A DNA stretch of 64,000 nt from Bacteroidales bacterium (GTDB lineage: Bacteria; Bacteroidota; Bacteroidia; Bacteroidales; Muribaculaceae), in NCBI GenBank assembly GCA_910575545.1, contig CAJTFH010000007.1, positions 1-64,000 on the forward strand, in the 5' to 3' direction. Each line of letters opens with the position of its first letter. Positions within the stretch are counted from its first letter, which is position 1. This document shows, piece by piece, positions 1 to 64,000 of the stretch. Under the pieces are notes generated by a model, which searched no databases, was not told where the DNA came from, and worked only from the letters and a program-made list of their open reading frames with translations. The position numbers were made by a program, and so were the translations under genes.

Positions 1-109
1 AGTTGGTAAAGGCAAGCGATGCAAGACATTTTAACTTGAAATTGACTCGCAATAGGCGTATATGCTTGTTTATGTGTGCTTTGAGACGAATGCCTAAAAA
101 TGTCATGTG

Positions 110-1108
110 CTATGCGCATTTACCTACTTTCCCGTTTGGAAAGATGCAGAAAAAATTCTGTTGATCGGCATAACACATGTCATAACTGGGCATGTCAGGA
201 TTTAAATGGTTATCTTTAGCGAGGGTGAATAGATGATTCACATCGGATTTATTGATATTGCATACATCTTCCTGCCATACTTTGTGGATTGAAAACCGTA
301 TATTCTTTCTGAGATTTTCTGGAATTCGCTCCGAGACTTGTGTAATCAGTTCCTGTGGCTTTAGATTCTTATGGGTGTAATTGAATCGTAGTGTGCAAGG
401 TGTATGTGGAAGTATCAAGCGTATGTTTTCTAATGTTTTCTCAAAGGCGGATTTGTTGCTCAATCGTTTTATTGAGTCATGTTCGGACTTAATTCCGTCG
501 ATTGTAATTTGATAGCTGGTGATTCCGACATCACGTAGTTTGGAGATTTTTTCGCTATCAAGCAAAGTCCCATTGGTTGTGATACCACATATAAATGTCA
601 TATTGTGTTTGGAACACAGCTGCGCAGTATAACTGGTTAATGCTAAAATCTCATCATAAGCCAGTAATGGCTCTCCTCCAAACCAGTCAAGCATTATTGT
701 GGCATACTTGCCTGATGAAATCGCCGAAGAGATATTAAGACGGACACGTTTAAGAATATCTTCACTCATGTGAATGCTTTCATGTTTCTGAGTACAATAC
801 CAACACCTTAGATTGCATTCATATGTAGGCAGAAGCATTATGCGGTAGATGTTCTTAAACTGCTTGTATGAATATTTGTGATTAACAGATATTCTTTCAT
901 CATAATCAGAGTCAACGATGAATCCGTTTTTATGAAATTGGTCGATGTGATAAGGATGAATGTCTCGATTAACGTCTGGATTATCTATTAGATTTCTGAA
1001 AGAATCAATGTTCTTGTTTGAAACATAAATGAAACGTTCAGATATGCCGTTGAAGATAATTGTCAGGTCTCCATGCTTGATGTAATAGTTGTAACGGCTT
1101 GCAATCAT
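110..1108 (-). CDS. Radical SAM/SPASM peptide maturase, C-terminally truncated
   Basis: The 332-residue protein has the radical SAM cluster motif CxxxCxxC at C98, C102 and C105, followed by a GGEPLL segment typical of the family. This enzyme class uses SAM and an iron-sulfur cluster to modify ribosomally made peptides, with extra clusters bound by a C-terminal SPASM domain. Here the reading frame stops (TAG) just after the first SPASM element, FPNGKVGKCA, so the usual last 80-100 residues are missing. No SPASM continuation is visible in the remaining 109 bases in any frame. A matching SPASM C-terminus lies 3.1 kb upstream at 4234-4497. A small Gly-Gly peptide gene lies directly upstream (1336-1479), which points to a peptide maturase. 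Function after truncation is doubtful. Confidence 0.85.
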   Translation of the reverse strand: MIASRYNYYIKHGDLTIIFNGISERFIYVSNKNIDSFRNLIDNPDVNRDIHPYHIDQFHKNGFIVDSDYDERISVNHKYSYKQFKNIYRIMLLPTYECNLRCWYCTQKHESIHMSEDILKRVRLNISSAISSGKYATIMLDWFGGEPLLAYDEILALTSYTAQLCSKHNMTFICGITTNGTLLDSEKISKLRDVGITSYQITIDGIKSEHDSIKRLSNKSAFEKTLENIRLILPHTPCTLRFNYTHKNLKPQELITQVSERIPENLRKNIRFSIHKVWQEDVCNINKSDVNHLFTLAKDNHLNPDMPSYDMCYADQQNFFCIFPNGKVGKCA

Positions 1109-1211
1109 GTTGTGATAATTTAATTAATATGGATGGTGGATTAAATTTAGAGATAATTTGGACAATAGGATGGAGACGTTTATGTTACCATAAGGATGTT
1201 GTAAAATTCTT

Positions 1212-1299
1212 TTTTGTAGGAACGCGCGCTCATGTATCCATTAAACGATAGATTGCACGATGCGACACAACGTGCGCACGAGTGCGCATCCCTACAAAT
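1212..1299. repeat. REP-like palindromic intergenic element
   Basis: TTTGTAGG (about 1213-1220) and CCTACAAA (about 1291-1298) are inverted, and the adjoining GC-rich stretches rich in GCGC and TGCGCAC continue the imperfect dyad. This resembles the small palindromic repeats dispersed between genes in Bacteroidales genomes. It separates the peptide gene from the radical SAM gene and could act as an RNA stem or terminator. The family assignment is inference. Confidence 0.45.
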
Positions 1300-1335
1300 T
1301 AGCGTTTTGCAACTTTCGACGCCTTTAATTATATG

Positions 1336-1479
1336 TCATGCTTTACCTCCGCAACCCTCTTGTTTGTGTGGATCCGAGCATGGGCCAGGGCAGTTGTGAT
1401 GTATAATACAAATGACTACGTTGGTGGCTTGTGGGTCTACGTTACCATCTTTTCCTCCAAGTATGTTCAATGATTCCAT
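1336..1479 (-). CDS. Putative RiPP precursor peptide with Gly-Gly leader motif
   Basis: From ATG at 1479 this minus-strand frame encodes 47 residues. It begins MESLNILGGK, so it carries a double-glycine motif, and continues to a Cys-rich tail with C24, C30, C34 and C43, including NCPGPCSDP and EGCGGKA. The layout (Leu-rich amphipathic leader, GG, Cys-rich core) is that of Bacteroidales GG-type natural-product precursors found next to radical SAM/SPASM enzymes, and such an enzyme gene follows at 110-1108. The leader seems to begin further upstream: the frame stays open through residues such as KIKSETLTKHLLSDM, but the fitting ATG at 1535 is one base out of frame across an A6 run (plus-strand T run 1518-1523). 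So the gene may be broken, mis-sequenced or dependent on slippage. Too short for usual gene calling. Confidence 0.5.
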   Translation of the reverse strand: MESLNILGGKDGNVDPQATNVVICIIHHNCPGPCSDPHKQEGCGGKA

Positions 1480-1868
1480 GTCTGAAAGAAGATGCTTGGT
1501 TAATGTCTCTGATTTGATTTTTTCTTTCGGTTCATAGTGCGATAGAATTAAAAAGTGAATAAGTAGTTGTTATACGCCGGGTTGGCATAGTTGCATTTCT
1601 TTAAGGCTGTAATGCATCAGCCTAACATACACATGGCATTTGAGACTTTAGAATTAAGCGTAATATACATTCCTGTTTCATGTTTGATGATTTTAAGTTT
1701 ATAAATAGGGTTATTTTAATTTAATTTTATTGCGCTTGTTTTTGATTGTTTTGATATTGGTTGGAGCATGTTTGTATTTGCAAATATAGAAGATGAATTT
1801 GTTATTTACAATATGGCTGTGGTTAATATTGGTTAATTATGAATAGCTGTCATCTGAAGGCCTCTAAA
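1480..1868. other. Intergenic region upstream of the peptide gene
   Basis: This 389-base AT-rich gap holds the probable leader extension of the peptide gene (to about 1535). A short minus-strand open stretch around 1600-1700 has no recognisable relatives, and I see no convincing TAnnTTTG promoter. Nothing else is supported. Confidence 0.4.
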
Positions 1869-4181
1869 TTAGAGGCGGTTGAGTTCGGACTGGCCTGCGC
1901 CGGTGCCTTTGTAGCGTGAGCGGGTGGCGTTGAATGAGTAGCGTAGGGAGAGGTTGAAGCGGCGGCGGTCGCCGATGTTGGTGTGTTGGCGAAGGATATA
2001 GTTGTCGTAGGAGGTTGAGGTGGAGCTGTTTTTCTGAAGGATGTCGTTGGCGCCGAACTCAACATAGAGTGCCTCTTTGAGGAATGATCTGGAAAGGGAT
2101 GCGTTGAGGCCGTAGGTGGGGCGGTAGTGGGTGTTGTAGTTGTTGCAGGCGCTATACATTGAATAGTTGATGTTGAGTTTGAGTTCCCAGGGCAGCGAAA
2201 GGCGGTTGTTGAGGTTCAGGCCATACATGTTGCCGTCGAGGTTGATGTTCCCTCCTTTGAAAGGCATGGAGAACCATTGATGCCTGAAAGCCACGCTGCC
2301 GCTGCAATACCACAGGCCGAGGGTGAAGTCGGCGCCGATGTTGGCCCCGACTGCCCGGCGGGGGTTGAAATTGCGGAATGTGCTGACCAGTATGGGGCTG
2401 TCTGGGGCAAAGGGAACGAAGCAGTTGAGGATGGGATTGGCCCGGTCGGAAAAGTAGAAGTTGCCCCAGACCTGTTTCCATTGTGCGCTGACATTCAGGT
2501 TATGCAGCGCGACTGATTCGAGCAGGGGATTGCCCTGTTTGAGCGAATATGGGTCGATGTAGACGATTGATGCGTCGAGCTGGCTGTAGCTCGGGCGCAG
2601 GGTGCGGTAGTCGTATGACGCTGACACTGTTGTGTTGCCAAACCGGCCGTTGAAGCTTACAGAGGGGTACCAGTTGTTGAGCTTGCGTCGGGTGGTTTCG
2701 GTCTCTGCCTGGGTGAAGCGGTAGGTGGCGTCGGTGTGTTCGTATCTTGCTCCGGCAGATGCGGAAATTTTGCCGAATGTGGCCGAAAGTTCGGCGAAAA
2801 CGGCGATGTTGTTCTCCTGCGACAGTGAGCTGTTGTCGGCGACAATCTGCTCGGGGTTGGAAAAGGTTGATTCCATGCGTGTGTGGGAGACTTCTTCCCC
2901 GACCATGACCTGCAGTTTGTCGAGTTTGATGGTGGCGGTGAGTTTTTCGGCAGCCATGAATGTTGAGGAAGATGAATGGGTGCTGACATTGTAGTCGGGG
3001 CGGAGGCTGCTTTGCTCTACCGACAAGGAACCGGAACTATTGTCGGCACTTAATATATCGCCGTTGAAATCAAGCGTGATTTTGCCCATGGCGCCGTTGT
3101 AGTAGATGTTGGCGTAGTGGTTGGGCATGTATGTGTAGTGAGATTCGCCGAGCGTGAGGTTGCGGTTTTTTGCGCCGTCGGCGAAATTCATGAGCTGGTC
3201 AACGGTGTTGGCTTCCGTGGATCTGGTGCCGTTGAACTGATAGCGTGCGCCCACTGACCGGGTTGGAGAGAAGTCATAGCTAATGCCGATTTCCGCAAAT
3301 CCGCCATTGTCTTTGTGGCGCACGGTCTGTGACAATTCTTTATTCCAGGCCGGGGTGCTGAAAGATTCTTCTGTGATTTCATTGGCAAACAGGAGGTCGG
3401 AGTGCGAGAATAAGCCCTTAGCGGTGAGTTCCAGCCCTTTCTGCCTGAATGTGAGGTTGATGATTTCAGAGTTTGAATAGTGGTTAGCCACGGTGTTGGT
3501 TGAAATCAGCGATGTGCTGAAGCTGTCGGCGAGGTTGCGCCTGGTGTGGATTATAATCACGCAGTCTGTGCCGATACCATATTTCACTCCTGGATCGGAT
3601 ATCACTTCGATGCTGGCGATGTTTGACGCTTCAAGGGTCTCGACATCAGTGAAAGAGTTGATTTTACGGTTATTGATGTAGATGAGCGGGTTGCTTTTCT
3701 GGAATACCCGGATCTGTTTGTTGCTGACGGTGAGCCCAGGAATCCATTGCATCACGTCGGCAGCGGAAATCAAGGTTGACATGAAAGTGCCGGCAACGGT
3801 TGTGATGAAGCTGCTGCCCTGTAGGCGCGTGGCGGGGGTGCGGTTTTCCACCGTCACCTCGGCGAGTTGAATGCCGGCAGTGGTCAAGGCCACGTCGCCG
3901 AAACTTCCCGCCGCCGGGGCAGGCAATGTGCGTTTCTCATATCCGATTACTGAAAAGCCCACAATTGCCGGGTTGGTGGCTGTCGGGAGGCTGAACCTGC
4001 CGATGGAATCGGTGGTGCATCCGGTCATATATGCCGAATCGGCCGACATGGCCACCACGTTGACAAACTCCAGGGGGGCGCCAGAAGTCTTGTCAACAAC
4101 ACGGCCCGTCAGTTCAGCCGAGACCTGTAGTGCAGTGAACATGGAGAGCAGGAGTGCGGTGAGGAATGCTTTCAGAATCAT
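1869..4181 (-). CDS. Outer-membrane beta-barrel receptor (carboxypeptidase-regulatory-like N-terminus)
   Basis: The start ATG at 4181 gives a clear signal peptide (MILKAFLTALLLSMF, ending near VSA). A carboxypeptidase-regulatory-like beta-sandwich follows (LTGRVVDKTSGAPLEFVNVV), then a plug-like segment (VMQWIPGLTV, IEVISDPGVKYG) and a long barrel rich in alternating aromatic strands ending in RYSFNATRS. The architecture matches the outer membrane beta-barrel family related to TonB-dependent transporters, about 770 residues. Homologues are often found beside peptide-modification genes in Bacteroidetes, which fits the flanking radical SAM pieces and the GG peptide. A role in peptide export or uptake is inference. 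Upstream in the transcript lies the SPASM fragment, 53 bases away. Confidence 0.85.
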   Translation of the reverse strand: MILKAFLTALLLSMFTALQVSAELTGRVVDKTSGAPLEFVNVVAMSADSAYMTGCTTDSIGRFSLPTATNPAIVGFSVIGYEKRTLPAPAAGSFGDVALTTAGIQLAEVTVENRTPATRLQGSSFITTVAGTFMSTLISAADVMQWIPGLTVSNKQIRVFQKSNPLIYINNRKINSFTDVETLEASNIASIEVISDPGVKYGIGTDCVIIIHTRRNLADSFSTSLISTNTVANHYSNSEIINLTFRQKGLELTAKGLFSHSDLLFANEITEESFSTPAWNKELSQTVRHKDNGGFAEIGISYDFSPTRSVGARYQFNGTRSTEANTVDQLMNFADGAKNRNLTLGESHYTYMPNHYANIYYNGAMGKITLDFNGDILSADNSSGSLSVEQSSLRPDYNVSTHSSSSTFMAAEKLTATIKLDKLQVMVGEEVSHTRMESTFSNPEQIVADNSSLSQENNIAVFAELSATFGKISASAGARYEHTDATYRFTQAETETTRRKLNNWYPSVSFNGRFGNTTVSASYDYRTLRPSYSQLDASIVYIDPYSLKQGNPLLESVALHNLNVSAQWKQVWGNFYFSDRANPILNCFVPFAPDSPILVSTFRNFNPRRAVGANIGADFTLGLWYCSGSVAFRHQWFSMPFKGGNINLDGNMYGLNLNNRLSLPWELKLNINYSMYSACNNYNTHYRPTYGLNASLSRSFLKEALYVEFGANDILQKNSSTSTSYDNYILRQHTNIGDRRRFNLSLRYSFNATRSRYKGTGAGQSELNRL

Positions 4182-4233
4182 AAGAGGAGTTTTAGACGTA
4201 AATATTAACAAATGTAAAGATATGCTTATTAGC

Positions 4234-4497
4234 TTAAATATGCAATTCGGGCATATGTTTTTTTTTATTTTTGTTTGCTAAAGTTGACAAAAGAGATTCC
4301 TCAAGTATGTTTTTGTCCTTATAAACAGGGCATAAGTCATATCGTCCGTTTTCAAACTTGTTTTTTAAGCGGTGATATCCGCAACCTCCTGAGCAAGCCG
4401 GAAATATCAGACAGCTTTTGCATTTCGGATCGGAGTGGATTCCGGCCTGTGTCATATATTGCAGGAACAATTTACGGTTTGAAAATTCGGTGTCTTT
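4234..4497 (-). pseudogene. Orphan SPASM-domain C-terminus of a radical SAM maturase
   Basis: The frame is open from 4497 to the stop at 4234 and encodes about 87 residues. It starts KDTEFSNRKLFLQYM and contains the SPASM cysteine signature CKSCLIFPACSGGCGYHR, then DLCPVY and a charged tail. No radical SAM core precedes it: a stop codon sits immediately upstream and the next gene is unrelated. The segment begins almost where the truncated enzyme at 110-1108 ends, so the two could be halves of one gene or of two tandem paralogues damaged at opposite ends. An internal TTG at 4470 could start translation, but a free SPASM tail has no known function. Confidence 0.7.
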
Positions 4498-4583
4498 TCA
4501 TAATCAAAAAAATTGAGGTTAATAAAAATAGTTGTTTGCGTGGCCACGCTTCTTATTGTGTATTAAATACTACGAGGTAATTG

Positions 4584-4952
4584 TCAAAGGGTGAATGAGC
4601 CGGAAAACTCATCGCCGGATTCGGTGATGATGGTTATGGAGTAGGTGCCGGAAGCGGTGCCGATTGCGATAGTGATAGATTCATCCAAATAGCCTGAATT
4701 TACATATGAACTACCTGACTCCTGATGGAGGACATAGACTGATGCAAACGTCCAATCTTCGTGGGAGAATACAGATAATTTACCATTGAGATAAATGCAT
4801 TCAGGGATAGAAATAATGTCGCGGTGCTGTTTGCCGTTTCCTGAATCTTTAGGATTCGTTGGGATAATCAATGGTGGAGTGTCATCGGCGTAACAATAAA
4901 CATTGGAAAACGCAATAATTGAGATTAAAAGTGTAAGAATAAACTTTGCCAT
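4584..4952 (-). CDS. Small secreted protein, DUF3244-like
   Basis: This 122-residue protein has a clean signal peptide (MAKFILTLLISIIAFSNVYC, cleavage near YADD). A Pro-rich linker follows, then a predicted beta-sandwich with Gly/Ser-rich strands (LDESITIAIGTASGTYSITI). Size and pattern match the small DUF3244-type secreted proteins of Bacteroides and relatives. Function is unknown. It lies between the TPR regulator and the orphan SPASM tail on the same strand and may belong to the same decayed peptide locus. Confidence 0.65.
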   Translation of the reverse strand: MAKFILTLLISIIAFSNVYCYADDTPPLIIPTNPKDSGNGKQHRDIISIPECIYLNGKLSVFSHEDWTFASVYVLHQESGSSYVNSGYLDESITIAIGTASGTYSITIITESGDEFSGSFTL

Positions 4953-5179
4953 AATAATTGTTAATAGCTATGAAAAAATCCTTTTGTGGCAAAAGTATGA
5001 TAAAATGTGTGACGAACAAACTTTGAAGCAATTTGAAAGCGTGTCACAGTCGGATTTTAATGTTTTGAGATGCAGGGGTTTATGATGTGAGATGAATGTG
5101 GAAACGTGTCTCTCGCATTAGGCTTTGAAAATCAATGTGTTAGCAGATGTAATAATTGAGCTGTGATATGCAAAAAGAA

Positions 5180-6943
5180 TCAAAAATGTGAAAGATATTC
5201 GTTCTTGAATTGTGAGTTGCTTTCGGAAATGATTTTTTTGATGCGAGCTTTACGGGTTCTGAGATATGCAAGATTGGTGAATTGAAGTGCTATGCATATG
5301 GAATGAGACGACAGGCCGGAAAAGAGTAGTATTATAATTGACATGTCGATCTCTTTCAGGCCGGGGAAATCGGTTTTCAGCCTGATTAAGATGTTGTTGT
5401 GTGACAGGTTTAGTGTTTTTTCAAGTTCTGCCAGAGATTCGGCACTGGCAATATGAAGGAGCTCGGTCTTAATAGTGTTTAAAACCGATGCATCTTCCTG
5501 TTTGAGGATAACGCTGCCGGGGTCGACAGACAGTGGTAGAAAGGCTCTTTTGCTGATTGAGTTCAAATAGGAGAACCGAGAACTTACAAGGCTATGAATA
5601 AGAGGAGTTAATTCAGGATTATCAGCTTTTTCGGCATTATCGATGTGGGCTGACGCACGGTTTTCGGCATATCTACACCTATCGTCGGCCAGTTTGTTGT
5701 ATCGTGATAATAATGTGATGAACTCAGAGGTTTTCCGTTTTTTGTATTCCCGATGGTAAAGAATGATTAATATGATTATAAGTGTTAAACAGAGCCAGCT
5801 GACGATAGCGATATGTTTGACAGACTGTTTTTGCCGATGTTCTGTTGCAACTTTGGAGATGAGATAGTTGTTAGTGCCTACCGCAGGATGTTCTCTGACT
5901 GCCATCGACCATGAATTTGACAATAGCCCCATGAATTTGTTGATTGATTTCATGGCTGAATCAGTTTGTCCGGTTATGGTGTAGTAGCTGAAGTATCTGT
6001 GTGCCAGGTAGGTGGAATCATTGCTGTTTTTACAAACTTTTCCGGCTTTTTTAAGATAGATGAGCATACTATCGGCTTTGGATTCGAGGCCATAGATGTA
6101 TGCGATATTTGTGAATTCAGGAGCTCCAATTACTACATCGGAAATTCCGCCGTATGTGCGTTCAAGATTAAGGAAAATCTTTTTGGCTTCGCTGAATCGG
6201 TGAGAGTAGAAGTTGGCGATGGCTTCTGATTGTAGAAGGTGCGGCGTATGGTCTTTCATCAGATTGCTATTCCGGATTTTATTGATTAAGTTCAATGCTT
6301 CGGAATGGTTGTCGGTATTGTTATATGCCTTAACCAGGTTTTCAATAGCATCACACATGAATTCAGGTTTATCTGCTTTGTGAAATTCAGAGATGGCGGA
6401 TTTTAAGTGAGGTATGGCTGTGGCATAGTTGAATGTTGCATTATAAATGTCTGCAAATTGAGCATTTATGCGTCCGAGCCAATAATGGTCGTTGATGGAT
6501 TCGGCAATGTCGCGCGCCTGTAGGAGATGCGTAGATGCATCTGCGTAGTTTTTTGCGTTGGAGAGGATGCGGGCGTGGTAGAAGTGGGCGCGCAGGCGCC
6601 GGGTGGGGGATAGGCCGGGATGGGTGGAATAGAAGGAGGTTGCCCGTGATATGAGGGTGTCGGAGTTGGAGTCGATGAAGTTCTTGTCTTCGGCCTGGGT
6701 GAGGAGCAGGGCGTAGAGGGCGTGGCTTTCGGGGAGGTTGAGGCGGGTGGTGTCGATTGCGCGCAGCATGGTGAGCGCACTGTCGGGGCGGTTTTCGATT
6801 ATGCTGTCTATGCCGATGAGGTGGTTGTCGGCCTGTGAAGGCAGACGGCGGCATGAACCGGTCAGTGCTATGATTATGGCTGCGGTTAACAACAGGGGCA
6901 GGAGGTGTGAGCCGGAGTGTGATATGTGATGTTTTTTTGTCAT
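5180..6943 (-). CDS. TPR sensor/regulator lipoprotein with inner-membrane segment
   Basis: ATG at 6943 gives an N-terminal hydrophobic signal with a lipobox-like LTGSC (Cys31). About 350 residues of TPR-type helical pairs follow (YADASTHLLQARDIAESIND and similar), then a single transmembrane helix (IAIVSWLCLTLIIILIILYH) and a basic linker. The cytoplasmic C-terminal helical domain ends in a helix-turn-helix-like segment (HSICIALQFTNLAYLRTRKARIK). This layout is common in Bacteroidales one-component membrane regulators: the TPR part senses in the periplasm and the C-terminus may bind DNA. A promoter with TATCTTTG lies just upstream. The first Met at 6964 is possible, but it would start upstream of the predicted RNA 5' end. 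Confidence 0.75.
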   Translation of the reverse strand: MTKKHHISHSGSHLLPLLLTAAIIIALTGSCRRLPSQADNHLIGIDSIIENRPDSALTMLRAIDTTRLNLPESHALYALLLTQAEDKNFIDSNSDTLISRATSFYSTHPGLSPTRRLRAHFYHARILSNAKNYADASTHLLQARDIAESINDHYWLGRINAQFADIYNATFNYATAIPHLKSAISEFHKADKPEFMCDAIENLVKAYNNTDNHSEALNLINKIRNSNLMKDHTPHLLQSEAIANFYSHRFSEAKKIFLNLERTYGGISDVVIGAPEFTNIAYIYGLESKADSMLIYLKKAGKVCKNSNDSTYLAHRYFSYYTITGQTDSAMKSINKFMGLLSNSWSMAVREHPAVGTNNYLISKVATEHRQKQSVKHIAIVSWLCLTLIIILIILYHREYKKRKTSEFITLLSRYNKLADDRCRYAENRASAHIDNAEKADNPELTPLIHSLVSSRFSYLNSISKRAFLPLSVDPGSVILKQEDASVLNTIKTELLHIASAESLAELEKTLNLSHNNILIRLKTDFPGLKEIDMSIIILLFSGLSSHSICIALQFTNLAYLRTRKARIKKIISESNSQFKNEYLSHF

Positions 6944-6951
6944 TGGCTGTG

Positions 6952-6959
6952 CAAAGATA
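6952..6959 (-). promoter_or_regulatory. Bacteroidetes -7 promoter element for the TPR gene
   Basis: On the minus strand the sequence TATCTTTG matches the Bacteroidetes -7 consensus TAnnTTTG exactly. About 18 bases upstream is an AT-rich TTTA that could serve as the -33 element. Transcription would begin only a few bases before ATG 6943, which supports that start. Confidence 0.6.
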
Positions 6960-7056
6960 CGCAAAAATCAATAACTGTAAATGAACGGCTGATTTGTGTA
7001 AATCAAGACCGGTGAGCCGATCTGTCATTGATTCAAAGTTTGTCTAAATTTGCAGA

Positions 7057-8024
7057 ATGAAGCCTTTCGTGAATAAGACAAGTCTGATTTTCGACCTGTT
7101 TTTCTGCGTGATATTATGCCCGTTGCTTATGGGACTCGGCCCGATGCGGAACTGGTGGAGCCTCTATCCGGTGTTCACTTCGATTGTAGCGGTCTATCTG
7201 TATTGTGCTATTTTGAGATAAAGAGGTTGCGGCTGCCGCGTCTGATTCTTTCACGTTCCTACCGCAGGCTTGGAATAATAGCCGTGGCATTCGTTGCGGT
7301 TACTTATCTCATCACGCTTTATCCTTTGCCGGATGTTGACTTCGTTATTCCCTCCGTGAGCGAGTATCAGACACGGGTGCGGAATTACAATATGGCCGTT
7401 ACAACATGGTTTATGTTCACGCTCGTGCTGTCGTATTCGCTGACGGTGGTGTTTGTCAATGAACTGTATCAGAAAATGATTCTGCAGAGCATTGCCGGAA
7501 ACCAGCACCAGAAGGCCGAGCTTGCGGCGTTCAAAGCCCAGATAAGTCCGCATTTCCTGTTCAACACTCTCAATCCGCTATACAGCCTTGTGATCGGAAC
7601 CTCCGAAAAGGCTGAGAATGCTTTTGTAAAGTTCACGGAATTGTTGAAATATACTTATACCACTGTCGACAACGAGCTGGTGGCTATCGCCGAGGAGATG
7701 TCGTATATCAGGAACTATATCGACTTGCAGATGATAAGGCTCGACGGCCATACCGGGGTGGAATGGGACTGTTCGGTCGATGATCCCGACATGTTGATTC
7801 CGCCCATGCTTTTCCTGACATTTGTAGAGAACGCATTCAAATACGGAACCTCGACAAGCAAGGATTGCACCATAAGCATATCGCTCAGGCTGGCAGACGG
7901 GAGGCTGACATTCTCAACCGCAAACCGGATAATGCGCCACCGCCAGGAGTTTACCAGCGACATGCCGGTGGGTCTTGTGAACTGCCGCAACAGGCTTGAC
8001 TGTCTTACTACATTGGCGGCATGA
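7057..8024 (+). pseudogene. LytS/YehU-type sensor histidine kinase, frameshifted and 3'-truncated
   Basis: Frame 1 from ATG 7057 encodes two membrane helices (LIFDLFFCVILCPLLMGLG and SIVAVYLYCAIL) and then hits TAA at 7219. The continuation KRLRLPRLILSRSYRRLG, two more helices, the kinase motif ISPHFLFNTLNPLYSL and the ATP-binding region (FVENAFKYG) are in another frame. One added T in the T4 run near 7211-7214 would join them. The 3' end is also damaged: after GLVNCRNRLDCL the frame reads out to a stop at 8024 without the usual last strands. No LytTR response regulator is next to it. The pieces fit His_kinase plus HATPase and the gene looks dead. Confidence 0.75.
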
Positions 8025-8080
8025 ATAAATTCATTTTGCATATTTATAGCCCTGAACTGTGTAAATATCGAAACTATTAC

Positions 8081-8088
8081 TAACTTTG
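8081..8088 (+). promoter_or_regulatory. -7 promoter element of the ECF sigma gene
   Basis: TAACTTTG fits TAnnTTTG, with a weak TGTG 18 bases upstream in the -33 position. It lies about 73 bases before ATG 8161. Confidence 0.5.
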
Positions 8089-8160
8089 CGGTGTTGGAAT
8101 ATAACCGGCATGAGGTGCATGATACTATTTTACAGAATGTAAATGGTTGAATATTAATAT

Positions 8161-8724
8161 ATGGCGCAAAGTTTCGAAGATTGGATTCTCAATGGTGACC
8201 ACAAGGTTTTTTCAGCGGTTTACGATGAATACTGGAAGAAGGTTCTTCGGTTTGCGCGCCTGTATATAAGCGATCCGTATGAGCAGGAGGAGGTGGTGCA
8301 GGAGGCTTTCATCAAGCTTTGGGAGAAGCGCGGAGATATAGATCTTGACGGCAATATCGACGGGTTGCTTTTCATAATAACGCGCAATCTGATTTTCAAC
8401 CGTCACCGACGCTCGCTGCATGAGAACGAACTCATGGCCGATCTGGCCCATGTGGTCGAGGAGGAGTATGATATCGAAAGTCAGATTGATGCCGACAATC
8501 TGCGCGAATATATCGAGACGCTTGTGACTGTGTTGCCGCCACGACAGCGTGAGGCGTTCCTGCTGAGCCGTTATGAGCACCTGAATGTGAAGGAGATCGC
8601 CATGCGGATGAATATTTCAGAGCGCGGCGTTGAGCGCAACATTTATTTGGCGCTTAAGTTTTTGCGGCGCCATTTGCCGTTGTTTATTGTTTTCGAGGCG
8701 TGTGTCGAGAGTAATGTTCCATAA
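8161..8724 (+). CDS. ECF RNA polymerase sigma factor (PUL-type, FecI-like)
   Basis: The 187-residue protein has a region 2 (FSAVYDEYWKKVLRFARLYI, then EEVVQEAFIKLWEKR) and a region 4 (LPPRQREAFLLSRYEHLNVK, EIAMRMNISERGVERNIYLA). This is the standard sigma-70 ECF architecture of Bacteroides PUL regulators. Such factors bind core RNA polymerase and transcribe a susC/susD operon when a FecR anti-sigma factor releases them. The expected FecR partner is present, but 36 kb away at 45057, because a Mu-like prophage lies between. A strong terminator follows the gene. Confidence 0.93.
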   Translation: MAQSFEDWILNGDHKVFSAVYDEYWKKVLRFARLYISDPYEQEEVVQEAFIKLWEKRGDIDLDGNIDGLLFIITRNLIFNRHRRSLHENELMADLAHVVEEEYDIESQIDADNLREYIETLVTVLPPRQREAFLLSRYEHLNVKEIAMRMNISERGVERNIYLALKFLRRHLPLFIVFEACVESNVP

Positions 8725-8795
8725 CGTGATATAAAATATATTCAGGTTACCATTGGTTTCAGTCTTCTGACGGCTTGACAATTCAGACAGAGGAT

Positions 8796-8858
8796 ATGAA
8801 ACGAGGCCGGGAGTCAGGATCTTTAAATCTGGCTCCCGGCCTCGTTTCATGGTTTTTT
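8796..8858 (+). terminator. Rho-independent terminator after the sigma gene
   Basis: ATGAAACGAGGCCGGGAG (8796-8813) pairs with CTCCCGGCCTCGTTTCAT (ending 8850), giving an 18-bp perfect stem extended by a few inner pairs. GGTTTTTTGG follows. It ends the sigma transcript, so sigma and FecR were probably separate transcripts even before the prophage entered. Confidence 0.85.
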
Positions 8859-8952
8859 GGTTAAAAAAAATGAGCGATGGTGAAAACCGGTGTAGTAGCA
8901 GGCATGGGTCAGGGTTATTTAGATTATAACGTGAGAGAATCATCGAGGATTT

Positions 8953-8985
8953 ATGAGTAAGGACTACCTTAAACTGATATCTGCA
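8953..8985 (+). other. Possible original 5' end of the fecR gene, cut by the prophage
   Basis: ATG at 8953 opens a frame encoding MSKDYLKLISA and then runs directly into the prophage end at 8986. On the far side the FecR frame is already open before its annotated Met (TWQPFADMLKSLWDKP). The two could be the halves of one N-terminus. No exact target duplication allows the junction to be rebuilt with certainty, so this is a suggestion only. Confidence 0.3.
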
Positions 8986-9190
8986 TGTATGGGGCACAAA
9001 ACGAAGCGTTGCTTGATGAGGTTGGCAGTTTTTGATGAAAGACTTTGATAATGCGGAGGTTATGAGAGGGTAGGGGAGTGCGTTGAAAAAAACGAAGCGT
9101 TTACATTGCTTAATCTCGGTTTATATTTTCGGCTCGATAGGTTTACATGAGGCTTACATTGGGCGCATCATGGAGTGCGACTGATTTACA
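8986..9190 (+). repeat. Left prophage end with MuA-type sites
   Basis: CAAAACGAAGCGTTGC (about 8997-9012) and AAAAACGAAGCGTTTACA (about 9088-9105) are two copies of a site that also occurs, inverted, at the right end. Further in, YTTACATK occurs four times (near 9100, 9142, 9153 and 9185). In Mu, the transposase binds repeated end sites of this kind. Binding here is inferred from position and symmetry. Confidence 0.65.
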
Positions 9191-9282
9191 TGGGTCGATT
9201 TGATGGTAGGATAGGGGAGGGGGGGGCGGTTTTTCGCCGATTTTTTCGCCGGTTCTTCCTATTTTTATTATTTAAAAGATTG

Positions 9283-9299
9283 CAAATAGCGGCTATTTG
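9283..9299. promoter_or_regulatory. Perfect 17-bp dyad, candidate operator
   Basis: CAAATAGC-G-GCTATTTG is a perfect palindrome with 8-base arms. It sits 28 bases before ATG 9327 and overlaps the AT-rich stretch where a promoter would lie. It could bind the prophage repressor or another regulator. Confidence 0.55.
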
Positions 9300-9326
9300 T
9301 GTATATTTACGGAAATTTACGAGATT

Positions 9327-9572
9327 ATGAGACAGACCAAATGTATCATCGTTCATCTAACAGGCAAGCGTAAAACCCTCGCTTTCGGCTCAATTGCCGC
9401 CATTTTCCATCATTTGACCCCGGAACAGGTGGGTTGTGGGTATGATTACCTGCGCCGCGCCGGGTTGAGCGGAGGCGGCACGGTAGTGACCAAACGTGCG
9501 ATAATACAGCAAACTACGCTGCTTAAAGCCCCTCGTGGAGCCAATGGCGGCACAGATGATCAAATGGAATAA
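9327..9572 (+). CDS. Small prophage protein of unknown function
   Basis: From ATG 9327 the frame encodes 81 residues: MRQTKCIIVHLTGKRKTLAF, then GSIAAIFHHLTPEQVGCGYD, and a basic tail with VVTKRAIIQ. It looks like a small regulatory or adapter protein of Bacteroidales phages; no family is named with confidence. An upstream in-frame start at 9297 is less likely because it overlaps the dyad. A hairpin terminator follows. It is the first gene inside the left end and lies apart from the early operon. Confidence 0.5.
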   Translation: MRQTKCIIVHLTGKRKTLAFGSIAAIFHHLTPEQVGCGYDYLRRAGLSGGGTVVTKRAIIQQTTLLKAPRGANGGTDDQME

Positions 9573-9621
9573 TAACAACATTAGAACGGCCTCAGAGAGC
9601 CGTCTGAATCAAAGCCTTTCG

Positions 9622-9648
9622 GGGGAGCCTCACTGCTCTCCCTTTTCT
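9622..9648 (+). terminator. Hairpin terminator after the first prophage gene
   Basis: GGGGAGC pairs with GCTCTCCC (one bulged base) around a CTCACT loop, followed by TTTTCT. It ends the short transcript of the 9327-9572 gene. Confidence 0.55.
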
Positions 9649-9670
9649 ATGTTAAAATGGCCGTTTTTTG

Positions 9671-9742
9671 ATTAGGGGTTACGAGAGGGGTTACAGTTAG
9701 GGGTTACAGTTAGGGGTTACACTCCGCATAGTTAGGGGTTAC
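9671..9742 (+). repeat. Iteron-like direct repeats of TTAGGGGTTAC
   Basis: Five copies of a unit close to AGTTAGGGGTTAC lie at about 9671, 9684, 9695, 9708 and 9730. The central copies are spaced exactly 13 bases apart and the last is offset by 9 more. They sit about 0.7 kb from the left end, between the outermost gene and the repressor. Mu keeps its internal operator/enhancer at a comparable place, so binding by repressor or transposase is a reasonable guess. Confidence 0.7.
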
Positions 9743-10017
9743 ACATTTGGGGTAATTGGGGGGGAGGATAGAGGGGTAGAAAAATGCCGTTTTTTCAAAA
9801 TAGACCCCCGATTTTCGCATTTCACTATTAAGAAAAAACCATCACTCTGCGAGTTTGCACCATATTAAATAGGATAATTTCAGTGGTTTAGGCGGTTTTA
9901 TGACCTGTTTTGAGGGGGTAACACCCCTGAAAAGGGCGATTCGGGGGTGCGCTGGGTTTTCCTTTGGTATCTATTTCGTTCAGTTGGGACATATCCCATA
10001 TTCATCCCACATCTCTT

Positions 10018-10500
10018 TTAGTCTGCAGGGGAAGTTGAAGGTTCCCTTTGGGCATCTTGATAGGATGCCGTGGGTTCGTTTTTTTCGCGCTCAAGCTGCG
10101 CAATGCGCTCCTTGAGGCGACCTATCTCTTCTGCTTGCTCTTGGAATCGAGCATCTCTATCGCGCAATATTGTCAAAAACATCTCACATACTCCTTCTGA
10201 AGTCATAGGGAACTCAGGTAATTGTGGAATTGCTATGGATGGCTTATTACAACCGTTTAATTCTCCCGGCAAAAGCATAGCTCCCTCTCCAAGCAATAGC
10301 CATGACGCATTAATACTATAATTTTTACATAAAAGAGCAAGGGTATCTGTTCCTACGTTCATTCTTTCATTCAGAATTTCTGAAAACTTGGCAGGTTTAA
10401 TACCAAGACTCTGTGCAATAGAGGTCTTAGATAGCTTTCTGCTCTCTATGAGGTGATTAATGGCCGTAATGAAGCGACCGTTTATATCGGTTTTTTCCAT
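10018..10500 (-). CDS. Prophage repressor, XRE-type helix-turn-helix
   Basis: ATG at 10500 gives 160 residues beginning MEKTDINGRFITAINHLIES. An XRE-type helix-turn-helix follows (LSKTSIAQSLGIKPAKFSEI), then a middle region and a C-terminal coiled coil (RDARFQEQAEEIGRLKERIA). There is no S24 peptidase domain, so it is not a LexA/CI-type self-cleaving repressor. It points left, divergent from the early operon, and several dyads lie in the gap, as expected of a lysogeny repressor that controls its own and the early promoter. A TTG start at 10509 is possible but less likely. Confidence 0.8.
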   Translation of the reverse strand: MEKTDINGRFITAINHLIESRKLSKTSIAQSLGIKPAKFSEILNERMNVGTDTLALLCKNYSINASWLLLGEGAMLLPGELNGCNKPSIAIPQLPEFPMTSEGVCEMFLTILRDRDARFQEQAEEIGRLKERIAQLEREKNEPTASYQDAQREPSTSPAD

Positions 10501-10522
10501 TGAAGTCAAAATTATTTTCAGA

Positions 10523-10590
10523 ATTACTGAGATTTATTTGGTGGTATTACAGAAATTCTGTATTTTTTGCAGCGTATTCAGTAATGAACG
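10523..10590. promoter_or_regulatory. Early promoter/operator region
   Basis: TACAGAA-A-TTCTGTA (10548-10562) is a perfect 15-bp dyad. Related half-sites appear on both sides (TCAGAATTACTGA near 10518-10530 and ATTCAGTAATGA near 10576-10587). TATTTTTTG right after the dyad is one base off the TAnnTTTG promoter box and points to the early operon. The dyad would block that promoter when the repressor binds. Confidence 0.55.
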
Positions 10591-10637
10591 AGCGGCCAAA
10601 GATACTAAAAAACCGCGAGTTTACAAAAATTAAGATT

Positions 10638-11048
10638 ATGAGCGAGACAAAGAAAATGACCAAAGAGGAGATTCTTGAAATCTTCAAAAGCGAGTACGAC
10701 AGCGTGCTCCATCGATACGAGCGCAGGGTTGAGAAGTATGCCCTCAAGATGAACGAGGACTTCGAATACTTCTTCCGCCGGTATGGCGATGATATGTACA
10801 AAGCGCAGGTCAATCTCAAGGTTATCCGGGAACTTCGCCCGATGACCTCGTGGGATGACCCCAACAAAATAAAGACATGGCTCGGCAATCATATAAAGAA
10901 CATCGAGTGCATCCTCATAGAAGGCAGTCAGTATCCGACAAGCTCAAGCATCATGCACAATGTTGCAGACACACTTCGCCGGGTATCCCTTCAAGAACTC
11001 CGAGGAGAAATCGAACGACTCCGAATGACAATTACCTGTAACGAATAA
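10638..11048 (+). CDS. Early prophage protein, function unknown
   Basis: ATG 10638 gives 136 residues: MSETKKMTKEEILEIFKSEY, then a charged, largely helical body (DFEYFFRRYGDDMYKAQVNL) and a Leu/Arg-rich end. Longer open frame upstream crosses the promoter and is not used. No family is recognised. It is the first gene of the rightward early operon and lies where Mu carries ner and similar control genes. The next gene follows after four bases. Confidence 0.6.
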   Translation: MSETKKMTKEEILEIFKSEYDSVLHRYERRVEKYALKMNEDFEYFFRRYGDDMYKAQVNLKVIRELRPMTSWDDPNKIKTWLGNHIKNIECILIEGSQYPTSSSIMHNVADTLRRVSLQELRGEIERLRMTITCNE

Positions 11049-11052
11049 GACA

Positions 11053-11382
11053 ATGAGGACAATATCAGAAATCGAGCAGGACATCTGCGTTGCAAAGCAC
11101 AAAGTTGATAAGGCTCATACATCATCAGAACTTACGGCTGCAATCAATGAACTCAGCCATCTGAATTTTGAACTCAGTCAAGCCGAGAAGTTCAAAGCGA
11201 GCGGTAAGGAGAATGCTGAACATATGGCATTTGAGGAAATCCGCCAATGGGCTAATGGTAGCCATGCCCACCTTTCGCAAGCTCCCGGCTACGCAAGAGG
11301 CTATAAAGACGGCATCGGTCAAGCCAAGGAAATAATCTGCAATATACTGACTCGGTATTTCGGAAAAGACGAACAGGGTTAG
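11053..11382 (+). CDS. Early prophage protein, function unknown
   Basis: The 109-residue protein begins MRTISEIEQDICVAKHKVDK, is mainly helical with a heptad-like first half, and has a Gly-rich turn (APGYARGYKDGIGQAKEIIC) near the end. No family is recognised. It is tightly coupled to the gene before it. The tRNA-like element follows about 95 bases later. Confidence 0.6.
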   Translation: MRTISEIEQDICVAKHKVDKAHTSSELTAAINELSHLNFELSQAEKFKASGKENAEHMAFEEIRQWANGSHAHLSQAPGYARGYKDGIGQAKEIICNILTRYFGKDEQG

Positions 11383-11477
11383 ACCCAAGAGAGGGCAATC
11401 CTCCGGCAAGATAGCCGGTTAAAGCCGGAAGGCACAACATTTGAACCGCCGCCGGAATTGCAAGCCCGGCGGCATTT

Positions 11478-11558
11478 GGAAGGGTAGCTCAGTTGGCAGA
11501 GCAAACGGCGGTAACCAATCCGACTGTATAGTCCTCGGTTCGAGTCCGAGCCCTTCTA
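11478..11558 (+). tRNA. tRNA-like element with atypical anticodon region
   Basis: GGAAGGG (11478-11484) pairs with CCCTTCT (11551-11557) as a 7-bp acceptor stem with one G-T pair. The D arm GCTC-AGTTGGCA-GAGC and the T arm CTCGG-TTCGAGT-CCGAG are canonical, including GGTTCGAGTCC. The segment between them is 31 bases, 8 more than in a class I tRNA. If GACT-GTAT-AGTC (11522-11533) is taken as a long variable arm, the anticodon triplet would be GTA (Tyr), but the anticodon stem then hardly pairs. No CCA is encoded. It may be a degenerate, intron-like or decoy tRNA. Confidence 0.55.
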
Positions 11559-11574
11559 CAAAATTTCAGAAAAG

Positions 11575-11793
11575 ATGAAACAACATTCAGAGAAAAGAAC
11601 CGAGGTTGCGGTCAAGCTGCTAATTGAGAGCTTGACTCAGAACTTCAACGACACCGGGATTGTCCTCGATGAGTTTGAGGCAACCCACAACGATTGGGAG
11701 TGCAATCAATCCAAGCAGTACGCCGCCCTCGTTGCCGGACACTTCGCTCTGGAAGAGGCTCTTGATACAATTAACAACCGACTAAATAAGTGA
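11575..11793 (+). CDS. Small early prophage protein, function unknown
   Basis: The 72-residue acidic helical protein begins MKQHSEKRTEVAVKLLIESL and ends with a Leu-rich helix. It starts 17 bases after the tRNA-like element and is followed closely by the next gene. No family is recognised. Confidence 0.55.
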   Translation: MKQHSEKRTEVAVKLLIESLTQNFNDTGIVLDEFEATHNDWECNQSKQYAALVAGHFALEEALDTINNRLNK

Positions 11794-11798
11794 GAAAA

Positions 11799-12164
11799 AT
11801 GAAAAGAAACATCGCAGTATCGAAAGAGGTGCGTGAGAAAATCGCCAAGACCTTCAAGGTCACCGAGCGACACGTGTTCAATGCGCTCAACCTCGACTAC
11901 CCGGAAACCGACATTGTAGTGCGCATCCGCATCATGGCCAAGCAGAACGGCGGCGTGATGATGAGCACCATTCCCTCCGGGGAAGCCATCCGCTTTGCCG
12001 ACGGCACCATGAGGATGGATTTCGACAATGGTGCTTTCTGCGAGTTTTACCGTACTGACGGCACCGGGCACATCTTCCTCAAGGGTAAGGAGGTGGCCAA
12101 GTATGAGAACGTGAGCCTCCCGATGATTTTCGACATAAAGGAACAGGCAGCAGCCTTGAGATAA
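11799..12164 (+). CDS. Early prophage protein, possible DNA-binding
   Basis: ATG 11799 gives 121 residues. The start MKRNIAVSKEVREKIAKTFK then VTERHVFNALNL has a helix-turn-helix look, and the rest is mixed beta (MRMDFDNGAFCEFYRTDGTG). It lies directly before the transposase gene, where Mu-like phages often carry small regulators. No family is named with confidence. Confidence 0.55.
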   Translation: MKRNIAVSKEVREKIAKTFKVTERHVFNALNLDYPETDIVVRIRIMAKQNGGVMMSTIPSGEAIRFADGTMRMDFDNGAFCEFYRTDGTGHIFLKGKEVAKYENVSLPMIFDIKEQAAALR

Positions 12165-12175
12165 GGGTAAGGGAT

Positions 12176-14176
12176 ATGGAATACTACGGTGACAGACTTT
12201 GCATCTCGATGCGCGACCTTGTAGCTGGCGGCATTATGTCCGAGCCCAACTACAAGCAGCTTGCCGCCCGTGGCCGCTTTGATGTGGTGCGGAAAGGTCG
12301 CGGTCAGGGATGTTATGCGTTGGTTGCCGTTGACAGCTTACCCCAACGCTACCAAGACAAAGTCAAGGAGGTTTACCCCGGCGGCGCACAGGCTCGGCTT
12401 GAGGGGTGGATAAAGAGCAACTACGAAGTTGACCAACAGGCGACCGCCTTCTTCTTCTCAAAAGAAAAGTGTGGAGTGGCACTGCCTCGCGAGAAGGCAC
12501 AGGAATATATCACCAACGCCTCGGTGCTCAACACCTGCATCAAACTCTATGAGAGAGCAGCCACTGCTCAGAAGCTCTTTGGAGGCAAGTATGATTGGAG
12601 CATGATGGCGGCGACCATCGAGATATTGCGCAAACACTTCGGCCACACCCTCCCGGCATCGACGCTGAGGTTCCGTAAAAAGGTCAACGACTACAAGGCC
12701 AACGGATATGGCTGTCTTATCAGCGGCAAGTTCGGAAATCAGTGCGCCCGAAAGGTTGACCACAAGACCGAGCGTCTAATCCTCGGCATTGCTGTTCTGC
12801 CTAACAAGCCTTGGAACACGAATGTCCTTGAACTCTACAACTCCTTCGTAACCGGCGAACTTGACGTTTACGACCCCGAAACCGGCGAGATGTTCAACCC
12901 GGACGATTTCACCGACAAGAACGGCGAACCGATGGTGCTGAGCGAGGCTACTATCACAAACTACCTCAACAAGCCGAAGAATAAGATACTCATAGACAAG
13001 GCAACCATGAGTTACACCACCTTCATGCACGAGACAATGCCGCACATGCACCGTCATCACGGCGAGTTCTCACTGTCGAAGGTATCATTCGACGACCGTG
13101 ACCTTCCGCGAAAGCTCAAGGATACCCGGATTCGCCCGAAGGCATACTATGCCTACGATGTCACGAGTGGCTGCTGCATCGGCTACGCATACAACAGAGC
13201 CAAGAACGTCGACCTTGTGGTGGATATGTTCCGGAATATGTTCCGGCTGCTTGACCGCCAAGGTTGGGGTTGCCCTGCCGAGGTCGAGGTTGAGAACCAC
13301 CTCATGAGCCAGTGGCGAGACTCCTTCCTCCGCGCCGGAGTCATGTTCCCCTTTGTGCGGTTCTGCGCCCCCATGAACTCACAGGAGAAACACGCCGAGC
13401 AGTTCAACGGCGCAAAAAAGCGGAGCATCGAGCACCGCAACCATGTTGGCATCGGCAGGTTCTTCGCCAAGAGCAGACAGTATCGCACTGAGAGCAACAA
13501 GGTATTCGATGAGTTTAACAACACCTATGCCGAGAAGGAATACTACACTTGGGATGAATTGATCGCTGACGATATGCGTGACATCTACGAATACAACCAT
13601 GCCCTGCACCCCAATCAGAAAAAGTACAAGGGCATGACACGGTGGGATGTGCTTGTCGCCAACATCAACCCGACACTGCAACCCCTCGACAAAGCGAACA
13701 TTGCCCGGTATGTAGGCGAGAGAGTCGGCACCACAATCCGGCGAAACTCATATTGCCGGGTAGCCGGAGAGGATTGGTGGCTTAGCAAGATAGAGGCCAT
13801 TGAGCTGCTCGCACCGAATGACTATAAGGTCGAGGCTTACTATCTCACCGACGAAGAGGGCAAAGTAACTGATATGTTCATCTACCAAGGCGATATGTAT
13901 ATCGACCGCCTTGAAAATATCGGAACCTACAACACAGCCCGTGCCGAGCAGACCGAGGCGGACGAGAGAATCTTCGTGGAGCAGCGCAAAAAAATCAGCC
14001 ACTTCAACAAATATGTCGAGGATAACGCTATCGGGCGTGTGGGCGTAATAGAGCGCGATACGCGGCCTCAGACTATCAAGGTGGAAGAAGTTATCGTCCC
14101 GGAGCCGGAAACGCGAGAAACGCGAGATTATGGCCTCAGTGAAGATTACGCTGCACGAGGCGTGCAAGACTTATAG
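12176..14176 (+). CDS. MuA-type DDE transposase
   Basis: The 666-residue protein matches the size and layout of phage Mu transposase A. An N-terminal winged-helix DNA-binding part contains YKQLAARGRFDVVRKGRGQG, a helical end-binding region follows (LRKHFGHTLPASTLRFRKKV), then the RNase H-like catalytic core and a C-terminal beta barrel and tail. Aligned by eye with MuA, the first catalytic Asp is D306 or D307 (SFDDRD before IRPKAYYAYD), the second is an acidic residue in VEVENHL (Glu371 or Glu373, not Asp), and the third is Glu408 in QEKHAEQF. The protein would bind the repeated end sites and cut and join the prophage ends. MuB follows. Confidence 0.92.
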   Translation: MEYYGDRLCISMRDLVAGGIMSEPNYKQLAARGRFDVVRKGRGQGCYALVAVDSLPQRYQDKVKEVYPGGAQARLEGWIKSNYEVDQQATAFFFSKEKCGVALPREKAQEYITNASVLNTCIKLYERAATAQKLFGGKYDWSMMAATIEILRKHFGHTLPASTLRFRKKVNDYKANGYGCLISGKFGNQCARKVDHKTERLILGIAVLPNKPWNTNVLELYNSFVTGELDVYDPETGEMFNPDDFTDKNGEPMVLSEATITNYLNKPKNKILIDKATMSYTTFMHETMPHMHRHHGEFSLSKVSFDDRDLPRKLKDTRIRPKAYYAYDVTSGCCIGYAYNRAKNVDLVVDMFRNMFRLLDRQGWGCPAEVEVENHLMSQWRDSFLRAGVMFPFVRFCAPMNSQEKHAEQFNGAKKRSIEHRNHVGIGRFFAKSRQYRTESNKVFDEFNNTYAEKEYYTWDELIADDMRDIYEYNHALHPNQKKYKGMTRWDVLVANINPTLQPLDKANIARYVGERVGTTIRRNSYCRVAGEDWWLSKIEAIELLAPNDYKVEAYYLTDEEGKVTDMFIYQGDMYIDRLENIGTYNTARAEQTEADERIFVEQRKKISHFNKYVEDNAIGRVGVIERDTRPQTIKVEEVIVPEPETRETRDYGLSEDYAARGVQDL

Positions 14177-14232
14177 AACGAAATTCTTTGCCTTGCAAAG
14201 CGATTAAAATCGATTAATAACACTGTTAGAAT

Positions 14233-15105
14233 ATGATTACAACAGAAGTCAAAAACAAAATCCTCGCCGCAATCAAGGCGAACCGCGCCAACTATCCGAG
14301 CGACGCAAAGCATGCCGCCTCCATCGGCATCACTACCTCGGTTTACAGCGCGGTCAAGAACGGTCAGACCGACCGTGTTCTGAGCGATGCCAACTGGATA
14401 AGCATCGCCCGGAAGCTCGGAGTCAGCCTCCGGGGAGAGATTGAATGGAAGGTGGCCAAGACCCCGACATTCATGTTCATTACAGCGCAGTTGGAGGCCT
14501 GTCAGTCGAGCGGCATCAGCGCAATCCTCTGTGACCTGCCCAATATCGGCAAGACCTTCACTGCCCGGCACTACGTCAAGACGCACCCCAACACCATCTA
14601 CATAGACTGCTCGCAGGTCAAGACCAAGCTCAAGCTCGTGCGTAAGATAGCCGCAGAGTTCGGCGTGGACAGCAAAGGGCGGTACTCAGATGTGTATGAA
14701 GACCTTGTTTACTACCTCGGCTCCATCGACAGCCCCCTTATCATTCTCGATGAAGCCGGAGACCTTCAATATGAGGCATTCCTTGAGCTGAAGGCACTGT
14801 GGAATGCTACCGAGCGGTGCTGTGCATGGTATATGATGGGAGCTGACGGTCTCAAGGAGAAAATCAACCGCTCCATCGAGTGCAAGAAGGTGGGCTACAC
14901 CGAGATGCTCAGCCGCTACGGCGACCGCTACAGCAAGGTCACGCCGGACGATAGCAAGGAGCGCACGAAGTTCCTCATCGAACAGGCGAGAATCGTGGCC
15001 AAACTCAATGCTCCGGAAGGCATAGATGCCGGGGAGATAGCCCGGAAGACCGGCGGCGGACTTCGCCGAGTTTATACCGAAATCGAAAAACTTAAAAGAC
15101 AGTAA
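14233..15105 (+). CDS. MuB-type transposition ATPase
   Basis: The 290-residue protein has an N-terminal HTH-like domain (about 1-70), then an AAA+ ATPase with Walker A LPNIGKTFT (Gly106, Lys107, Thr108) and Walker B LIILDEAGD (Asp173, Glu174). In phage Mu, protein B forms ATP-dependent filaments on target DNA, delivers targets to MuA and gives target immunity. The Walker A loop is a variant without the usual first Gly, as often in this family. It lies 56 bases after the transposase gene, past a tandem CGATTAA repeat. Confidence 0.9.
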   Translation: MITTEVKNKILAAIKANRANYPSDAKHAASIGITTSVYSAVKNGQTDRVLSDANWISIARKLGVSLRGEIEWKVAKTPTFMFITAQLEACQSSGISAILCDLPNIGKTFTARHYVKTHPNTIYIDCSQVKTKLKLVRKIAAEFGVDSKGRYSDVYEDLVYYLGSIDSPLIILDEAGDLQYEAFLELKALWNATERCCAWYMMGADGLKEKINRSIECKKVGYTEMLSRYGDRYSKVTPDDSKERTKFLIEQARIVAKLNAPEGIDAGEIARKTGGGLRRVYTEIEKLKRQ

Positions 15106-15108
15106 GCC

Positions 15109-15369
15109 ATGAGTATGAAATTGACAGTGACATTCAAAGGCGGTCGCCGGCGTGTTTTGAAATTCTCCAGAGATTTCAAAACAATCGACAAAAACCGGAA
15201 GGCGATGTTCGTTATGGATGACTGGAGTGTATATATCGGGTATTCAGACGGAGAGGTCGATGAGGAAGGTAATTTCGGCATATTTGGAACCATTCATGGT
15301 ATAGCACTGCCTTTTAACAGGATGCTCGGATGGTGCTATGAAACAGTAGAACGTAAAACAAAAAAATAA
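15109..15369 (+). CDS. Small early prophage protein, function unknown
   Basis: The 86-residue protein begins MSMKLTVTFKGGRRRVLKFS and is rich in short beta strands with Gly-Asp turns (YIGYSDGEVDEEGNFGIFG). The second Met (15115) is an alternative start. It sits between the two ATPase genes with 3-base gaps. No family is recognised. Confidence 0.55.
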   Translation: MSMKLTVTFKGGRRRVLKFSRDFKTIDKNRKAMFVMDDWSVYIGYSDGEVDEEGNFGIFGTIHGIALPFNRMLGWCYETVERKTKK

Positions 15370-15371
15370 CG

Positions 15372-15998
15372 ATGGCCAAGCGAGCATATAGTCCGAAAGA
15401 GGTTCTTGCCAAGACCTACAAGACCTTGCCGTGGGGTGAGCGGTGGAGCCGACCTTTCGGCTTCCCGACCACCAACGAGGCATGGTTCATTTGGGGTGAC
15501 ACCGGTTCCGGCAAGAGCAGCTTTGTGATGCAACTCGCAAGGGAACTCTGCAACTACGGAATGACGCTCTACTGCTCCTATGAGGAAGGTGTGAGCCAAT
15601 CGTTCAAGGAGCGTATCAAGCGGTTCAAGATGGGCGATGTCCAAGGTCGCTTCCGGGTTATAACAAGCGACACCTACGATGAACTCGTAGAGCGTCTTGC
15701 CAAACCCAAGAGCCCACACTTTGTGATAGTGGACAGCTTTCAAGTCTCCGGATGGACTTACGAGCAGGCAAAGCAGCTTATAGACCGCTTCCCGGCAAAG
15801 AGCTTCATTTTCATCTCTCAGGAGCATAAAAGTCAGCCGATGGGTAAACCTGCCGTCCGGCTCCGTTACATCGCCGGTATTAAAGTCCGGGTGGCAGGTT
15901 ACAAGGCATTTTGCAAAGGCCGATTTACTGAAGATCCCGGCAGCTGCTATGTGGTGTGGGAAGAAGGCGTTTTAAGAACCTCAAATAATCTCGGATAA
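15372..15998 (+). CDS. RecA-like P-loop ATPase
   Basis: The 208-residue protein has Walker A WGDTGSGKSS (Gly45, Lys48, Ser49) and a Walker B-like FVIVDSFQVSG. SFIFISQEHKS fits the sensor strand of RecA/RadA-type ATPases. Only the ATPase core is present, without an N-terminal primase or C-terminal domain. Bacteroidales Mu-like phages often carry such a gene after MuB; it may act in replication or DNA repair. The exact role is not visible. Confidence 0.75.
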   Translation: MAKRAYSPKEVLAKTYKTLPWGERWSRPFGFPTTNEAWFIWGDTGSGKSSFVMQLARELCNYGMTLYCSYEEGVSQSFKERIKRFKMGDVQGRFRVITSDTYDELVERLAKPKSPHFVIVDSFQVSGWTYEQAKQLIDRFPAKSFIFISQEHKSQPMGKPAVRLRYIAGIKVRVAGYKAFCKGRFTEDPGSCYVVWEEGVLRTSNNLG

Positions 15999-15999
15999 A

Positions 16000-16221
16000 A
16001 TGAGTAAGAAAAAAGAACTGATAATACTTGAGCCGGACGGACGCATACGCAAAGAGGCGTTTATGACGGCCCCGATGGTGTGCCCTTACTGCAACGGCAG
16101 AGGATGCTTCATGGAACCACTCCTTCCTGGTGTGGATGTTAAAAAGGATTGCCCCGACTGTAAGGGCACGGGCGAGGTTGTGGCAATGGTAACGATAGAC
16201 TGGAAACCCAATATAAAATGA
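16000..16221 (+). CDS. Small DnaJ-type zinc-ribbon protein
   Basis: In 73 residues there are two CxxCxGxG-type motifs, CPYCNGRG and CPDCKGTG, as in the zinc-binding region of DnaJ. Nothing else of DnaJ is present. A second small protein of the same design lies at 17974-18171. A zinc-stabilised adapter is likely; function unknown. Confidence 0.65.
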   Translation: MSKKKELIILEPDGRIRKEAFMTAPMVCPYCNGRGCFMEPLLPGVDVKKDCPDCKGTGEVVAMVTIDWKPNIK

Positions 16222-16228
16222 TGTAATT

Positions 16229-16453
16229 ATGGCAAAGAAATTAACAATCCCAGAGCTTCGGGCCCTCGAAGCCCAATGTGCTAATTTGATGAGGTCGCTT
16301 GAGACGGCGATTGGCAATGTCAATATAATGGCAGAAACTAACGCAACGCGAGAACTCTCAATGGTAAGAACTAAAATTGAAGAGGCCACAATGTGGCTTG
16401 AGAAATGCCAGTCCGGCATTATCATAGAGTTGGCTAACAGAACCTGTCGATAA
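16229..16453 (+). CDS. Small helical prophage protein
   Basis: The 74-residue protein begins MAKKLTIPELRALEAQCANL and is predicted to be almost wholly helical with a coiled-coil pattern. No family is recognised. It is packed into the early operon with short gaps on both sides. Confidence 0.55.
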   Translation: MAKKLTIPELRALEAQCANLMRSLETAIGNVNIMAETNATRELSMVRTKIEEATMWLEKCQSGIIIELANRTCR

Positions 16454-16454
16454 T

Positions 16455-16913
16455 ATGGCACAGCAGGTAACTAACTTCGGTCGGTTCTACACCGCAGTCA
16501 GAGCGCTCAACCCGATAGGTGACCGCGACGAGGTCAAGAAGTGCCTGGTGTATCAATACACCGACGGGCGAACCGACAGCCTCCGCGAGATGACCAGGGC
16601 AGAATATGACCGCTGCTGTGAAGACCTCGAGCGAAAGACCGGCCAAAAGGACGAGCTCCGCAAAGAGCGCAGCAAAACCCTCAAGCTGATGCAGAAGATG
16701 GGTGTCGATACCACCGACTGGGCGAGAGTGAATGCCTTCTGCCTCGACCGGCGGATTGCTGGAAAGGAGTTCGCCCGTATCGGGGCCGAGGAGCATCCCG
16801 ACCTCCGCCGGAAGCTCCGCAGCATCGAGGGGAAAGGGGGCCTGGGCAAACACCCCGCTCCGGCAAAGCGCCGGGTGGTAATCATCCCGACGTACCCCGG
16901 CGGGGAGGCATAG
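16455..16913 (+). CDS. Prophage protein, possible gp16/GemA-region regulator
   Basis: The 152-residue protein has a coiled central helix (EDLERKTGQKDELRKERSKT) followed by a small helical domain (MGVDTTDWARVNAFCLDRRI, AGKEFARIGAEEHPDLRRKL). Its position, about 1.3 kb past the MuB-region genes and before the DUF3164 gene, is where Mu-like phages hold the gp16/GemA regulators. No direct motif proves this. Confidence 0.55.
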   Translation: MAQQVTNFGRFYTAVRALNPIGDRDEVKKCLVYQYTDGRTDSLREMTRAEYDRCCEDLERKTGQKDELRKERSKTLKLMQKMGVDTTDWARVNAFCLDRRIAGKEFARIGAEEHPDLRRKLRSIEGKGGLGKHPAPAKRRVVIIPTYPGGEA

Positions 16914-16943
16914 AAAATCGATAATCACAAAACAGGTATTACT

Positions 16944-17129
16944 ATGAGCAATACAGCGATGAGCGACGTGAAGCGCGAGATCAGACGGCTTACGTCGGGG
17001 CTGGAATCCCGGGATTACGCGGACTTTATGGAGGAGCTTGCCATGTGGGCGGCCGACGAAGCCGCAATGGCCGATTACCAGCCGGAGGCATACGGAAAGG
17101 AGGCGGAGGATGAGAAAGAGGAAGAATGA
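16944..17129 (+). CDS. Small acidic prophage protein
   Basis: The 61-residue protein begins MSNTAMSDVKREIRRLTSGL and ends in a run of Glu and Asp. Its last 20 bases overlap the start of the next small membrane protein gene. Function unknown. Confidence 0.5.
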   Translation: MSNTAMSDVKREIRRLTSGLESRDYADFMEELAMWAADEAAMADYQPEAYGKEAEDEKEEE

Positions 17130-17274
17130 CAGGCGAAGGGGGTTGCGCATCGCGCTATGGCTGCTGACACTGCCGATGTTTTTCATCGTCTCCATGGCAG
17201 GGGGCCTTTTAGAGGTCATGGGGCGGATGATCAACGAGGCGGTGGATGAGCTCGACAGCGCAATCAACGGATAG
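17110..17274 (+). CDS. Small membrane protein overlapping the gene before it
   Basis: ATG 17110 starts 54 residues: a very basic head (MRKRKNDRRRGLR), one transmembrane helix (IALWLLTLPMFFIVSMAGGL) and a short amphipathic tail. The coding region overlaps the preceding gene by 20 bases in another frame, and GGCGGAGG precedes the ATG, which decides the start. A superinfection-exclusion or holin-like role is possible but not shown. Confidence 0.5.
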   Translation: MRKRKNDRRRGLRIALWLLTLPMFFIVSMAGGLLEVMGRMINEAVDELDSAING

Positions 17275-17307
17275 CGGATCTATCAACAATCAATAAAACA
17301 AAACAGT

Positions 17308-17961
17308 ATGGAACAAGTGGAAATGACCGCCGAAGAGCGGAAGGAATTCGAGGCCTACAAGGCCGAAAAAGACAAAAGACGCCGCGAGCAGGAACGCAAG
17401 GAACAGCGCAGGCAGTATGCCGACATGGTGGACGAGGAGATCGCCACCACCATCCCGCAGCTCCGCGAGTTGAGCGAACAGATCAAACTGGTCAAGGAAA
17501 CCATCTTCGGCAACTTCGAGGCAATCCTCAAGATGAAAACCGAGATTACCGGTGTGGCCCGTGACGACCAGAACAGCCACACGTTCACCAACTCCGACAG
17601 CACCCTGCGTGTCATCCTCGGGGTGAACACCATCGACGGCTACCGCGACACGGTGGAGGACGGCATCGCAATGGTAAAGGGCTATATCGAGAGCCTGGCC
17701 AAAGACGATGCTACCAAAGCCCTCGTAAACGCCGTGCTCCGACTATTGAGTCGTGACGGCCAGGGCAACATCAAGGCAAGCCGTGTGCTCCAGCTCCGCA
17801 AGATGGCCGAGGACAGCGGCAACGAACAATTCCTCGAAGGAGTGAAAATCATCGAGGAGGCCTACCAGCCCACTATCTCCAAAAAGTTCATACGCGCCCA
17901 GTATAAGAACGACAAGGGAGCCTGGTGTTACATCCCCCTCGGCATGACCGATGTCGACTAA
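17308..17961 (+). CDS. DUF3164 family protein of Mu-like phages
   Basis: The 217-residue protein has a charged N-terminal coiled coil (RREQERKEQRRQYADMVDEE). The conserved segment SHTFTNSDSTLRVILGVNTI with DGYRDTVEDGIAMVKGYIES follows, which is the core of DUF3164, a family found in Mu-like phages. Its biochemical role is unknown. Presence here supports the Mu-like assignment of the early operon. Confidence 0.8.
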   Translation: MEQVEMTAEERKEFEAYKAEKDKRRREQERKEQRRQYADMVDEEIATTIPQLRELSEQIKLVKETIFGNFEAILKMKTEITGVARDDQNSHTFTNSDSTLRVILGVNTIDGYRDTVEDGIAMVKGYIESLAKDDATKALVNAVLRLLSRDGQGNIKASRVLQLRKMAEDSGNEQFLEGVKIIEEAYQPTISKKFIRAQYKNDKGAWCYIPLGMTDVD

Positions 17962-17973
17962 AACGCAACGAAA

Positions 17974-18171
17974 ATGGAAAAAGAAATCAAAAGACCGCCC
18001 CGGATCGCAGTGTGCCGGGAATGCAACGGCACCGGGATACAGAGGTGCGAATCACCACAAAGGTATCCCGATTCATGCCCCCAGTGTGAGGGAAGCGGCA
18101 GGGTTACAGTAAGCAGCGTGACAACACTTGACATCAGACCTTATAAGCAAAAAACGATAAAATCCATATAG
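17974..18171 (+). CDS. Second small DnaJ-type zinc-ribbon protein
   Basis: In 65 residues there is CRECNGTG and, 20 residues later, CPQCEGSG, the same two-motif zinc-ribbon plan as the protein at 16000-16221. The two flank the DUF3164 gene and may have arisen by duplication. Function unknown. Confidence 0.6.
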   Translation: MEKEIKRPPRIAVCRECNGTGIQRCESPQRYPDSCPQCEGSGRVTVSSVTTLDIRPYKQKTIKSI

Positions 18172-18177
18172 CAATCG

Positions 18178-18435
18178 ATGGCGAGCAAGCGCGGCATGTC
18201 CTACAGAAAGCGCGTAGAGGATATAAACCGGATATACGATGAACACGCCAGAAGCGGATTAAGTAACCGGGAGATATGGCGCAGATACATATATCCGGTT
18301 TATTGGATCAGCGAGCGCACTTTCTACAACATCATGAACGCCACGGCAGGGTTTGAAAACCCGGTCGTGGCGTCCGACATGCCGAGCCTCTTTGATCTGC
18401 TTGATGACGAACCCGATAAAACTGATTCTGAATGA
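18178..18435 (+). CDS. Small HTH-like protein before the gpG-like gene
   Basis: The 85-residue protein has a helical head and a segment resembling a helix-turn-helix (GLSNREIWRRYIYPVYWISE, RTFYNIMN), then an acidic tail. Its stop overlaps the start of the next gene by four bases (ATGA). It might be a small terminase-associated or transcription factor; unproven. Confidence 0.5.
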   Translation: MASKRGMSYRKRVEDINRIYDEHARSGLSNREIWRRYIYPVYWISERTFYNIMNATAGFENPVVASDMPSLFDLLDDEPDKTDSE

Positions 18436-19001
18436 GCGATATAAACGAACAGACACGCGCCATATTCAGAAGCATATTGCGTGACATACAAGTGGAGCTT
18501 GGCGACGAGTTCGACCAGAATTTCGAGCGGCAGGCATTCTTCAGCCATGCATGGCAGCGGCGCAAGAGCCCGATGCGCCCGGGCGGGCATATACTTGTTG
18601 ACACAGGAGGACTCCGGCGGAGCGTGCGCAGCGAAATCAGGGAGAACAGCATAGTGTTCTGCTCAGAGCATCCTGCGGCGGCCATCCATAATGAAGGAGG
18701 CGAAATTAAAGTGACGGCAAGGATGAAACGTTATTTCTGGCACAAATATATGTCGGCGGCCGGTGTGCTTGTATTCTGTCGACGAAAAGACGGCACAATG
18801 CGCCGGGACAAGAATACCAGACAGATTACAGATGTGGCAGACTTCTGGAAAGCGATGGCGCTAATGAAGGTCGGAAGCACCATCAAGATTCCGCAGCGCA
18901 AATTCCTCGGCACGTCGCCGGAAGTGGAAACAGCAGTCAGGCAGATCATCGAGGAGAACCTTACCGAGTACATCAACAATATAGACTTCAATATTAAATG
19001 A
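18432..19001 (+). CDS. Phage virion morphogenesis protein, Mu gpG-like
   Basis: The 189-residue protein has the layout of the Mu gpG / P2 gpS tail-completion family: a helical N-terminus, then ILVDTGGLRRSVRSEI, then the characteristic AAIHNEGGEI, and a C-terminal region with the R-K-F-L-G motif (IPQRKFLGTS) before a long helix. In Mu these proteins act at the head-tail joining step. The gene overlaps its neighbours by 4 bases on each side, so it is translationally coupled. Confidence 0.85.
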   Translation: MSDINEQTRAIFRSILRDIQVELGDEFDQNFERQAFFSHAWQRRKSPMRPGGHILVDTGGLRRSVRSEIRENSIVFCSEHPAAAIHNEGGEIKVTARMKRYFWHKYMSAAGVLVFCRRKDGTMRRDKNTRQITDVADFWKAMALMKVGSTIKIPQRKFLGTSPEVETAVRQIIEENLTEYINNIDFNIK

Positions 19002-19477
19002 GAGAAGAATTATACCGCAAACTTAAAGCCCGGCTTGAGGCATTGTGTGTCAATGCTGCCGGAGAGTATTATGAACGTCCGGACGATGCGGATATGGATG
19101 ACGAACTGTATCCCCGTGCGATCAAGCACATCGACCTCTGGAACCATAATGTAGAGTTCCTTGAGCAGGAGGCTCCATGGCCGAGGCCGGCTGTGTTCAT
19201 CGAATTTGTGCCATTAAAGTGGCACGCCATAATGCCGGGTGTCGAATACCGGGCGCAGCCGCTGATCAACCTCCATGTGGTGACCGACTGGGCGGAACAG
19301 AAAAACATCGGCGAGTTCCGGCTGCTCGACAAAATCCACGAGTTGCTTGCCGGACTGGAGGGGGAGAGCTTCATGGAGTTTGATATCGACAGCTCCGCAA
19401 CCAACCACAACCACGAGGATATTGTAGAGAACATAGAAACATATACTTGCGTCGGGTTCCGTCATTTTGAGACATAA
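18998..19477 (+). CDS. Phage neck or tail-terminator-like protein
   Basis: The 159-residue protein begins with a helix (MREELYRKLKARLEALCVNA), then has alternating strands with WPRPAVFIEFVPLKWHA and PLINLHVVTDW. Size and pattern fit Mu gp37-like (DUF1834) or tail-terminator proteins, and it overlaps the gpG-like gene. The family assignment is by pattern and context only. Confidence 0.55.
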   Translation: MREELYRKLKARLEALCVNAAGEYYERPDDADMDDELYPRAIKHIDLWNHNVEFLEQEAPWPRPAVFIEFVPLKWHAIMPGVEYRAQPLINLHVVTDWAEQKNIGEFRLLDKIHELLAGLEGESFMEFDIDSSATNHNHEDIVENIETYTCVGFRHFET

Positions 19478-19481
19478 TCCG

Positions 19482-19489
19482 TATCTTTG
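19482..19489 (+). promoter_or_regulatory. Promoter box for the lipoprotein moron
   Basis: TATCTTTG matches TAnnTTTG exactly, 20 bases before ATG 19510. No good -33 box is seen. An own promoter between phage operons is typical of a moron expressed in the lysogen. Confidence 0.55.
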
Positions 19490-19509
19490 CGTAAAAAACA
19501 AAAACAAAA

Positions 19510-19830
19510 ATGAAGAAGATTGTTTTGTTACTTCCCTTAATCGTTCTGTTAACTTCATGCAGAACAGATGTTTATATAAATGCAGAACCTGATAATACAT
19601 ATGGAGTAATCTTCAAGAATGACACAGACGGTCTGATTTACATCCATTGCAAACAGTTGGTTATTGGTAGTCAGAAATTACAATCGGGAGAGAGTTCTGA
19701 ACCCATATATGGCTCCACCCCAAGAGTAACTGTTAATTATTTCGGAGACGGCACATATTTTAAAGATATTTCTAAAGACATCGTTCTGGAAAAGAACAAA
19801 GTAGTTTCGGTTACTTTGACTTATCCATAA
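19510..19830 (+). CDS. Small lipoprotein, probable moron
   Basis: The 106-residue protein has a lipoprotein signal (MKKIVLLLPLIVLLTSC, lipidated Cys17) and a small beta-rich domain (YGVIFKNDTDGLIYIHCKQL, KVVSVTLTYP). It has its own promoter and is followed by a terminator that serves the opposite strand. Its DNA is more AT-rich than its neighbours, which suggests separate acquisition. A surface role in the lysogen (phage exclusion or host benefit) is inference. Confidence 0.75.
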   Translation: MKKIVLLLPLIVLLTSCRTDVYINAEPDNTYGVIFKNDTDGLIYIHCKQLVIGSQKLQSGESSEPIYGSTPRVTVNYFGDGTYFKDISKDIVLEKNKVVSVTLTYP

Positions 19831-19861
19831 GGCGTCATAAACGCTCCGTGCCGCAAATAAA

Positions 19862-19894
19862 AGAGAGCCGCAACCCGATAGGATGCGGCTCTCT
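19862..19894 (-). terminator. Terminator of the minus-strand modification operon
   Basis: AGAGAGCCGCA pairs with TGCGGCTCTCT. Read on the minus strand the hairpin is followed by TTTTATTTG, so it ends the transcript of the methylase gene. On the plus strand no U-tract follows. Confidence 0.8.
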
Positions 19895-19949
19895 CGGCGA
19901 TATATTGGCAAGTTATCGGCTCTCCGCTTGGCTTGCCAAGAAAACGGCC

Positions 19950-20804
19950 TCAGACGGCATCGACGGCAGGGAGGCCGGGTGAGGTGAACAGCATTATGTC
20001 CGTATACCTGGCATTGTAGTTCATGGTCGCGTTAAACTCCATGCGGCTGCAACGCTCGAAAGGATTGCCGAGCGACGGGTTGCGGCCCATCCACTCGCAC
20101 AGCTCCACGAGGCACGATTTCTCGGAAGTGAAATAAACAAAGTTATGGCCTGACAGCACCGACAGCACATCGAGGTAATCTGCGAGCCGCCAGTACATGC
20201 GGTATGTGCCCACGTCGGTAGACAGATAAGGCGGGTCTACGAGGAACACCACGCCGGGCACATCCTTGAACCGCTCGAACAGTTCCCGGTAGTCGCACGA
20301 TTCAATTTCCAGTCCGGCGAGATACTCCGGGCATTCGGCATATCCTGCCTTGCGCACATTGTTGTAGAGCGTTTCCTTGCGCATCTCCGGGATGCTCATC
20401 TTATACTTCATCGAGAACATCAGCGAGGAGGACAGGGTGATGAAGTCGAGATAGCCGGTTTCCCGTTCTTCCTGCTCAAGCAGGGCGAATATACGCTCCC
20501 TTGCCGCTCCTGTTATGGGCCTGTGTCGCCCGAAACCGTCGGATATAGGTCTGATACGGTCGAGCAGGGCATTGGTGCGAGGAATATTGGCTATGCGCAG
20601 CCGGTAGTCGTCGAAATCATTGTATATGACCCGGGAATCGGGATGGGTGTGCTTGGTGATGTGTGACAACAGCCCCGAGCCACCGAAAAGATCCACAAAC
20701 ACAGTGCCGGCCGGATATTGCTTTATCACTTCGATGAAGTGTTTGGCGAACATACGCTTCTGCCCGACGAAGGGCAAGGGAGCGGATAGATAGAGGCGGC
20801 TCAT
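19950..20804 (-). CDS. D12-class DNA adenine N6-methyltransferase
   Basis: The 284-residue protein has the motifs of the Dam/D12 class in order: PFVGQKR (12-17), VDLFGGSG (37-44, SAM binding) and VDPPYLS (catalytic DPPY at 190-193). It would methylate adenine N6 using SAM. Phages carry such enzymes to evade restriction or to control transcription (Mu itself depends on Dam for mom). No restriction partner is present. Its start overlaps the stop of the ThyA-like gene (20801-20804), so the two are translationally coupled and probably act on the same DNA. Confidence 0.9.
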   Translation of the reverse strand: MSRLYLSAPLPFVGQKRMFAKHFIEVIKQYPAGTVFVDLFGGSGLLSHITKHTHPDSRVIYNDFDDYRLRIANIPRTNALLDRIRPISDGFGRHRPITGAARERIFALLEQEERETGYLDFITLSSSLMFSMKYKMSIPEMRKETLYNNVRKAGYAECPEYLAGLEIESCDYRELFERFKDVPGVVFLVDPPYLSTDVGTYRMYWRLADYLDVLSVLSGHNFVYFTSEKSCLVELCEWMGRNPSLGNPFERCSRMEFNATMNYNARYTDIMLFTSPGLPAVDAV

Positions 20805-21445
20805 ACGTTCAGTTCGAATTTGACGCTGTCCTCTCCGGCGAGAAGTCGGCGGGTGTTGTCGATATTGTTGTCATACACATGCACGTTGCCAAGGAACAGT
20901 GTTATTGACTTGAGGGGGAAGTCGATGTTCCGGGCCATGAGGTAGAGGTGGTATATGTCGGCCGGCAGTCCGAGGTTGGCGTCGGAGCTGCGCTGGTAGG
21001 CGGACACCACCAGTTCGCCGTCCTCGATCTGGAACTGAACGAGTGACAGGCATGGGGCCTGGTTGCTCTCTGCCTCGGTCGCTCCGAGGAACAATACATA
21101 GTTCTTTGACGGGCGACGCTCGGTATTGATCCTGGCGAGCAGCGGCGGGAGCTTCTCGAAATAGGTGGGGTAGGAGTTGACCAGGATCGAACCGCAGTAG
21201 TCCCACCAGTTTATGCCGGCCTCGCGGTACTTCTCCACAGAGCGCTCGCCGCTCATGAAGAGCCTCAGCTCGGAGCGGAGCTTCTTGCGGGCCAGTCCGT
21301 GTCCCTCGAAAATTTCAAGCAGATCGGCCGGGGTAAGTGAGAGCTGCTCATTGATAAGGTAGGTTATATTGCCCTTCTTGTTGACCTGGTGCCTGCCGTT
21401 GTCAAGAATCCTGGCGAGGATTTGGTGATATTTGTTGCGTGCCAT
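20801..21445 (-). CDS. ThyA-family enzyme, predicted dCMP hydroxymethylase-like
   Basis: ATG 21445 gives 214 residues that align along most of thymidylate synthase. The N-terminal helix ends in GINWWDYCG (matching the ThyA IWDEW region), the nucleophile is Cys132 in APCLSLVQF, and phosphate-binding YQRSSDANLGLP and VHVYDNN (His189, Tyr191) are present. In E. coli ThyA the residue 31 positions after the nucleophile is Asn177, which selects dUMP; here it is Asp163 (LPADIY). Asp at this place defines T4 dCMP hydroxymethylase and MilA-type CMP enzymes. So the product likely makes 5-hydroxymethyl- or 5-methyl-dCMP. The C-terminus is about 45 residues shorter than ThyA. An upstream non-ATG start (21472) is less likely. 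Confidence 0.8.
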   Translation of the reverse strand: MARNKYHQILARILDNGRHQVNKKGNITYLINEQLSLTPADLLEIFEGHGLARKKLRSELRLFMSGERSVEKYREAGINWWDYCGSILVNSYPTYFEKLPPLLARINTERRPSKNYVLFLGATEAESNQAPCLSLVQFQIEDGELVVSAYQRSSDANLGLPADIYHLYLMARNIDFPLKSITLFLGNVHVYDNNIDNTRRLLAGEDSVKFELNV

Positions 21446-21515
21446 TTCGGTTGATTGTTGGTGATGGTGCAAAGGTAGGCACGCGCCATCAGCGGCACAC
21501 TATCGGAACCGGGAA

Positions 21516-21788
21516 TCACACTGCACGCGGATTGCAGTCATTCTTTGCCAGGCAAATCGGCAGAGCCGATGACTGGAAACGCTTTATCAGGCTGTATACC
21601 TTCCTCTCGCTCACGCCATATTTGTCGGCCAGAACCGCCACCGCATACGACACCTTGTCGCCGGCACCGACCATGTTGTTGAAGTCAACATAGAGGTCGA
21701 TGTAGGCGGTGTCCTCGAGCCTTACGCCAATGCGGCGCAGTCTTTCGAGCAGTTCGCGGTTGAAATTCAGCACTTCAAATATTGTCAT
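21516..21788 (-). CDS. Small HTH protein, candidate late regulator
   Basis: The 90-residue protein has a helical N-terminus and a clear helix-turn-helix at KVSYAVAVLADKYGVSERKV followed by YSLIKRF. Similar small proteins occur widely in Bacteroidales prophages. By position (before the packaging block) it could play the part of Mu Mor or C, which switch on late genes. AAAATT-GCT-AATTTT (21796-21810) lies just before its start and may be an operator. Confidence 0.65.
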   Translation of the reverse strand: MTIFEVLNFNRELLERLRRIGVRLEDTAYIDLYVDFNNMVGAGDKVSYAVAVLADKYGVSERKVYSLIKRFQSSALPICLAKNDCNPRAV

Positions 21789-21795
21789 GTCGGCG

Positions 21796-21811
21796 AAAAT
21801 TGCTAATTTTG
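21796..21811 (+). promoter_or_regulatory. Plus-strand promoter overlapping a dyad
   Basis: TAATTTTG (21804-21811) fits TAnnTTTG, with ATTG 19 bases upstream (21781-21784) in the -33 position. It overlaps the perfect dyad AAAATTGCTAATTTT (21796-21810). Transcription would start near 21816, exactly at the outer stem of the RNA candidate that follows. Confidence 0.6.
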
Positions 21812-21815
21812 CAGT

Positions 21816-21942
21816 GTCTCACTTATTCAAATAAACACCGTATCACGGGCCGGGAAGGCATTTGCCCCCGGCGGCCCGTGATACGGTGTTTGTTGTTAAA
21901 GAGTAAGTGAGACGACTATTTAACAGGCCGGGGGCATTTTTT
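21816..21942 (+). ncRNA. Structured noncoding RNA candidate with pseudoknot-type terminator
   Basis: A plus-strand promoter places the start near 21816. The outer stem GTCTCACTTATTC (21816-21828) pairs with GAGTAAGTGAGAC (21901-21913) with one G-U. Inside it a perfect 20-bp stem joins 21833-21852 (AAACACCGTATCACGGGCCG) to 21872-21891. The loop segment TGCCCCCGGC (21863-21872) pairs with GCCGGGGGCA (21927-21936), which is followed by TTTTTT (21937-21942). So the terminator arm lies in the loop of the inner stem, forming a pseudoknot or a switch between two folds. About 126 nucleotides, antisense to no gene; it lies between two minus-strand operons. No known family is recognised. Confidence 0.6.
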
Positions 21943-22007
21943 GTGTCCGCCACCGGACGAATAATCCCTTTTTAGCCCATAAACTTTTGTGTTTGAGGAA
22001 TTGTTTG

Positions 22008-22092
22008 TAATTTTGCATTAACGATTCCGTAGCTAATGACTACCGATTCGTTGTCTGCGGGGGCTGGCCATTGGTCAGCCGTCCGTCTTTTT
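22008..22092 (+). ncRNA. Second small RNA candidate with promoter and hairpin
   Basis: TTTG (21986-21989) and TAATTTTG (22008-22015) are 18 bases apart, a good Bacteroidetes promoter; the start would be near 22021. GGCTGGCC (22062-22069) pairs with GGTCAGCC (22073-22080), and after GTCCGTC a T5 run ends at 22092. The RNA of about 70 nucleotides would overlap the stop codon of the MuF gene on the opposite strand. The gap between stem and U-tract is longer than ideal. Confidence 0.4.
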
Positions 22093-23379
22093 ATATAGAA
22101 GCCTTATTAGACCGCTTCTTTCACGTAGCCAAACTTCGTCAATATGAATTCCGATGTTGATACGGTTCTGTATGCTGCGAAGCATAAATCGATCGGTTAA
22201 TTCAGGGCAGTCAATAATAAGGCGGGAACTTTGCTTCAATCCGTGGTTCATCATATTATTGAACGCACGTTTTGGGTTATCAGTGGTAAAACCTTCATGC
22301 TCGTACCAGTAATCGTCTATTTTTAGGTCGGGACACTTGCCGTCATAACGAGTTCCGCGTAGCGAGCCGTACACACAGTCGTATTCAAACCTTGCAGGGC
22401 GAGTCATTTTGGGAGTCAGAACAACCCTTGCGCCATCGGCGGCAAAATGCCGTGCGACAGACAGTAGCCTCTCGTAATCCCCGTCGGTTCGGTCTACAAG
22501 GTGACTTATCTCGATTGTGCCTTTGCCGTGCTTTATCACTTCGCCGCGCAGTTGTCCGCACTGCCTGACAAGCACACAGGCGGCACACACCTCGTTATCC
22601 GGCACGAACCGGGCGAGCTGACCGCCCTTGCCACCTTTGGCGATGGGACAAGTCGAGCAACGGCGGATTGTATAGGGGTTGTAGTCCGGGACGGACTTGC
22701 CCTCCTTGCCGGCGTTGAATCGGAAGATACCCTTTGTGTCGCGCTGCAGGGCCTCATCGCCCAGACGCATCGCCTCGTCGTGGGAGGTGGCAGGGTATTT
22801 CGATTTGCGCACCTGAACGACGGTGCAGCGGCAGTTCCAACCGTTCGGCGGATAGAATTCCTCCCAAAATGAATCGGAAGGCGGCAGAGTCACACGGTCG
22901 AGTGCGGCATGTTCCGGGCGCACCTTGTCATCGCACTGTGTGCGGTACTGGAGATTGTATCGGTCGCCATCGCGCATGAACTGCTCCCACCGGCCGGCCA
23001 TCTCAGCCGAGGCGGCCACGAAGTTATATTCGGCCCGGAGGTAATTGGAGTTATAGGTTTTGTCGATGCTTTGAACGTCATTCAAAAACCGTTCAAACGG
23101 TTTTCTATTGCCGTTCTCATCGAGCAGGGAAGGGAACGCCTCGTGGAGCTCATGAAACGCCTTCATGCCGGAGAAAATGTAATTCGACCGGGTAAGGCGC
23201 CGGCGCATGGCATCCGACATCTCCACCTTCTGAAAGGCTGAGTCAAGAGCCGAGGCATGGGCACCGACAAACTCCTGCACAGCCGGGTCGGCCACAAGCT
23301 CGACACGGAACTCCGAGCCTTTCTCTTTGAAAAGCGACTTCATCATTCCGGAGAACAGCGAGGACAGACGCTTGCGCAA
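22075..23379 (-). CDS. MuF-like head protein with C-terminal nuclease-like domain
   Basis: The protein (434 residues from TTG 23379) has the MuF core: YRTQCDDKVRPEHAALD, then the hallmark GWNCRC (180-185). It next has a Cys pair cluster (C241, C244, C265, C268, C274) that may bind zinc. A C-terminal domain (about 335-430) follows with GKCPDLKIDDYWYEHEG and a final strand GLIRLLYKK, the pattern of BECR-fold (CdiA/colicin-like) RNases often fused to MuF. No ATG fits the start, and the frame stays open with sensible residues (DYGGLHRRYASLFNGVAIEE) up to the portal stop, where a T TTT TTC slip site lies (23481-23475). It may be made as a -1 frameshift extension of the portal protein. Confidence 0.85.
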   Translation of the reverse strand: MRKRLSSLFSGMMKSLFKEKGSEFRVELVADPAVQEFVGAHASALDSAFQKVEMSDAMRRRLTRSNYIFSGMKAFHELHEAFPSLLDENGNRKPFERFLNDVQSIDKTYNSNYLRAEYNFVAASAEMAGRWEQFMRDGDRYNLQYRTQCDDKVRPEHAALDRVTLPPSDSFWEEFYPPNGWNCRCTVVQVRKSKYPATSHDEAMRLGDEALQRDTKGIFRFNAGKEGKSVPDYNPYTIRRCSTCPIAKGGKGGQLARFVPDNEVCAACVLVRQCGQLRGEVIKHGKGTIEISHLVDRTDGDYERLLSVARHFAADGARVVLTPKMTRPARFEYDCVYGSLRGTRYDGKCPDLKIDDYWYEHEGFTTDNPKRAFNNMMNHGLKQSSRLIIDCPELTDRFMLRSIQNRINIGIHIDEVWLRERSGLIRLLYKKTDG

Positions 23380-23468
23380 ATCATCGCCCGGAGCGGCAAG
23401 TTCCTCGATGGCTACTCCATTGAACAGCGAGGCGTAGCGTCTGTGCAGCCCCCCGTAGTCAGAGGGGC

Positions 23469-24734
23469 TTAGTCGAAAAAATGTTTTTTCTCCTTATCAG
23501 CCGCCTCTTTCTCTTTGTTATCAATAGGAGGCAATGCTACCGGGTTGCGTCGCTCCCCGACCGGCATATTGTATTTGTCGGCGAAATACGAAGGGTCAAC
23601 CTCGTATCGGTCGGCAATCATTGTTTCGTATGCCACCTGCTGCTCCGGAGTGTAATCGACGGACTCATTCCACTCGAAGCGCAGCCCCTTGACTGGGAAT
23701 CCGTGCAGGGCCATAATCGGGATAAGCTGATTGTTTATGATGTCGCGCAGGAAGTCGCGGTCAGACTCCACCAGATTCATGAACACCTCGAGGTGGGTCT
23801 GCGACTGTGAGAGCGACGAGCCGTCCTCGATGGTCATGGTCTGGCCTATCACCAGTTTTGACAATTCAGAGTTGGCGCGGTCGATTCGCTTGTCGTAGAC
23901 GTTGAAGGCGTCCCCCTTGCCGGATTCCACGAACTGAATCTCCGTTTCCATGCCGGCGACCATGCCCTGATTGGCTCCGCCGTTGTAGATCATGTCCTGC
24001 AGACGCTTGAACTCATTCGGGTCGCGGGTCGATGTGCGGGCTATTCGCCACGGCATGCCGAATATTTCCGCGAAACAATCCCAAAACGTCATCGCGTGCT
24101 TTTTGGGGATGGTATGGAGTGCGGCCTTTAGCAGTAACCCGAGGTCATCCGGGCGCCCGGCCTCGATAAGCCAGTCGCGCCAGGGACGCTCCCGGAACTC
24201 GATGCCGGTTTCCCAGTTCATGCCCACGCGCTGCACCACTCGGCCCTTTTCAGGAATTACATGCTTGCGGGGTATGAGCGACACGCCGGAGAAAGCCGGG
24301 TGGCCGTCGCCGTCGGTAATGACATCGCCAAGCTCGATGAGCGAGTGGCCGTACCATATCGACTCCAGACAGAGCCGGCACAAGTCCTTGAACCAGGACT
24401 GGTCGAACAGGTGCTTTGCGGCATCGTCCTGGTCGCCGTTCTCATTTACGAGCTTGAAAGAGCGCGACATAACGAACCCCACGCGCTGCTGTATGCAGCC
24501 CGAAAGATGCGAGTCGGTCATGGCGTCGCGGTAGATGTCGTACAGCTTCTGTCGGGACGGATGGCGCGGATCAATCGCGCTCTGCCACGCCCGGCGCCAG
24601 TCCTCGATGTCATTTTTTGAGAAAAACTCCGCATAGCGGTGCAGCTCCAGAGTTGCGGATGACTGCTTTTGCATCTTTGAGCGGGCATCCTTCTGCGCCC
24701 GGTTGAGTTTCGGTCTGTCCTGTCTGCGGCCCAT
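23469..24734 (-). CDS. Portal protein, Mu gp29-like (DUF935)
   Basis: ATG 24734 gives 421 residues. Conserved segments include DWRRAWQSAIDPRHPSRQKL, TDSHLSGCIQQR, FAEIFGMPWRIARTSTRDPN and MTIEDGSSLSQSQTHLEVFM, the pattern of DUF935 portal proteins of Mu-like phages. The protein forms the dodecameric ring through which DNA enters the head. Its last codons, CAT TTT TTC GAC TAA, contain a -1 slippery heptamer in the correct phase, and the MuF frame opens just there. The start overlaps the TGA of the gp36-like gene region. Confidence 0.9.
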   Translation of the reverse strand: MGRRQDRPKLNRAQKDARSKMQKQSSATLELHRYAEFFSKNDIEDWRRAWQSAIDPRHPSRQKLYDIYRDAMTDSHLSGCIQQRVGFVMSRSFKLVNENGDQDDAAKHLFDQSWFKDLCRLCLESIWYGHSLIELGDVITDGDGHPAFSGVSLIPRKHVIPEKGRVVQRVGMNWETGIEFRERPWRDWLIEAGRPDDLGLLLKAALHTIPKKHAMTFWDCFAEIFGMPWRIARTSTRDPNEFKRLQDMIYNGGANQGMVAGMETEIQFVESGKGDAFNVYDKRIDRANSELSKLVIGQTMTIEDGSSLSQSQTHLEVFMNLVESDRDFLRDIINNQLIPIMALHGFPVKGLRFEWNESVDYTPEQQVAYETMIADRYEVDPSYFADKYNMPVGERRNPVALPPIDNKEKEAADKEKKHFFD

Positions 24735-24736
24735 AA

Positions 24737-25153
24737 TCACCAGTCGTGTCTAAGTTTTGGGAATGAATGATAGGAAGTGCCGAATCCGGCGCTGCCGTCA
24801 TCGGACACGGTCAGGGGAAGGTCGGGGACAATCCTGCCAGCCTGTACCCCTTCGAGCCACTTGACAGCACGCTCGTATCGCTCTTTGCGTATCTCGCTGC
24901 CCATCTTTTGCGGCTGCGAAGCCGTAAGGTGATAAAGCACGATGTCGGCGGTGTACATCACTATAAGCCGGTTGCGGTCGTTGCCTGTCGCGGCGAAAAT
25001 GGCCGCGGTGTCATATACCGGGCGGAGATAGCCCGATATTTCCTCAATGGCCTCCGCCTCGGCATTGGCTATATTTTCAGGTGATGACTGCGACACGACT
25101 TTCAAGGCCGCATCACCAATCACCACTTTGTAATCTTCATTGTCTATAAACAT
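24737..25153 (-). CDS. Mu gp36-like neck protein (DUF1320)
   Basis: The 138-residue protein begins MFIDNEDYKVVIGDAALKVV, has a helical middle (AIEEISGYLRPVYDTAAIFA, RNRLIVMYTADIVLYHLTAS) and a basic helix with WLEGVQAGRI. This is the plan of DUF1320 (Mu gp36) head-tail connector proteins. It sits between terminase and portal genes on the minus strand. Confidence 0.8.
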   Translation of the reverse strand: MFIDNEDYKVVIGDAALKVVSQSSPENIANAEAEAIEEISGYLRPVYDTAAIFAATGNDRNRLIVMYTADIVLYHLTASQPQKMGSEIRKERYERAVKWLEGVQAGRIVPDLPLTVSDDGSAGFGTSYHSFPKLRHDW

Positions 25154-25203
25154 ATTCTTTGCGATTTATTATTTTTATAGGAGCAAAGCGTCTTACAGAC
25201 GGT

Positions 25204-26772
25204 TTACCAAATATTTTTAGGCGAGCGACGGGGAATCGCCACCGGTTTGAAAACTTCCTGACGGGTGCTGCGCTGCAGATACCAGATAGCACCCTCGTCG
25301 GCATCAGGCGCGTCGTCATGCACGCGGGAGCCTCGCTCGAGAGCCAGGGTCTGCTCGATGCCGACCTCCATGTCAGGGGATTCTTTCAGAGACTCGTTGT
25401 AAAAAACGAAGCCACGCTCCCACAGCGGCGACACCGCTTCGATGCGCTGCACCTTTTCCGGCTTCTTTCTGGTGTCCGGTAGTATGGGCAACTGGTACCC
25501 ACGGATATTTCCCTCGGCGGCGAACTCGTCGAGGATGATATCCTGCATGAAATTGGCCTCCATGAAGAAGGATATTGCCACACGGTCACGTGTTCGCTCA
25601 TAGAGGTCATAGAGCCAGCGCACCATTCCGGACACTGTGTCCTGGCGGACATAGCAGTCAATGAGGTGCAGTTCTGTCCCGATCTTGCCCCACAGTCGGC
25701 AGGCCTTGTAGTCGTTTGCCGTTGTCGATTTGAATGACGGGTCGGTATAGCACACGAGCATCTCGTACTTTTCGAGTTTCGGCATACGCTTGAAGCGTAT
25801 CCACTCGTGGCGGAATATCGAACCGTCCGTGATGGGATTGTGCATCATCTCCTTCTCCCATGCGCGATAGCCTACAAAATCTTTATAGGCTTGTGCTTCC
25901 TCTTTAGTCCATTTATCTGCCCATGTTGGATTACCATCCCGGTCGACCGCTTTGATCTCCGAGACATGGACACCTTTAGAATCAGCGATGTTAGCAAGCA
26001 CAGATTTTTTGGAGATCAGATTGCCGACCATTATGAAGCGACCACGTCCGGCATCAAGTGCTCCAAACAGAGCTTCCTTAACCCATTCCGTTGCTTCTTT
26101 AACCCTTCTTTCATTTTTGCAGAGGTCATCATCATCTAAGTCGTCTATATTAATGTAGTCCGGACGAGCCTCCCTGTCACGGAGACCGCGTGGGGACTGA
26201 CCACGACCGATTGCCAGAAATTTAGCACCCCCTTTAGTTTTGAATTCTCCCTCAAGCCATGAGCCGAGATTCTTCTGCTCTCCGAAATCGGCAATGAGTT
26301 TCTGATTATATTCGAGTTCGGCCTGAAGGTCACCAAGCAGACGAGTGGCACTGTCCTCTGATTTTCCGACAACAACCATGAAGTTGATAAGTCTCTTCGG
26401 CTGAAATATTAGCCAAAGAGGTATGAATACTCCGATGTGAGTTGATTTGGCATGGAAGCGAGGCCATCTGAATACTGCCTTTAGGTTTGGTGTATTCTTT
26501 ATCTTGAGAGCAGCTTGTGAATGGAAAGGTGCATTGTGGATGGTCTTAATTATTTCGCCTGTAGTCTTATCTCGCAGAATTAAGAAATGAGGAAAATAAT
26601 ACTCGCAGAATTCGTCATAGTTAGAGAGCAGCCGTTTGATACGCCTGTCGCGCTCAACCGGCGTTTCCTTGGCTATGGCCATAGATACAGCTGTAAGCGT
26701 CTGTACCTCGCGGCAGTGTTCCTTCCATTTCTCAAACGCTTCTTTCTGCTCCTTTGTCATTTTTGCTCCCAT
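25204..26772 (-). CDS. Terminase large subunit, Mu gp28-like
   Basis: The 522-residue protein has an ATPase domain with a Walker A-like FRWPRFHAKST and a Walker B region DYINIDDLDDDD. The RNase H-like nuclease domain starts at LVCYTDPSFKST, continues with HLIDCYVRQDTVSGMVRWLY, and ends with DDAPDADEGAIW carrying metal-binding Asp residues. It would pump DNA into the prohead and cut it. The start ATG 26772 overlaps the stop of the small-subunit gene. Homologues are Mu gp28-like terminases. Confidence 0.9.
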   Translation of the reverse strand: MGAKMTKEQKEAFEKWKEHCREVQTLTAVSMAIAKETPVERDRRIKRLLSNYDEFCEYYFPHFLILRDKTTGEIIKTIHNAPFHSQAALKIKNTPNLKAVFRWPRFHAKSTHIGVFIPLWLIFQPKRLINFMVVVGKSEDSATRLLGDLQAELEYNQKLIADFGEQKNLGSWLEGEFKTKGGAKFLAIGRGQSPRGLRDREARPDYINIDDLDDDDLCKNERRVKEATEWVKEALFGALDAGRGRFIMVGNLISKKSVLANIADSKGVHVSEIKAVDRDGNPTWADKWTKEEAQAYKDFVGYRAWEKEMMHNPITDGSIFRHEWIRFKRMPKLEKYEMLVCYTDPSFKSTTANDYKACRLWGKIGTELHLIDCYVRQDTVSGMVRWLYDLYERTRDRVAISFFMEANFMQDIILDEFAAEGNIRGYQLPILPDTRKKPEKVQRIEAVSPLWERGFVFYNESLKESPDMEVGIEQTLALERGSRVHDDAPDADEGAIWYLQRSTRQEVFKPVAIPRRSPKNIW

Positions 26773-26773
26773 A

Positions 26774-27250
26774 TCAAGCCAGCGATCCCTTATTGAATGA
26801 TTCTACAAGGAATATATCCTGCAATTGATTAATGAGCTTGATTAACTCCGGAGTAATGCTCGGATCAGACTTGGCACGGAATTCAAGCCATTTCGAGAAA
26901 GCCATGAACACCTCTATGGCGGCCACGACATTAGCCTGTGACTTGTCGAGCTTGTCGATGGCGGCGGTCAGCTTCGAGAGCTTGTCGCCGAGGCTGTCAA
27001 TAAGGGCGAGATCGCCGGATTCGTTGACTTTGTCGAGTAATGTGTTAGTCGCCAGAAGTAATTTCTTTATGAGCTCCGGGCGAGTGATGGTCTTGGCAGC
27101 GCGGGTGGCCTTCCACCCGTCAGCGGTACACCATTTGGATATAGTGACTCGTGACACGCCTATCATCTCGGCGATTTCGGTCTGCTCCTTCCCTGAAAGA
27201 TACAGGGTGCGTGCCAGGTTTCTTTTATTTTCAAGTTCAGCTTTTGTCAT
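26774..27250 (-). CDS. Terminase small subunit-like HTH protein, Mu gp27-like
   Basis: ATG 27250 gives 158 residues. The N-terminal helix-turn-helix reads NLARTLYLSGKEQTEIAEMI then GVSRVTISKWCTADGW, typical of small terminase subunits and DUF1804 proteins. A long helical oligomerisation region follows. The frame extends upstream to 27442 but crosses the palindrome region and is not used. It overlaps the large-subunit gene and opens the minus-strand packaging operon. Confidence 0.75.
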   Translation of the reverse strand: MTKAELENKRNLARTLYLSGKEQTEIAEMIGVSRVTISKWCTADGWKATRAAKTITRPELIKKLLLATNTLLDKVNESGDLALIDSLGDKLSKLTAAIDKLDKSQANVVAAIEVFMAFSKWLEFRAKSDPSITPELIKLINQLQDIFLVESFNKGSLA

Positions 27251-27266
27251 GTCGATAATGATTTTG

Positions 27267-27355
27267 GCGCTTTTGCACTGCAAAAGTGCGAATATGAGGT
27301 GTGCCTTCAAAAAAAGTGTGCAACCATTGCATACAAGTGTGCAACCATTGCACAC
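27267..27355. promoter_or_regulatory. Divergent late-gene control region with three dyads
   Basis: CTTTTGCA-C-TGCAAAAG (27270-27286) is a perfect dyad extended by GC pairs. GTGTGCAA-CCA-TTGCATAC (27316-27334) and GTGTGCAA-CCA-TTGCACAC (27337-27355) are two near-identical 19-bp dyads whose starts are 21 bases apart, so they lie on the same DNA face. They lie between the divergent packaging and head operons. Related CTTTTGCAC and CTTTGCACC half-sites continue to about 27415. They look like activator or repressor sites that set both late transcripts. Confidence 0.7.
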
Positions 27356-27464
27356 TTTTTTGGAGGCAAGCGGTTTATAGTCCACTTTTGCACCGTAATC
27401 GTCCTCGGGACGCTTTGCACCTTGGAAAAATTTCAATCGCAAAGAAAATCATTATCGCACAGAC

Positions 27465-28343
27465 ATGGGCAACAGAGTAAGACTGACAAACGACACGCTC
27501 AACAGCTACGGGTACCGCGTCCTGACCGATGGCGTGGACATCACCCAGTACGAGCGCAACCCGATACTCCTTTACATGCACAACCGCGGCAAGGCCATCG
27601 GACTTATAAAGAACATAAAGAAAGAGAACGGCGAGATCACCGGCGAGCTCGCATTTGACGAGGCTACCGAACTTTCCACCCAGTGCAAGAAGCAGTGGGA
27701 CTTCGGCTCGCTCCGTATGGTGAGCATCGGCTTCGAGGTCATCGAAACAAGCGACGCCGCTGAGCTTATCGTGCCGGGGCAGCGCTATGCGACAGTGACA
27801 AAGGCGCGCCTTATCGAAGTGTCGCTTGTCGATATCGGAGCCAACAACGATGCCATCCGGCTCCACAAGGACGGACAGTTAATAACGCTGAGCGAGGGTG
27901 GTGACTGCCCCCTTCCAAGGCTGAATCATAAACCAACCAACAACCAACCGCAAATGGACATCAAGACACTCGCCCTGACACTGGGCTTGCCGGAAACGGC
28001 AGACGAGGCGGCCGTCAACGCGAAACTCGCGGAACTCAAAGCCGCCAACGACGATGTGGAGAACATCCGCAGGGAAAACGAGCAGCTCAAACTATCACAG
28101 GTCACAGCCGCCGTAGACGCGGCCATCGCCGCCAAAAAGATCCCAGCGGAGAAGAAGCAGCATTTCCTCGACCTCGGCAAGACAGTAGGTATCGAGACCC
28201 TCAACGCCACCCTCGACGCCATCGCTCCGGCACAGAAACCCAGCTCTACGCTGCAGACCACACCGACGGCTGACGACACCCCGAAAGCCGGCCCATGGGA
28301 ACTCCGCATGGCAGAGATCCGCGAGAAGCTCAAGAAACAATAA
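27465..28343 (+). CDS. Prohead protease with C-terminal scaffold
   Basis: The 292-residue protein has an HK97-type protease half: His39 in LLYMHNRGKAIG and Ser87 in RMVSIGFEV fit the catalytic pair, followed by LIEVSLVDIGANNDAI. A Pro/Asn linker then leads to a helical scaffold half with coiled coil (AKLAELKAANDDVENIRREN). An in-frame ATG at 27954 (MDIKTLALTLGLPE) could start a separate scaffold protein, as in Mu I/Z and lambda C/Nu3. It is the first gene of the rightward late operon. Confidence 0.85.
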   Translation: MGNRVRLTNDTLNSYGYRVLTDGVDITQYERNPILLYMHNRGKAIGLIKNIKKENGEITGELAFDEATELSTQCKKQWDFGSLRMVSIGFEVIETSDAAELIVPGQRYATVTKARLIEVSLVDIGANNDAIRLHKDGQLITLSEGGDCPLPRLNHKPTNNQPQMDIKTLALTLGLPETADEAAVNAKLAELKAANDDVENIRRENEQLKLSQVTAAVDAAIAAKKIPAEKKQHFLDLGKTVGIETLNATLDAIAPAQKPSSTLQTTPTADDTPKAGPWELRMAEIREKLKKQ

Positions 28344-28362
28344 CCGCTAACACCATAAACCA

Positions 28363-29328
28363 ATGGCAATCAAAGTAGACAACACCAACTACAACGGCGA
28401 GGTGCTCGAGCGCATCCTCACCGTGGCCGCCACGACTAACGAACTCGTGGAAAAGGGGCTGATTATGGTCATCCCCGGAGTCAGCAAGAAAATCAGCGTC
28501 CCGCGCCTGAAAGTGGGCAAGATGCTCCAGAAGCGCAAGGAGAACCCCACTGTCGACGACAGCAAGGGTGACTTCAGCTGGTCGGAGCAGGGTCTCGAAC
28601 CCCACGACTTCATGGCATTCACAGTGTTCAATCCCCGTTCTTTCGAGCATATCTGGCGCAAATGGCAGCCCACCGGCAACCTCGTGTTCCGCAATTTGCC
28701 CCCCGAGGGCCAGAACGCGCTGCTCGACGCGCTGTCCAAGCAGGTCCAGTTCGAACTCGGCGATCACTATGTCAACGGCGAATATGCCGACGGCAGTGAC
28801 GACAGCAAGCTCATGAACGGCATTCTTACGCAGGCCGCCAAGGACAAAGACTGCGTCATCGTGGACGGCGCCGGCGAGGCCACCATGCTCGGCAAGCTAA
28901 AGAAGATCCGTCGCGCCATCCCAAAGGCGATGCGTCAGAACCCGAACCTGCGCATCATCATGAGCGTCGACGACTTCGACACCTACGATGACGAACTGAC
29001 GGCACGCGAGGCCAAGAACGCCAGCGAGACCGAGGTCAACCGCAAACGCTACAAGGGCATCATTATCGAAACCGTGGCCGCATGGCCTGATGGCGTAATC
29101 GTAGCCACTCTTTGCTCACCGGATGCCGACGGCAACTTCTTCGCCGCTGTCAATTTTCAGAACGATGAATCGGTGATTCAGATCGACAAGGTTGGTAACG
29201 CTTCCGAGCTGTACTTCTTCAAGCTGCTCATGATGGCCGACACCAACATCGCTTTCGGCGAGGAATTTATCGTGATGGACACCCGCGCCACTCCCAAGTT
29301 CACCAAAAAGGCGGAAGCCACGGAATAA
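28363..29328 (+). CDS. Major capsid protein
   Basis: The 321-residue protein follows the protease/scaffold gene by 19 bases, the normal place of the capsid gene. It begins MAIKVDNTNYNGEVLERILT, has an acidic extended loop region (ENPTVDDSKGDFSWSEQG) and an HK97-like body (GLKK-type helix replaced by LGKLKKIRRAIPKAM; NFFAAVNFQNDESVIQI). Size and context agree with Bacteroidales Mu-like capsids. Confidence 0.85.
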   Translation: MAIKVDNTNYNGEVLERILTVAATTNELVEKGLIMVIPGVSKKISVPRLKVGKMLQKRKENPTVDDSKGDFSWSEQGLEPHDFMAFTVFNPRSFEHIWRKWQPTGNLVFRNLPPEGQNALLDALSKQVQFELGDHYVNGEYADGSDDSKLMNGILTQAAKDKDCVIVDGAGEATMLGKLKKIRRAIPKAMRQNPNLRIIMSVDDFDTYDDELTAREAKNASETEVNRKRYKGIIIETVAAWPDGVIVATLCSPDADGNFFAAVNFQNDESVIQIDKVGNASELYFFKLLMMADTNIAFGEEFIVMDTRATPKFTKKAEATE

Positions 29329-29331
29329 GCG

Positions 29332-29793
29332 ATGGCCCGGCTGAAGTATCTCGTACTGCACTGCACCGCGACACCAGAAGGGCGTGAGGTGACGGCCGCC
29401 GACATCCGGCGCATGCACCTCTCCCCGGTGTCAGCCGGCGGCCGAGGGTGGAAACAGGTCGGTTACACCGACATAATCCACCTGGACGGCACCGTCGAGC
29501 GGCTCGTCGACAACAATGAGGACGCCAATGTCGATCCTTGGGAGGTCACCAACGGCGCCAAAGGGTACAACACTGTTAGCCGCCATGTCGTCTATGCCGG
29601 TGGCTGCGACAGGTTTATGAATCCCAAGGACACTCGGACACAGGCGCAGCGTAAGGCGATGGAGGCGTATGTGAAAGACTTTCACCGACGCTTCCCTGAT
29701 GTCCGAATTATCGGTCACAACGAGGTGGCCGCCAAAGCCTGTCCGAGTTTTGACGTGCAGAAATGGCTTAAATCAATCGGTATAAACCAGTAA
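29332..29793 (+). CDS. Endolysin, N-acetylmuramoyl-L-alanine amidase (type 2)
   Basis: The 153-residue protein has the T7 lysozyme/PGRP fold signature: YLVLHCTATP (zinc ligand His10), VGYTDIIHLDGTVERLVDNN with the conserved Tyr45, NTVSRHVVYAGG and RIIGHNEVAAKACPSFDV (zinc ligands His129 and Cys137). It cuts the amide bond between muramic acid and the stem peptide. Without a signal sequence it needs a holin or other release; spanin-like genes follow directly. Confidence 0.92.
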   Translation: MARLKYLVLHCTATPEGREVTAADIRRMHLSPVSAGGRGWKQVGYTDIIHLDGTVERLVDNNEDANVDPWEVTNGAKGYNTVSRHVVYAGGCDRFMNPKDTRTQAQRKAMEAYVKDFHRRFPDVRIIGHNEVAAKACPSFDVQKWLKSIGINQ

Positions 29794-29817
29794 TAACCAA
29801 TTAAACCAATCACAGCG

Positions 29818-30318
29818 ATGTCCTTCAGCGAAATCCTCAACATACTTCTCGGCACCGGCCTTGTGGGGCTCATGGTGGCAGTGGCCACCATGAAAGCAAC
29901 CGTGCGCAAGGCCAACGCCGATGCGGAGAAAGCGAGAGCTGAAGCTGAAACCGTGCGCATCACCAACACCGAGAACGCGACCCGGATTCTGGTGGAGAAC
30001 ATCGTCAAACCCTTAAAAGAGGAACTTAATGCCACACGAACAGATTTACAGGCCACCAAAAAGGAAATGGCTTCTACCAAGAGAGAGATGGCCCGGCTGC
30101 GCAAGGCTGTCGAGGCTGCTTCCGGTTGTCGTCATGCTGACTATTGCCCTGTGCTTTTCAAGTTGCGCGACAACCAAAAAGACGCAGATGCAGCAGGAGC
30201 AGACATTTTCGACATCCGAGAAGAGCGACACGACTGCGTCGGTGACCAGAGTGATAACGACACAGACGGTGCCCGAGAGCAGGGTGAACCTGGCAGTATC
30301 CGTGGACAGCCTCCTTAG
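29818..30318 (+). CDS. Membrane-anchored coiled-coil lysis protein (i-spanin or holin-like)
   Basis: The 166-residue protein has one N-terminal transmembrane helix (ILLGTGLVGLMVAVATM) and a long coiled coil (RKANADAEKARAEAETVRIT onward), then an acidic tail. This is the Rz-type plan. The tail from about 30029 is co-encoded with the lipoprotein in another frame, so its composition there may be shaped by the overlap. It lies next to the amidase gene. Confidence 0.65.
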   Translation: MSFSEILNILLGTGLVGLMVAVATMKATVRKANADAEKARAEAETVRITNTENATRILVENIVKPLKEELNATRTDLQATKKEMASTKREMARLRKAVEAASGCRHADYCPVLFKLRDNQKDADAAGADIFDIREERHDCVGDQSDNDTDGAREQGEPGSIRGQPP

Positions 30319-30628
30319 ACTCCCGGAGGGAGCGGCCTATCGCCGGAGTAACGAGCGGGCGCATGTGGAAGCATCCCAGAAAGGCGGTGTCATTTACATT
30401 ACAGGCACATGCGACAGCCTGCAACGCCAGGTGGAATATTACGAGGCACTCTACCACACGGCACGCGACGCCCTCGAGCAGACCGAACAGTCGCTCCTGC
30501 AGGAGCAGCAGAAAAAGATATCGACAACTCCGTGGTGGGTGGATTTAGCCCTGCTCATGGTCGGTTATGCAGTCGGTGTCGCAGCAACAATATTCGTAAC
30601 AAAAGACAAACTTTTCAAAAAACAATGA
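30029..30628 (+). CDS. Overlapping lipoprotein spanin with C-terminal membrane helix
   Basis: ATG 30029 lies inside the preceding gene in another frame, an overlap of 290 bases. After a basic head comes a lipoprotein signal (LLPVVVMLTIALCFSSC), a Ser/Thr-rich and coiled periplasmic part (LQRQVEYYEALYHTARDALE) and a C-terminal membrane helix (WWVDLALLMVGYAVGVAATI) with a basic end. A lipid anchor plus an inner-membrane helix is the u-spanin plan; the nesting is the Rz/Rz1 plan. It ends in ATGA with the tail tube gene. Confidence 0.75.
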   Translation: MPHEQIYRPPKRKWLLPRERWPGCARLSRLLPVVVMLTIALCFSSCATTKKTQMQQEQTFSTSEKSDTTASVTRVITTQTVPESRVNLAVSVDSLLRLPEGAAYRRSNERAHVEASQKGGVIYITGTCDSLQRQVEYYEALYHTARDALEQTEQSLLQEQQKKISTTPWWVDLALLMVGYAVGVAATIFVTKDKLFKKQ

Positions 30629-31203
30629 GCAAGAAATTCATATACGGCATAGCCGAAGTCCGATTTAAAAAGAAGGGCGGCACGACCAAAGACAAGGTCG
30701 GTTACATCGAGAAAGGTTCCTGGGACTGGGGCGGCTCAAAGCCTGAATCGGTCGATGTGGAAGCCGAGCAGGTACCGGATGCCCCGGTTCTTACCCTGCT
30801 TCAGTCGAACGGCAAAATATCCCCGACGTTCAACCTCATTCAGCTCGACTACGAGAATCTCCAGAGATCCCAGGGCGGCACACTGATAGAATCAGGTTCC
30901 GGTCAGGACAAGAAGATAATCGGGTGGAATGCTCCGACATCTCTTGTGAATCTTTCGGGTGAGTGGGAGATTGAATTCGCATCAGGGCAGACAATGACCA
31001 TTCCCAACGCCACTATTCTTGCCAATCTCGGCGGTAAGCTCACGCTTACTGAAGTGTCTAAGATTGAGTGTCAACTCAAGATCAATAAACCGGAAGAAGA
31101 TGGTGTACCCCCCTACAAGATTCAGGACACCGACTCAATGCCCGCCGGCACCGCATCCCAGTCTGCCGCCCCGGCCAAGAGCAATTCACCGTCAGCCGGA
31201 TAA
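30625..31203 (+). CDS. Major tail tube protein
   Basis: ATG 30625 overlaps the stop before it. The 192-residue protein is beta-rich (KFIYGIAEVRFKKKGGTTKD, GTLIESGSGQDKKIIGWNAP, LVNLSGEWEIEFASGQTMTI) and ends in a low-complexity Ser/Ala/Pro tail. It lies directly before the tail chaperone pair and tape measure, the normal place of the tube protein. Confidence 0.75.
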   Translation: MSKKFIYGIAEVRFKKKGGTTKDKVGYIEKGSWDWGGSKPESVDVEAEQVPDAPVLTLLQSNGKISPTFNLIQLDYENLQRSQGGTLIESGSGQDKKIIGWNAPTSLVNLSGEWEIEFASGQTMTIPNATILANLGGKLTLTEVSKIECQLKINKPEEDGVPPYKIQDTDSMPAGTASQSAAPAKSNSPSAG

Positions 31204-31206
31204 AGC

Positions 31207-31683
31207 ATGGATGAAAAGACAATCCGCCAAGTCCAGCAGGAGGCAGCGGAGGCACTCCTCAATGTGGGTGTCTCCCTCCCCCTGAAGGAGTTCCGGCTGC
31301 CATTCAGGAAACGCCCTGTAATACTGAGGGTAACTATGCGGCGCCCCTGTATGTCCGGGCAGATAGAAATCGCCCGGACATATCTGTCAATGAACGTCAC
31401 GAGCGCGCAGATGGAAGCTTTCAGCAAGGATGAGCAGATGCGCTTCCTTGCCGACCACGGTGACAAGATCTGCCGAATGATAGCCCTGACTCTCGGACGC
31501 CCGTCCTTCGTAAAACCGCTCACATGGTTTGTCCGGCACTTCGTAAGATATGAATACCAGATAGCGGCCGTGCGCAAGTTTGTGTCACTCATGGGCACCG
31601 ACCCTTTTATACCTATTATCAGATCCGCCGAGCGTACAAATCCGCTGACGGTGCGTCTGAGCCAAAACGCGACGGGGAGTTAA
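31207..31683 (+). CDS. Tail assembly chaperone, short (gpG-like) form
   Basis: The 158-residue protein has a beta head (FRLPFRKRPVILRVTMRRPC) and a helical body. It sits between tube and tape-measure genes. Near its end, GAC CCT TTT ATA contains the -1 slippery heptamer C CCT TTT (31602-31608) in the right phase; the -1 frame continues open to 31928. Tail phages generally make a long and a short chaperone this way. Confidence 0.8.
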   Translation: MDEKTIRQVQQEAAEALLNVGVSLPLKEFRLPFRKRPVILRVTMRRPCMSGQIEIARTYLSMNVTSAQMEAFSKDEQMRFLADHGDKICRMIALTLGRPSFVKPLTWFVRHFVRYEYQIAAVRKFVSLMGTDPFIPIIRSAERTNPLTVRLSQNATGS

Positions 31684-31928
31684 AGACTCGCTTTGAGAAT
31701 TCCCATAGCCCCTTCGGATTCTTATGGCAGGTGGCAAGCGCCACAGGCTGGACTATAGACTACATACTTAATAACGTAAACTACCAGACCCTCATAATGA
31801 TGCTGAGCGATGCCCCCAGGTATATCGATACCGGCGGCAAATCCCAGGAAGCCGAAGACACTGAGCGCAGCGTGGAGGATGAGGCCAATGAAATAGTCGG
31901 ATTTTATAAAAGCGAACTCACCAAATGA
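31602..31928 (+). CDS. Frameshift extension of the tail chaperone (gpGT-like)
   Basis: In the -1 frame after the slip site the residues read PFYTYYQIRRAYKSADGASE, then FENSHSPFGFLWQVASATGW and NYQTLIMMLSDAPRY, ending at 31928. The frame is open from 31554 and has no ATG; GTG 31731 is internal. The fusion with the first about 134 residues of the upstream frame gives a chaperone of about 242 residues. The stop overlaps the tape-measure start (ATGA). Confidence 0.75.
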   Translation, partial: PFYTYYQIRRAYKSADGASEPKRDGELKTRFENSHSPFGFLWQVASATGWTIDYILNNVNYQTLIMMLSDAPRYIDTGGKSQEAEDTERSVEDEANEIVGFYKSELTK

Positions 31929-34900
31929 AACCGGTCGAAATTGAAATTCTGATGCGTGACGGACTTACGCCGGGCCTGTCCAATGCCCGGCGCGTTGTCA
32001 GGCAGTTCTCGGAGGATGCCAAGATTGAACTTAACGAGGTCACGGCATCGCTCAACGAGCAGAAAAAGCATATAAAACGACTGGAAAAAGAAGTTGCAAG
32101 CCTTGAGAAAGCATTCAAGAAGGCCGCTCCGGGCCAGGAATGGCAGACTGCCAAGTCCCGTCTTGAGGCAGCACGCAAGGAACTGGAAGATGAGAAGTCT
32201 GCTCTTGACGGACTTATCCAGAAACAGAATGAACTCAAGGGGGCGGCAGAAGGAGCCGACACCTCTCTGCGCCAACAGTTGCGCAATCTTACACAGGAGA
32301 TTGCGACCCTTATGGTGTCATACGCCCAGTTGAACGACGAGGAACGGGCCTCGGCCGAGGGCAAGGCTCTGCAGCGACATATAGAGGAACTGACCGAGCA
32401 AGCCGGTATCCTACGCGACGCGATGGCCGACACCACGGCGGCCATCAACAACGCGGCATCGGATACGCGAGGGTTCGACCAGATGGCCGGAGCCCTTCAA
32501 CTGGTTATTGACGGATTCGGACTGGCCACTGCCGGCGCAGAGATTTTCGGAGTCAGTCAGGATGATCTTGTCGAGGCACAGACAAAACTACAGGCCGCCC
32601 TTGTGGCGAGCAATGCATTGAGCTCAATGCAGAATACCCTGCAAAAGCAGTCTGCGCTTATGCAGGGAGTTAATATCATTCAGACAAAGGCCCTGGCAGC
32701 CGCAGAAAATATCAAGACTGCGGCGCAGGGCAGGGGAGTCATCGTAACCAAAGTGGCCACCATAGCACAGGCAGCCTTCAATGCCGTGGCCAAAGCAAAC
32801 CCATACGTTATATTGGCTATGGCATGCCTAACAGTGGTTGGTGCGTTGTATGCGTTTGCAAAAGGTTCAAAGGCAGCTCAGAAGGCGGAGGAGGAGCGTC
32901 AGGCGCAGGCTGAGAAACGGAAGCAACAGGAAGAGGATTTTGCCCGTGCCGTCGTCGAGTCGGCCGGTTCCCAGATAGCGTCGTTCCTCAAGCTGAAGAG
33001 AGCTTGGGAAAATCTCGGTGACAGTCTTGACAAAAAGAAAAAATTCATCACCGACACCAAAGATGAGTGGTGCAAGCTCGGTAAGGAGATCGATAATGTC
33101 AATGACATGGAGAAGATCTTCCGTCAGCATACAAAAGATATGCTCAACGCCATAATCATACGTGCTGAACTGAAGGCTTACGAAACCCGAATCCAGCAGG
33201 TGGCCGATGATATGGTTTCTGAGATTGAAAAGAATAAAACGTTTACATATTCAACGGTTCACGCCGGTGCATTATCAGGTACAGGACAAGGTTTTGGTGT
33301 GTCCGGGCATACCGATTTTCAGACATTGACTCCCGAGGAAGTTGCTGCCGCCCGTGCGGTAGGCGGTATAACTTCGTGGCACAGCGAGTATGGGGGGCAG
33401 TCGGGAACAGACCTTACAGAAGAAGGTGCTCGAGTAATTAACGAAATGCGCCGAAAGGCAGGAAACCAAGCAGCTCTTGATAGGCAGGAGGCTACTCGCC
33501 AAAATGCCATTCAGAGAATTTCGGGGTATGTTGACACTATGACGCAGCTCTCGGGAGAGCTTGAGCACACGATGGCAAATATCCCCGGCATTGATGTCGA
33601 GCCGGACGGAGGAACGCCTGATAAACCAGACAAGCCTAACAAGCCCGGTGAAGATGACCGTATAGAGCAAGAACGAAGGGCGGCCGAGGAACTGCGCAAA
33701 CTTCGTTGGAAGAACGAGCAGGAGGCCATAGACCAGATGGAGGAAGGAGCGGACAAACGCCGTCGTCAGATAAAACTCGACTATGAGAAGCAGATAGCCG
33801 AGATACAGGCTCAGGAAGCAAAATGGCGCGAGGCACAAAACGGAATTCTTACTCCCGCTCAGGACGAAGCGTTGCGCCAGTCTTACGCACTCGCACAATC
33901 CGGAATGGATAGTGCGGTTCGCCAGGTTGAAAATGACGAAGTCGCCAAGAATCGGGAGAAGTTGGACGAACTCCTGCAGCAGTATAAGGATTTCGACCAG
34001 CGGCGACGTGATATCGATACGGCCTACAATGCCGACATGGAAGTGCTTAACGCGGAACTCAACCGGCTGCGCGGTGAGGGTGCGGACACTACGGAGATTG
34101 AATCGGCCATATCCGCACGGACACAGGCATATCAGAACTCGATACGGACACTCGAGGGAGAGATACTTCAGTCATCCGATTTTTACGACAAACTTTTTGG
34201 CACGGTATCCGACAGGGGATACAAGGTGCTGAAGGATTTTTATGCTCAGGCACAGGAGACCCTTGAAAACGCAAAGGTTGACGGTGACGGTGTGGAGATC
34301 TCCATACCCGTCAAGGATGCCGACGGAAAATTTGTCAAGAAAGCGGTCAAGATAACCGTTGATGAATACCGACGCATGCTTAAGCAGGTGCAGGAGATAA
34401 GGAAGCAGCTTGAAAAAGACAATCCGTTTGCGGCTTTCCGCACCTCATGGTCGGATCTCAACAAGGCGATCAAGGAAAACGGCGATGTCACCGGTGCTCT
34501 GAAGAACCTGCAATCAAAGGGCAAAGAGGTTACAAGCACCATACGCGGATGGGGTGATGCCCTCGGTTCGGTGTTCGGCGACAACTTCAAAAACTCGATG
34601 AATGAGATAATGACCTTTTGCGACGGTGCGATGGACATGGGTACCGGCATAGCGCAGATATGGTCCGGAGATATTGTCGGAGGTATTACCAACACGCTTA
34701 ACGGCCTGTCATCCATATTCTCTCTTTTCAGCTCATGGAAGGAGAAGATGGAAGAGATGAAGCGCGAATGGTACATTGCAGAAATTGAGACCAACCGCGC
34801 CATCAGGGAGCGGACGGCGGAATATGCCGCCAACCAAAGCCAGATAAGCGACATAATAAAAGATGCCGAGCTTCTGAACTGGCTCATTGAACGCGGATAT

Positions 34901-35476
34901 GCGAAGCCGGCAAGTGTCAGCGTGTGGGAGGCCCAGTCCTCCGCGCTTGATGAATACACTAAGAATCTGCGCAGCGAGGCTGCCGCATGGGATGACTTGT
35001 GGAACAGGCTTCAGGGGAGTCAGGGACATTACGAGTGGGGCAACTCCCTCAACGGAGGCTCTGCAACATGGGATTTGCGGGGATACTCGGCGCAGCAGAT
35101 TGAGCTTTGGTATAATCAAAACAAGTTGAGCAACGAGGCTCGGGCCTATTATGAGGCGTGGGTGGCAAGCGGCAAGACGATAGAGGAACTCAAGCAGAAT
35201 ATCGAGGAATGCTACAACTCCATGCGCGAGATGGTGATGGGCGTGTCATTCGACAGTTTCCTTTCAAATGCCAAAGATGCGCTCAAGGCCATGAGAGGAG
35301 ATGTATCCAAGCTCGGTGAGTTCACTGAGGACACCCTTGCCAATGCCATACTGAACGGATTCATGTACAAAGACCTCGCCAAAGTGCTTGAACCGCTTTA
35401 TAACGAACTGTCGGAACACCTTATTGCCGGCACAGCAGACAAGGCTTACCTTGAGAACTGGAAACTGCGTTTCTAA
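31925..35476 (+). CDS. Tail tape measure protein
   Basis: The 1183-residue protein starts with VEIEILMRDGLTPGLSNARR and has long coiled coils (about residues 35-110 and 550-730). A hydrophobic segment lies near 291-313 (VILAMACLTVVGALYAFA), and a Gly/Ala-rich region is found near 900-940. This is the usual make-up of tape measure proteins, which set tail length and help DNA cross membranes. It follows the tail chaperones directly. Confidence 0.9.
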   Translation: MKPVEIEILMRDGLTPGLSNARRVVRQFSEDAKIELNEVTASLNEQKKHIKRLEKEVASLEKAFKKAAPGQEWQTAKSRLEAARKELEDEKSALDGLIQKQNELKGAAEGADTSLRQQLRNLTQEIATLMVSYAQLNDEERASAEGKALQRHIEELTEQAGILRDAMADTTAAINNAASDTRGFDQMAGALQLVIDGFGLATAGAEIFGVSQDDLVEAQTKLQAALVASNALSSMQNTLQKQSALMQGVNIIQTKALAAAENIKTAAQGRGVIVTKVATIAQAAFNAVAKANPYVILAMACLTVVGALYAFAKGSKAAQKAEEERQAQAEKRKQQEEDFARAVVESAGSQIASFLKLKRAWENLGDSLDKKKKFITDTKDEWCKLGKEIDNVNDMEKIFRQHTKDMLNAIIIRAELKAYETRIQQVADDMVSEIEKNKTFTYSTVHAGALSGTGQGFGVSGHTDFQTLTPEEVAAARAVGGITSWHSEYGGQSGTDLTEEGARVINEMRRKAGNQAALDRQEATRQNAIQRISGYVDTMTQLSGELEHTMANIPGIDVEPDGGTPDKPDKPNKPGEDDRIEQERRAAEELRKLRWKNEQEAIDQMEEGADKRRRQIKLDYEKQIAEIQAQEAKWREAQNGILTPAQDEALRQSYALAQSGMDSAVRQVENDEVAKNREKLDELLQQYKDFDQRRRDIDTAYNADMEVLNAELNRLRGEGADTTEIESAISARTQAYQNSIRTLEGEILQSSDFYDKLFGTVSDRGYKVLKDFYAQAQETLENAKVDGDGVEISIPVKDADGKFVKKAVKITVDEYRRMLKQVQEIRKQLEKDNPFAAFRTSWSDLNKAIKENGDVTGALKNLQSKGKEVTSTIRGWGDALGSVFGDNFKNSMNEIMTFCDGAMDMGTGIAQIWSGDIVGGITNTLNGLSSIFSLFSSWKEKMEEMKREWYIAEIETNRAIRERTAEYAANQSQISDIIKDAELLNWLIERGYAKPASVSVWEAQSSALDEYTKNLRSEAAAWDDLWNRLQGSQGHYEWGNSLNGGSATWDLRGYSAQQIELWYNQNKLSNEARAYYEAWVASGKTIEELKQNIEECYNSMREMVMGVSFDSFLSNAKDALKAMRGDVSKLGEFTEDTLANAILNGFMYKDLAKVLEPLYNELSEHLIAGTADKAYLENWKLRF

Positions 35477-35482
35477 CAGGCT

Positions 35483-35806
35483 ATGTCCGCAGCCAACGAC
35501 AGGCTCGACGGTATCGCCGATGCGGCCGGAATAGACCTTGACACAGCCGGGAGTTCCCAGTCCGGGAAATCAGGGACATATACCGCCATGTCTCAGGATC
35601 AGGGAACCAAGCTCGAGGGTATCGGCACGAGCATACAGATGCACTCCGCATCCATCGATGAGAATGTGGAGAATGTTTCCGACAAGATGAATGTGGCCAC
35701 GGAACACCTCCGCAAGATCGAAGAGAATACCTCGGCCACCGCCAAAGAAACGAAGGAGATAAACGAGAAGTTAGAGCAGATTATAAGAGACGGGATAAAG
35801 ATATAG
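35483..35806 (+). CDS. Small coiled-coil tail-associated protein
   Basis: The 107-residue protein has a Gly/Ser-rich head and a heptad-type C-terminal half (SASIDENVENVSDKMNVATE, HLRKIEENTSATAKETKEIN). It begins 7 bases after the tape measure gene and may be a detached end of it or a tail-tip adapter. No family is recognised. Confidence 0.6.
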   Translation: MSAANDRLDGIADAAGIDLDTAGSSQSGKSGTYTAMSQDQGTKLEGIGTSIQMHSASIDENVENVSDKMNVATEHLRKIEENTSATAKETKEINEKLEQIIRDGIKI

Positions 35807-35808
35807 CC

Positions 35809-36270
35809 ATGTACCAACTTGACGGACTTGTAATAATCAACGGCACCGATATATGGAAAGAGTTCGGTGCGTTTCTGACCGAGGAAAAGAGAGGCGGCAG
35901 GGAGAACCTCAATGCCATTCTGAAAGCATCCAAGGTCAAGGCTCATGTGGGTGTAGACATCCGGGAACATGACGGCACGAAATATTCCTCGAAACTTGAC
36001 GTGCGGAACCAGGAGCGCGATATTACACTTCACTTTGCAATATTCGCCCCCACAATAGAGGAATGGATTGACCGCTACAGCAAATTCCTGACATTTATAA
36101 AACAGGGTAAAGACGGATGGCTGACCATGCGCCTTCCGACACTCGGGCTAACCATGCGCCTGTTTTATGTCGATAACACTGATTTTAAGTCCCTCACCTA
36201 TCTATGGAAAGAGGGCGTCCAGGCCGGCCGGTTCAAAGTCAAGTTCAAGGAACCGGAGCCGTCATTCTAA
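35809..36270 (+). CDS. Distal tail protein-like
   Basis: The 153-residue protein is beta-rich (YQLDGLVIINGTDIWKEFGA, ERDITLHFAIFAPTIEEWID, WLTMRLPTLGLTMRLFYVDN). Its place between tape measure and tail-tip genes and its size fit a baseplate-hub or distal tail protein. The family is assigned by context. Confidence 0.6.
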   Translation: MYQLDGLVIINGTDIWKEFGAFLTEEKRGGRENLNAILKASKVKAHVGVDIREHDGTKYSSKLDVRNQERDITLHFAIFAPTIEEWIDRYSKFLTFIKQGKDGWLTMRLPTLGLTMRLFYVDNTDFKSLTYLWKEGVQAGRFKVKFKEPEPSF

Positions 36271-36293
36271 CCACATTATAACGCCATTCAAAC

Positions 36294-39200
36294 ATGCTTA
36301 TAACGATATACGACAGAGCCGGAAATCCAAAGGCCGAACTATCACCTAACGACAGTTCCACCCAGGTAAAGGAGGTGCAGGGCGACAATGTCCTGACGCT
36401 TTCCTTTACGCTGTATGATCATATTGCGCTTGACGTGTACGACTATGCCGATTTCGAGGGGGAGCGGTATTGGCTCACCGAGAGATACCGCCCCAAACAG
36501 AAGTCCACGGGCGAATGGGCATACGACCTCAAACTCTACGGCATCGAGAGCCTTATAAAGAACTGGCTCGTGCTTAAGACCGTTGACAACGAGCAGGACC
36601 CGTTATTCACATTGACAGCACCGCCGCGCGATCATGTCGCTATGATTGTCAAGTGCATGAATGACGCATGCGACAATATCACCGACTGGAAGGTCGGGCA
36701 AGTGAACGGCACCGAGAACATCACCATCGACTACTTCGGCAAATACTGCGACGAAGGGCTCCGTGAGATAGCCGAGAAAGTGGGAGCGGAGTTCTGGACC
36801 GAGGGTCAGACCGTCAACATCTGTCGTTGTGAACATGGCGAACCCGTCACACTCGGCTATGACAAGGGACTCCTGTCGATAGATCCCGGCACGGCCAACA
36901 ATGTCAAGTTTTATACAAGGCTGTTCCCGAAGGGCAGTTCAAGGAACATAGACCCATCGAAATACGGCTATTCGCGTCTGCAATTGCCCGACGGGCAAAA
37001 ATATATCGAGGTCTATTCCGATGAATACGGAATTGTTGACCATTACGAGGAATCAGCCTTCGCCGATATTTATCCCAGACGCACCGGTACGGTCAGCAGT
37101 ATTCGCTCCGAGGTGAAAAGAGGCGAGGACGGCAAGGATTTCACCATATACTACTTCCGGGACAACAGCCTCCCGTTCGATCCTAACGATTACATGATAG
37201 GCGGCAAAGTTATCCGGGTATCGTTTCAGGAAGGCAGCGAACTTGCCGGCCAGGGTGACGAAGAGAACGGAACATATTATTTCGAGGTAAATTTTGACAG
37301 CAAGACACGCGAATTCGAGATTATCACGATATGGCCGTATGACAACGACATGCAGTTGCCGGGGGACAAACTCATACCCAAGCCGGGCGACAAATATATA
37401 TTGTGGAACCTCCGTATGCCGGACGAATATTATTCTCTGGCAGAAGAGGAACTGCTGACTGCGGTCAATGCATTCAACAGTGAGCATACCCTCGACATCG
37501 CGGTTTTCAAGGCTCCCACCGACCATGCATGGATAGAGGAGAATGCGGTCAGACTCAGCATCGGGCAGCGAGTGCGCCTTGAGAGCGACAAATACTTCCC
37601 CGGTACAGGCTACCGTGACAGCCGTATCACCAGGATAACGCGCAAGGTCAACCTTCCGTCATGCATGGACCTCGAAATCAGTGACGCGTTAAGCCGTAGC
37701 GCCATGCAGAAGGTATCAGACAGTATAGGAGAGACCAAAAGATATGTCCAGTCCATAGCCGACTCCATTTCTCTTCCTGATATTATCAGGACTGGCGATA
37801 AGACAAGGCCTACAGATAATAATTTGTTATCAGCGCTTCGAGTGATAAAGGATTTTATATCCAAGCAAAAGGATGACCGGACGGCGCACAAGTTGTCGAG
37901 CGACAAGGCGTTTGAGGTGGGGGAATATGCGGCCGGGGTCAGCGGGGGGATGCTGGGGATTGATGCCGCCGGGGAATCGTTTGCGGAGGTCGGGAGGCTG
38001 TGGGTGCGCGTACGGGCGTATTTCGAGGAGCTGACGGTTATCAAGGCCGGGGTGCTTGCAGGGAAGCAGTATATCACTCCCGGCGGCGGCATCAAGTGCG
38101 TCAAGGTGGAGGAAACCCCCACGGCATGGCGGTGCTGGTTCGTGTCGGAGCAGGACGGCGAGAAGACCGAGTGCAAGTTCACCGTCGGCGACCAGGCCAT
38201 CGCCGAGGAGTTCAATGTCAGGGCTGGGACGGCTGGCAAGACCGGCAACCGGCGCTACTGGCGTCTGGTGGTGGCTGTCAACAATGACGCCCGCACCGAC
38301 GGCAACGGCAACCACTACGGCTACATCGACCTGTCGAAGACCGACTGCGAGCCGGGGAGCGACACGCCCAAGGCGGGCGACGAGATATGCCAGCTGGGAT
38401 ACCGCGGCACGGCCAATCCGCAGAGACAGACGGCCATGGTGTTCTCGACGGTCGACGCCGACGCGCCGTCAATCAAGCTGTTCAGCGGCGTCAACTCGTT
38501 CTCTCTGGCCGGGAAGGCCGTGGTCTCCTTCGGATGTGACCCGGGCACCGGACAGGTCTTCTTCCGGCTGGGGACGTCGGGCGCGAAACAGTATCTGGAA
38601 TACACCCAGGATGTCGGGTTGACTGTTGCGGGCAGAATCTCGTCGCTCTCGACGGTCGATGACGGCGGCGTGAACGACCGGGTGCTTAAGGACGTGCTTG
38701 AGGACAAGGTGGTTGACACCGACGTCCTGTTTATCTCTCACGGGTCGGCGGATGATGCGCCGGTGCTTCCGGTTACGGACACCAACGGCATAATCACGGA
38801 TGCGAAGGGCTGGGTAACGGACGCTCCGGATTCCGTTGCGGGCAGATACATATGGCAGGTGACTTATGTGCGTCACGGCGACGGGCGGGCGGAGTTCAAG
38901 GGTCTCGCGTGCATCCCTGGTCAGAAGTCGGTGGCGCAGACTTCCGAGACGGTGGAATACGCAGTGTCCGCGCAGGGCGACACCCCTCCCTCTTCGGGGT
39001 GGCAGACGTCGTTCCCGTCGGCACAAAAGGGGCAGTTCCGGTGGAAGCGTGTTACCACCGCCTACTCCGACGGCTCTTCGACGGTGGCCTATTCTGCGGA
39101 ATACATCCCGCTTGACGGGCCCAAGGGTGACACCGGTGCGTCGTACTCGAACAACCTGCTGCTGAACCCGGACTTCCGCAAGGGGCTTTTCAAATGGGGC

Positions 39201-42200
39201 AGCGAGACATCCTTCCGTAAAATCGACAACACCCACACCCTGGACGGGCGCAGCTCGGTGCTGCTCGACGTCAGGAACTTGACAGGCCCATCCTGGTACG
39301 GCATATCGCAGACGCTGCCGAGTTCGCCCGGCGACGTGTTCACGGCGAGCATATGGTCATACTGCGAGAACCTGTCGACCATCGACGGCGCGGCGGCGAT
39401 AGAGTTATGGGCTTACAATGGGACCACGCGCCTGACCAAGGTCGCCGCCAGCATCAAGCCGACCAAGGCCGGGCAGTGGAAGCGGGCTGTCGTGACCCAC
39501 ACAATGCCCGCCGGGACTGATGCGGTCAATGTCTATGCCTGGGTGCAGCGCAACGGCAAGATATGGCTGAGCAGCCCCAAGCTGGAGGTAGGCACCAACC
39601 CCGACCCGGTGTGGACACCCAACGCGGAGGGGGCGACCATCTCGTCGGAATCGGTGAAGTACGCCAAAAACACCACCGGCGACCAACCGGCTGATGCGTA
39701 CTTTACAGCTGACAGCATCGGCGGCCTTGGAACGATAACGGGGGGCGACTACATATGGAGCAAGAAGGAGGTCACCTACACCGACGGGACGGTGACCAAG
39801 GAATATGCGGTGAGCCGCATCGGCGCGGACGGCGAGACCTCCATAGCCGGGCTGCATGTGGCTTATTGCTCCGGGATAACAGGTTCACTGCCGAATCCAA
39901 TCGCTGTCACAGACTTTCGTAAAAAAATGTTCGCCGGTGCGAAATACATCGGCATCTGCAAGGATGACAAGGCAGATGACCCCGACGACCACACCGAATA
40001 CGACTGGGCGCGTTTTGTGGGCGAGGATGCGACCCCGGCGAAGCTGGTGAAGGTGAACGCGGACGCGCAGGTGTTCCAGTACGAGAACGGTTTCGCCACG
40101 CTGCTGTCGCCGCAGAAGATAACCCTGTCGGCCACGGTGCAGGGTATAGCCAACCCCACGTACCAGTGGAGCTACCGTCAGGCGGATCAGACAGGCTTTA
40201 CAGACATAACCGCCGCATATGGCAGGCAGCCCACGCTCGAAGTCAACCCCAACGGGGAGTGCATGGGCAACGCTGAAAGCTCGACAGTGCGGTGCACCGT
40301 TAACGGCACCGTGCACGACGAGGTGACGATCGTCCGCGTCAGCTCCGGAAGCGACGGCGCCGAAGGCGCCGGTTATACCGAGAACCTGCTGCTCGGTTCC
40401 GGCACCGCCGTGACCAACTCACTCTACCCGACCCAGAGCTACCGCTTCAGCGCCCCCCCGGTGGAGGGTAAGACCTACACCTGCACCCTGTGGGGGAGGA
40501 AAGGCCCGAACCCGGCGCGCGGGTTCGCGGTGTTCAACTCCAACGGCTATGTCGTGCTGGCAGACATGAAGGAGGTGGAGGAGGGTGTCTACCGGGCGAC
40601 ATTCAAATGGAAAGTTTCACATCCCACGCATCCGGCCGACAACACGCACCTGCGCGTCTACGAGACCCCGCACGATGCCGGGGCTTGCGGGCCCAACACC
40701 ATCGACCGCATCAAGCTCGAAGAGGGCGACAACCCCAAGCCCGTGTGGACGCCCGCCCCTTCCGATTCCGACGCCTACACTGTGATACTGACCAACGAGA
40801 GCCACATCTTCGAGGGGGACACGGAGAAAGCCGTGGACGGACACACCGACTGCGGGGTGATAGTCTACAAGGGGAACAGGCAGGTGGCTGCCACCATCGG
40901 GGCTATAAGCGGCACGGTTGCCGGTAAGCTCACCGTCGACAGCATCGTCAACCCCACGGCCACGGCGCAGGGTTCATTCAGGGTCAGTGTCACCACGGCG
41001 CTCAAACAGAAGCAGGGGACGCTCAACGTGCCGGTCACGGTCGACGGCCGGACGTTCACCAAGGTGTTCTCGTGGTCGCTGTCGCTGCAGGGGAAGGCGC
41101 GGAGCATCGCCGTCAAGAGCTACGGTTACTACTACACATTCACCGGCGGCAACGGCTATGTCAAGGTTGACGGCAAGGATGTCTTTGACCCCGCGCCCTC
41201 CAAACGCGGAATCAACATGGTCACGCTCAACAGACAGACGCTGGCCAAGACCGGGCAGTTCAACTACGACCTCTATACCGGCAACACCAACGTGGCGCAA
41301 GCCCGCACGAACTTCATCAACAAGATAAACAGCCTCGACGACAGCGTATTTGTTTGCCTGCTGTTTGCCGACAACGTCACATGGACGCCTGAAATAGTCA
41401 CGGCCATGAAGAAGCTCGGCTCGCTGGGCGACATACGCACCGACGGCGCCAGCCGCACATTCGCGTTCATCGGCCACAAGGGGCTTGCTCCGGGTTACGC
41501 GCTCCAGGCACAGGGGGAGAATGCCCATACACCTCCGGTTGAAGTTTCTGCCTACGTGGCCGAAGGGATGTTCACCACCTCCCGGACACAGGCGGGCATC
41601 AAGGAGATAAAGGAGGAGTACTACCTCTCCACATCGCGGGAGACGGCCACCGGCGACTACTGGCGCACGTCCGCACCGGTGTGGCAGCCCGACAGGTACA
41701 TCTGGACACGCTCGCACGTCTACTACACCGACGGCACGGACGCCACCTACGGCGAGGTCTGCTCCACAGGCGCGCCGGGCTTCTCCTACGCGGCCAACAT
41801 GCTCGGCGGCGCCGGGAGGCAGCTGGGCCCGAACACGGCCTACCAGCTGGGCGCCTACGGCTACGCGGAAGCCCCCGTGCCGGGGAAGACCTACACCCTG
41901 ACGGTGTGCTACAAGGTGGGGGCGAAGGACACCTCCATCGCGGTGTTCGTTGACAACAAGGGGTATTACAAGATAAAAGGCCTCACCGCCAGGGTGGAGA
42001 CCGTGGAGGCGTTCAGGTTCACATGCCCGACGCCAAGCAATTCATCATCCCCGAAGCTCGACCGCCTCGCATTCTTCCACCAGCCCAACGACGGGGACTA
42101 TGACGGCACGAACACCTATGTGAAATGGGCGGTGTTGGTCGAAGGCGACAACCCCGCGCGGGCGTGGGTGCCGTCGGCGGCGGAGATGGCCGCGGGCGTC

Positions 42201-43955
42201 AACGAGCTGCGCAACGCCACCTTCGCCAACGGTTCCGACTACTGGGCCATGTCGTCGAAGTCGCGGGTCGACACCACCCCCGGCTTTGCCGGTGCCGGCA
42301 TCAACTCCGCAGTGTGGGAGGTCTCCGGCGACACCTCCCGCCATTGGCGCGGCATCTCACAGGGGACGTTCAGCAACGGTAAGCCCGCAGTCCGCGTCGG
42401 CGGTGTGGACATCACCATCCCCACCAGTCCCGGCGACGTATGGACGGCCAGCGTCCACACCCTGTGCCCCAACTTCGAAAAAGTCACAGACCCGGAAGGC
42501 ACGGTGGCTCTGGAAAACCGCGCCATGTGCGAGATACAGTTCTATAACGCCTCGGGGGCTAAAATCAAGACGGTGCAATACAGCATCATGCCCACGGAGC
42601 AGGGGAAATGGCAGCGCCGCCACCTCACCGTGGTAGCCCCGGACGGCGCCGCCTACGTCGGCCTCTACCACTGGCTGCTGGCCAACGGCACGCTCTACAT
42701 GGCCAAGCCGATGCTTTCGCGCGGCGCGACGCTGGGCGACTGGACGCCGTCGCCGCTCGACACCTCCTACCTCCAACAGGCCCTGCAGAACGACGCCTCC
42801 CTCGAGGGCGGGCTGGTACTGGCGACGCATATCCAGCTCGGATATAAGACGGAAAGCGGACAATACAAAGTGATGTCGGGACTGAACGGCATCTACAATT
42901 CGGACGCACACGGAGGCGGCCCCGCATTCTGGGGCGGCGGCAAGCTGCAGAGCGCCGCAGAATATCCTGACGACCCCGATTCCGCAGCGACCATGATTTT
43001 CCATGACGGCACGGCATATTTCTCCCGCAATGTCATCCGGATGCTGCTGGATTCCATAATGGTAGGCGATTATATCAAACTCCACGCAAACGGACTGTCT
43101 TTGCTGGGAGCAGACGGCAGGGAACGGTTGCAGATAACCAACCGGGCTGTCGGCAGCGATATTGCAAAAAAAGAGACAATAACCCTCAATGCCGCACTCC
43201 CCACCGCCGCTTCCGTAAGGTTCGAGACCTATCTGGAAAAATACCGTCTAACTTTGCCAAATGCGGACGGATTGATTGAAATCCAGCTGAAAGAATCCTA
43301 CCGGCGCTATCCGGCTTCCGGGACATCCGTTCCGTGGAGTGCCAAAGCCAACATAAACGGGCAGATAAAAGCCGGTGACAGCGTGAGCCTTTCCATATCC
43401 GCCCGTCTGCCGGGAGAGAAGAGGGACGGCAAATGGGTTGGATTGTCGGCGAAAATGCAGCTGGAAATCGGCTACATGTCGGGGGCTTCCGAGGTCATCA
43501 TAGTGTCTGTGCCGCTCAGGTTCGCGGCGGCGGACAGCTCCGGCACGCATAAAGCCGACCACCACGCCCTGTTTGACGCCCCGGCTACGGCAACATATTT
43601 CATCAGGGCGACAATCGCCAACGACACCCCCGTCTTGTCTCCGCCATATTATGAAATCATAAAGCAGCCTGGGTACGATACCAAACAACTCGCGTGCAAG
43701 GCCACGGGGGCAGCCGACCGCACATTCGCCGACCGCACCCTGCTGGGGAATGACGGATTCCTTTCGGTATGGGACGATACCGGTGTTCTTTTGCGCGGTG
43801 GTAAAATCCTTTTCAAAACTGCAAACTGTAAGGTTGATATTTCAAATACGGCGTGCAAGTTGAGCTACGGAGTAAACGACTATACCGCATTCGAGGTCGG
43901 CAGCAGCGGCATCCGCTACCGCGTCAGCGGGGGCGCATGGAAAAACCTGACTTAA
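36294..43955 (+). CDS. Giant tail-tip/fibre protein with carbohydrate-binding modules
   Basis: The 2553-residue protein starts with a tail-hub domain (residues about 1-480; LITIYDRAGNPKAELSPNDS). A long receptor-binding part follows. Four jelly-roll modules of about 130-180 residues start near residues 952 (NLLLNPDFRKGLFKW), 1363 (ENLLLGSGTAVTNSL), 1835 (NMLGGAGRQLGP) and 1969 (NELRNATFANGSDYW), resembling family 4/9-type carbohydrate-binding modules. They are separated by small beta repeats ending in VTYTDGT-like motifs, and the C-terminus is another beta region. From about 37.9 to 42.8 kb the DNA is clearly more GC-rich than the rest of the gene, which suggests module swapping. It probably binds host capsule or glycan. 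Confidence 0.85.
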   Translation: MLITIYDRAGNPKAELSPNDSSTQVKEVQGDNVLTLSFTLYDHIALDVYDYADFEGERYWLTERYRPKQKSTGEWAYDLKLYGIESLIKNWLVLKTVDNEQDPLFTLTAPPRDHVAMIVKCMNDACDNITDWKVGQVNGTENITIDYFGKYCDEGLREIAEKVGAEFWTEGQTVNICRCEHGEPVTLGYDKGLLSIDPGTANNVKFYTRLFPKGSSRNIDPSKYGYSRLQLPDGQKYIEVYSDEYGIVDHYEESAFADIYPRRTGTVSSIRSEVKRGEDGKDFTIYYFRDNSLPFDPNDYMIGGKVIRVSFQEGSELAGQGDEENGTYYFEVNFDSKTREFEIITIWPYDNDMQLPGDKLIPKPGDKYILWNLRMPDEYYSLAEEELLTAVNAFNSEHTLDIAVFKAPTDHAWIEENAVRLSIGQRVRLESDKYFPGTGYRDSRITRITRKVNLPSCMDLEISDALSRSAMQKVSDSIGETKRYVQSIADSISLPDIIRTGDKTRPTDNNLLSALRVIKDFISKQKDDRTAHKLSSDKAFEVGEYAAGVSGGMLGIDAAGESFAEVGRLWVRVRAYFEELTVIKAGVLAGKQYITPGGGIKCVKVEETPTAWRCWFVSEQDGEKTECKFTVGDQAIAEEFNVRAGTAGKTGNRRYWRLVVAVNNDARTDGNGNHYGYIDLSKTDCEPGSDTPKAGDEICQLGYRGTANPQRQTAMVFSTVDADAPSIKLFSGVNSFSLAGKAVVSFGCDPGTGQVFFRLGTSGAKQYLEYTQDVGLTVAGRISSLSTVDDGGVNDRVLKDVLEDKVVDTDVLFISHGSADDAPVLPVTDTNGIITDAKGWVTDAPDSVAGRYIWQVTYVRHGDGRAEFKGLACIPGQKSVAQTSETVEYAVSAQGDTPPSSGWQTSFPSAQKGQFRWKRVTTAYSDGSSTVAYSAEYIPLDGPKGDTGASYSNNLLLNPDFRKGLFKWGSETSFRKIDNTHTLDGRSSVLLDVRNLTGPSWYGISQTLPSSPGDVFTASIWSYCENLSTIDGAAAIELWAYNGTTRLTKVAASIKPTKAGQWKRAVVTHTMPAGTDAVNVYAWVQRNGKIWLSSPKLEVGTNPDPVWTPNAEGATISSESVKYAKNTTGDQPADAYFTADSIGGLGTITGGDYIWSKKEVTYTDGTVTKEYAVSRIGADGETSIAGLHVAYCSGITGSLPNPIAVTDFRKKMFAGAKYIGICKDDKADDPDDHTEYDWARFVGEDATPAKLVKVNADAQVFQYENGFATLLSPQKITLSATVQGIANPTYQWSYRQADQTGFTDITAAYGRQPTLEVNPNGECMGNAESSTVRCTVNGTVHDEVTIVRVSSGSDGAEGAGYTENLLLGSGTAVTNSLYPTQSYRFSAPPVEGKTYTCTLWGRKGPNPARGFAVFNSNGYVVLADMKEVEEGVYRATFKWKVSHPTHPADNTHLRVYETPHDAGACGPNTIDRIKLEEGDNPKPVWTPAPSDSDAYTVILTNESHIFEGDTEKAVDGHTDCGVIVYKGNRQVAATIGAISGTVAGKLTVDSIVNPTATAQGSFRVSVTTALKQKQGTLNVPVTVDGRTFTKVFSWSLSLQGKARSIAVKSYGYYYTFTGGNGYVKVDGKDVFDPAPSKRGINMVTLNRQTLAKTGQFNYDLYTGNTNVAQARTNFINKINSLDDSVFVCLLFADNVTWTPEIVTAMKKLGSLGDIRTDGASRTFAFIGHKGLAPGYALQAQGENAHTPPVEVSAYVAEGMFTTSRTQAGIKEIKEEYYLSTSRETATGDYWRTSAPVWQPDRYIWTRSHVYYTDGTDATYGEVCSTGAPGFSYAANMLGGAGRQLGPNTAYQLGAYGYAEAPVPGKTYTLTVCYKVGAKDTSIAVFVDNKGYYKIKGLTARVETVEAFRFTCPTPSNSSSPKLDRLAFFHQPNDGDYDGTNTYVKWAVLVEGDNPARAWVPSAAEMAAGVNELRNATFANGSDYWAMSSKSRVDTTPGFAGAGINSAVWEVSGDTSRHWRGISQGTFSNGKPAVRVGGVDITIPTSPGDVWTASVHTLCPNFEKVTDPEGTVALENRAMCEIQFYNASGAKIKTVQYSIMPTEQGKWQRRHLTVVAPDGAAYVGLYHWLLANGTLYMAKPMLSRGATLGDWTPSPLDTSYLQQALQNDASLEGGLVLATHIQLGYKTESGQYKVMSGLNGIYNSDAHGGGPAFWGGGKLQSAAEYPDDPDSAATMIFHDGTAYFSRNVIRMLLDSIMVGDYIKLHANGLSLLGADGRERLQITNRAVGSDIAKKETITLNAALPTAASVRFETYLEKYRLTLPNADGLIEIQLKESYRRYPASGTSVPWSAKANINGQIKAGDSVSLSISARLPGEKRDGKWVGLSAKMQLEIGYMSGASEVIIVSVPLRFAAADSSGTHKADHHALFDAPATATYFIRATIANDTPVLSPPYYEIIKQPGYDTKQLACKATGAADRTFADRTLLGNDGFLSVWDDTGVLLRGGKILFKTANCKVDISNTACKLSYGVNDYTAFEVGSSGIRYRVSGGAWKNLT

Positions 43956-43981
43956 TAACCCACACAAACACGACACAGACA

Positions 43982-44389
43982 ATGGAACTTTTACTGAAAC
44001 GCATAGCCCCCAGGGCTGACTACACCATAGGGAAGCTTTACATCGATGGGCAATACTGGTGCGACACGCTCGAAGACCGGGTACGAGACCTCACGGAAGA
44101 AAAGAAGATTCCTGGACAGACGGCCATCCCGGCGGGGACATACGACGTGGTCGTCAACATCTCCCCGAAATTCAAGCGCCTGTTGCCGCGCCTTCTGCGC
44201 GTGCCGCATTTCGAGGGCATCCTCATCCACCGCGGCAACACCGCCGCCGACAGCGCCGGGTGCATCCTGCCCGGGGAGAACAAGGCTGTCGGAAAGGTGC
44301 TCAACTCCACCCACTGGGAGAAGCGCATCACGGAGCACCTGCTCGAGGCACAGGGCAAAAACAAAGATATAAGAATCACGGTCGTCTGA
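43982..44389 (+). CDS. DUF5675 family protein
   Basis: ATG 43982 gives 135 residues. The segments YTIGKLYIDGQYWCDTLEDR and LIHRGNTAADSAGCILPGEN match the DUF5675 pattern common in phages and tail regions of Bacteroidales. The His/Ser/Gly-Cys arrangement recalls L,D-transpeptidase-type cores, so a cell-wall role is possible but unproven. The frame upstream of this ATG is a shadow of the fibre gene end. Confidence 0.75.
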   Translation: MELLLKRIAPRADYTIGKLYIDGQYWCDTLEDRVRDLTEEKKIPGQTAIPAGTYDVVVNISPKFKRLLPRLLRVPHFEGILIHRGNTAADSAGCILPGENKAVGKVLNSTHWEKRITEHLLEAQGKNKDIRITVV

Positions 44390-44431
44390 ACAACGGCGGC
44401 CGATATTAAACCCTTAAAAACAACAATCATT

Positions 44432-44773
44432 ATGACAGACGAAAAAGCATCATTCACAGCCGTGGCCAGCGCCACCCTCCGCGCCGACAACCACACCGAC
44501 GAATCGCGCACCGTTGACATCAGCGCCGACGTGTATTTTTCCGGCACAGAGGTCACGGGCTTCGGCAACGGCCACGCCACCGTGGTGGGGCGTCCCGAAT
44601 CGGTGTGCCACTTCTCCGAAAGCGGCGGCAGCAGCATCAGCACCGACTTCAACAACTTCGCCGACACCGACGCGCAGGTGGCCGCGCTCCGTGAAATCAA
44701 GGCTTTCGTCACAGCCGTGCGCGCATCGGGCGCGTCGGCCTTCAACCTCAGCCCCCGGCAGGACTATGAATAG
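44432..44773 (+). CDS. Last prophage gene, unknown function
   Basis: The 113-residue protein begins MTDEKASFTAVASATLRADN and has a beta pattern with RTVDISADVYFSGTEVTGFG and a C-terminal helix. No signal peptide or family is recognised. A hairpin follows. It may be a moron or a tail accessory protein. Confidence 0.55.
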   Translation: MTDEKASFTAVASATLRADNHTDESRTVDISADVYFSGTEVTGFGNGHATVVGRPESVCHFSESGGSSISTDFNNFADTDAQVAALREIKAFVTAVRASGASAFNLSPRQDYE

Positions 44774-44802
44774 GATTTAATCATAGTTGAGAGTCTGCAT
44801 AC

Positions 44803-44839
44803 TATAACGGCCTTCAGATAGCTTCCGAAGGCCGTTATA
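44803..44839 (+). terminator. Hairpin at the end of the late operon
   Basis: TATAACGGCCTTC pairs perfectly with GAAGGCCGTTATA around an 11-base loop. No strong U-tract follows directly, so it may act as a terminator together with other factors or as an RNA-stabilising stem. Confidence 0.55.
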
Positions 44840-44945
44840 ACGTTAAAAGATTTCTTTGGGTATTGCCATTGTTCGAATGTATTATTGTTGAATCAATACG
44901 TCATCCATTTACCATAGGTTAGATAAACAGAAACGTTTGTTAAAG

Positions 44946-45038
44946 GTACGTTTCATTCTAAAATTTATGCACGTTTCGTTTTAATTTCCGCACATTTCGT
45001 TCTGCAAACTTTGCACGTTTCGTTTTGCGGATTATACA
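44946..45038 (-). repeat. Right prophage end with four MuA-type sites
   Basis: Four copies of a GCACGTTTCGTT-like unit lie at about 44946, 44968, 44989 and 45012, 22-23 bases apart, ending in GCGGATTATACA at 45038. Read inward they match the left-end site CAAAACGAARCGT. The even spacing of two helical turns places them on one DNA face. Confidence 0.75.
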
Positions 45039-45056
45039 TGGCAACCGTTTGCCGAT

Positions 45057-45932
45057 ATGCTGAAATCATTATGGGATAAACCGACCGCAGATTATCAAGT
45101 GGCCGATGAGGCCGAAACCAAAGACCGTATCTGGCATGGTATTGTCAGCGAGATATATCGCCGAACCCATCGCCGCCGCATGCTGACAAGGAGCATCGGT
45201 GTTGCCGCATGCGTGGCCTGTGTCATGGCAGCCGCCGTGTGGATGTGGCGCCCGATGCCCGGCGATGCGGGTTTGCCGGCAGAGCAGACCTGCCTGATGG
45301 CCGACAGTCTGGAGAAGCTGTGTCTTCCCGACAGCACGGTGGTATGGCTTGAGAGGGGAAGCGTGCTGACTTTCGACAGCGGATTCATGGCAGACCGCTG
45401 TGTGAGTCTCAAGGGAAACGCCACCTTCGAGGTTGCGAAAGTCGACGGCAAACGGTTTGTGGTAAGACTTGATGATTCAGAGATAGTGGTAAAGGGAACC
45501 TGTTTTTCGATTCAGGAGAATGAGGTGATAAATGTGACACTATATAACGGGTCGGTTGAGTTCGTGTCGGGCCATGGCAACGACACGATTGAACTGAAGC
45601 CGTCGCAAAGGCTCACTTATGTGCCCGGCAGTGGCGACATTGCGGTGAGAAGCATCACAGAGAACCTGCGGTGGGAGAACGGAGCCTACAAGCTGTCGCA
45701 GATAGAGCTGTCCGAGCTTGTCGACTTTATGGAAGGTCATTATGATGTTGAGATCGCCATTGCGGAGAATCTTCGTGCCGACAAGTTGCGGATGACCGGT
45801 ACATTACGTTATGACGAGCCTCTTGATTCTATGCTGCAACGCATATGCTATGTGTTCAAGCTCGGGTGGACGCGTGAGGGCGACCGCTATATGCTTGCAG
45901 AGAAGGGGAGTCATGATCGCCATGCCGACTAA
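45057..45932 (+). CDS. FecR-type anti-sigma factor
   Basis: From ATG 45057 the 291-residue protein has a short cytoplasmic part (SLWDKPTADYQVADEAETKD), one membrane helix near 46-64 (SIGVAACVACVMAAAVWMW) and a periplasmic FecR domain (CLPDSTVVWLERGSVLTFDS; ATFEVAKVDGKRFVVRLDDS). A DUF4974-type end (DEPLDSMLQRICYVFKLGW) interacts with the STN domain of the transporter. Its sigma partner is at 8161-8724. The frame is open 24 codons upstream of this Met into the prophage end, so the true host N-terminus may have been cut. Confidence 0.9.
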   Translation: MLKSLWDKPTADYQVADEAETKDRIWHGIVSEIYRRTHRRRMLTRSIGVAACVACVMAAAVWMWRPMPGDAGLPAEQTCLMADSLEKLCLPDSTVVWLERGSVLTFDSGFMADRCVSLKGNATFEVAKVDGKRFVVRLDDSEIVVKGTCFSIQENEVINVTLYNGSVEFVSGHGNDTIELKPSQRLTYVPGSGDIAVRSITENLRWENGAYKLSQIELSELVDFMEGHYDVEIAIAENLRADKLRMTGTLRYDEPLDSMLQRICYVFKLGWTREGDRYMLAEKGSHDRHAD

Positions 45933-46009
45933 TCGCCTGGTTTTATGTTGCCATCATTATCAATCTGATATAAAACTGTTTATTAATTATTAACCTAATC
46001 ATTAACCTA

Positions 46010-49000
46010 ATGAATCTAATTCCTATATTCCGGCTGATAACGCTCAGAAACGCGGCAGTGGCTTTAGCGCTTGCCATTACGGGCGCAGTCGATGCATCGG
46101 GACAGATTACGGTGAAGGGTAGCGGCATGAATATTCTTGATGCCATCAAGCTGATAGAAAAAGACAGCGGCTACACCTTCTACTTCAATGCCGATGATCT
46201 CAGTGGGCTACCGGCTCTGACGTTCAATTGCTCGGGCGACATAAACAAAGTGCTTGACTGCATGTTTGCCGGCTCGGGCATAGACTGGCAGGTGCGTGGC
46301 AATGAGGTGAGTCTCACCAAAAAAGCCAATGTGTCAAAAAACGAAACGGTTAGAAAGCGCATGGTGAGCGGCACAGTGCTCGACGGTAGCAACGACGAAC
46401 CGCTTATAGGGGCTGTTGTCAATGTAAAAGACACAAAAACCAATGTGGCCACCGATATCGACGGGCATTTCGATGTGTCGTTTACCGGCAACAGCTGCAC
46501 TCTTGAAATTTCATATGTGGGCTATGCCAAACAGAGCGTGTATATCACCGACCAGGGAACGGTGGCTGTGAAGATGCAGCCTGCCAACGAGATGCTGGGC
46601 GAGGTTGTGGTTGTGGGCGCGGGCACGCAGAAAAAGATTTCTGTGACCGGAGCCATCGCCACGGTGAAAGGCGCCGAGTTCCGCGCTCCGTCGTCGAACC
46701 TTACCAACAACCTTGCCGGAAAACTTGCCGGTGTGATTGCCGTGACCAACAGCGGCGAACCCGGCAGCGGTTCGAGTTTCTATATCCGAGGCATCAACAC
46801 CTTCGGCGGTCGCACGGCACCCCTTATTCTTTTGGACGGAGTGGAGATTTCGGCTAATGACCTCAACAATATCCCGCCTGAGAACATCGAAAGTTTCTCG
46901 ATCCTGAAAGACGCTTCGGCCACGGCGATCTACGGGGCACGCGGTGCAAACGGCGTGATGCTCGTAACCACCAAAAACGGTGAGGAAAACACCAAGGCGC
47001 GCATTTCGGTAACCTACGAGCACTCGCTGCTCCAGCCGGTCAACATGGTGGAGTATGTCGACGGCGCCACTTATATGGAAACCTATAACGAGGCCCAGCG
47101 GATGCGACTGGGAGATGTGACCCCGAAATATTCTTGGGAACGCATCGACAACACCCGTGCGGGAATCAACCAGTATCTTTATCCCGATGTGGACTGGCGC
47201 GGCCTGATGATGAAGAAGTTGACGCAGAGCCAGCGCGCCAATGTCAACATCACCGGCGGCGGTTCGAGGGTGACATACTACATGTCGCTGCAGATGAACC
47301 ACGACAGCGGTGCGCTCGATGTGCCGAAAAACTATTCGCTCAACAACAACCACAACCTGTGGCGCTATATATTCCAGAACAATATCGAGTATAAGGTGAC
47401 TTCGTCGACCAAGCTGGGTATGCGCATCAACGCCCAGATTGCCCATCAGACCTCGCCTAACACATCTTCGTCGGAAATCTTCCAGCAGGTGCAGTATAAC
47501 AATCCGGTTGACTATCCGGCGGTGTATCCCGACGACGGGAGCGGCCATCTGAAATTCGGTTCCGACATCATCTCGTCAGGATCATATTTCACCAACCCAT
47601 ATGCCAACATGCTCAACTCGTTCAAGGAGGCGAATGAGAACAAGCTCAACGTGTCGGTCAACCTTGACCAGAAACTCGATTTCGTGACCAAAGGTTTGTC
47701 GCTGACGGCGCTTGTGAATTTCAACAGCTGGTATTATTCATCATACACCCGCTCGCTGAAACCTTATTATTACCGTGTGCTCCCCGGAAGCTATAACCCT
47801 GCCGCCGACACCTATGCTCTCGAGCAACTACAGAAAGGTGAGGATTTCATCAACGAGTCGAGCATCTACAAAACCGGCGACAACCTGTTTTATTTTGATG
47901 CCCGCGTGAACTACAACCGTACCTTCGGCCCCCACTCCGTGACCGGTATGCTGATGTATATGATGCGCGAGAACCGCACCAACATTCTTCCCAGCCGCAA
48001 CCAGGGTTTCTCAGGACGTGCCACATATGACTATGACCACCGTTATCTGGTGGAGTTCAACTTCGGCTATAACGGCACCGAGCGTCTGGCAAAGGATGAC
48101 CGTTTTGAGTTTTTCCCTGCCGCCTCGATCGGATGGGTGATCAGCAACGAGACATTCTGGGAGCCGCTAAACCGCATCGTCACCCACATGAAGGTGCGTA
48201 GCTCGTATGGTCTTGTAGGATCGGACGAGACAGGCGTGAATGCCGGTGCTCCATATTACATGTACAAGTATGGCGTGGCCCTTTACGGAAAAGACCAGTT
48301 TGGACGTACGTTCTTCAAGACCGGTCAGACCCCGTCGAATGCATTCGAGGGTTCAGGGCCTGAGATTACGGATTATCCGGTTGTGAACGGTTCGTGGGAA
48401 AGGTCGAAACAGTTCGACGTCGGTGTGGATCTGCGTCTGTTTGACCAGGTTGCCATAACCTTCGATTACTTCAACTATAAGCGCGACCGTATTCTGCTTC
48501 AACGCGCATCGTTCCCCTCGATTATGGGTTACCAAGGTGTGAAGCCGTGGGTGAATATGGGTAAGGTCGACAACCGAGGTTTCGAACTTAGCGTGAACTG
48601 GATAAAACGCCTGACAAAAGACCTGTCGATAGACCTGCGCGGCAACTTCACATATGCCGAGAACAAGCTGGTCTATAAGGATGAGCCGGATTATCCCTAC
48701 ACATGGCAGGTAGAGACCGGCAAGCCGCTCGGAGCCACCTACGGCTTCATAGCCGACGGCCTATTCAAAGACCAGGCCGACATCGACAACCATGCCGACC
48801 AGAGCTTTTTCGGGTCCACGGTGATGCCTGGCGATATAAAGTACCGCGATGTCAACGGTGACGGCAAGATAAGCAGCGAAGACCGTGTGATGCTCTCGCC
48901 CTACGGCAACCAGCCGCGAATCCAATATGGTTTCGGTGTGAGCGTGCAGTGGCGCGATTTCGACCTGAGCGTGTTCTTCAACGGATCGGCGCAGCGCCGC

Positions 49001-49372
49001 ATAATGCTTGACCCGGCGCAGTTGCAGCCCTTCAACCAGATGTGGACTGCCGACCGCAACCTGATGACTTGGATTGCCGACAACCACTGGGTCGAGGGTG
49101 GCGACAACAGCAACGTTGAATGGCCTCGTCTGGGCACCTTGCAGGCCCAGTATGAGAACAACCTCAATGCAAGCTCATTCTGGATGAAGAAAGCCGATTT
49201 CATACGCTTCAAGACACTTGAGGTCGGGTATAACTGGAAGTTCCTGCGTGTATATTTCAGCGGTGACAACCTGGCAGTGTGGTCGCCGTTCAAGTACTGG
49301 GATCCGGAGCTTGACTACAACACCTATCCGTTGAGCCGCACATTCAACCTCGGCGTGCAGTTCCATTTCTAA
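46010..49372 (+). CDS. SusC-like TonB-dependent transporter with STN signalling domain
   Basis: The 1120-residue protein has a signal peptide (to about ASGQ), an STN domain (about 33-95, ITVKGSGMNILDAIKLIEKD), a carboxypeptidase-regulatory-like domain (about 119-200, VSGTVLDGSNDEPLIGAVVN), a plug (SVTGAIATVKGAEFR, IYGARGANGVMLVTTKNGEE) and a barrel ending in TFNLGVQFHF. It imports glycan oligosaccharides across the outer membrane with its SusD lid. The STN domain means it also signals to the FecR protein next door. Confidence 0.95.
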   Translation: MNLIPIFRLITLRNAAVALALAITGAVDASGQITVKGSGMNILDAIKLIEKDSGYTFYFNADDLSGLPALTFNCSGDINKVLDCMFAGSGIDWQVRGNEVSLTKKANVSKNETVRKRMVSGTVLDGSNDEPLIGAVVNVKDTKTNVATDIDGHFDVSFTGNSCTLEISYVGYAKQSVYITDQGTVAVKMQPANEMLGEVVVVGAGTQKKISVTGAIATVKGAEFRAPSSNLTNNLAGKLAGVIAVTNSGEPGSGSSFYIRGINTFGGRTAPLILLDGVEISANDLNNIPPENIESFSILKDASATAIYGARGANGVMLVTTKNGEENTKARISVTYEHSLLQPVNMVEYVDGATYMETYNEAQRMRLGDVTPKYSWERIDNTRAGINQYLYPDVDWRGLMMKKLTQSQRANVNITGGGSRVTYYMSLQMNHDSGALDVPKNYSLNNNHNLWRYIFQNNIEYKVTSSTKLGMRINAQIAHQTSPNTSSSEIFQQVQYNNPVDYPAVYPDDGSGHLKFGSDIISSGSYFTNPYANMLNSFKEANENKLNVSVNLDQKLDFVTKGLSLTALVNFNSWYYSSYTRSLKPYYYRVLPGSYNPAADTYALEQLQKGEDFINESSIYKTGDNLFYFDARVNYNRTFGPHSVTGMLMYMMRENRTNILPSRNQGFSGRATYDYDHRYLVEFNFGYNGTERLAKDDRFEFFPAASIGWVISNETFWEPLNRIVTHMKVRSSYGLVGSDETGVNAGAPYYMYKYGVALYGKDQFGRTFFKTGQTPSNAFEGSGPEITDYPVVNGSWERSKQFDVGVDLRLFDQVAITFDYFNYKRDRILLQRASFPSIMGYQGVKPWVNMGKVDNRGFELSVNWIKRLTKDLSIDLRGNFTYAENKLVYKDEPDYPYTWQVETGKPLGATYGFIADGLFKDQADIDNHADQSFFGSTVMPGDIKYRDVNGDGKISSEDRVMLSPYGNQPRIQYGFGVSVQWRDFDLSVFFNGSAQRRIMLDPAQLQPFNQMWTADRNLMTWIADNHWVEGGDNSNVEWPRLGTLQAQYENNLNASSFWMKKADFIRFKTLEVGYNWKFLRVYFSGDNLAVWSPFKYWDPELDYNTYPLSRTFNLGVQFHF

Positions 49373-49402
49373 GCAGAACCTATAAAATAATTACCGATAA
49401 CA

Positions 49403-51373
49403 ATGAACAAGCATATAAAAAACATTATAATGGCGTGGGGCACGGGCGTTTGCTTTCTGACCGGAGCGGCTTCGTGCGAGTATCTCGATGTTGTGCCGGT
49501 GGAGACCCCCGACCGCGACGACATGCTCACAGATCCGGCCAGCGCGCTGCGCTATCTCTACGGCTGCTACGGGCCGATCCAGAACGAAAAGACACAGAAA
49601 CAACGCTACAGCAACTATCATTTCGGCAGCGACGAGTTTGTGGAGTGTGTGAGCGTGTATGACGATTTCCGCCGTTTCCAGGGTGACCAGATCACCGGCC
49701 ACAATGCGGCGCAATATGGCGTGTGGAACGACTATATCAACGGAATCGGGTATTGCAACCAGTTTCTCAGCGACATAGCAACCTATGACGTGCCGAACCT
49801 CGACATCAACGACAAGACGCAGTATATAGCCGAGGCTAAATTCCTCAAGGCTTATTACCACTATATGCTGCTCAATTATTGCGGCCCTATACCTATCATG
49901 GATTCGCAGTTGCCGATGGATATGGAGAAGGGTGATCTGCCGGGCCGCTCGCATTTCGACGCAGTGGTGAAGTATATCGCGGGGTTGTGTAAGGAAGCAT
50001 ATCCCGACCTCCCGATAACCTATGGCGACGAGCGTTATTATGGCCGCGCCACCAAGTCGATATGCCGTATGCTTGAGGCTAAGGTGCGCGTGCTTGCCGC
50101 ATCCCCGCTTTGGAACGGTTCATTCCCCTGGCCCGGATGGGAGAATCAGAGCTATGAGACCCCGGGCTATGGCCGTGCTCTGGTGAGCAACAGCTATGAT
50201 GTGCAGAAATGGAAAGACGCCTATGATGCTTGCGAGGCTGCGATTCAAGAGGCGTTGAAAGCCGGGCATGACCTTATGCGCCTTGCCGATTCGGAGGCTA
50301 TCCGCGTCAACGACAAAATACCGTTGCCTGCAATTCCCGGCATTGACAATTCAACACCCGAGGGTGAGGAGTTTGCCAAACGGGTCATGCTGATGCGATA
50401 TGTGGTGACCGCACGCCCTAACCAAGGGAACCGTGAGTTCATATGGGCCTCGCTCGACTTGAATAACTATTGGGCCACATCGCCTGCATCGATTCCCCAC
50501 TTCGTGATGAATGATGAGAAAGGGGTGCCTGGAGGAGGATGGGGCATGATCAGTCCCACGCTCTATACAGTGGAACATTTCTACACCAAAAACGGCAAAC
50601 TGCCTATCGACGACATGGAGTTCCCCCGTGAGGATGAGTGGTTCACTTCGGCCGGGCTTGATAATCCCGACATCATCAAGCTGTGTGTAGGGCGCGAACC
50701 ACGTTTCTATGCCAATATCTCATTTGACGGCGACGAATATTCTCCGGTCATAGCGGGCGGCAATCGGTTAGTTGTCAAAGCCCGCGATTCGCAGCAGTGC
50801 GGTTACAACCCTGACCTGTTCGGACAGAACAACCAGAGCCAGACAGGCTTCTGGAACAAGAAGAATGTGCATCCCAATCTCCGTTACAGCAACCCGGGCA
50901 TGACCAACAACATAGGAGGCATAGAAAACCGGCCTAACAGCATTTTCCGACTGGCCGATCTTTATCTCATGACAGCCGAATGCTGTGCCTACCTCGGCGG
51001 CACTTATGTGGATGAGGGGCTTAAATGGCTCAATGAGGTGCGCGACCGCGCCGGTGTTGACAAACTCCAGGCAAAGGATGTCGCTGCCGACGGCTCTATG
51101 CTTAAAGCTGTGCTTTCCGAGCGGTTCATAGAGCTTTATTTCGAAGGAATGCGTCTGGAGGATATCCGCCGCAATGTGCAGGGTGCTCAGCGCATGAGCG
51201 GCAATTGCTACCGTGGCCTCAACTCAATGGTCAAAGACCCCTCGTTTGAGGAGTTCAACACTCCCCGACAGATCAAGCAGAGTCTGAAGTGGAGCAACCG
51301 CATGTATCTTCAGCCTATTCCAGATGATGAGGTCTATGCCAATCCGCAACTCATCCAGGCTCCCGGATATTAA
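49403..51373 (+). CDS. SusD-like surface glycan-binding lipoprotein
   Basis: The 656-residue protein has a lipobox (LTGAASC, Cys25) and the RagB/SusD helical TPR-type plan (LRYLYGCYGPIQNEK; YIAEAKFLKAYYHYMLLNYC; RLADLYLMTAECCAYLGGTY; FIELYFEGMRLEDIRR). It caps the SusC barrel and binds the glycan. It follows SusC by 30 bases in one operon and is somewhat longer than the usual 520-600 residues. Confidence 0.95.
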   Translation: MNKHIKNIIMAWGTGVCFLTGAASCEYLDVVPVETPDRDDMLTDPASALRYLYGCYGPIQNEKTQKQRYSNYHFGSDEFVECVSVYDDFRRFQGDQITGHNAAQYGVWNDYINGIGYCNQFLSDIATYDVPNLDINDKTQYIAEAKFLKAYYHYMLLNYCGPIPIMDSQLPMDMEKGDLPGRSHFDAVVKYIAGLCKEAYPDLPITYGDERYYGRATKSICRMLEAKVRVLAASPLWNGSFPWPGWENQSYETPGYGRALVSNSYDVQKWKDAYDACEAAIQEALKAGHDLMRLADSEAIRVNDKIPLPAIPGIDNSTPEGEEFAKRVMLMRYVVTARPNQGNREFIWASLDLNNYWATSPASIPHFVMNDEKGVPGGGWGMISPTLYTVEHFYTKNGKLPIDDMEFPREDEWFTSAGLDNPDIIKLCVGREPRFYANISFDGDEYSPVIAGGNRLVVKARDSQQCGYNPDLFGQNNQSQTGFWNKKNVHPNLRYSNPGMTNNIGGIENRPNSIFRLADLYLMTAECCAYLGGTYVDEGLKWLNEVRDRAGVDKLQAKDVAADGSMLKAVLSERFIELYFEGMRLEDIRRNVQGAQRMSGNCYRGLNSMVKDPSFEEFNTPRQIKQSLKWSNRMYLQPIPDDEVYANPQLIQAPGY

Positions 51374-51393
51374 TAATTTAACGCTGAAGTAAA

Positions 51394-52815
51394 ATGAACA
51401 GATATATCAAAAACATATTGATGCCCTTGTCGGCGCTGGTTGTTGTGGCGGCATGTTCCGAGAGTGATGTGCAGGAATTGTTTCCCGACGCCTACAAAAA
51501 GATTCTCTATATCAAAGAATCAGGAGAGAAGAATGTGACGCTTTATGTGACAGGGCAAGATGCCGAATACACCTTCAAGGTGTGTAAAGGGGGGAGTGAT
51601 ACAAACCAGAGCGCCAGCGGCCGCATAGAGGTGATGACCCAGAAAGCGGTTGACGAGGCTTACAGCATCCCCTACGGTGAACCATACAAAGTGCTTTCTT
51701 CAGACCTTTACACCATCGGTGCGGAGGAACTGGATTTCGGTTCGGCCGATATGGCAAAAAACGTTGATATAAAGCTGAATGTGGCTAAAATCCGCAGTGT
51801 GCTCGAGTCGGATGCCAATTCGGTGTATATGCTTCCTCTGCAGCTTGTGAGCGCCACTGATTCGGTGAATTCCGAACATAACCGCTACATTCTGATTATC
51901 GACAATGTGAGCGAGCCGTTGGTCGGCTTCAAGAAAACCGGTGTGGAGGAGTTCAATTGCGTTTTAGGGAAGCCTTTCTCGCTGAAGATTCCTGTGGGGC
52001 TGGTGGATGTTGAGAACCGGTGGAACATCAATGTAGGCATCGGAATAGACAACGGTTTCCTGACCGGTTATAATGCCGAAAAGGGCACCTCGTATCAGTT
52101 GCCGGATATCGACTACAGTCTGACCAAAAGCGTTTCTTTGAGGGAAGACCGTCAGGAAGCCTCGGTTGAAATCAGCATACCAGACTTCGGGGAGCGCACC
52201 GGGGGATATATGATGATTCCTATAACGCTGACAGATGTATCGATCTTTTCGGTGTCGCCCGACCATGCCAATTATGCGGCCCTTATCCACATTCTCGGGC
52301 AGAAGCTCGACCGTTCCGGCTGGGAAGCGCGCGCATGTTCGTGGCAGGGGGTGGAGCAGTTCGACGGCTGGTCGGAGGATGTGGATCATTCGGCGCAGAA
52401 TGTGCTTGATGGAGATCCCGCCACCAAATGGCACTACAAGTATGGCACAAAAGGTGAAGGCTCATGCGAGTTTCATAGTCAGGGGCATCATTGCATAATG
52501 ATTGATTCGAAAAGCGAGCATACCTTCACCCAGATCGGTCTGCAGCAGCGTCAGGATTTCGGATGGGACGGAAACCATGTGGCAGAAGTCCGTTTCTGGG
52601 TCAGCTCCGATGACACAGTGTGGAGCAACAATGCCGCTAAGACAGAAGGCTGGACGGCCGTTGAAGGGGTGTATAAACTGCGTATGAGCTATATAGATGA
52701 GCAGGTGATAGATATACCGGCCTCGACAGGGCGTTATCTCAAAGTCGAGGTGGTTTCCGGAGGTGCCGGACAGGAAGTCGGCTCTTTTGCTGAAATCTAT
52801 GGCTACGGCAAATAA
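51394..52815 (+). CDS. Surface glycan-binding lipoprotein (DUF1735 plus F5/8 type C)
   Basis: The 473-residue protein has a lipobox (VVVAAC, Cys21), two beta-sandwich regions of DUF1735 type (about 35-165 and 180-300; VLGKPFSLKIPVGLVDVENR), and a C-terminal discoidin/F5-8C domain (about 310-473; SAQNVLDGDPATKWHYKYGT, FTQIGLQQRQDFGWDGNHVA). Such proteins, encoded after SusD, act as extra glycan-binding proteins on the cell surface. Confidence 0.85.
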   Translation: MNRYIKNILMPLSALVVVAACSESDVQELFPDAYKKILYIKESGEKNVTLYVTGQDAEYTFKVCKGGSDTNQSASGRIEVMTQKAVDEAYSIPYGEPYKVLSSDLYTIGAEELDFGSADMAKNVDIKLNVAKIRSVLESDANSVYMLPLQLVSATDSVNSEHNRYILIIDNVSEPLVGFKKTGVEEFNCVLGKPFSLKIPVGLVDVENRWNINVGIGIDNGFLTGYNAEKGTSYQLPDIDYSLTKSVSLREDRQEASVEISIPDFGERTGGYMMIPITLTDVSIFSVSPDHANYAALIHILGQKLDRSGWEARACSWQGVEQFDGWSEDVDHSAQNVLDGDPATKWHYKYGTKGEGSCEFHSQGHHCIMIDSKSEHTFTQIGLQQRQDFGWDGNHVAEVRFWVSSDDTVWSNNAAKTEGWTAVEGVYKLRMSYIDEQVIDIPASTGRYLKVEVVSGGAGQEVGSFAEIYGYGK

Positions 52816-52965
52816 GCCGGGCGGTTCCGTTACAGACCAGACATACCAGGTTTAATAGTTTTTTAGGTTTGGCTTGGCGGCGGGGGCTTAATGACCGGAA
52901 GCCCCCGCCATCCGCCGGGCGATAGAGAAAAGAAAAATAGATTTTTACCCTTAAATTTTATTGAA

Positions 52966-54039
52966 ATGAAAAAAATTACACTTACGGCTTTCATGCTTGC
53001 GATTGTTGGAACGCCGGCCTTGGTTCAGGCACAAGAGGAGACCAATGAGGTGTCGAAACCCACGCTCGACAAAACATTCGCCAACTGGGAAGGGCGTTCA
53101 GTCATATATGATGTGGCTGTGATGGGTGTTGATGCCAAAGCTAATCTGGAGAAAATGGAGAATGTGACAGTGCATACCCTCGAGCACTGGATTGAATTGG
53201 GCGGTAATTTGGGCCATGTCGGCTGGGGACAGCCTCAGGCATCTGAAGAAATTAACAACACGGAAGGTGTTGACGGAGGTATTGTGAAAGACAGCCCTTC
53301 ACAGGGTCTGTTCGGTATGAATAATCCGTGGTGGCAATATTGGGCAGGCGGCTGGTGTAACCAGGGCAATGACAAACCTGTTGACATGTCGCATATATGT
53401 GCCGATACCCATGTGCATCTGGCCATCAAGCCGGTCGGCGACGTAGTGCCCCAAGTGTTGAATATCAAGATGCTGGCATTGAAAACAGAGCCTGAGGGTG
53501 GAGATCCGTGTGTGCGGTTCTCTCTGGTTGCCGAGAACAAGGATGACGCATATAACGCTTCATTTCCGGTGGTCGGCACAATGAAGCCGAATGAATGGAT
53601 AGGCGTTGACATGACTATCGGTGAGGTTGACCGGTTGCTGTCGGCAGATTCCGAGGTGAGGAATTCGGAATTGAAAAATATTGATTTGTCACGTTTTACA
53701 ACCGAATGGTCGGGAAGTGTCTTTAATCTATCTATGCCGGTAAATCAGGATTTAAAGAAGAATGAAGGCGCGATGTTTGCCGTTGACGGAGTTTATTTCT
53801 ATACTCCCGGAAGAGTGGTGGCCGGTGTGGAAGCGGTTGCCGCTTCTGATTCTGCGGCTGAGATCGTAGTTACCGGCCGTAGCATTTCGGTTCTCGGCGG
53901 CGAAGGCATCGAGGTTTATACTGTAGGTGGCCGGCTGGTGGCGTCAACAACCGGTACGGTAGTAGGTGTGGATCACCTCGAGGCCGGAATTTATGTGGTT
54001 AAGGCAGCGGGCAAAGTCATGAAGGCGGCTATAAAGTGA
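52966..54039 (+). CDS. Secreted PUL protein with C-terminal sorting-type domain
   Basis: ATG 52966 starts a signal peptide (MKKITLTAFMLAIVGTPALV, cut near AQA). The body is beta-rich with WWQYWAGGWCNQGNDKPVD and VHLAIKPVGDV. The last about 65 residues (GIEVYTVGGRLVASTTGTVV, GIYVVKAAGKVMKAAIK) look like a type 9 secretion sorting domain or a related Bacteroidales C-terminal module. No catalytic motif is seen; glycan binding is possible. Confidence 0.6.
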   Translation: MKKITLTAFMLAIVGTPALVQAQEETNEVSKPTLDKTFANWEGRSVIYDVAVMGVDAKANLEKMENVTVHTLEHWIELGGNLGHVGWGQPQASEEINNTEGVDGGIVKDSPSQGLFGMNNPWWQYWAGGWCNQGNDKPVDMSHICADTHVHLAIKPVGDVVPQVLNIKMLALKTEPEGGDPCVRFSLVAENKDDAYNASFPVVGTMKPNEWIGVDMTIGEVDRLLSADSEVRNSELKNIDLSRFTTEWSGSVFNLSMPVNQDLKKNEGAMFAVDGVYFYTPGRVVAGVEAVAASDSAAEIVVTGRSISVLGGEGIEVYTVGGRLVASTTGTVVGVDHLEAGIYVVKAAGKVMKAAIK

Positions 54040-54052
54040 GGACTTGTTTTCA

Positions 54053-55612
54053 ATGATGAACAGGACTGTCAAAATAGCGGTAGCTGCGTTTTTGAGCCTG
54101 TCGGTTATGGAATCTGCGGCAAAGGTGACTTTGCCGCAGATTTACACCGACAACATGGTGGTTCAGCAAAAGGATAGAGCGCCATTTCACGGCAAGGCTT
54201 CACCCGGTTCTACGGTCTGGATTGCGGCCGGATGGCTGAAGCATCAGGTTTCAGTAAATGTTGGCGCGGATGGCCGGTGGGATGTGGTGTTGCCTACACC
54301 GAAAGGGGGTAAGAAGGGCTTTGAGGTGACATTTACCGACGCTGCCGACGGCTCGGGAGTGACGTTGCATAACGTGGCGGCGGGGGAGGTTTGGCTATGT
54401 TCGGGCCAATCGAATATGGAGATGCCTTTGGCCGGATGGGGAAAGGTGGTGAATTATGAGCAGGAGATTGCCGGTGCTGTTTATCCGCAGATAAGGCTGT
54501 TGCAGGTAAAGCGCCGCACCGACATGGTGCCGCAGGATGACACGGAAGTTACCGGCGGCGGATGGCAGGTATGCTCGCCGCAATCGGTGGAGGAGTTTTC
54601 TTCGATAGCATATTTTTTCGCACGCAGTTTGTGGGAGGAACTGGATGTGCCTGTCGGGGTTATTGACTGCACATGGGGAGGCTCGCCTATCGAGGCCTGG
54701 GTGAGCTATGCCACACTGAGCCGCGGAAGCGGGTTTGACGGGGTTGTGAAGGATTTCGTGAAAGATGGTATGGATGAGTTGTCGATACGCGGATTCTATC
54801 AGGCGCTGGTCGACAGCGCCATGGCAGGGAAGAACCCGTGTCCTGCCGTTCACCCCGACGCCTATGCACATAAGAGCGGTTTCCCGGGCACGGTCGACAA
54901 GAATGGTTTTCTGCCTTGCGAGCTGTTCAACGCCATGTTGCTGCCGATGACGCGCATGGAGATCAGAGGGGTGCTCTGGTATCAGGGGGAGCAGAACGGC
55001 GACCGCCCGTTCCAATATCAGTGTCTGTTCCCTGCCATGATCAGCGAATGGCGCTCGCTGTGGGGCAAACCTGAAATGCCGTTTTATTTCGTGCAGCTGG
55101 CAAATTACAGGGATCAGAAAGATGTTGAGCCGCATGCCGAGTGGGGCTATCTGCGCGAGGCCCAGGCCGAGGCGCTTAATCTTCGGGCTACCGGAATGGC
55201 TGTGGCTATCGATGTGGGTGAGGCGAAAGATATCCATCCCAAGAACAAGCAGGAAGTGGCACGCCGCCTGGCGCTGCTTGCACTTGACAAGACTTATGGC
55301 CGTAAGGTGGTCAGCGAGGCTCCGGCCTATGCCGGCTACTCGATAGAGAATGGAAAGATCTATGTAAGCTTCAACACTGGGGCGCGGGAGTTCGCTCCCG
55401 AGACCGGTGCGATCGATGGTTTTGTGATAGCCGGCCATGACGGGAGGTTTTACAAAGGGGAGGCGCGACGCGAGGGTGACAGGATTGTGGTCAGCTCGCC
55501 TGATGTAGAGTTTCCGGTGGCTGTGCGTTATTGCTGGGCCGACAATCCGAAGGTCGGCCTGAGAGGGAAGACGGGTCTGCCGGTGGCGCCCTTCCGCACC
55601 GACAAGTGGTGA
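54053..55612 (+). CDS. Sialate/acetylxylan O-acetylesterase (SGNH fold)
   Basis: ATG 54053 gives 519 residues with a signal peptide and an N-terminal beta domain. Then come the SGNH hydrolase blocks: LCSGQSNMEMP (catalytic Ser120), the Gly block CTWGGSPIEAW, the Asn/Gln block LWYQGEQNGD, and the Asp-His pair in EAKDIHPKNK (Asp393, His395). This is the sialate O-acetylesterase (SASA) family, which in PULs usually removes acetyl groups from hemicellulose or sialic acids. Confidence 0.9.
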   Translation: MMNRTVKIAVAAFLSLSVMESAAKVTLPQIYTDNMVVQQKDRAPFHGKASPGSTVWIAAGWLKHQVSVNVGADGRWDVVLPTPKGGKKGFEVTFTDAADGSGVTLHNVAAGEVWLCSGQSNMEMPLAGWGKVVNYEQEIAGAVYPQIRLLQVKRRTDMVPQDDTEVTGGGWQVCSPQSVEEFSSIAYFFARSLWEELDVPVGVIDCTWGGSPIEAWVSYATLSRGSGFDGVVKDFVKDGMDELSIRGFYQALVDSAMAGKNPCPAVHPDAYAHKSGFPGTVDKNGFLPCELFNAMLLPMTRMEIRGVLWYQGEQNGDRPFQYQCLFPAMISEWRSLWGKPEMPFYFVQLANYRDQKDVEPHAEWGYLREAQAEALNLRATGMAVAIDVGEAKDIHPKNKQEVARRLALLALDKTYGRKVVSEAPAYAGYSIENGKIYVSFNTGAREFAPETGAIDGFVIAGHDGRFYKGEARREGDRIVVSSPDVEFPVAVRYCWADNPKVGLRGKTGLPVAPFRTDKW

Positions 55613-55637
55613 TCGTGAAAAGTGAGATTTTTTGATT

Positions 55638-57458
55638 ATGAGAAAGCTATTTCTGGCAGTGCTGGCTGCCGTATGCGTCTTGCAGGCAATGGCGCTTGAA
55701 GAGAGTGTTGAATTGAAAGGTGTTGGAAAAATCACACTGAGGTGTTACGACAGCAACGGATGGCGTTTCGAAATGAAGGGACACGCCGAGGGAGATCGCG
55801 GGATTGTGAGCATTGACCTTGACAATGACAAGCCGACGGCGCCTCCGCGTTTCAGTGTGGGTTTCAGCCGTCCGCTTGGCGATGTAAGCTATCTTTGGCA
55901 TGCGGGCGATGACGGACGCTGTCCGCTGGTGCCGTCGTGGCTGAGGCGGTTTCGCAGCGATATCGCTTCCGGAATTCCGGTCTACACTTTTCTTGACAGC
56001 GATAACGGTAATTGCCTGACGGTGGCTGTGTCGGAACCTTTCCGCAAGGTGGAAGCGAAGATGGGTGCAGTGGAAGACAACGCTATGGTTGAAGGTGAGA
56101 TGGCTTTTTTCACCGAGCCTGAGGCTCCGATAAGCAGCTATCATGTGGAGCTGATGTTTGATTCCCGGGATGTTTTCTATGGCGATGCCATTGCCGGAGG
56201 CACGCAGTGGATAGTTGACCGTTGCGGCATTGTGACGGCCCCTGTGCCCGAAGCAGCTTTCGATCCTCTCTATTCAAGCTGGTATCAGTTTCATCAGGAG
56301 CTGACAGCCGGCGATATCGAGGCCGAGTGCCGGTTGGCGGCCCTGACCGGAATGAAAACTGTGATTGTAGACGACGGATGGCAGACAAGCGATAATAACC
56401 GCGGCTATGCCTATTGCGGCGACTGGGAGATGTGTGAAGATAAATTCCCCGATTTTGCAGGTCATGTGAAACGTGTAAGGCAAAACGGAATGAAATATAT
56501 GATGTGGTATTCGGTGCCTTTCGTGGGCGCGCGCAGCCGGAACCACGAGCGGTTCAAAGGGATGTATCTCACCGACAATCCTGACACCAATGTGCTTGAC
56601 CCGCGTTTCCCCGAGGTGAGGGAGTTTCTATGCAATCTGTATGAGACGGCTCTCCGCGACTGGAATGTCGACGGGTTTAAGCTTGACTTTATAGACCGGT
56701 TCAAATTCGCGGGAGCTGATCCGGCTGTGGCTCAGGATTATGCCGGACGCGACATAAAATCGCTCCCTGCCAGCGTCGACACGCTGATGAATGAGATAAA
56801 CCGGCGTCTGCGCGCCATAAACCGCGATGTGCTGATCGAATTCCGCCAGGAATATATAGGGCCGGCCATCCGACAGTATGGCAATATGCTGCGTGCCAAC
56901 GATTGCCCCTGCGATGCCGAGGGAAACCGCCGCAGGGTGGCAACTCTGCGCCTGACATCGGGCAACACGGCGGTGCACTCAGACATGCTTGAATGGAACG
57001 TGACAGACACCCCACAGCAGGCGGCCCGCCATGTGCTGTCGGCCATTTTCGGAGTAGTGCAGTATTCCATGATGCTGCGCACGCTGCCCGAAGAGCATCT
57101 GGCGATGATCAGACATTGGCTTGACTTCAGCCAGAAACATCGCGACACGCTTCTGAAATCGGAATTCCGTCCATATTATCCACAGGCAGGCTACCCTCTT
57201 ATAGAGGCCGAAAGCACCAACGAGCTGATTGTGGCCACATATAACGTGGGGAATCTGGTGACAGTGAAAGATGTGGTGAAGCCGGTGTGGTTGCTCAACG
57301 CGACCGCCGGGAATCAAATGGCCGTAGAGCTTGCCCGCAGGCCGAAATCGGCCGAGGTGTTCGACACCTTCGGCAACAGCCAGGGGCATGTGAAAGCGGG
57401 CAGGGGACTGAACCGCATTGCTGTGCCCCGCAGCGGCTATGTGAAATTTGAATTTTAA
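55638..57458 (+). CDS. GH36-like alpha-galactosidase
   Basis: ATG 55638 gives 606 residues with a signal peptide and a beta-sandwich N-terminal domain. A TIM barrel follows with KTVIVDDGWQTSDNNRGYAY, the nucleophile Asp350 in DGFKLDFIDRF and the probable acid/base Asp422 in RANDCPCD. These are GH36/GH-D clan features. It would remove alpha-galactosyl side chains. It lies in the PUL operon between esterase and GH5. Confidence 0.85.
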   Translation: MRKLFLAVLAAVCVLQAMALEESVELKGVGKITLRCYDSNGWRFEMKGHAEGDRGIVSIDLDNDKPTAPPRFSVGFSRPLGDVSYLWHAGDDGRCPLVPSWLRRFRSDIASGIPVYTFLDSDNGNCLTVAVSEPFRKVEAKMGAVEDNAMVEGEMAFFTEPEAPISSYHVELMFDSRDVFYGDAIAGGTQWIVDRCGIVTAPVPEAAFDPLYSSWYQFHQELTAGDIEAECRLAALTGMKTVIVDDGWQTSDNNRGYAYCGDWEMCEDKFPDFAGHVKRVRQNGMKYMMWYSVPFVGARSRNHERFKGMYLTDNPDTNVLDPRFPEVREFLCNLYETALRDWNVDGFKLDFIDRFKFAGADPAVAQDYAGRDIKSLPASVDTLMNEINRRLRAINRDVLIEFRQEYIGPAIRQYGNMLRANDCPCDAEGNRRRVATLRLTSGNTAVHSDMLEWNVTDTPQQAARHVLSAIFGVVQYSMMLRTLPEEHLAMIRHWLDFSQKHRDTLLKSEFRPYYPQAGYPLIEAESTNELIVATYNVGNLVTVKDVVKPVWLLNATAGNQMAVELARRPKSAEVFDTFGNSQGHVKAGRGLNRIAVPRSGYVKFEF

Positions 57459-57700
57459 GAAAGCGCGACGGGTCTGAACGGAAAGATCGCAGGCCTTATG
57501 CCCGCGACGGCGATTGATCCCGACGAGGATGGGGAGAGGCGAAGGCTGCATTATGCCGGAAAATCTCGGTCGGGTTTGAATAAAAATGCGGCATGATGTA
57601 GTGTCGGATGACCGGTGGATGTATTTAAATTTGCCGGACAATGTAAATGCGGCCTCGTGAGATAATAAACCATTCATAAATGCAAAAATACCTTGAATAA

Positions 57701-58981
57701 ATGAAAAAACTATTTTTACTTCCGGCGATTGCCGCACTGACCCTGCTGTGGAGCTGCTCGAAAGAGGACAACAATGAGGAACCGCAGCCCAAACCGGTCA
57801 ATGTGGCCTGTGTCAAGGTCAACGGCCACGACCTGATTCAGCCCGACGGCTCGAAGCTCTATGTGAAAGGTGTGAATCTTGGCAACTGGCTCAACGCCGA
57901 GGGTTATATGTTCAATTTTGAGAAGCGCTCGGCCCATCAGATCGACGAGATGTTCCGCCAGCTTGTAGGGCCTGAGCAGACCGATATTTTCTGGCAGGAT
58001 TTTATTGACAATTATATCACGCTCGATGATATGAAATATATCAAGTCGACCGGGGCCAACACAGTGCGCCTGCCGCTTAACTACAAGCTGTTTTCAGGCG
58101 AAAGCTATATGGGTTCAAACGATCCTGACAGGGGAATGGAGATTCTTGGCCGTGTTATAGAGTGGTGTAAGGAGACGGGGCTCTATCTGATCATCGACAT
58201 GCACTGCGCTCCCGGCGGGAATTCGGGCGACAATATCGATGACAGCTATGGCTACGCTTGGCTCTACACCAGCGAGAGCAACAAGAAGCAGGTGTGCGAC
58301 ATCTGGATGCGGATAGCCGACCGCTGCAAAACCGAGCCTATCGTGTTGGCCTACGAGCTTCTCAACGAGCCGATTTCATCGAATCACAGCGAGCTTTATC
58401 CTGAACTTCATCCGATGATGAAGCGCATCACGCTGGCTATCCGCACCGTTGACCCCAATCATGCGGTGATGTGGGGCGGCGCGAACTATAATGAACTTTT
58501 CGAGGGGATTTATGATCCGACCGACGGCATTTTCATTTCCAACAGCACGGAATATGATCCGAATGTGATGTTTGCCTGCCACCGCTATGGCAGCGACTGG
58601 ATAGAGCCTTTCGTGCAGTGGCGCGACAAGACAAGCCGTCCGATGATAATGACCGAATGGGGCCACGGCCCGACAGGCGAATGGCAGAGCAATTTCGCCA
58701 GAAAAATGCGTGACAACAACATTGGTCACACGGTGTGGACTTACAAGATGATTGGCCCGTGGGTTTCTTCGTTCACCACCATCAGAGAGCCTGACAACTG
58801 GGATAAGATTGTGGAATTCGAACGTTCGCCTCGCATGAACTATGATGATATTATCGCCGCACGCAACAGATGCGGGCAGGCGGTGGCCCGCAAGGCGATG
58901 GCCGATTTCATTGTGAACAGCCGGCTGGCCAACTGTCAGAAAAACGACTCATACATCCGATCGGTAGGCATGGCTGACTGA
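57701..58981 (+). CDS. GH5 endoglycanase lipoprotein
   Basis: The 426-residue protein has a lipobox (LTLLWSC, Cys19) and a GH5 TIM barrel: VKGVNLGNWLNAEGYM, NTVRLPLNYKLFSG, LIIDMHCAPGGNSGDN, the acid/base Glu223 in LLNEP and the nucleophile Glu319 in MTEWGHG. It would cut beta-1,4- or related glucan/mannan chains at the cell surface. The 242-base gap before it holds only AT-rich sequence and a possible weak promoter. Confidence 0.92.
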   Translation: MKKLFLLPAIAALTLLWSCSKEDNNEEPQPKPVNVACVKVNGHDLIQPDGSKLYVKGVNLGNWLNAEGYMFNFEKRSAHQIDEMFRQLVGPEQTDIFWQDFIDNYITLDDMKYIKSTGANTVRLPLNYKLFSGESYMGSNDPDRGMEILGRVIEWCKETGLYLIIDMHCAPGGNSGDNIDDSYGYAWLYTSESNKKQVCDIWMRIADRCKTEPIVLAYELLNEPISSNHSELYPELHPMMKRITLAIRTVDPNHAVMWGGANYNELFEGIYDPTDGIFISNSTEYDPNVMFACHRYGSDWIEPFVQWRDKTSRPMIMTEWGHGPTGEWQSNFARKMRDNNIGHTVWTYKMIGPWVSSFTTIREPDNWDKIVEFERSPRMNYDDIIAARNRCGQAVARKAMADFIVNSRLANCQKNDSYIRSVGMAD

Positions 58982-59067
58982 TCACTGTTGCGAGAACCGG
59001 AAAGGCGCGTTTTTAGCTGAATACTGAATATCTGTAAGACAGATTTTAGGTTCATGTAAATTCTCAG

Positions 59068-59075
59068 TATCTTTG
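59068..59075 (+). promoter_or_regulatory. Promoter for the phosphoesterase-GH3 operon
   Basis: TATCTTTG matches TAnnTTTG with TTAG 18 bases upstream. In the leader, GGGTGGCA (about 59103-59110) pairs with TGCCACACCC (about 59121-59130) with one bulge. The leader is about 75 bases. Confidence 0.6.
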
Positions 59076-59154
59076 AGCAGAAATAGAAATTCCCTTATCC
59101 GAGGGTGGCACAGTCAGACTTGCCACACCCTTAACCTGAAAAACTATATATAAA

Positions 59155-60321
59155 ATGCGCCTTACGTTATCGCTTGCAACGGTCATGATGTCATTGACCG
59201 CCATCACTTCCGATGCCATAGAAATAGTTTCCGGACCTTATCTGCAGAATGTGACCGACTGTGAGGCCACCGTTGTGTGGCGCACCGACAAGGATGCGCT
59301 GGCATGGGTGGAGACGGCGCCCGACGACAGCCTGAATTTCTACGCCGAGGAGCGTCCGAGGCATTATGAGACAGATATGGGACGCGCTGTGGTGGGAAAA
59401 CTGCATAAGGTGAGGCTAAAAGGGCTGGAAAGCGGTAAAACATACCGTTACAGGGTTTATTCGCATGAGATTGTTGACCAGCAGCCCAACCACATTGTTT
59501 ACGGAGGGATGGCGGCTACTGATGTCTACCGCCGTGAGCCTCTGAGATTCTCGACACGCGGTGTAAATTCCGGCAAGGTGAGTTTCTGTGTTGTCAATGA
59601 CATACACGGCGACACGGCCAGGTTGGGCGATATGCTGGGCAAAGTGAGAGAAGATGGGCGTGATTTCGTGTTGTTTAACGGCGATATGGTGAGCTACATG
59701 GACAGCGAGCAGCAGTTGTTCGACGGCTTTATCGACCGGTCGGTGGAACTGTTTGCCAACGAAATACCGTTTCAGATGGTGCGCGGCAACCATGAAAGCC
59801 GTGGCCGCTTCGCCCAGCGTTACATGGACTATTTCCCGACGGCGACCGACAAACCGTATTACACGTTTTCAGCCGGGCCGGTGTTTTTTGTGGTGCTCGA
59901 CGGAGGGGAGGATAAACCCGACAGCGACATTGAGTATGGGGGAACTTCGTTTTGCGACGCCTACCGCGCCGAACAGGCCGAATGGCTTGCCGGGGTTGTG
60001 GAGAGCGCGGAGTTCAGAAACGCGCCGTTCAGGGTGGTTGTGGTGCATGTGCCTCCGGTGCAGGACACATGGCACGGCCCGCTGCATGCCAAACAGCTCT
60101 TTCTGCCGGTTCTCAACAAGGCTGATGTCGATCTGATGCTTTGCGGTCATCTTCATTGCTACAGGTATAATGAGGCCGGAGTTGACGGAGCTGAGTTTCC
60201 GGTGCTGATCAACTCCAATATGGAGATGCTTGATGTGGAGGCCGACAACTCGACTATGAATGTGGTCAGGAAAGACCGCTACGGCAAAGAACTGGGCCGT
60301 TTTAAATTCTGTTCAGAATAA
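59155..60321 (+). CDS. Purple-acid-phosphatase-like metallophosphoesterase
   Basis: The 388-residue protein has a signal peptide, an N-terminal fibronectin-like domain (VSGPYLQNVTDCEATVVWRT, LKGLESGKTYRYRVYSHEI) and a metallophosphoesterase core with VNDIHGD, FNGDMVSY, MVRGNHESRG, VVVVHVPP and LCGHLHCYRY. These supply the two-metal site ligands. It cleaves phosphate esters in the periplasm; its place in this PUL may mean a phosphorylated substrate or general scavenging. Confidence 0.85.
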   Translation: MRLTLSLATVMMSLTAITSDAIEIVSGPYLQNVTDCEATVVWRTDKDALAWVETAPDDSLNFYAEERPRHYETDMGRAVVGKLHKVRLKGLESGKTYRYRVYSHEIVDQQPNHIVYGGMAATDVYRREPLRFSTRGVNSGKVSFCVVNDIHGDTARLGDMLGKVREDGRDFVLFNGDMVSYMDSEQQLFDGFIDRSVELFANEIPFQMVRGNHESRGRFAQRYMDYFPTATDKPYYTFSAGPVFFVVLDGGEDKPDSDIEYGGTSFCDAYRAEQAEWLAGVVESAEFRNAPFRVVVVHVPPVQDTWHGPLHAKQLFLPVLNKADVDLMLCGHLHCYRYNEAGVDGAEFPVLINSNMEMLDVEADNSTMNVVRKDRYGKELGRFKFCSE

Positions 60322-60343
60322 TAACCGACAAATATATCATCAC

Positions 60344-62587
60344 ATGAAATTTCAGATAGTTGCCGCTGCGGTGGCAATTGGTGCCGCCATCGGTGCGGCA
60401 GGTAGTCAGCCGGTGTATCTCGACACCACAAAGCCGTTGGAAGAGCGGGTAGAGGATGCTCTCGGACGGATGACCACAGAGGAGAAAGCGGCAATTATCC
60501 ACGCACAGTCGAAATTCAGTTCGGCAGGAGTGCCCAGACTGGGAATTCCGGAACTGTGGTGCACCGACGGCCCGCACGGCATCCGCCCGGACGTGTTCTG
60601 GGACGAATGGGATCAGGCCGGATGTACTAACGATTCATGCACGGCTTTTCCGGCCCTGACCTGTCTGGCCGCCACATGGAATCCGGAGATGTCGGCGCTA
60701 TATGGCCGGAGCATCGGCGAGGAGGCGCGTTATCGTGAGAAAGATGTGCTGTTAGGCCCGGGTGTGAATATATACCGGACACCTTTGAACGGACGTAACT
60801 TCGAGTATATGGGCGAAGACCCCTACCTGGCATCGGTGATGGTAGTGCCTTACATCAAGGGGGTGCAGAGCAACGGGGTAGCCACATGTGTGAAACATTA
60901 CGCACTTAACAACCAGGAATATCGCCGCCACACAACCGATGTGGATCTGAGCGACCGCGCTCTTTATGAAATTTATCTGCCGGCGTTCAAGGCGGCTGTT
61001 CAGGATGGGGGAACATGGTCGATCATGGGATCGTATAACCTTTACCAGGGGCGTCATGTGTGTCAGAACCCGCGGCTGCTCAAGGATATTCTCCGCGACG
61101 AGTGGGGGTTTGACGGGGTGGTGATCTCTGACTGGGGCGGTGTGCACGACACAGACCAGGTGATTTCAGGAGGCCTCGACCTTGAGTTCGGCTCATGGAC
61201 AAACGGACTGTCGGAAGGGATGAAAAACGCCTACGACAGCTATTTCATGGCCTATCCCTATCTTAAGCGGATCAGCGACGGTGTGGTTGACACTCAGGAA
61301 CTCGACCGGAAGGCTGCCAATGTGTTGCGGCTCATTTTCCGCACGGCCATGAATCAGGCTAAACCGTCCGGGTCAATGAACTCTCCCGAACATGTTGCCG
61401 CCGCACGCCGGATAGCCGGCGAGGGGATTGTGCTGCTCAAAAACAGCGGAAACATTCTGCCTCTTGACCTTGACGGTAAAAAGAAGATTGCCGTGATAGG
61501 GGAGAATGCCATAAAGATGATGACTGTGGGTGGCGGAAGCTCGTCGCTGAAGGCGCGCCGGGAGGTGTCGCCGCTTGACGGAATCAAAGCCCGCGCGGGC
61601 AAAGATGCCGAAGTGGTCTATGCACGCGGATATACGGGCGATCCGGTTGCCCAGCAGGACGGAATGAAGGTTCAGGACATATCCGACAGCCGCGACGCCG
61701 ATGCGTTGATTGCCGAAGCTGTGGCTGTGGCCCGCGACGCCGATTATGTGATTTATGTAGGTGGTCTCAACAAAGCCCCGCATCAGGACTGCGAGGATGC
61801 CGACCGCGAGGGTCTCGGCCTGCCGTATGGCCAGGACAGACTTATCTCGGCGCTGGCTGATGCCAACAAAAATCTGATTGTGGTTAATGTGTCGGGCAAT
61901 GCCGTGGCAATGCCGTGGCTCGATAAAGCGGCAGCTGTTGTCCAGGCGTGGTTTATCGGTTCGGAGGCCGGAAATGCTATTGCCGATATAGTTTCGGGCG
62001 ATGTGAACCCCTCGGGCAAACTGCCCTTCACCTTCCCGGCACGGCTTGAGGACTCGGGCGCGCATGCCGAAGGCGAGTATCCCGGCAACAAGGAGCAGCT
62101 TGCGGCCTCGAAACAGTGGGGCGACACCATCAAGGAATACTATAACGAGGATATTTTTGTGGGCTACCGCTGGGCCGACAAGAAAAAGACTACTCCGCTT
62201 TTCCCGTTCGGCCACGGTCTGAGCTACACCACATTCGAATATGGCAAACCGACAGCCGACAAAAAGGCTATGACTGCCGATGACACAATTACCTTCTCGG
62301 TAAACGTGAAGAACACCGGCGACCGCGAGGGTCAGGAGATTGTGCAGCTCTATATAGCCGACAAGAAATCGAGCCTTCCCCGCCCGGTCAAAGAGCTTAA
62401 AGGTTTCAAGAAAGTGAAACTCGCGCCCGGCGAGGAGCAGACGGTGAGCATCACCGTAGACAAGAGCGCGCTAAGTTTCTTCGACGACAGACAACACGCC
62501 TGGGTGGCCGAGCCCGGTAAGTTCGAAGCCATTATCGGCGCATCGTCGCGCGACATAAAAGGTGTTGTGAAGTTTGAATTGAAATAA
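60344..62587 (+). CDS. GH3 beta-glycosidase
   Basis: ATG 60344 gives 747 residues with a signal peptide. The N-terminal TIM barrel has KHYALNNQEYRRHTTDVDLS and the nucleophile Asp263 in VVISDWGGVHD. The alpha/beta sandwich follows (KKIAVIGENAIKMMTVGGGS), then a C-terminal fibronectin type III-like domain (REGQEIVQLYIADKKSSLPR). It removes beta-glucosyl or xylosyl units from oligosaccharides in the periplasm. Confidence 0.93.
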   Translation: MKFQIVAAAVAIGAAIGAAGSQPVYLDTTKPLEERVEDALGRMTTEEKAAIIHAQSKFSSAGVPRLGIPELWCTDGPHGIRPDVFWDEWDQAGCTNDSCTAFPALTCLAATWNPEMSALYGRSIGEEARYREKDVLLGPGVNIYRTPLNGRNFEYMGEDPYLASVMVVPYIKGVQSNGVATCVKHYALNNQEYRRHTTDVDLSDRALYEIYLPAFKAAVQDGGTWSIMGSYNLYQGRHVCQNPRLLKDILRDEWGFDGVVISDWGGVHDTDQVISGGLDLEFGSWTNGLSEGMKNAYDSYFMAYPYLKRISDGVVDTQELDRKAANVLRLIFRTAMNQAKPSGSMNSPEHVAAARRIAGEGIVLLKNSGNILPLDLDGKKKIAVIGENAIKMMTVGGGSSSLKARREVSPLDGIKARAGKDAEVVYARGYTGDPVAQQDGMKVQDISDSRDADALIAEAVAVARDADYVIYVGGLNKAPHQDCEDADREGLGLPYGQDRLISALADANKNLIVVNVSGNAVAMPWLDKAAAVVQAWFIGSEAGNAIADIVSGDVNPSGKLPFTFPARLEDSGAHAEGEYPGNKEQLAASKQWGDTIKEYYNEDIFVGYRWADKKKTTPLFPFGHGLSYTTFEYGKPTADKKAMTADDTITFSVNVKNTGDREGQEIVQLYIADKKSSLPRPVKELKGFKKVKLAPGEEQTVSITVDKSALSFFDDRQHAWVAEPGKFEAIIGASSRDIKGVVKFELK

Positions 62588-62614
62588 GCCCAACAACGAT
62601 TACCACTCTTGGTT

Positions 62615-64000
62615 ATGTGTTTTATAAAAGAAATCTCAAGAGTCTTCCTTTGCGTCAAAAGGTTGACGCTTTTGCGCGGTGGTGTAATAGCTCTCGCAAC
62701 GGCTTTTATTTATTTTGTTGCTGGTGCACAACCACGTGGCGATCAGAATTTTATTGACAGCCTGATGGGCGAGATGACTCTGAAAGAGAAGATCGGTCAG
62801 CTCAATCTGTTGAGCACAGGTTCGATAGTAACTACAAGCACGCCCAACGATGACAATGCCACCGAGAAAATCAGGCGTGGCGAGGTGGGAGCCGTGCTCA
62901 ATCTGCAAGGTGTGAAGAAAATAAGGGAGCTACAGGAGTTTGCTGTCAAAGAGACGCGGCTCGGTATTCCTATGTTTTTCGGCAAGGATGTGATTCACGG
63001 CTATGAGACATTGTTTCCGATTCCACTTGCGATGTCGTGTTCATGGGATATGGATGCCATTGAACGGATGGCCCGAATATCTGCGATAGAGGCGAGTGCC
63101 GACGGGTTGAACTGGACTTTCTCGCCTATGGTCGATATAAGCAAGGATGCCCGCTGGGGGCGTGTGGCCGAAGGTTCGGGCGAGGATCCTTGGCTTGGAG
63201 CTCAAATTGCCCGTGCAATGGTCAAAGGCTATCAGGGCGACAGTATGAACCGCAACGACGAGATAATGGCCTGTGTGAAACATTTTGCTCTTTATGGCGC
63301 ACCTGAGGGAGGACGCGACTATAACATGGTCGACATGAGCCGCAACCGTATGTTTAACGAATATTTTCTGCCGTATAAGGCAGCTGTGGAGGCGGGTGCA
63401 GCCAGTGTGATGAGTTCGTTCAACGATGTGAACGGAGTGCCGGCAACGGTGAGCCGCTGGCTTCTGACCGATCTGCTACGCGACCGGTGGAGATTTGACG
63501 GTTTTGTTACGACTGACAACACTGCCATAATGGAGCTCCCCGTCCATAGCATCGGCGACATAGAGACGGTGACGGCACGTGCGCTGAAAGCTGGAACTGA
63601 CCTCGACATGAATTCGCAGGCCTACATCGGCCAGCTCGAAAAAGCGGTTGTCGACGGACTTGTGAGCGAAGAGGATATTAACAGGGCATGTCGCCGTATA
63701 CTGGAGGCTAAAATGCGTCTGGGGCTTTTTGACAACCCCTTCAAGTATATCTCGGAAGATAGGGCTGCGACTGAGATATATACTCCATCTCACCGCAATG
63801 AAGCGCGGCGCATAGCGGCAAAAACTTTTGTGTTGCTGAAAAACAATGGCAATCTTTTGCCGCTTTCACCACAGGGGAGAATTGCCCTGATTGGCCCTCA
63901 TGGCAACGCGCGCACACAGATTACCGGCATGTGGAGCGGGGTGAGAAGTTACGAGCGATATGAAACCGTGTTTGAGGCGATGAAGCGTTTTCTGGATGGA
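62615..64000 (+). CDS. Second GH3 beta-glucosidase, 3' end beyond the window
   Basis: ATG 62615 opens 462 codons without a stop before the window ends. A signal peptide (LRGGVIALATAFIYFVAGAQ) is followed by the BglX-type barrel: MTLKEKIGQLNLLSTGSIVT, FGKDVIHGYETLFPIPLAMS, KHFALYGAPEGGRDYNMVDM, and the nucleophile Asp301 in VTTDNTAIMEL. The sandwich domain begins at KTFVLLKNNGNLLP. It lies 27 bases after the first GH3 gene. Confidence 0.92.
   Translation, partial: MCFIKEISRVFLCVKRLTLLRGGVIALATAFIYFVAGAQPRGDQNFIDSLMGEMTLKEKIGQLNLLSTGSIVTTSTPNDDNATEKIRRGEVGAVLNLQGVKKIRELQEFAVKETRLGIPMFFGKDVIHGYETLFPIPLAMSCSWDMDAIERMARISAIEASADGLNWTFSPMVDISKDARWGRVAEGSGEDPWLGAQIARAMVKGYQGDSMNRNDEIMACVKHFALYGAPEGGRDYNMVDMSRNRMFNEYFLPYKAAVEAGAASVMSSFNDVNGVPATVSRWLLTDLLRDRWRFDGFVTTDNTAIMELPVHSIGDIETVTARALKAGTDLDMNSQAYIGQLEKAVVDGLVSEEDINRACRRILEAKMRLGLFDNPFKYISEDRAATEIYTPSHRNEARRIAAKTFVLLKNNGNLLPLSPQGRIALIGPHGNARTQITGMWSGVRSYERYETVFEAMKRFLDG

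What the first reader, a model, noticed from the sequence alone, without database searches (positions are those of the whole stretch)
20801..21445. ThyA-like enzyme with Asp in place of Asn177: predicted dCMP-modifying enzyme in a temperate phage
All catalytic landmarks of thymidylate synthase are present (Cys132, RSSD, HVY), with the same 20- and 11-residue spacings as E. coli ThyA, but the pyrimidine-selecting residue is Asp163. In T4 gp42 and MilA an Asp here means cytosine substrate. It is coupled by a 4-base overlap to a DNA adenine methylase, so the phage may modify both C and A. I do not know of such a pair described in Bacteroidales Mu-like phages.
Basis: partly seen in the sequence, partly recalled or inferred. 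Interest (0 to 1): 0.8.

Follow-up and report, generated by a model that had tools for sequence, protein, structure and literature searches.

The report
Phage cytosine-nucleotide methylase paired with DNA methylase
A gut-bacterial prophage carries a small cousin of thymidylate synthase that is probably retuned to add a methyl (or hydroxymethyl) group to a cytosine nucleotide instead of making thymine, and it usually sits next to a DNA methylase gene, which suggests that a widespread kind of gut phage chemically marks its DNA.

Summary
In detail: window 20801-21445 (-) encodes a 214-aa thymidylate-synthase (TS) homologue with Asp163 at the Asn177 position, overlapping a D12-class DNA methylase by ATGA. 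Asp163 is invariant in 122 of 122 distinct relatives, which form a discrete clade seen in Bacteroidales genomes and phage contigs, hankyphage included. A methylase homologue is adjacent in 142 of 164 loci, 90 downstream and 52 upstream, so pairing survived rearrangement; 22 lack it. The hydroxymethylase Asp (three residues before the Cys) is Gln in all 122, and profile comparison sides with TS (116) and another Asp177 family (121), not with T4-type enzymes (42). Best reading: a compact dCMP C5-methylase in a counter-restriction cassette (0.47). Against it: the phosphate arginines are altered, the general-base Tyr94 is not clearly kept, no dCTP-removing enzyme or kinase was found in the phage proteins scanned, and one relative has a glycosyltransferase next to the TS gene, which would suit a hydroxymethyl product. 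No activity was tested and no structure was modelled. New variant of a known kind.

The parts
20801..21445 (-). TS-family protein, 214 aa, Asp163 at the Asn177 position; predicted dCMP C5-methylase
19950..20804 (-). D12-class (N6-adenine type) DNA methyltransferase, 284 aa, DPPY motif; overlaps the TS gene by ATGA
   Evidence: PF02086 39.5 bits; phrog_56; DPPY in 136 of 136 full-length relatives, 3 of which have a stop inside; adjacency
21516..21788 (-). 90-aa HTH protein, weakly Mor-like, upstream of the TS gene on the same strand
   Evidence: phrog_17790 (unknown function) E=6.8e-31, PF08765 Mor E=8e-4 below cut-off; its cluster lies upstream of the TS gene in 124 of 160 loci

Best explanation
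The gene encodes a compact TS-fold enzyme that uses methylene-tetrahydrofolate to put a one-carbon group, most likely methyl, on C5 of dCMP. Cys132 attacks C6, Glu59 helps to activate the folate and Asp163 selects cytosine; Tyr92 may stand in for the general base Tyr94 (placed by eye). The host seems to use dCMP deamination, with no dCTP deaminase found, so dCMP should be a normal pool metabolite. Host kinases would then raise part of the product to 5-methyl-dCTP, which is built into phage DNA during replication, while the D12 enzyme methylates adenines. Together they would mask phage DNA from restriction. Shown: sequence, invariant residues, pairing, host genes. Inferred: substrate, product, co-expression, phosphorylation, incorporation, protection.
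For: Asp163 in 122 of 122. Equivalents of C146, E58, W80, R166, S167, D169, H207 and Y209 are kept in 122 of 122. Gln, not Asp, three residues before the Cys; TS-like Pro161 (GLPAD) where T4 gp42 has Arg177; a tail-like end VKFELNV. hhalign 121 against the ETP Asp177 family, 116 against TS, 42 against hydroxymethylase-type proteins. The tree sets it with TS and ETP against T4 gp42 (99/97*). DLP4, a relative of the 5mC phage Xp12, also has Asp177 and an amide, Asn, at -3. Pairing with the methylase in two gene orders, with at least 2 changes of order on the tree (107 labelled of 122 rows). Host: a ComEB-like deaminase (below that model's cut-off; that ComEB is a dCMP deaminase is recalled), a dUTPase but no dCTP deaminase above cut-off, and a cytidylate kinase.
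Against: The two dimer-mate phosphate arginines of TS are replaced: Ser113-Lys114, or Lys114-Asn115 if aligned one off, in 122 of 122. The 'YG' of the general base Tyr94 has no aligned partner in the family: MAFFT puts a gap there. No dCTP pyrophosphatase, nucleotide kinase, DHFR or dCMP deaminase was seen in the 13 further phage proteins scanned (several small ORFs and the structural genes were not scanned), unlike DLP4. The hhalign alignments stop at residue 207 or before, so the tail homology rests on MAFFT alone. The family sits on a very long branch, the bootstrap had not settled, and the tree tool warns of a possibly false join. In L242 a glycosyltransferase gene directly precedes the TS gene, as hydroxymethyl chemistry would use. 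The TS gene occurs without the methylase in 13 loci with 400 or more bases on both sides, and 6 of 6 virus records of that kind hold no methylase at all.
Confidence: 0.47

Rival explanations
1. It is a dCMP hydroxymethylase of a new type: same substrate, but water ends the reaction and the product is 5-hydroxymethyl-dCMP.
For: Asp163 as in T4 gp42. The invariant N90-S91-Y92 recalls the N-S-N-Y of T4-type enzymes; the residue after the Cys is Leu, not His147, and T4-type enzymes also lack His there. In L242 a family-2 type glycosyltransferase (PF13704, 57.5 bits against 27.5) directly precedes the TS gene, though a homologue was found in 1 of 165 loci only (L242 itself) and it may act on other targets.
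Against: Gln129 instead of the Asp found in 64 of 64 hydroxymethylase-type proteins; T4 D145N is dead (PMC6400193 section 18). Tail-like end; no T4-type Arg177; profile score 42 against 116-121.
Confidence: 0.23
2. The product feeds thymidylate synthesis: 5-methyl-dCMP is deaminated by the host dCMP deaminase straight to dTMP, bypassing dUMP.
For: The host has a ComEB-like deaminase and no dCTP deaminase above cut-off.
Against: Does not explain the link to a DNA methylase. The host has its own canonical ThyA.
Confidence: 0.1
3. The substrate is not a free mononucleotide monophosphate: the enzyme works on cytosine in another molecule, possibly in DNA held by its methylase partner.
For: Re-modelled phosphate site in 122 of 122, no nucleotide kinase seen, usual pairing with a DNA-binding enzyme.
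Against: No TS-fold enzyme known to me acts on DNA; Arg166 and Ser167 equivalents and a basic residue at R21 are kept; some TS genes stand without the methylase.
Confidence: 0.1
4. It is an ordinary thymidylate synthase for dUMP that helps phage replication.
For: TS fold and catalytic set; annotated so in public records.
Against: Invariant Asp at the residue that selects uracil as Asn; Asn in 26 of 26 TS compared from Bacteroidales genomes. The host has its own ThyA.
Confidence: 0.06

Closest known systems
Thymidylate synthase ThyA (PF00303)
   Same: Family, Cys, Glu58, Trp80, RSxD, His-x-Tyr, a possible closing C-terminal tail; profile score 116
   Different: Asp for Asn177, Leu for His147, Gln for Leu143, phosphate arginines altered, Tyr94 not clearly kept, about 50 residues shorter through deletions
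T4 gp42 dCMP hydroxymethylase and kin
   Same: Asp at position 177; catalytic set; phage-borne
   Different: No Asp three residues before Cys; tail-like end present; no Arg177; profile score 42
TS-like enzymes of the Xp12 lineage (here DLP4) and of Edwardsiella phage ETP-1/KF-1
   Same: Asp177; no Asp at -3; ends such as KIGFELYE in the ETP family resemble VKFELNV
   Different: Those phages carry their own DNA polymerase; DLP4 adds dCMP deaminase, DHFR and a nucleotide pyrophosphohydrolase. The activity of these proteins was not established by anything I read.
MilA CMP hydroxymethylase
   Same: Asp186 equivalent; possibly Lys at the first phosphate Arg
   Different: Ser153, not Ala176, so deoxyribose is expected (PMC5175136 passages)

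Membership tests
TS superfamily (PF00303) | Profile match above curated cut-off with catalytic Cys | tested here: met
   70.7 bits against 24.3; Cys132 in 122 of 122
Thymidylate synthase sensu stricto | Asn177 for uracil | tested here: not met
   Asp in 122 of 122; Asn in 26 of 26 TS compared
T4-type dCMP hydroxymethylase | Asp (or Glu) three residues before the Cys | tested here: not met
   Gln in 122 of 122; Asp in 64 of 64 of the reference set
T4-type dCMP hydroxymethylase | Ser-x-Tyr water site (Ser94, Tyr96) | tested here: inconclusive
   N90-S91-Y92 invariant but Ser directly precedes Tyr, and MAFFT leaves a gap at Tyr96; loop alignment uncertain
T4-type dCMP hydroxymethylase | No TS C-terminal tail | tested here: inconclusive
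   Conserved end with F210 and N213 invariant, aligned to the TS tail by MAFFT; hhalign does not reach it
dCMP C5-methylase (TS with Asp177) | Asp177 with TS-type surroundings, no Asp at -3 | tested here: met
   sequence features only
dCMP C5-methylase (TS with Asp177) | General base Tyr94 and phosphate arginines R126, R127 | tested here: not met
   Tyr94 column is a gap in the family (Tyr92 proposed by eye); Ser113-Lys114 or Lys114-Asn115 in place of the arginines
dCMP C5-methylase (TS with Asp177) | Makes 5-methyl-dCMP and dihydrofolate | not testable with these tools
   Needs an assay
dCMP C5-methylase (TS with Asp177) | Companion dCTP removal and kinase genes for full replacement (my own criterion, from DLP4 and recalled T4 biology) | tested here: not met
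   None seen in the 13 further phage proteins scanned, not all ORFs; DLP4 has a pyrophosphohydrolase, DHFR and deaminase
MilA-type CMP hydroxymethylase | Ala in place of Ser167 | tested here: not met
   Ser in 122 of 122
D12-class DNA adenine methylase (partner) | PF02086 above cut-off, DPPY | tested here: met
   39.5 bits against 22; DPPY in 136 of 136 full-length relatives

The most novel reading that the evidence does not exclude
The TS-like enzyme no longer uses free dCMP but methylates (or hydroxymethylates) cytosine within DNA, or on a carrier, in concert with the D12 methylase beside it: a folate-dependent DNA-level base modifier of TS fold. What leaves this open is the re-modelled phosphate pocket in every relative compared, the lack of kinase and dCTP-removing genes among the proteins scanned, and the usual nesting with a DNA methylase.
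Probability: 0.06. Interest if true: 0.9.

Novelty: new variant of a known kind. Interest (0 to 1): 0.52.

Why it matters
Hankyphage-like transposable phages are called widespread or globally ubiquitous in the titles of two papers (listing), and I found nothing that treats their DNA as modified. If this cassette marks both C and A, it could help such phages cross between hosts with different restriction systems, would affect sequencing and cloning of their DNA, and would be a temperate, transposing case of a strategy that, to my recollection, is best known from lytic phages. The family also offers a natural set to separate what decides substrate (position 177) from what decides product (position 143 and the tail) in TS-fold enzymes.

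Tried and rejected
The profile-based scan of viral contigs listed the best 80 of 286 relatives, nearly all the contigs already seen, and so no distant ones; the 295-genome search showed a gap between 356 and 56 bits. Column counts from MAFFT for '-3' were shifted for TS and ETP rows by a gap next to the Cys; I read them by counting back from the Cys instead (Leu in 26 of 26 TS; Leu 37 and Val 2 of 39 ETP). A first regular-expression count for the ETP family picked the wrong one of two adjacent Cys and was dropped. A methylase motif-I count of 0 came from a wrongly written pattern and is not used. Rejected: that the enzyme belongs to the diversity-generating retroelement (an ORF cluster that I take for its reverse transcriptase is in 99 of 160 loci; I saw none in the window ORF lists, by eye). 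Considered and left: restriction-site avoidance as a test, too confounded. One family locus (L080) has an in-frame stop near the start and was left out of the residue counts.

Full report
WHAT IS THERE. The minus-strand ORF 20801-21445 encodes 214 aa. It matches the TS family well above Pfam's cut-off (PF00303, 70.7 bits against 24.3, E=1.5e-19) and PHROG 160. The next gene, 19950-20804, is a D12-class methylase, and the two genes share ATGA at 20801-20804. A 90-aa helix-turn-helix gene, 21516-21788, precedes them on the same strand; it matches phrog_17790 (unknown function, E=6.8e-31) and only weakly Mor or late activators.

THE FAMILY. In phage records 200 matched, 23 of them in the 60-80% identity band; the 21 of these that were listed are at 77-80% (19 named Bacteroides phage, many p00, that is hankyphage; 2 'Bacteriophage sp.'), and the best listed of the others covers most of the protein at about 28%. 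Viral contigs gave 164 relatives and genome contigs 177, the best 80 kept each; 79 of the 80 genome titles carry names that I read as Bacteroidales, one is 'uncultured bacterium'. In 295 sampled genomes of the order, the window's own included, 5 carry the family at 356-428 bits and every other hit is at most 56 bits; the 25 of those others that I aligned have Asn177. So it is a discrete clade in what was sampled. Among 122 distinct proteins from 160 loci (L080, with an in-frame stop near its start, left out), 91 positions are invariant, including C132, E59, W81, R152, S153, D155, D163, H189 and Y191. dN/dS against six relatives is 0.01-0.13.

THE PAIRING. A D12 methylase homologue lies beside the TS gene on the same strand in 142 of 164 loci (80 viral, 80 genome, 4 others; near copies included): 90 downstream, 52 upstream; 37 of the 90 abut exactly as here. 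Of the 22 without it, 9 have under 400 bases on one side; the other 13 do not, and the 6 virus records among these hold no methylase anywhere. On a tree of the 122 proteins, 107 with a label, the up/down order needs at least 2 changes. The HTH cluster occurs upstream in 124 of 160 loci. For 80 loci chosen by their portal gene, 56 hold both the Mu F-like and the gp37/G-like gene: within the stretch fetched, 27 have TS and methylase, 6 the methylase alone, 23 neither, none TS alone. Searching the whole records of the last 29 raised this to 30 both, 7 methylase alone (one with a stop inside), 19 neither, none TS alone, of 56; records may be fragments, and in one of the three added ones the methylase is a partial match with a stop. 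In L306 the methylase directly follows the HTH gene with no TS gene between them; in L339-L341 HTH and methylase lie on the other strand. The loci are related, so these are not independent events. So in this lineage the TS gene looks like an add-on to an HTH-methylase cassette, while elsewhere it can stand alone. In Bacteroides clarus (L103; the same ORFs in L038) an ABC-type ATPase-GNAT fusion and a formyltransferase-like protein follow the TS gene instead; a likeness to Mom-type adenine modification is my recollection, not a test. In L242 a glycosyltransferase (PF13704) and in L080 a DUF6734 protein directly precede the TS gene; neither has a homologue in the other 164 of 165 loci searched.

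SUBSTRATE. Position 177 selects uracil (Asn) or cytosine (Asp), and Asp is the usual residue in contigs with modified cytosine (PMC8670742 section 11 read; PMC5175136 passages). Asn is found in 26 of 26 TS compared here, Asp in 64 of 64 hydroxymethylase-type and 38 of 39 ETP-type proteins. Ser153 matches the deoxyribose enzymes, not MilA's Ala176. The host appears to run dCMP deamination: a ComEB-like deaminase (E=6.8e-25, below that model's cut-off) and a dUTPase, but no dCTP deaminase above cut-off of the one model tried; a cytidylate kinase is present. dCMP should therefore exist in this host.

PRODUCT. T4 gp42 needs Asp145, three residues before the Cys, and lacks the TS tail (PMC6400193 sections 18 and 20 read, passages of others). 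Here that place is Gln in 122 of 122, and the end of the protein is conserved (F210, N213 in 122 of 122) and aligned with the TS tail by MAFFT. T4's Arg177 is Pro161 here. hhalign scores: 121 (E=3e-18) against the ETP family, 116 (E=2e-17) against TS, 42 (E=1e-5) against hydroxymethylase-type proteins. The tree agrees (99/97*), with a long-branch warning and an unsettled bootstrap. DLP4, a relative of Xp12, whose cytosines are all replaced by 5-methylcytosine (as stated in PMC9206674, passages), has Asp177 and Asn at the -3 place. I therefore favour methyl over hydroxymethyl by about two to one; the glycosyltransferase of L242 pulls the other way.

WHAT DOES NOT FIT. The first dimer-mate phosphate Arg is aligned as Arg in TS (26 of 26), ETP (39 of 39) and hydroxymethylase-type proteins (64 of 64) but as Ser113, or Lys114 if moved by one, in 122 of 122 here. 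The Tyr94-Gly motif of TS and T4 gp42 faces a gap; Tyr92 is my proposal by eye. No kinase or dCTP-removing gene was seen among 13 further phage proteins scanned (one ATPase has a sub-threshold thymidylate-kinase match but its best match is phrog_6891 ATPase); not all ORFs were scanned. Complete replacement of cytosine is thus unlikely; partial labelling is the realistic expectation.

LITERATURE. BK010646 (hankyphage p00) already annotates the pair at its right end. The main texts of two hankyphage papers do not contain the word thymidylate, and the later one mentions the methyltransferase only as a name for the genome end. Searches for TS with Bacteroides phage and DNA methyltransferase, or with dCMP hydroxymethylase and Bacteroides, gave no paper in the open library. 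PMC10367356 places hankyphage in a proposed family (passages).

VERDICT. The sequence observation is right; the cytosine inference is likely right; the T4-like hydroxymethylase picture is not favoured but not excluded. It is a compact, deeply diverged Asp177 TS clade usually tied to a DNA methylase, here in a Mu-like Bacteroidales prophage: a new variant of a known kind, testable with simple biochemistry.

Noticed in passing
window 21811-21920: A very strong hairpin between the HTH gene and the end of the Mu F-like gene: arms 21830-21852/21872-21894 (23 nt, 96%) and outer arms 21816-21828/21901-21913; folding energy -64.3 kcal/mol, z -11.5. Possibly a terminator or a transcript boundary.
   Followed up: partly
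L103 6932-8498 (and L038): In Bacteroides clarus the TS gene is followed not by the D12 methylase but by an ABC-type ATPase fused to a GNAT-like domain and a formyltransferase-like protein: possibly a different base-modification module in the same place.
   Followed up: partly
L242 666-1484: A family-2 type glycosyltransferase gene (PF13704) ends about 10 bases before the TS gene, and no D12 methylase is adjacent; seen in this one locus of 165.
   Followed up: partly
L306 17102-17998, L315, L323, L339-L341: Relatives of this phage carry the HTH and methylase genes and no TS gene anywhere in their records; useful natural controls, though records may be fragments.
   Followed up: partly
window 8161-8724 and 45057-51373: The prophage lies between an ECF sigma-like gene and a FecR-like, SusC-like and SusD-like gene set (names by eye), so it may have split a polysaccharide-use regulon; the exact phage ends were not mapped.
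   Followed up: no
L269 3983-4777 and L356-L406: A second Asp177 TS-like family, in Edwardsiella phages ETP-1/KF-1 and 51 viral contigs, with a TS-like end and Leu (37 of 39) or Val at the -3 place, annotated in the phages as thymidylate synthase; a possible dCMP-methylase family.
   Followed up: partly
L272 1962-2894: Erwinia phage RF1 'thymidylate synthase' also has Asp at position 177 (LPHD) with Leu at -3.
   Followed up: no
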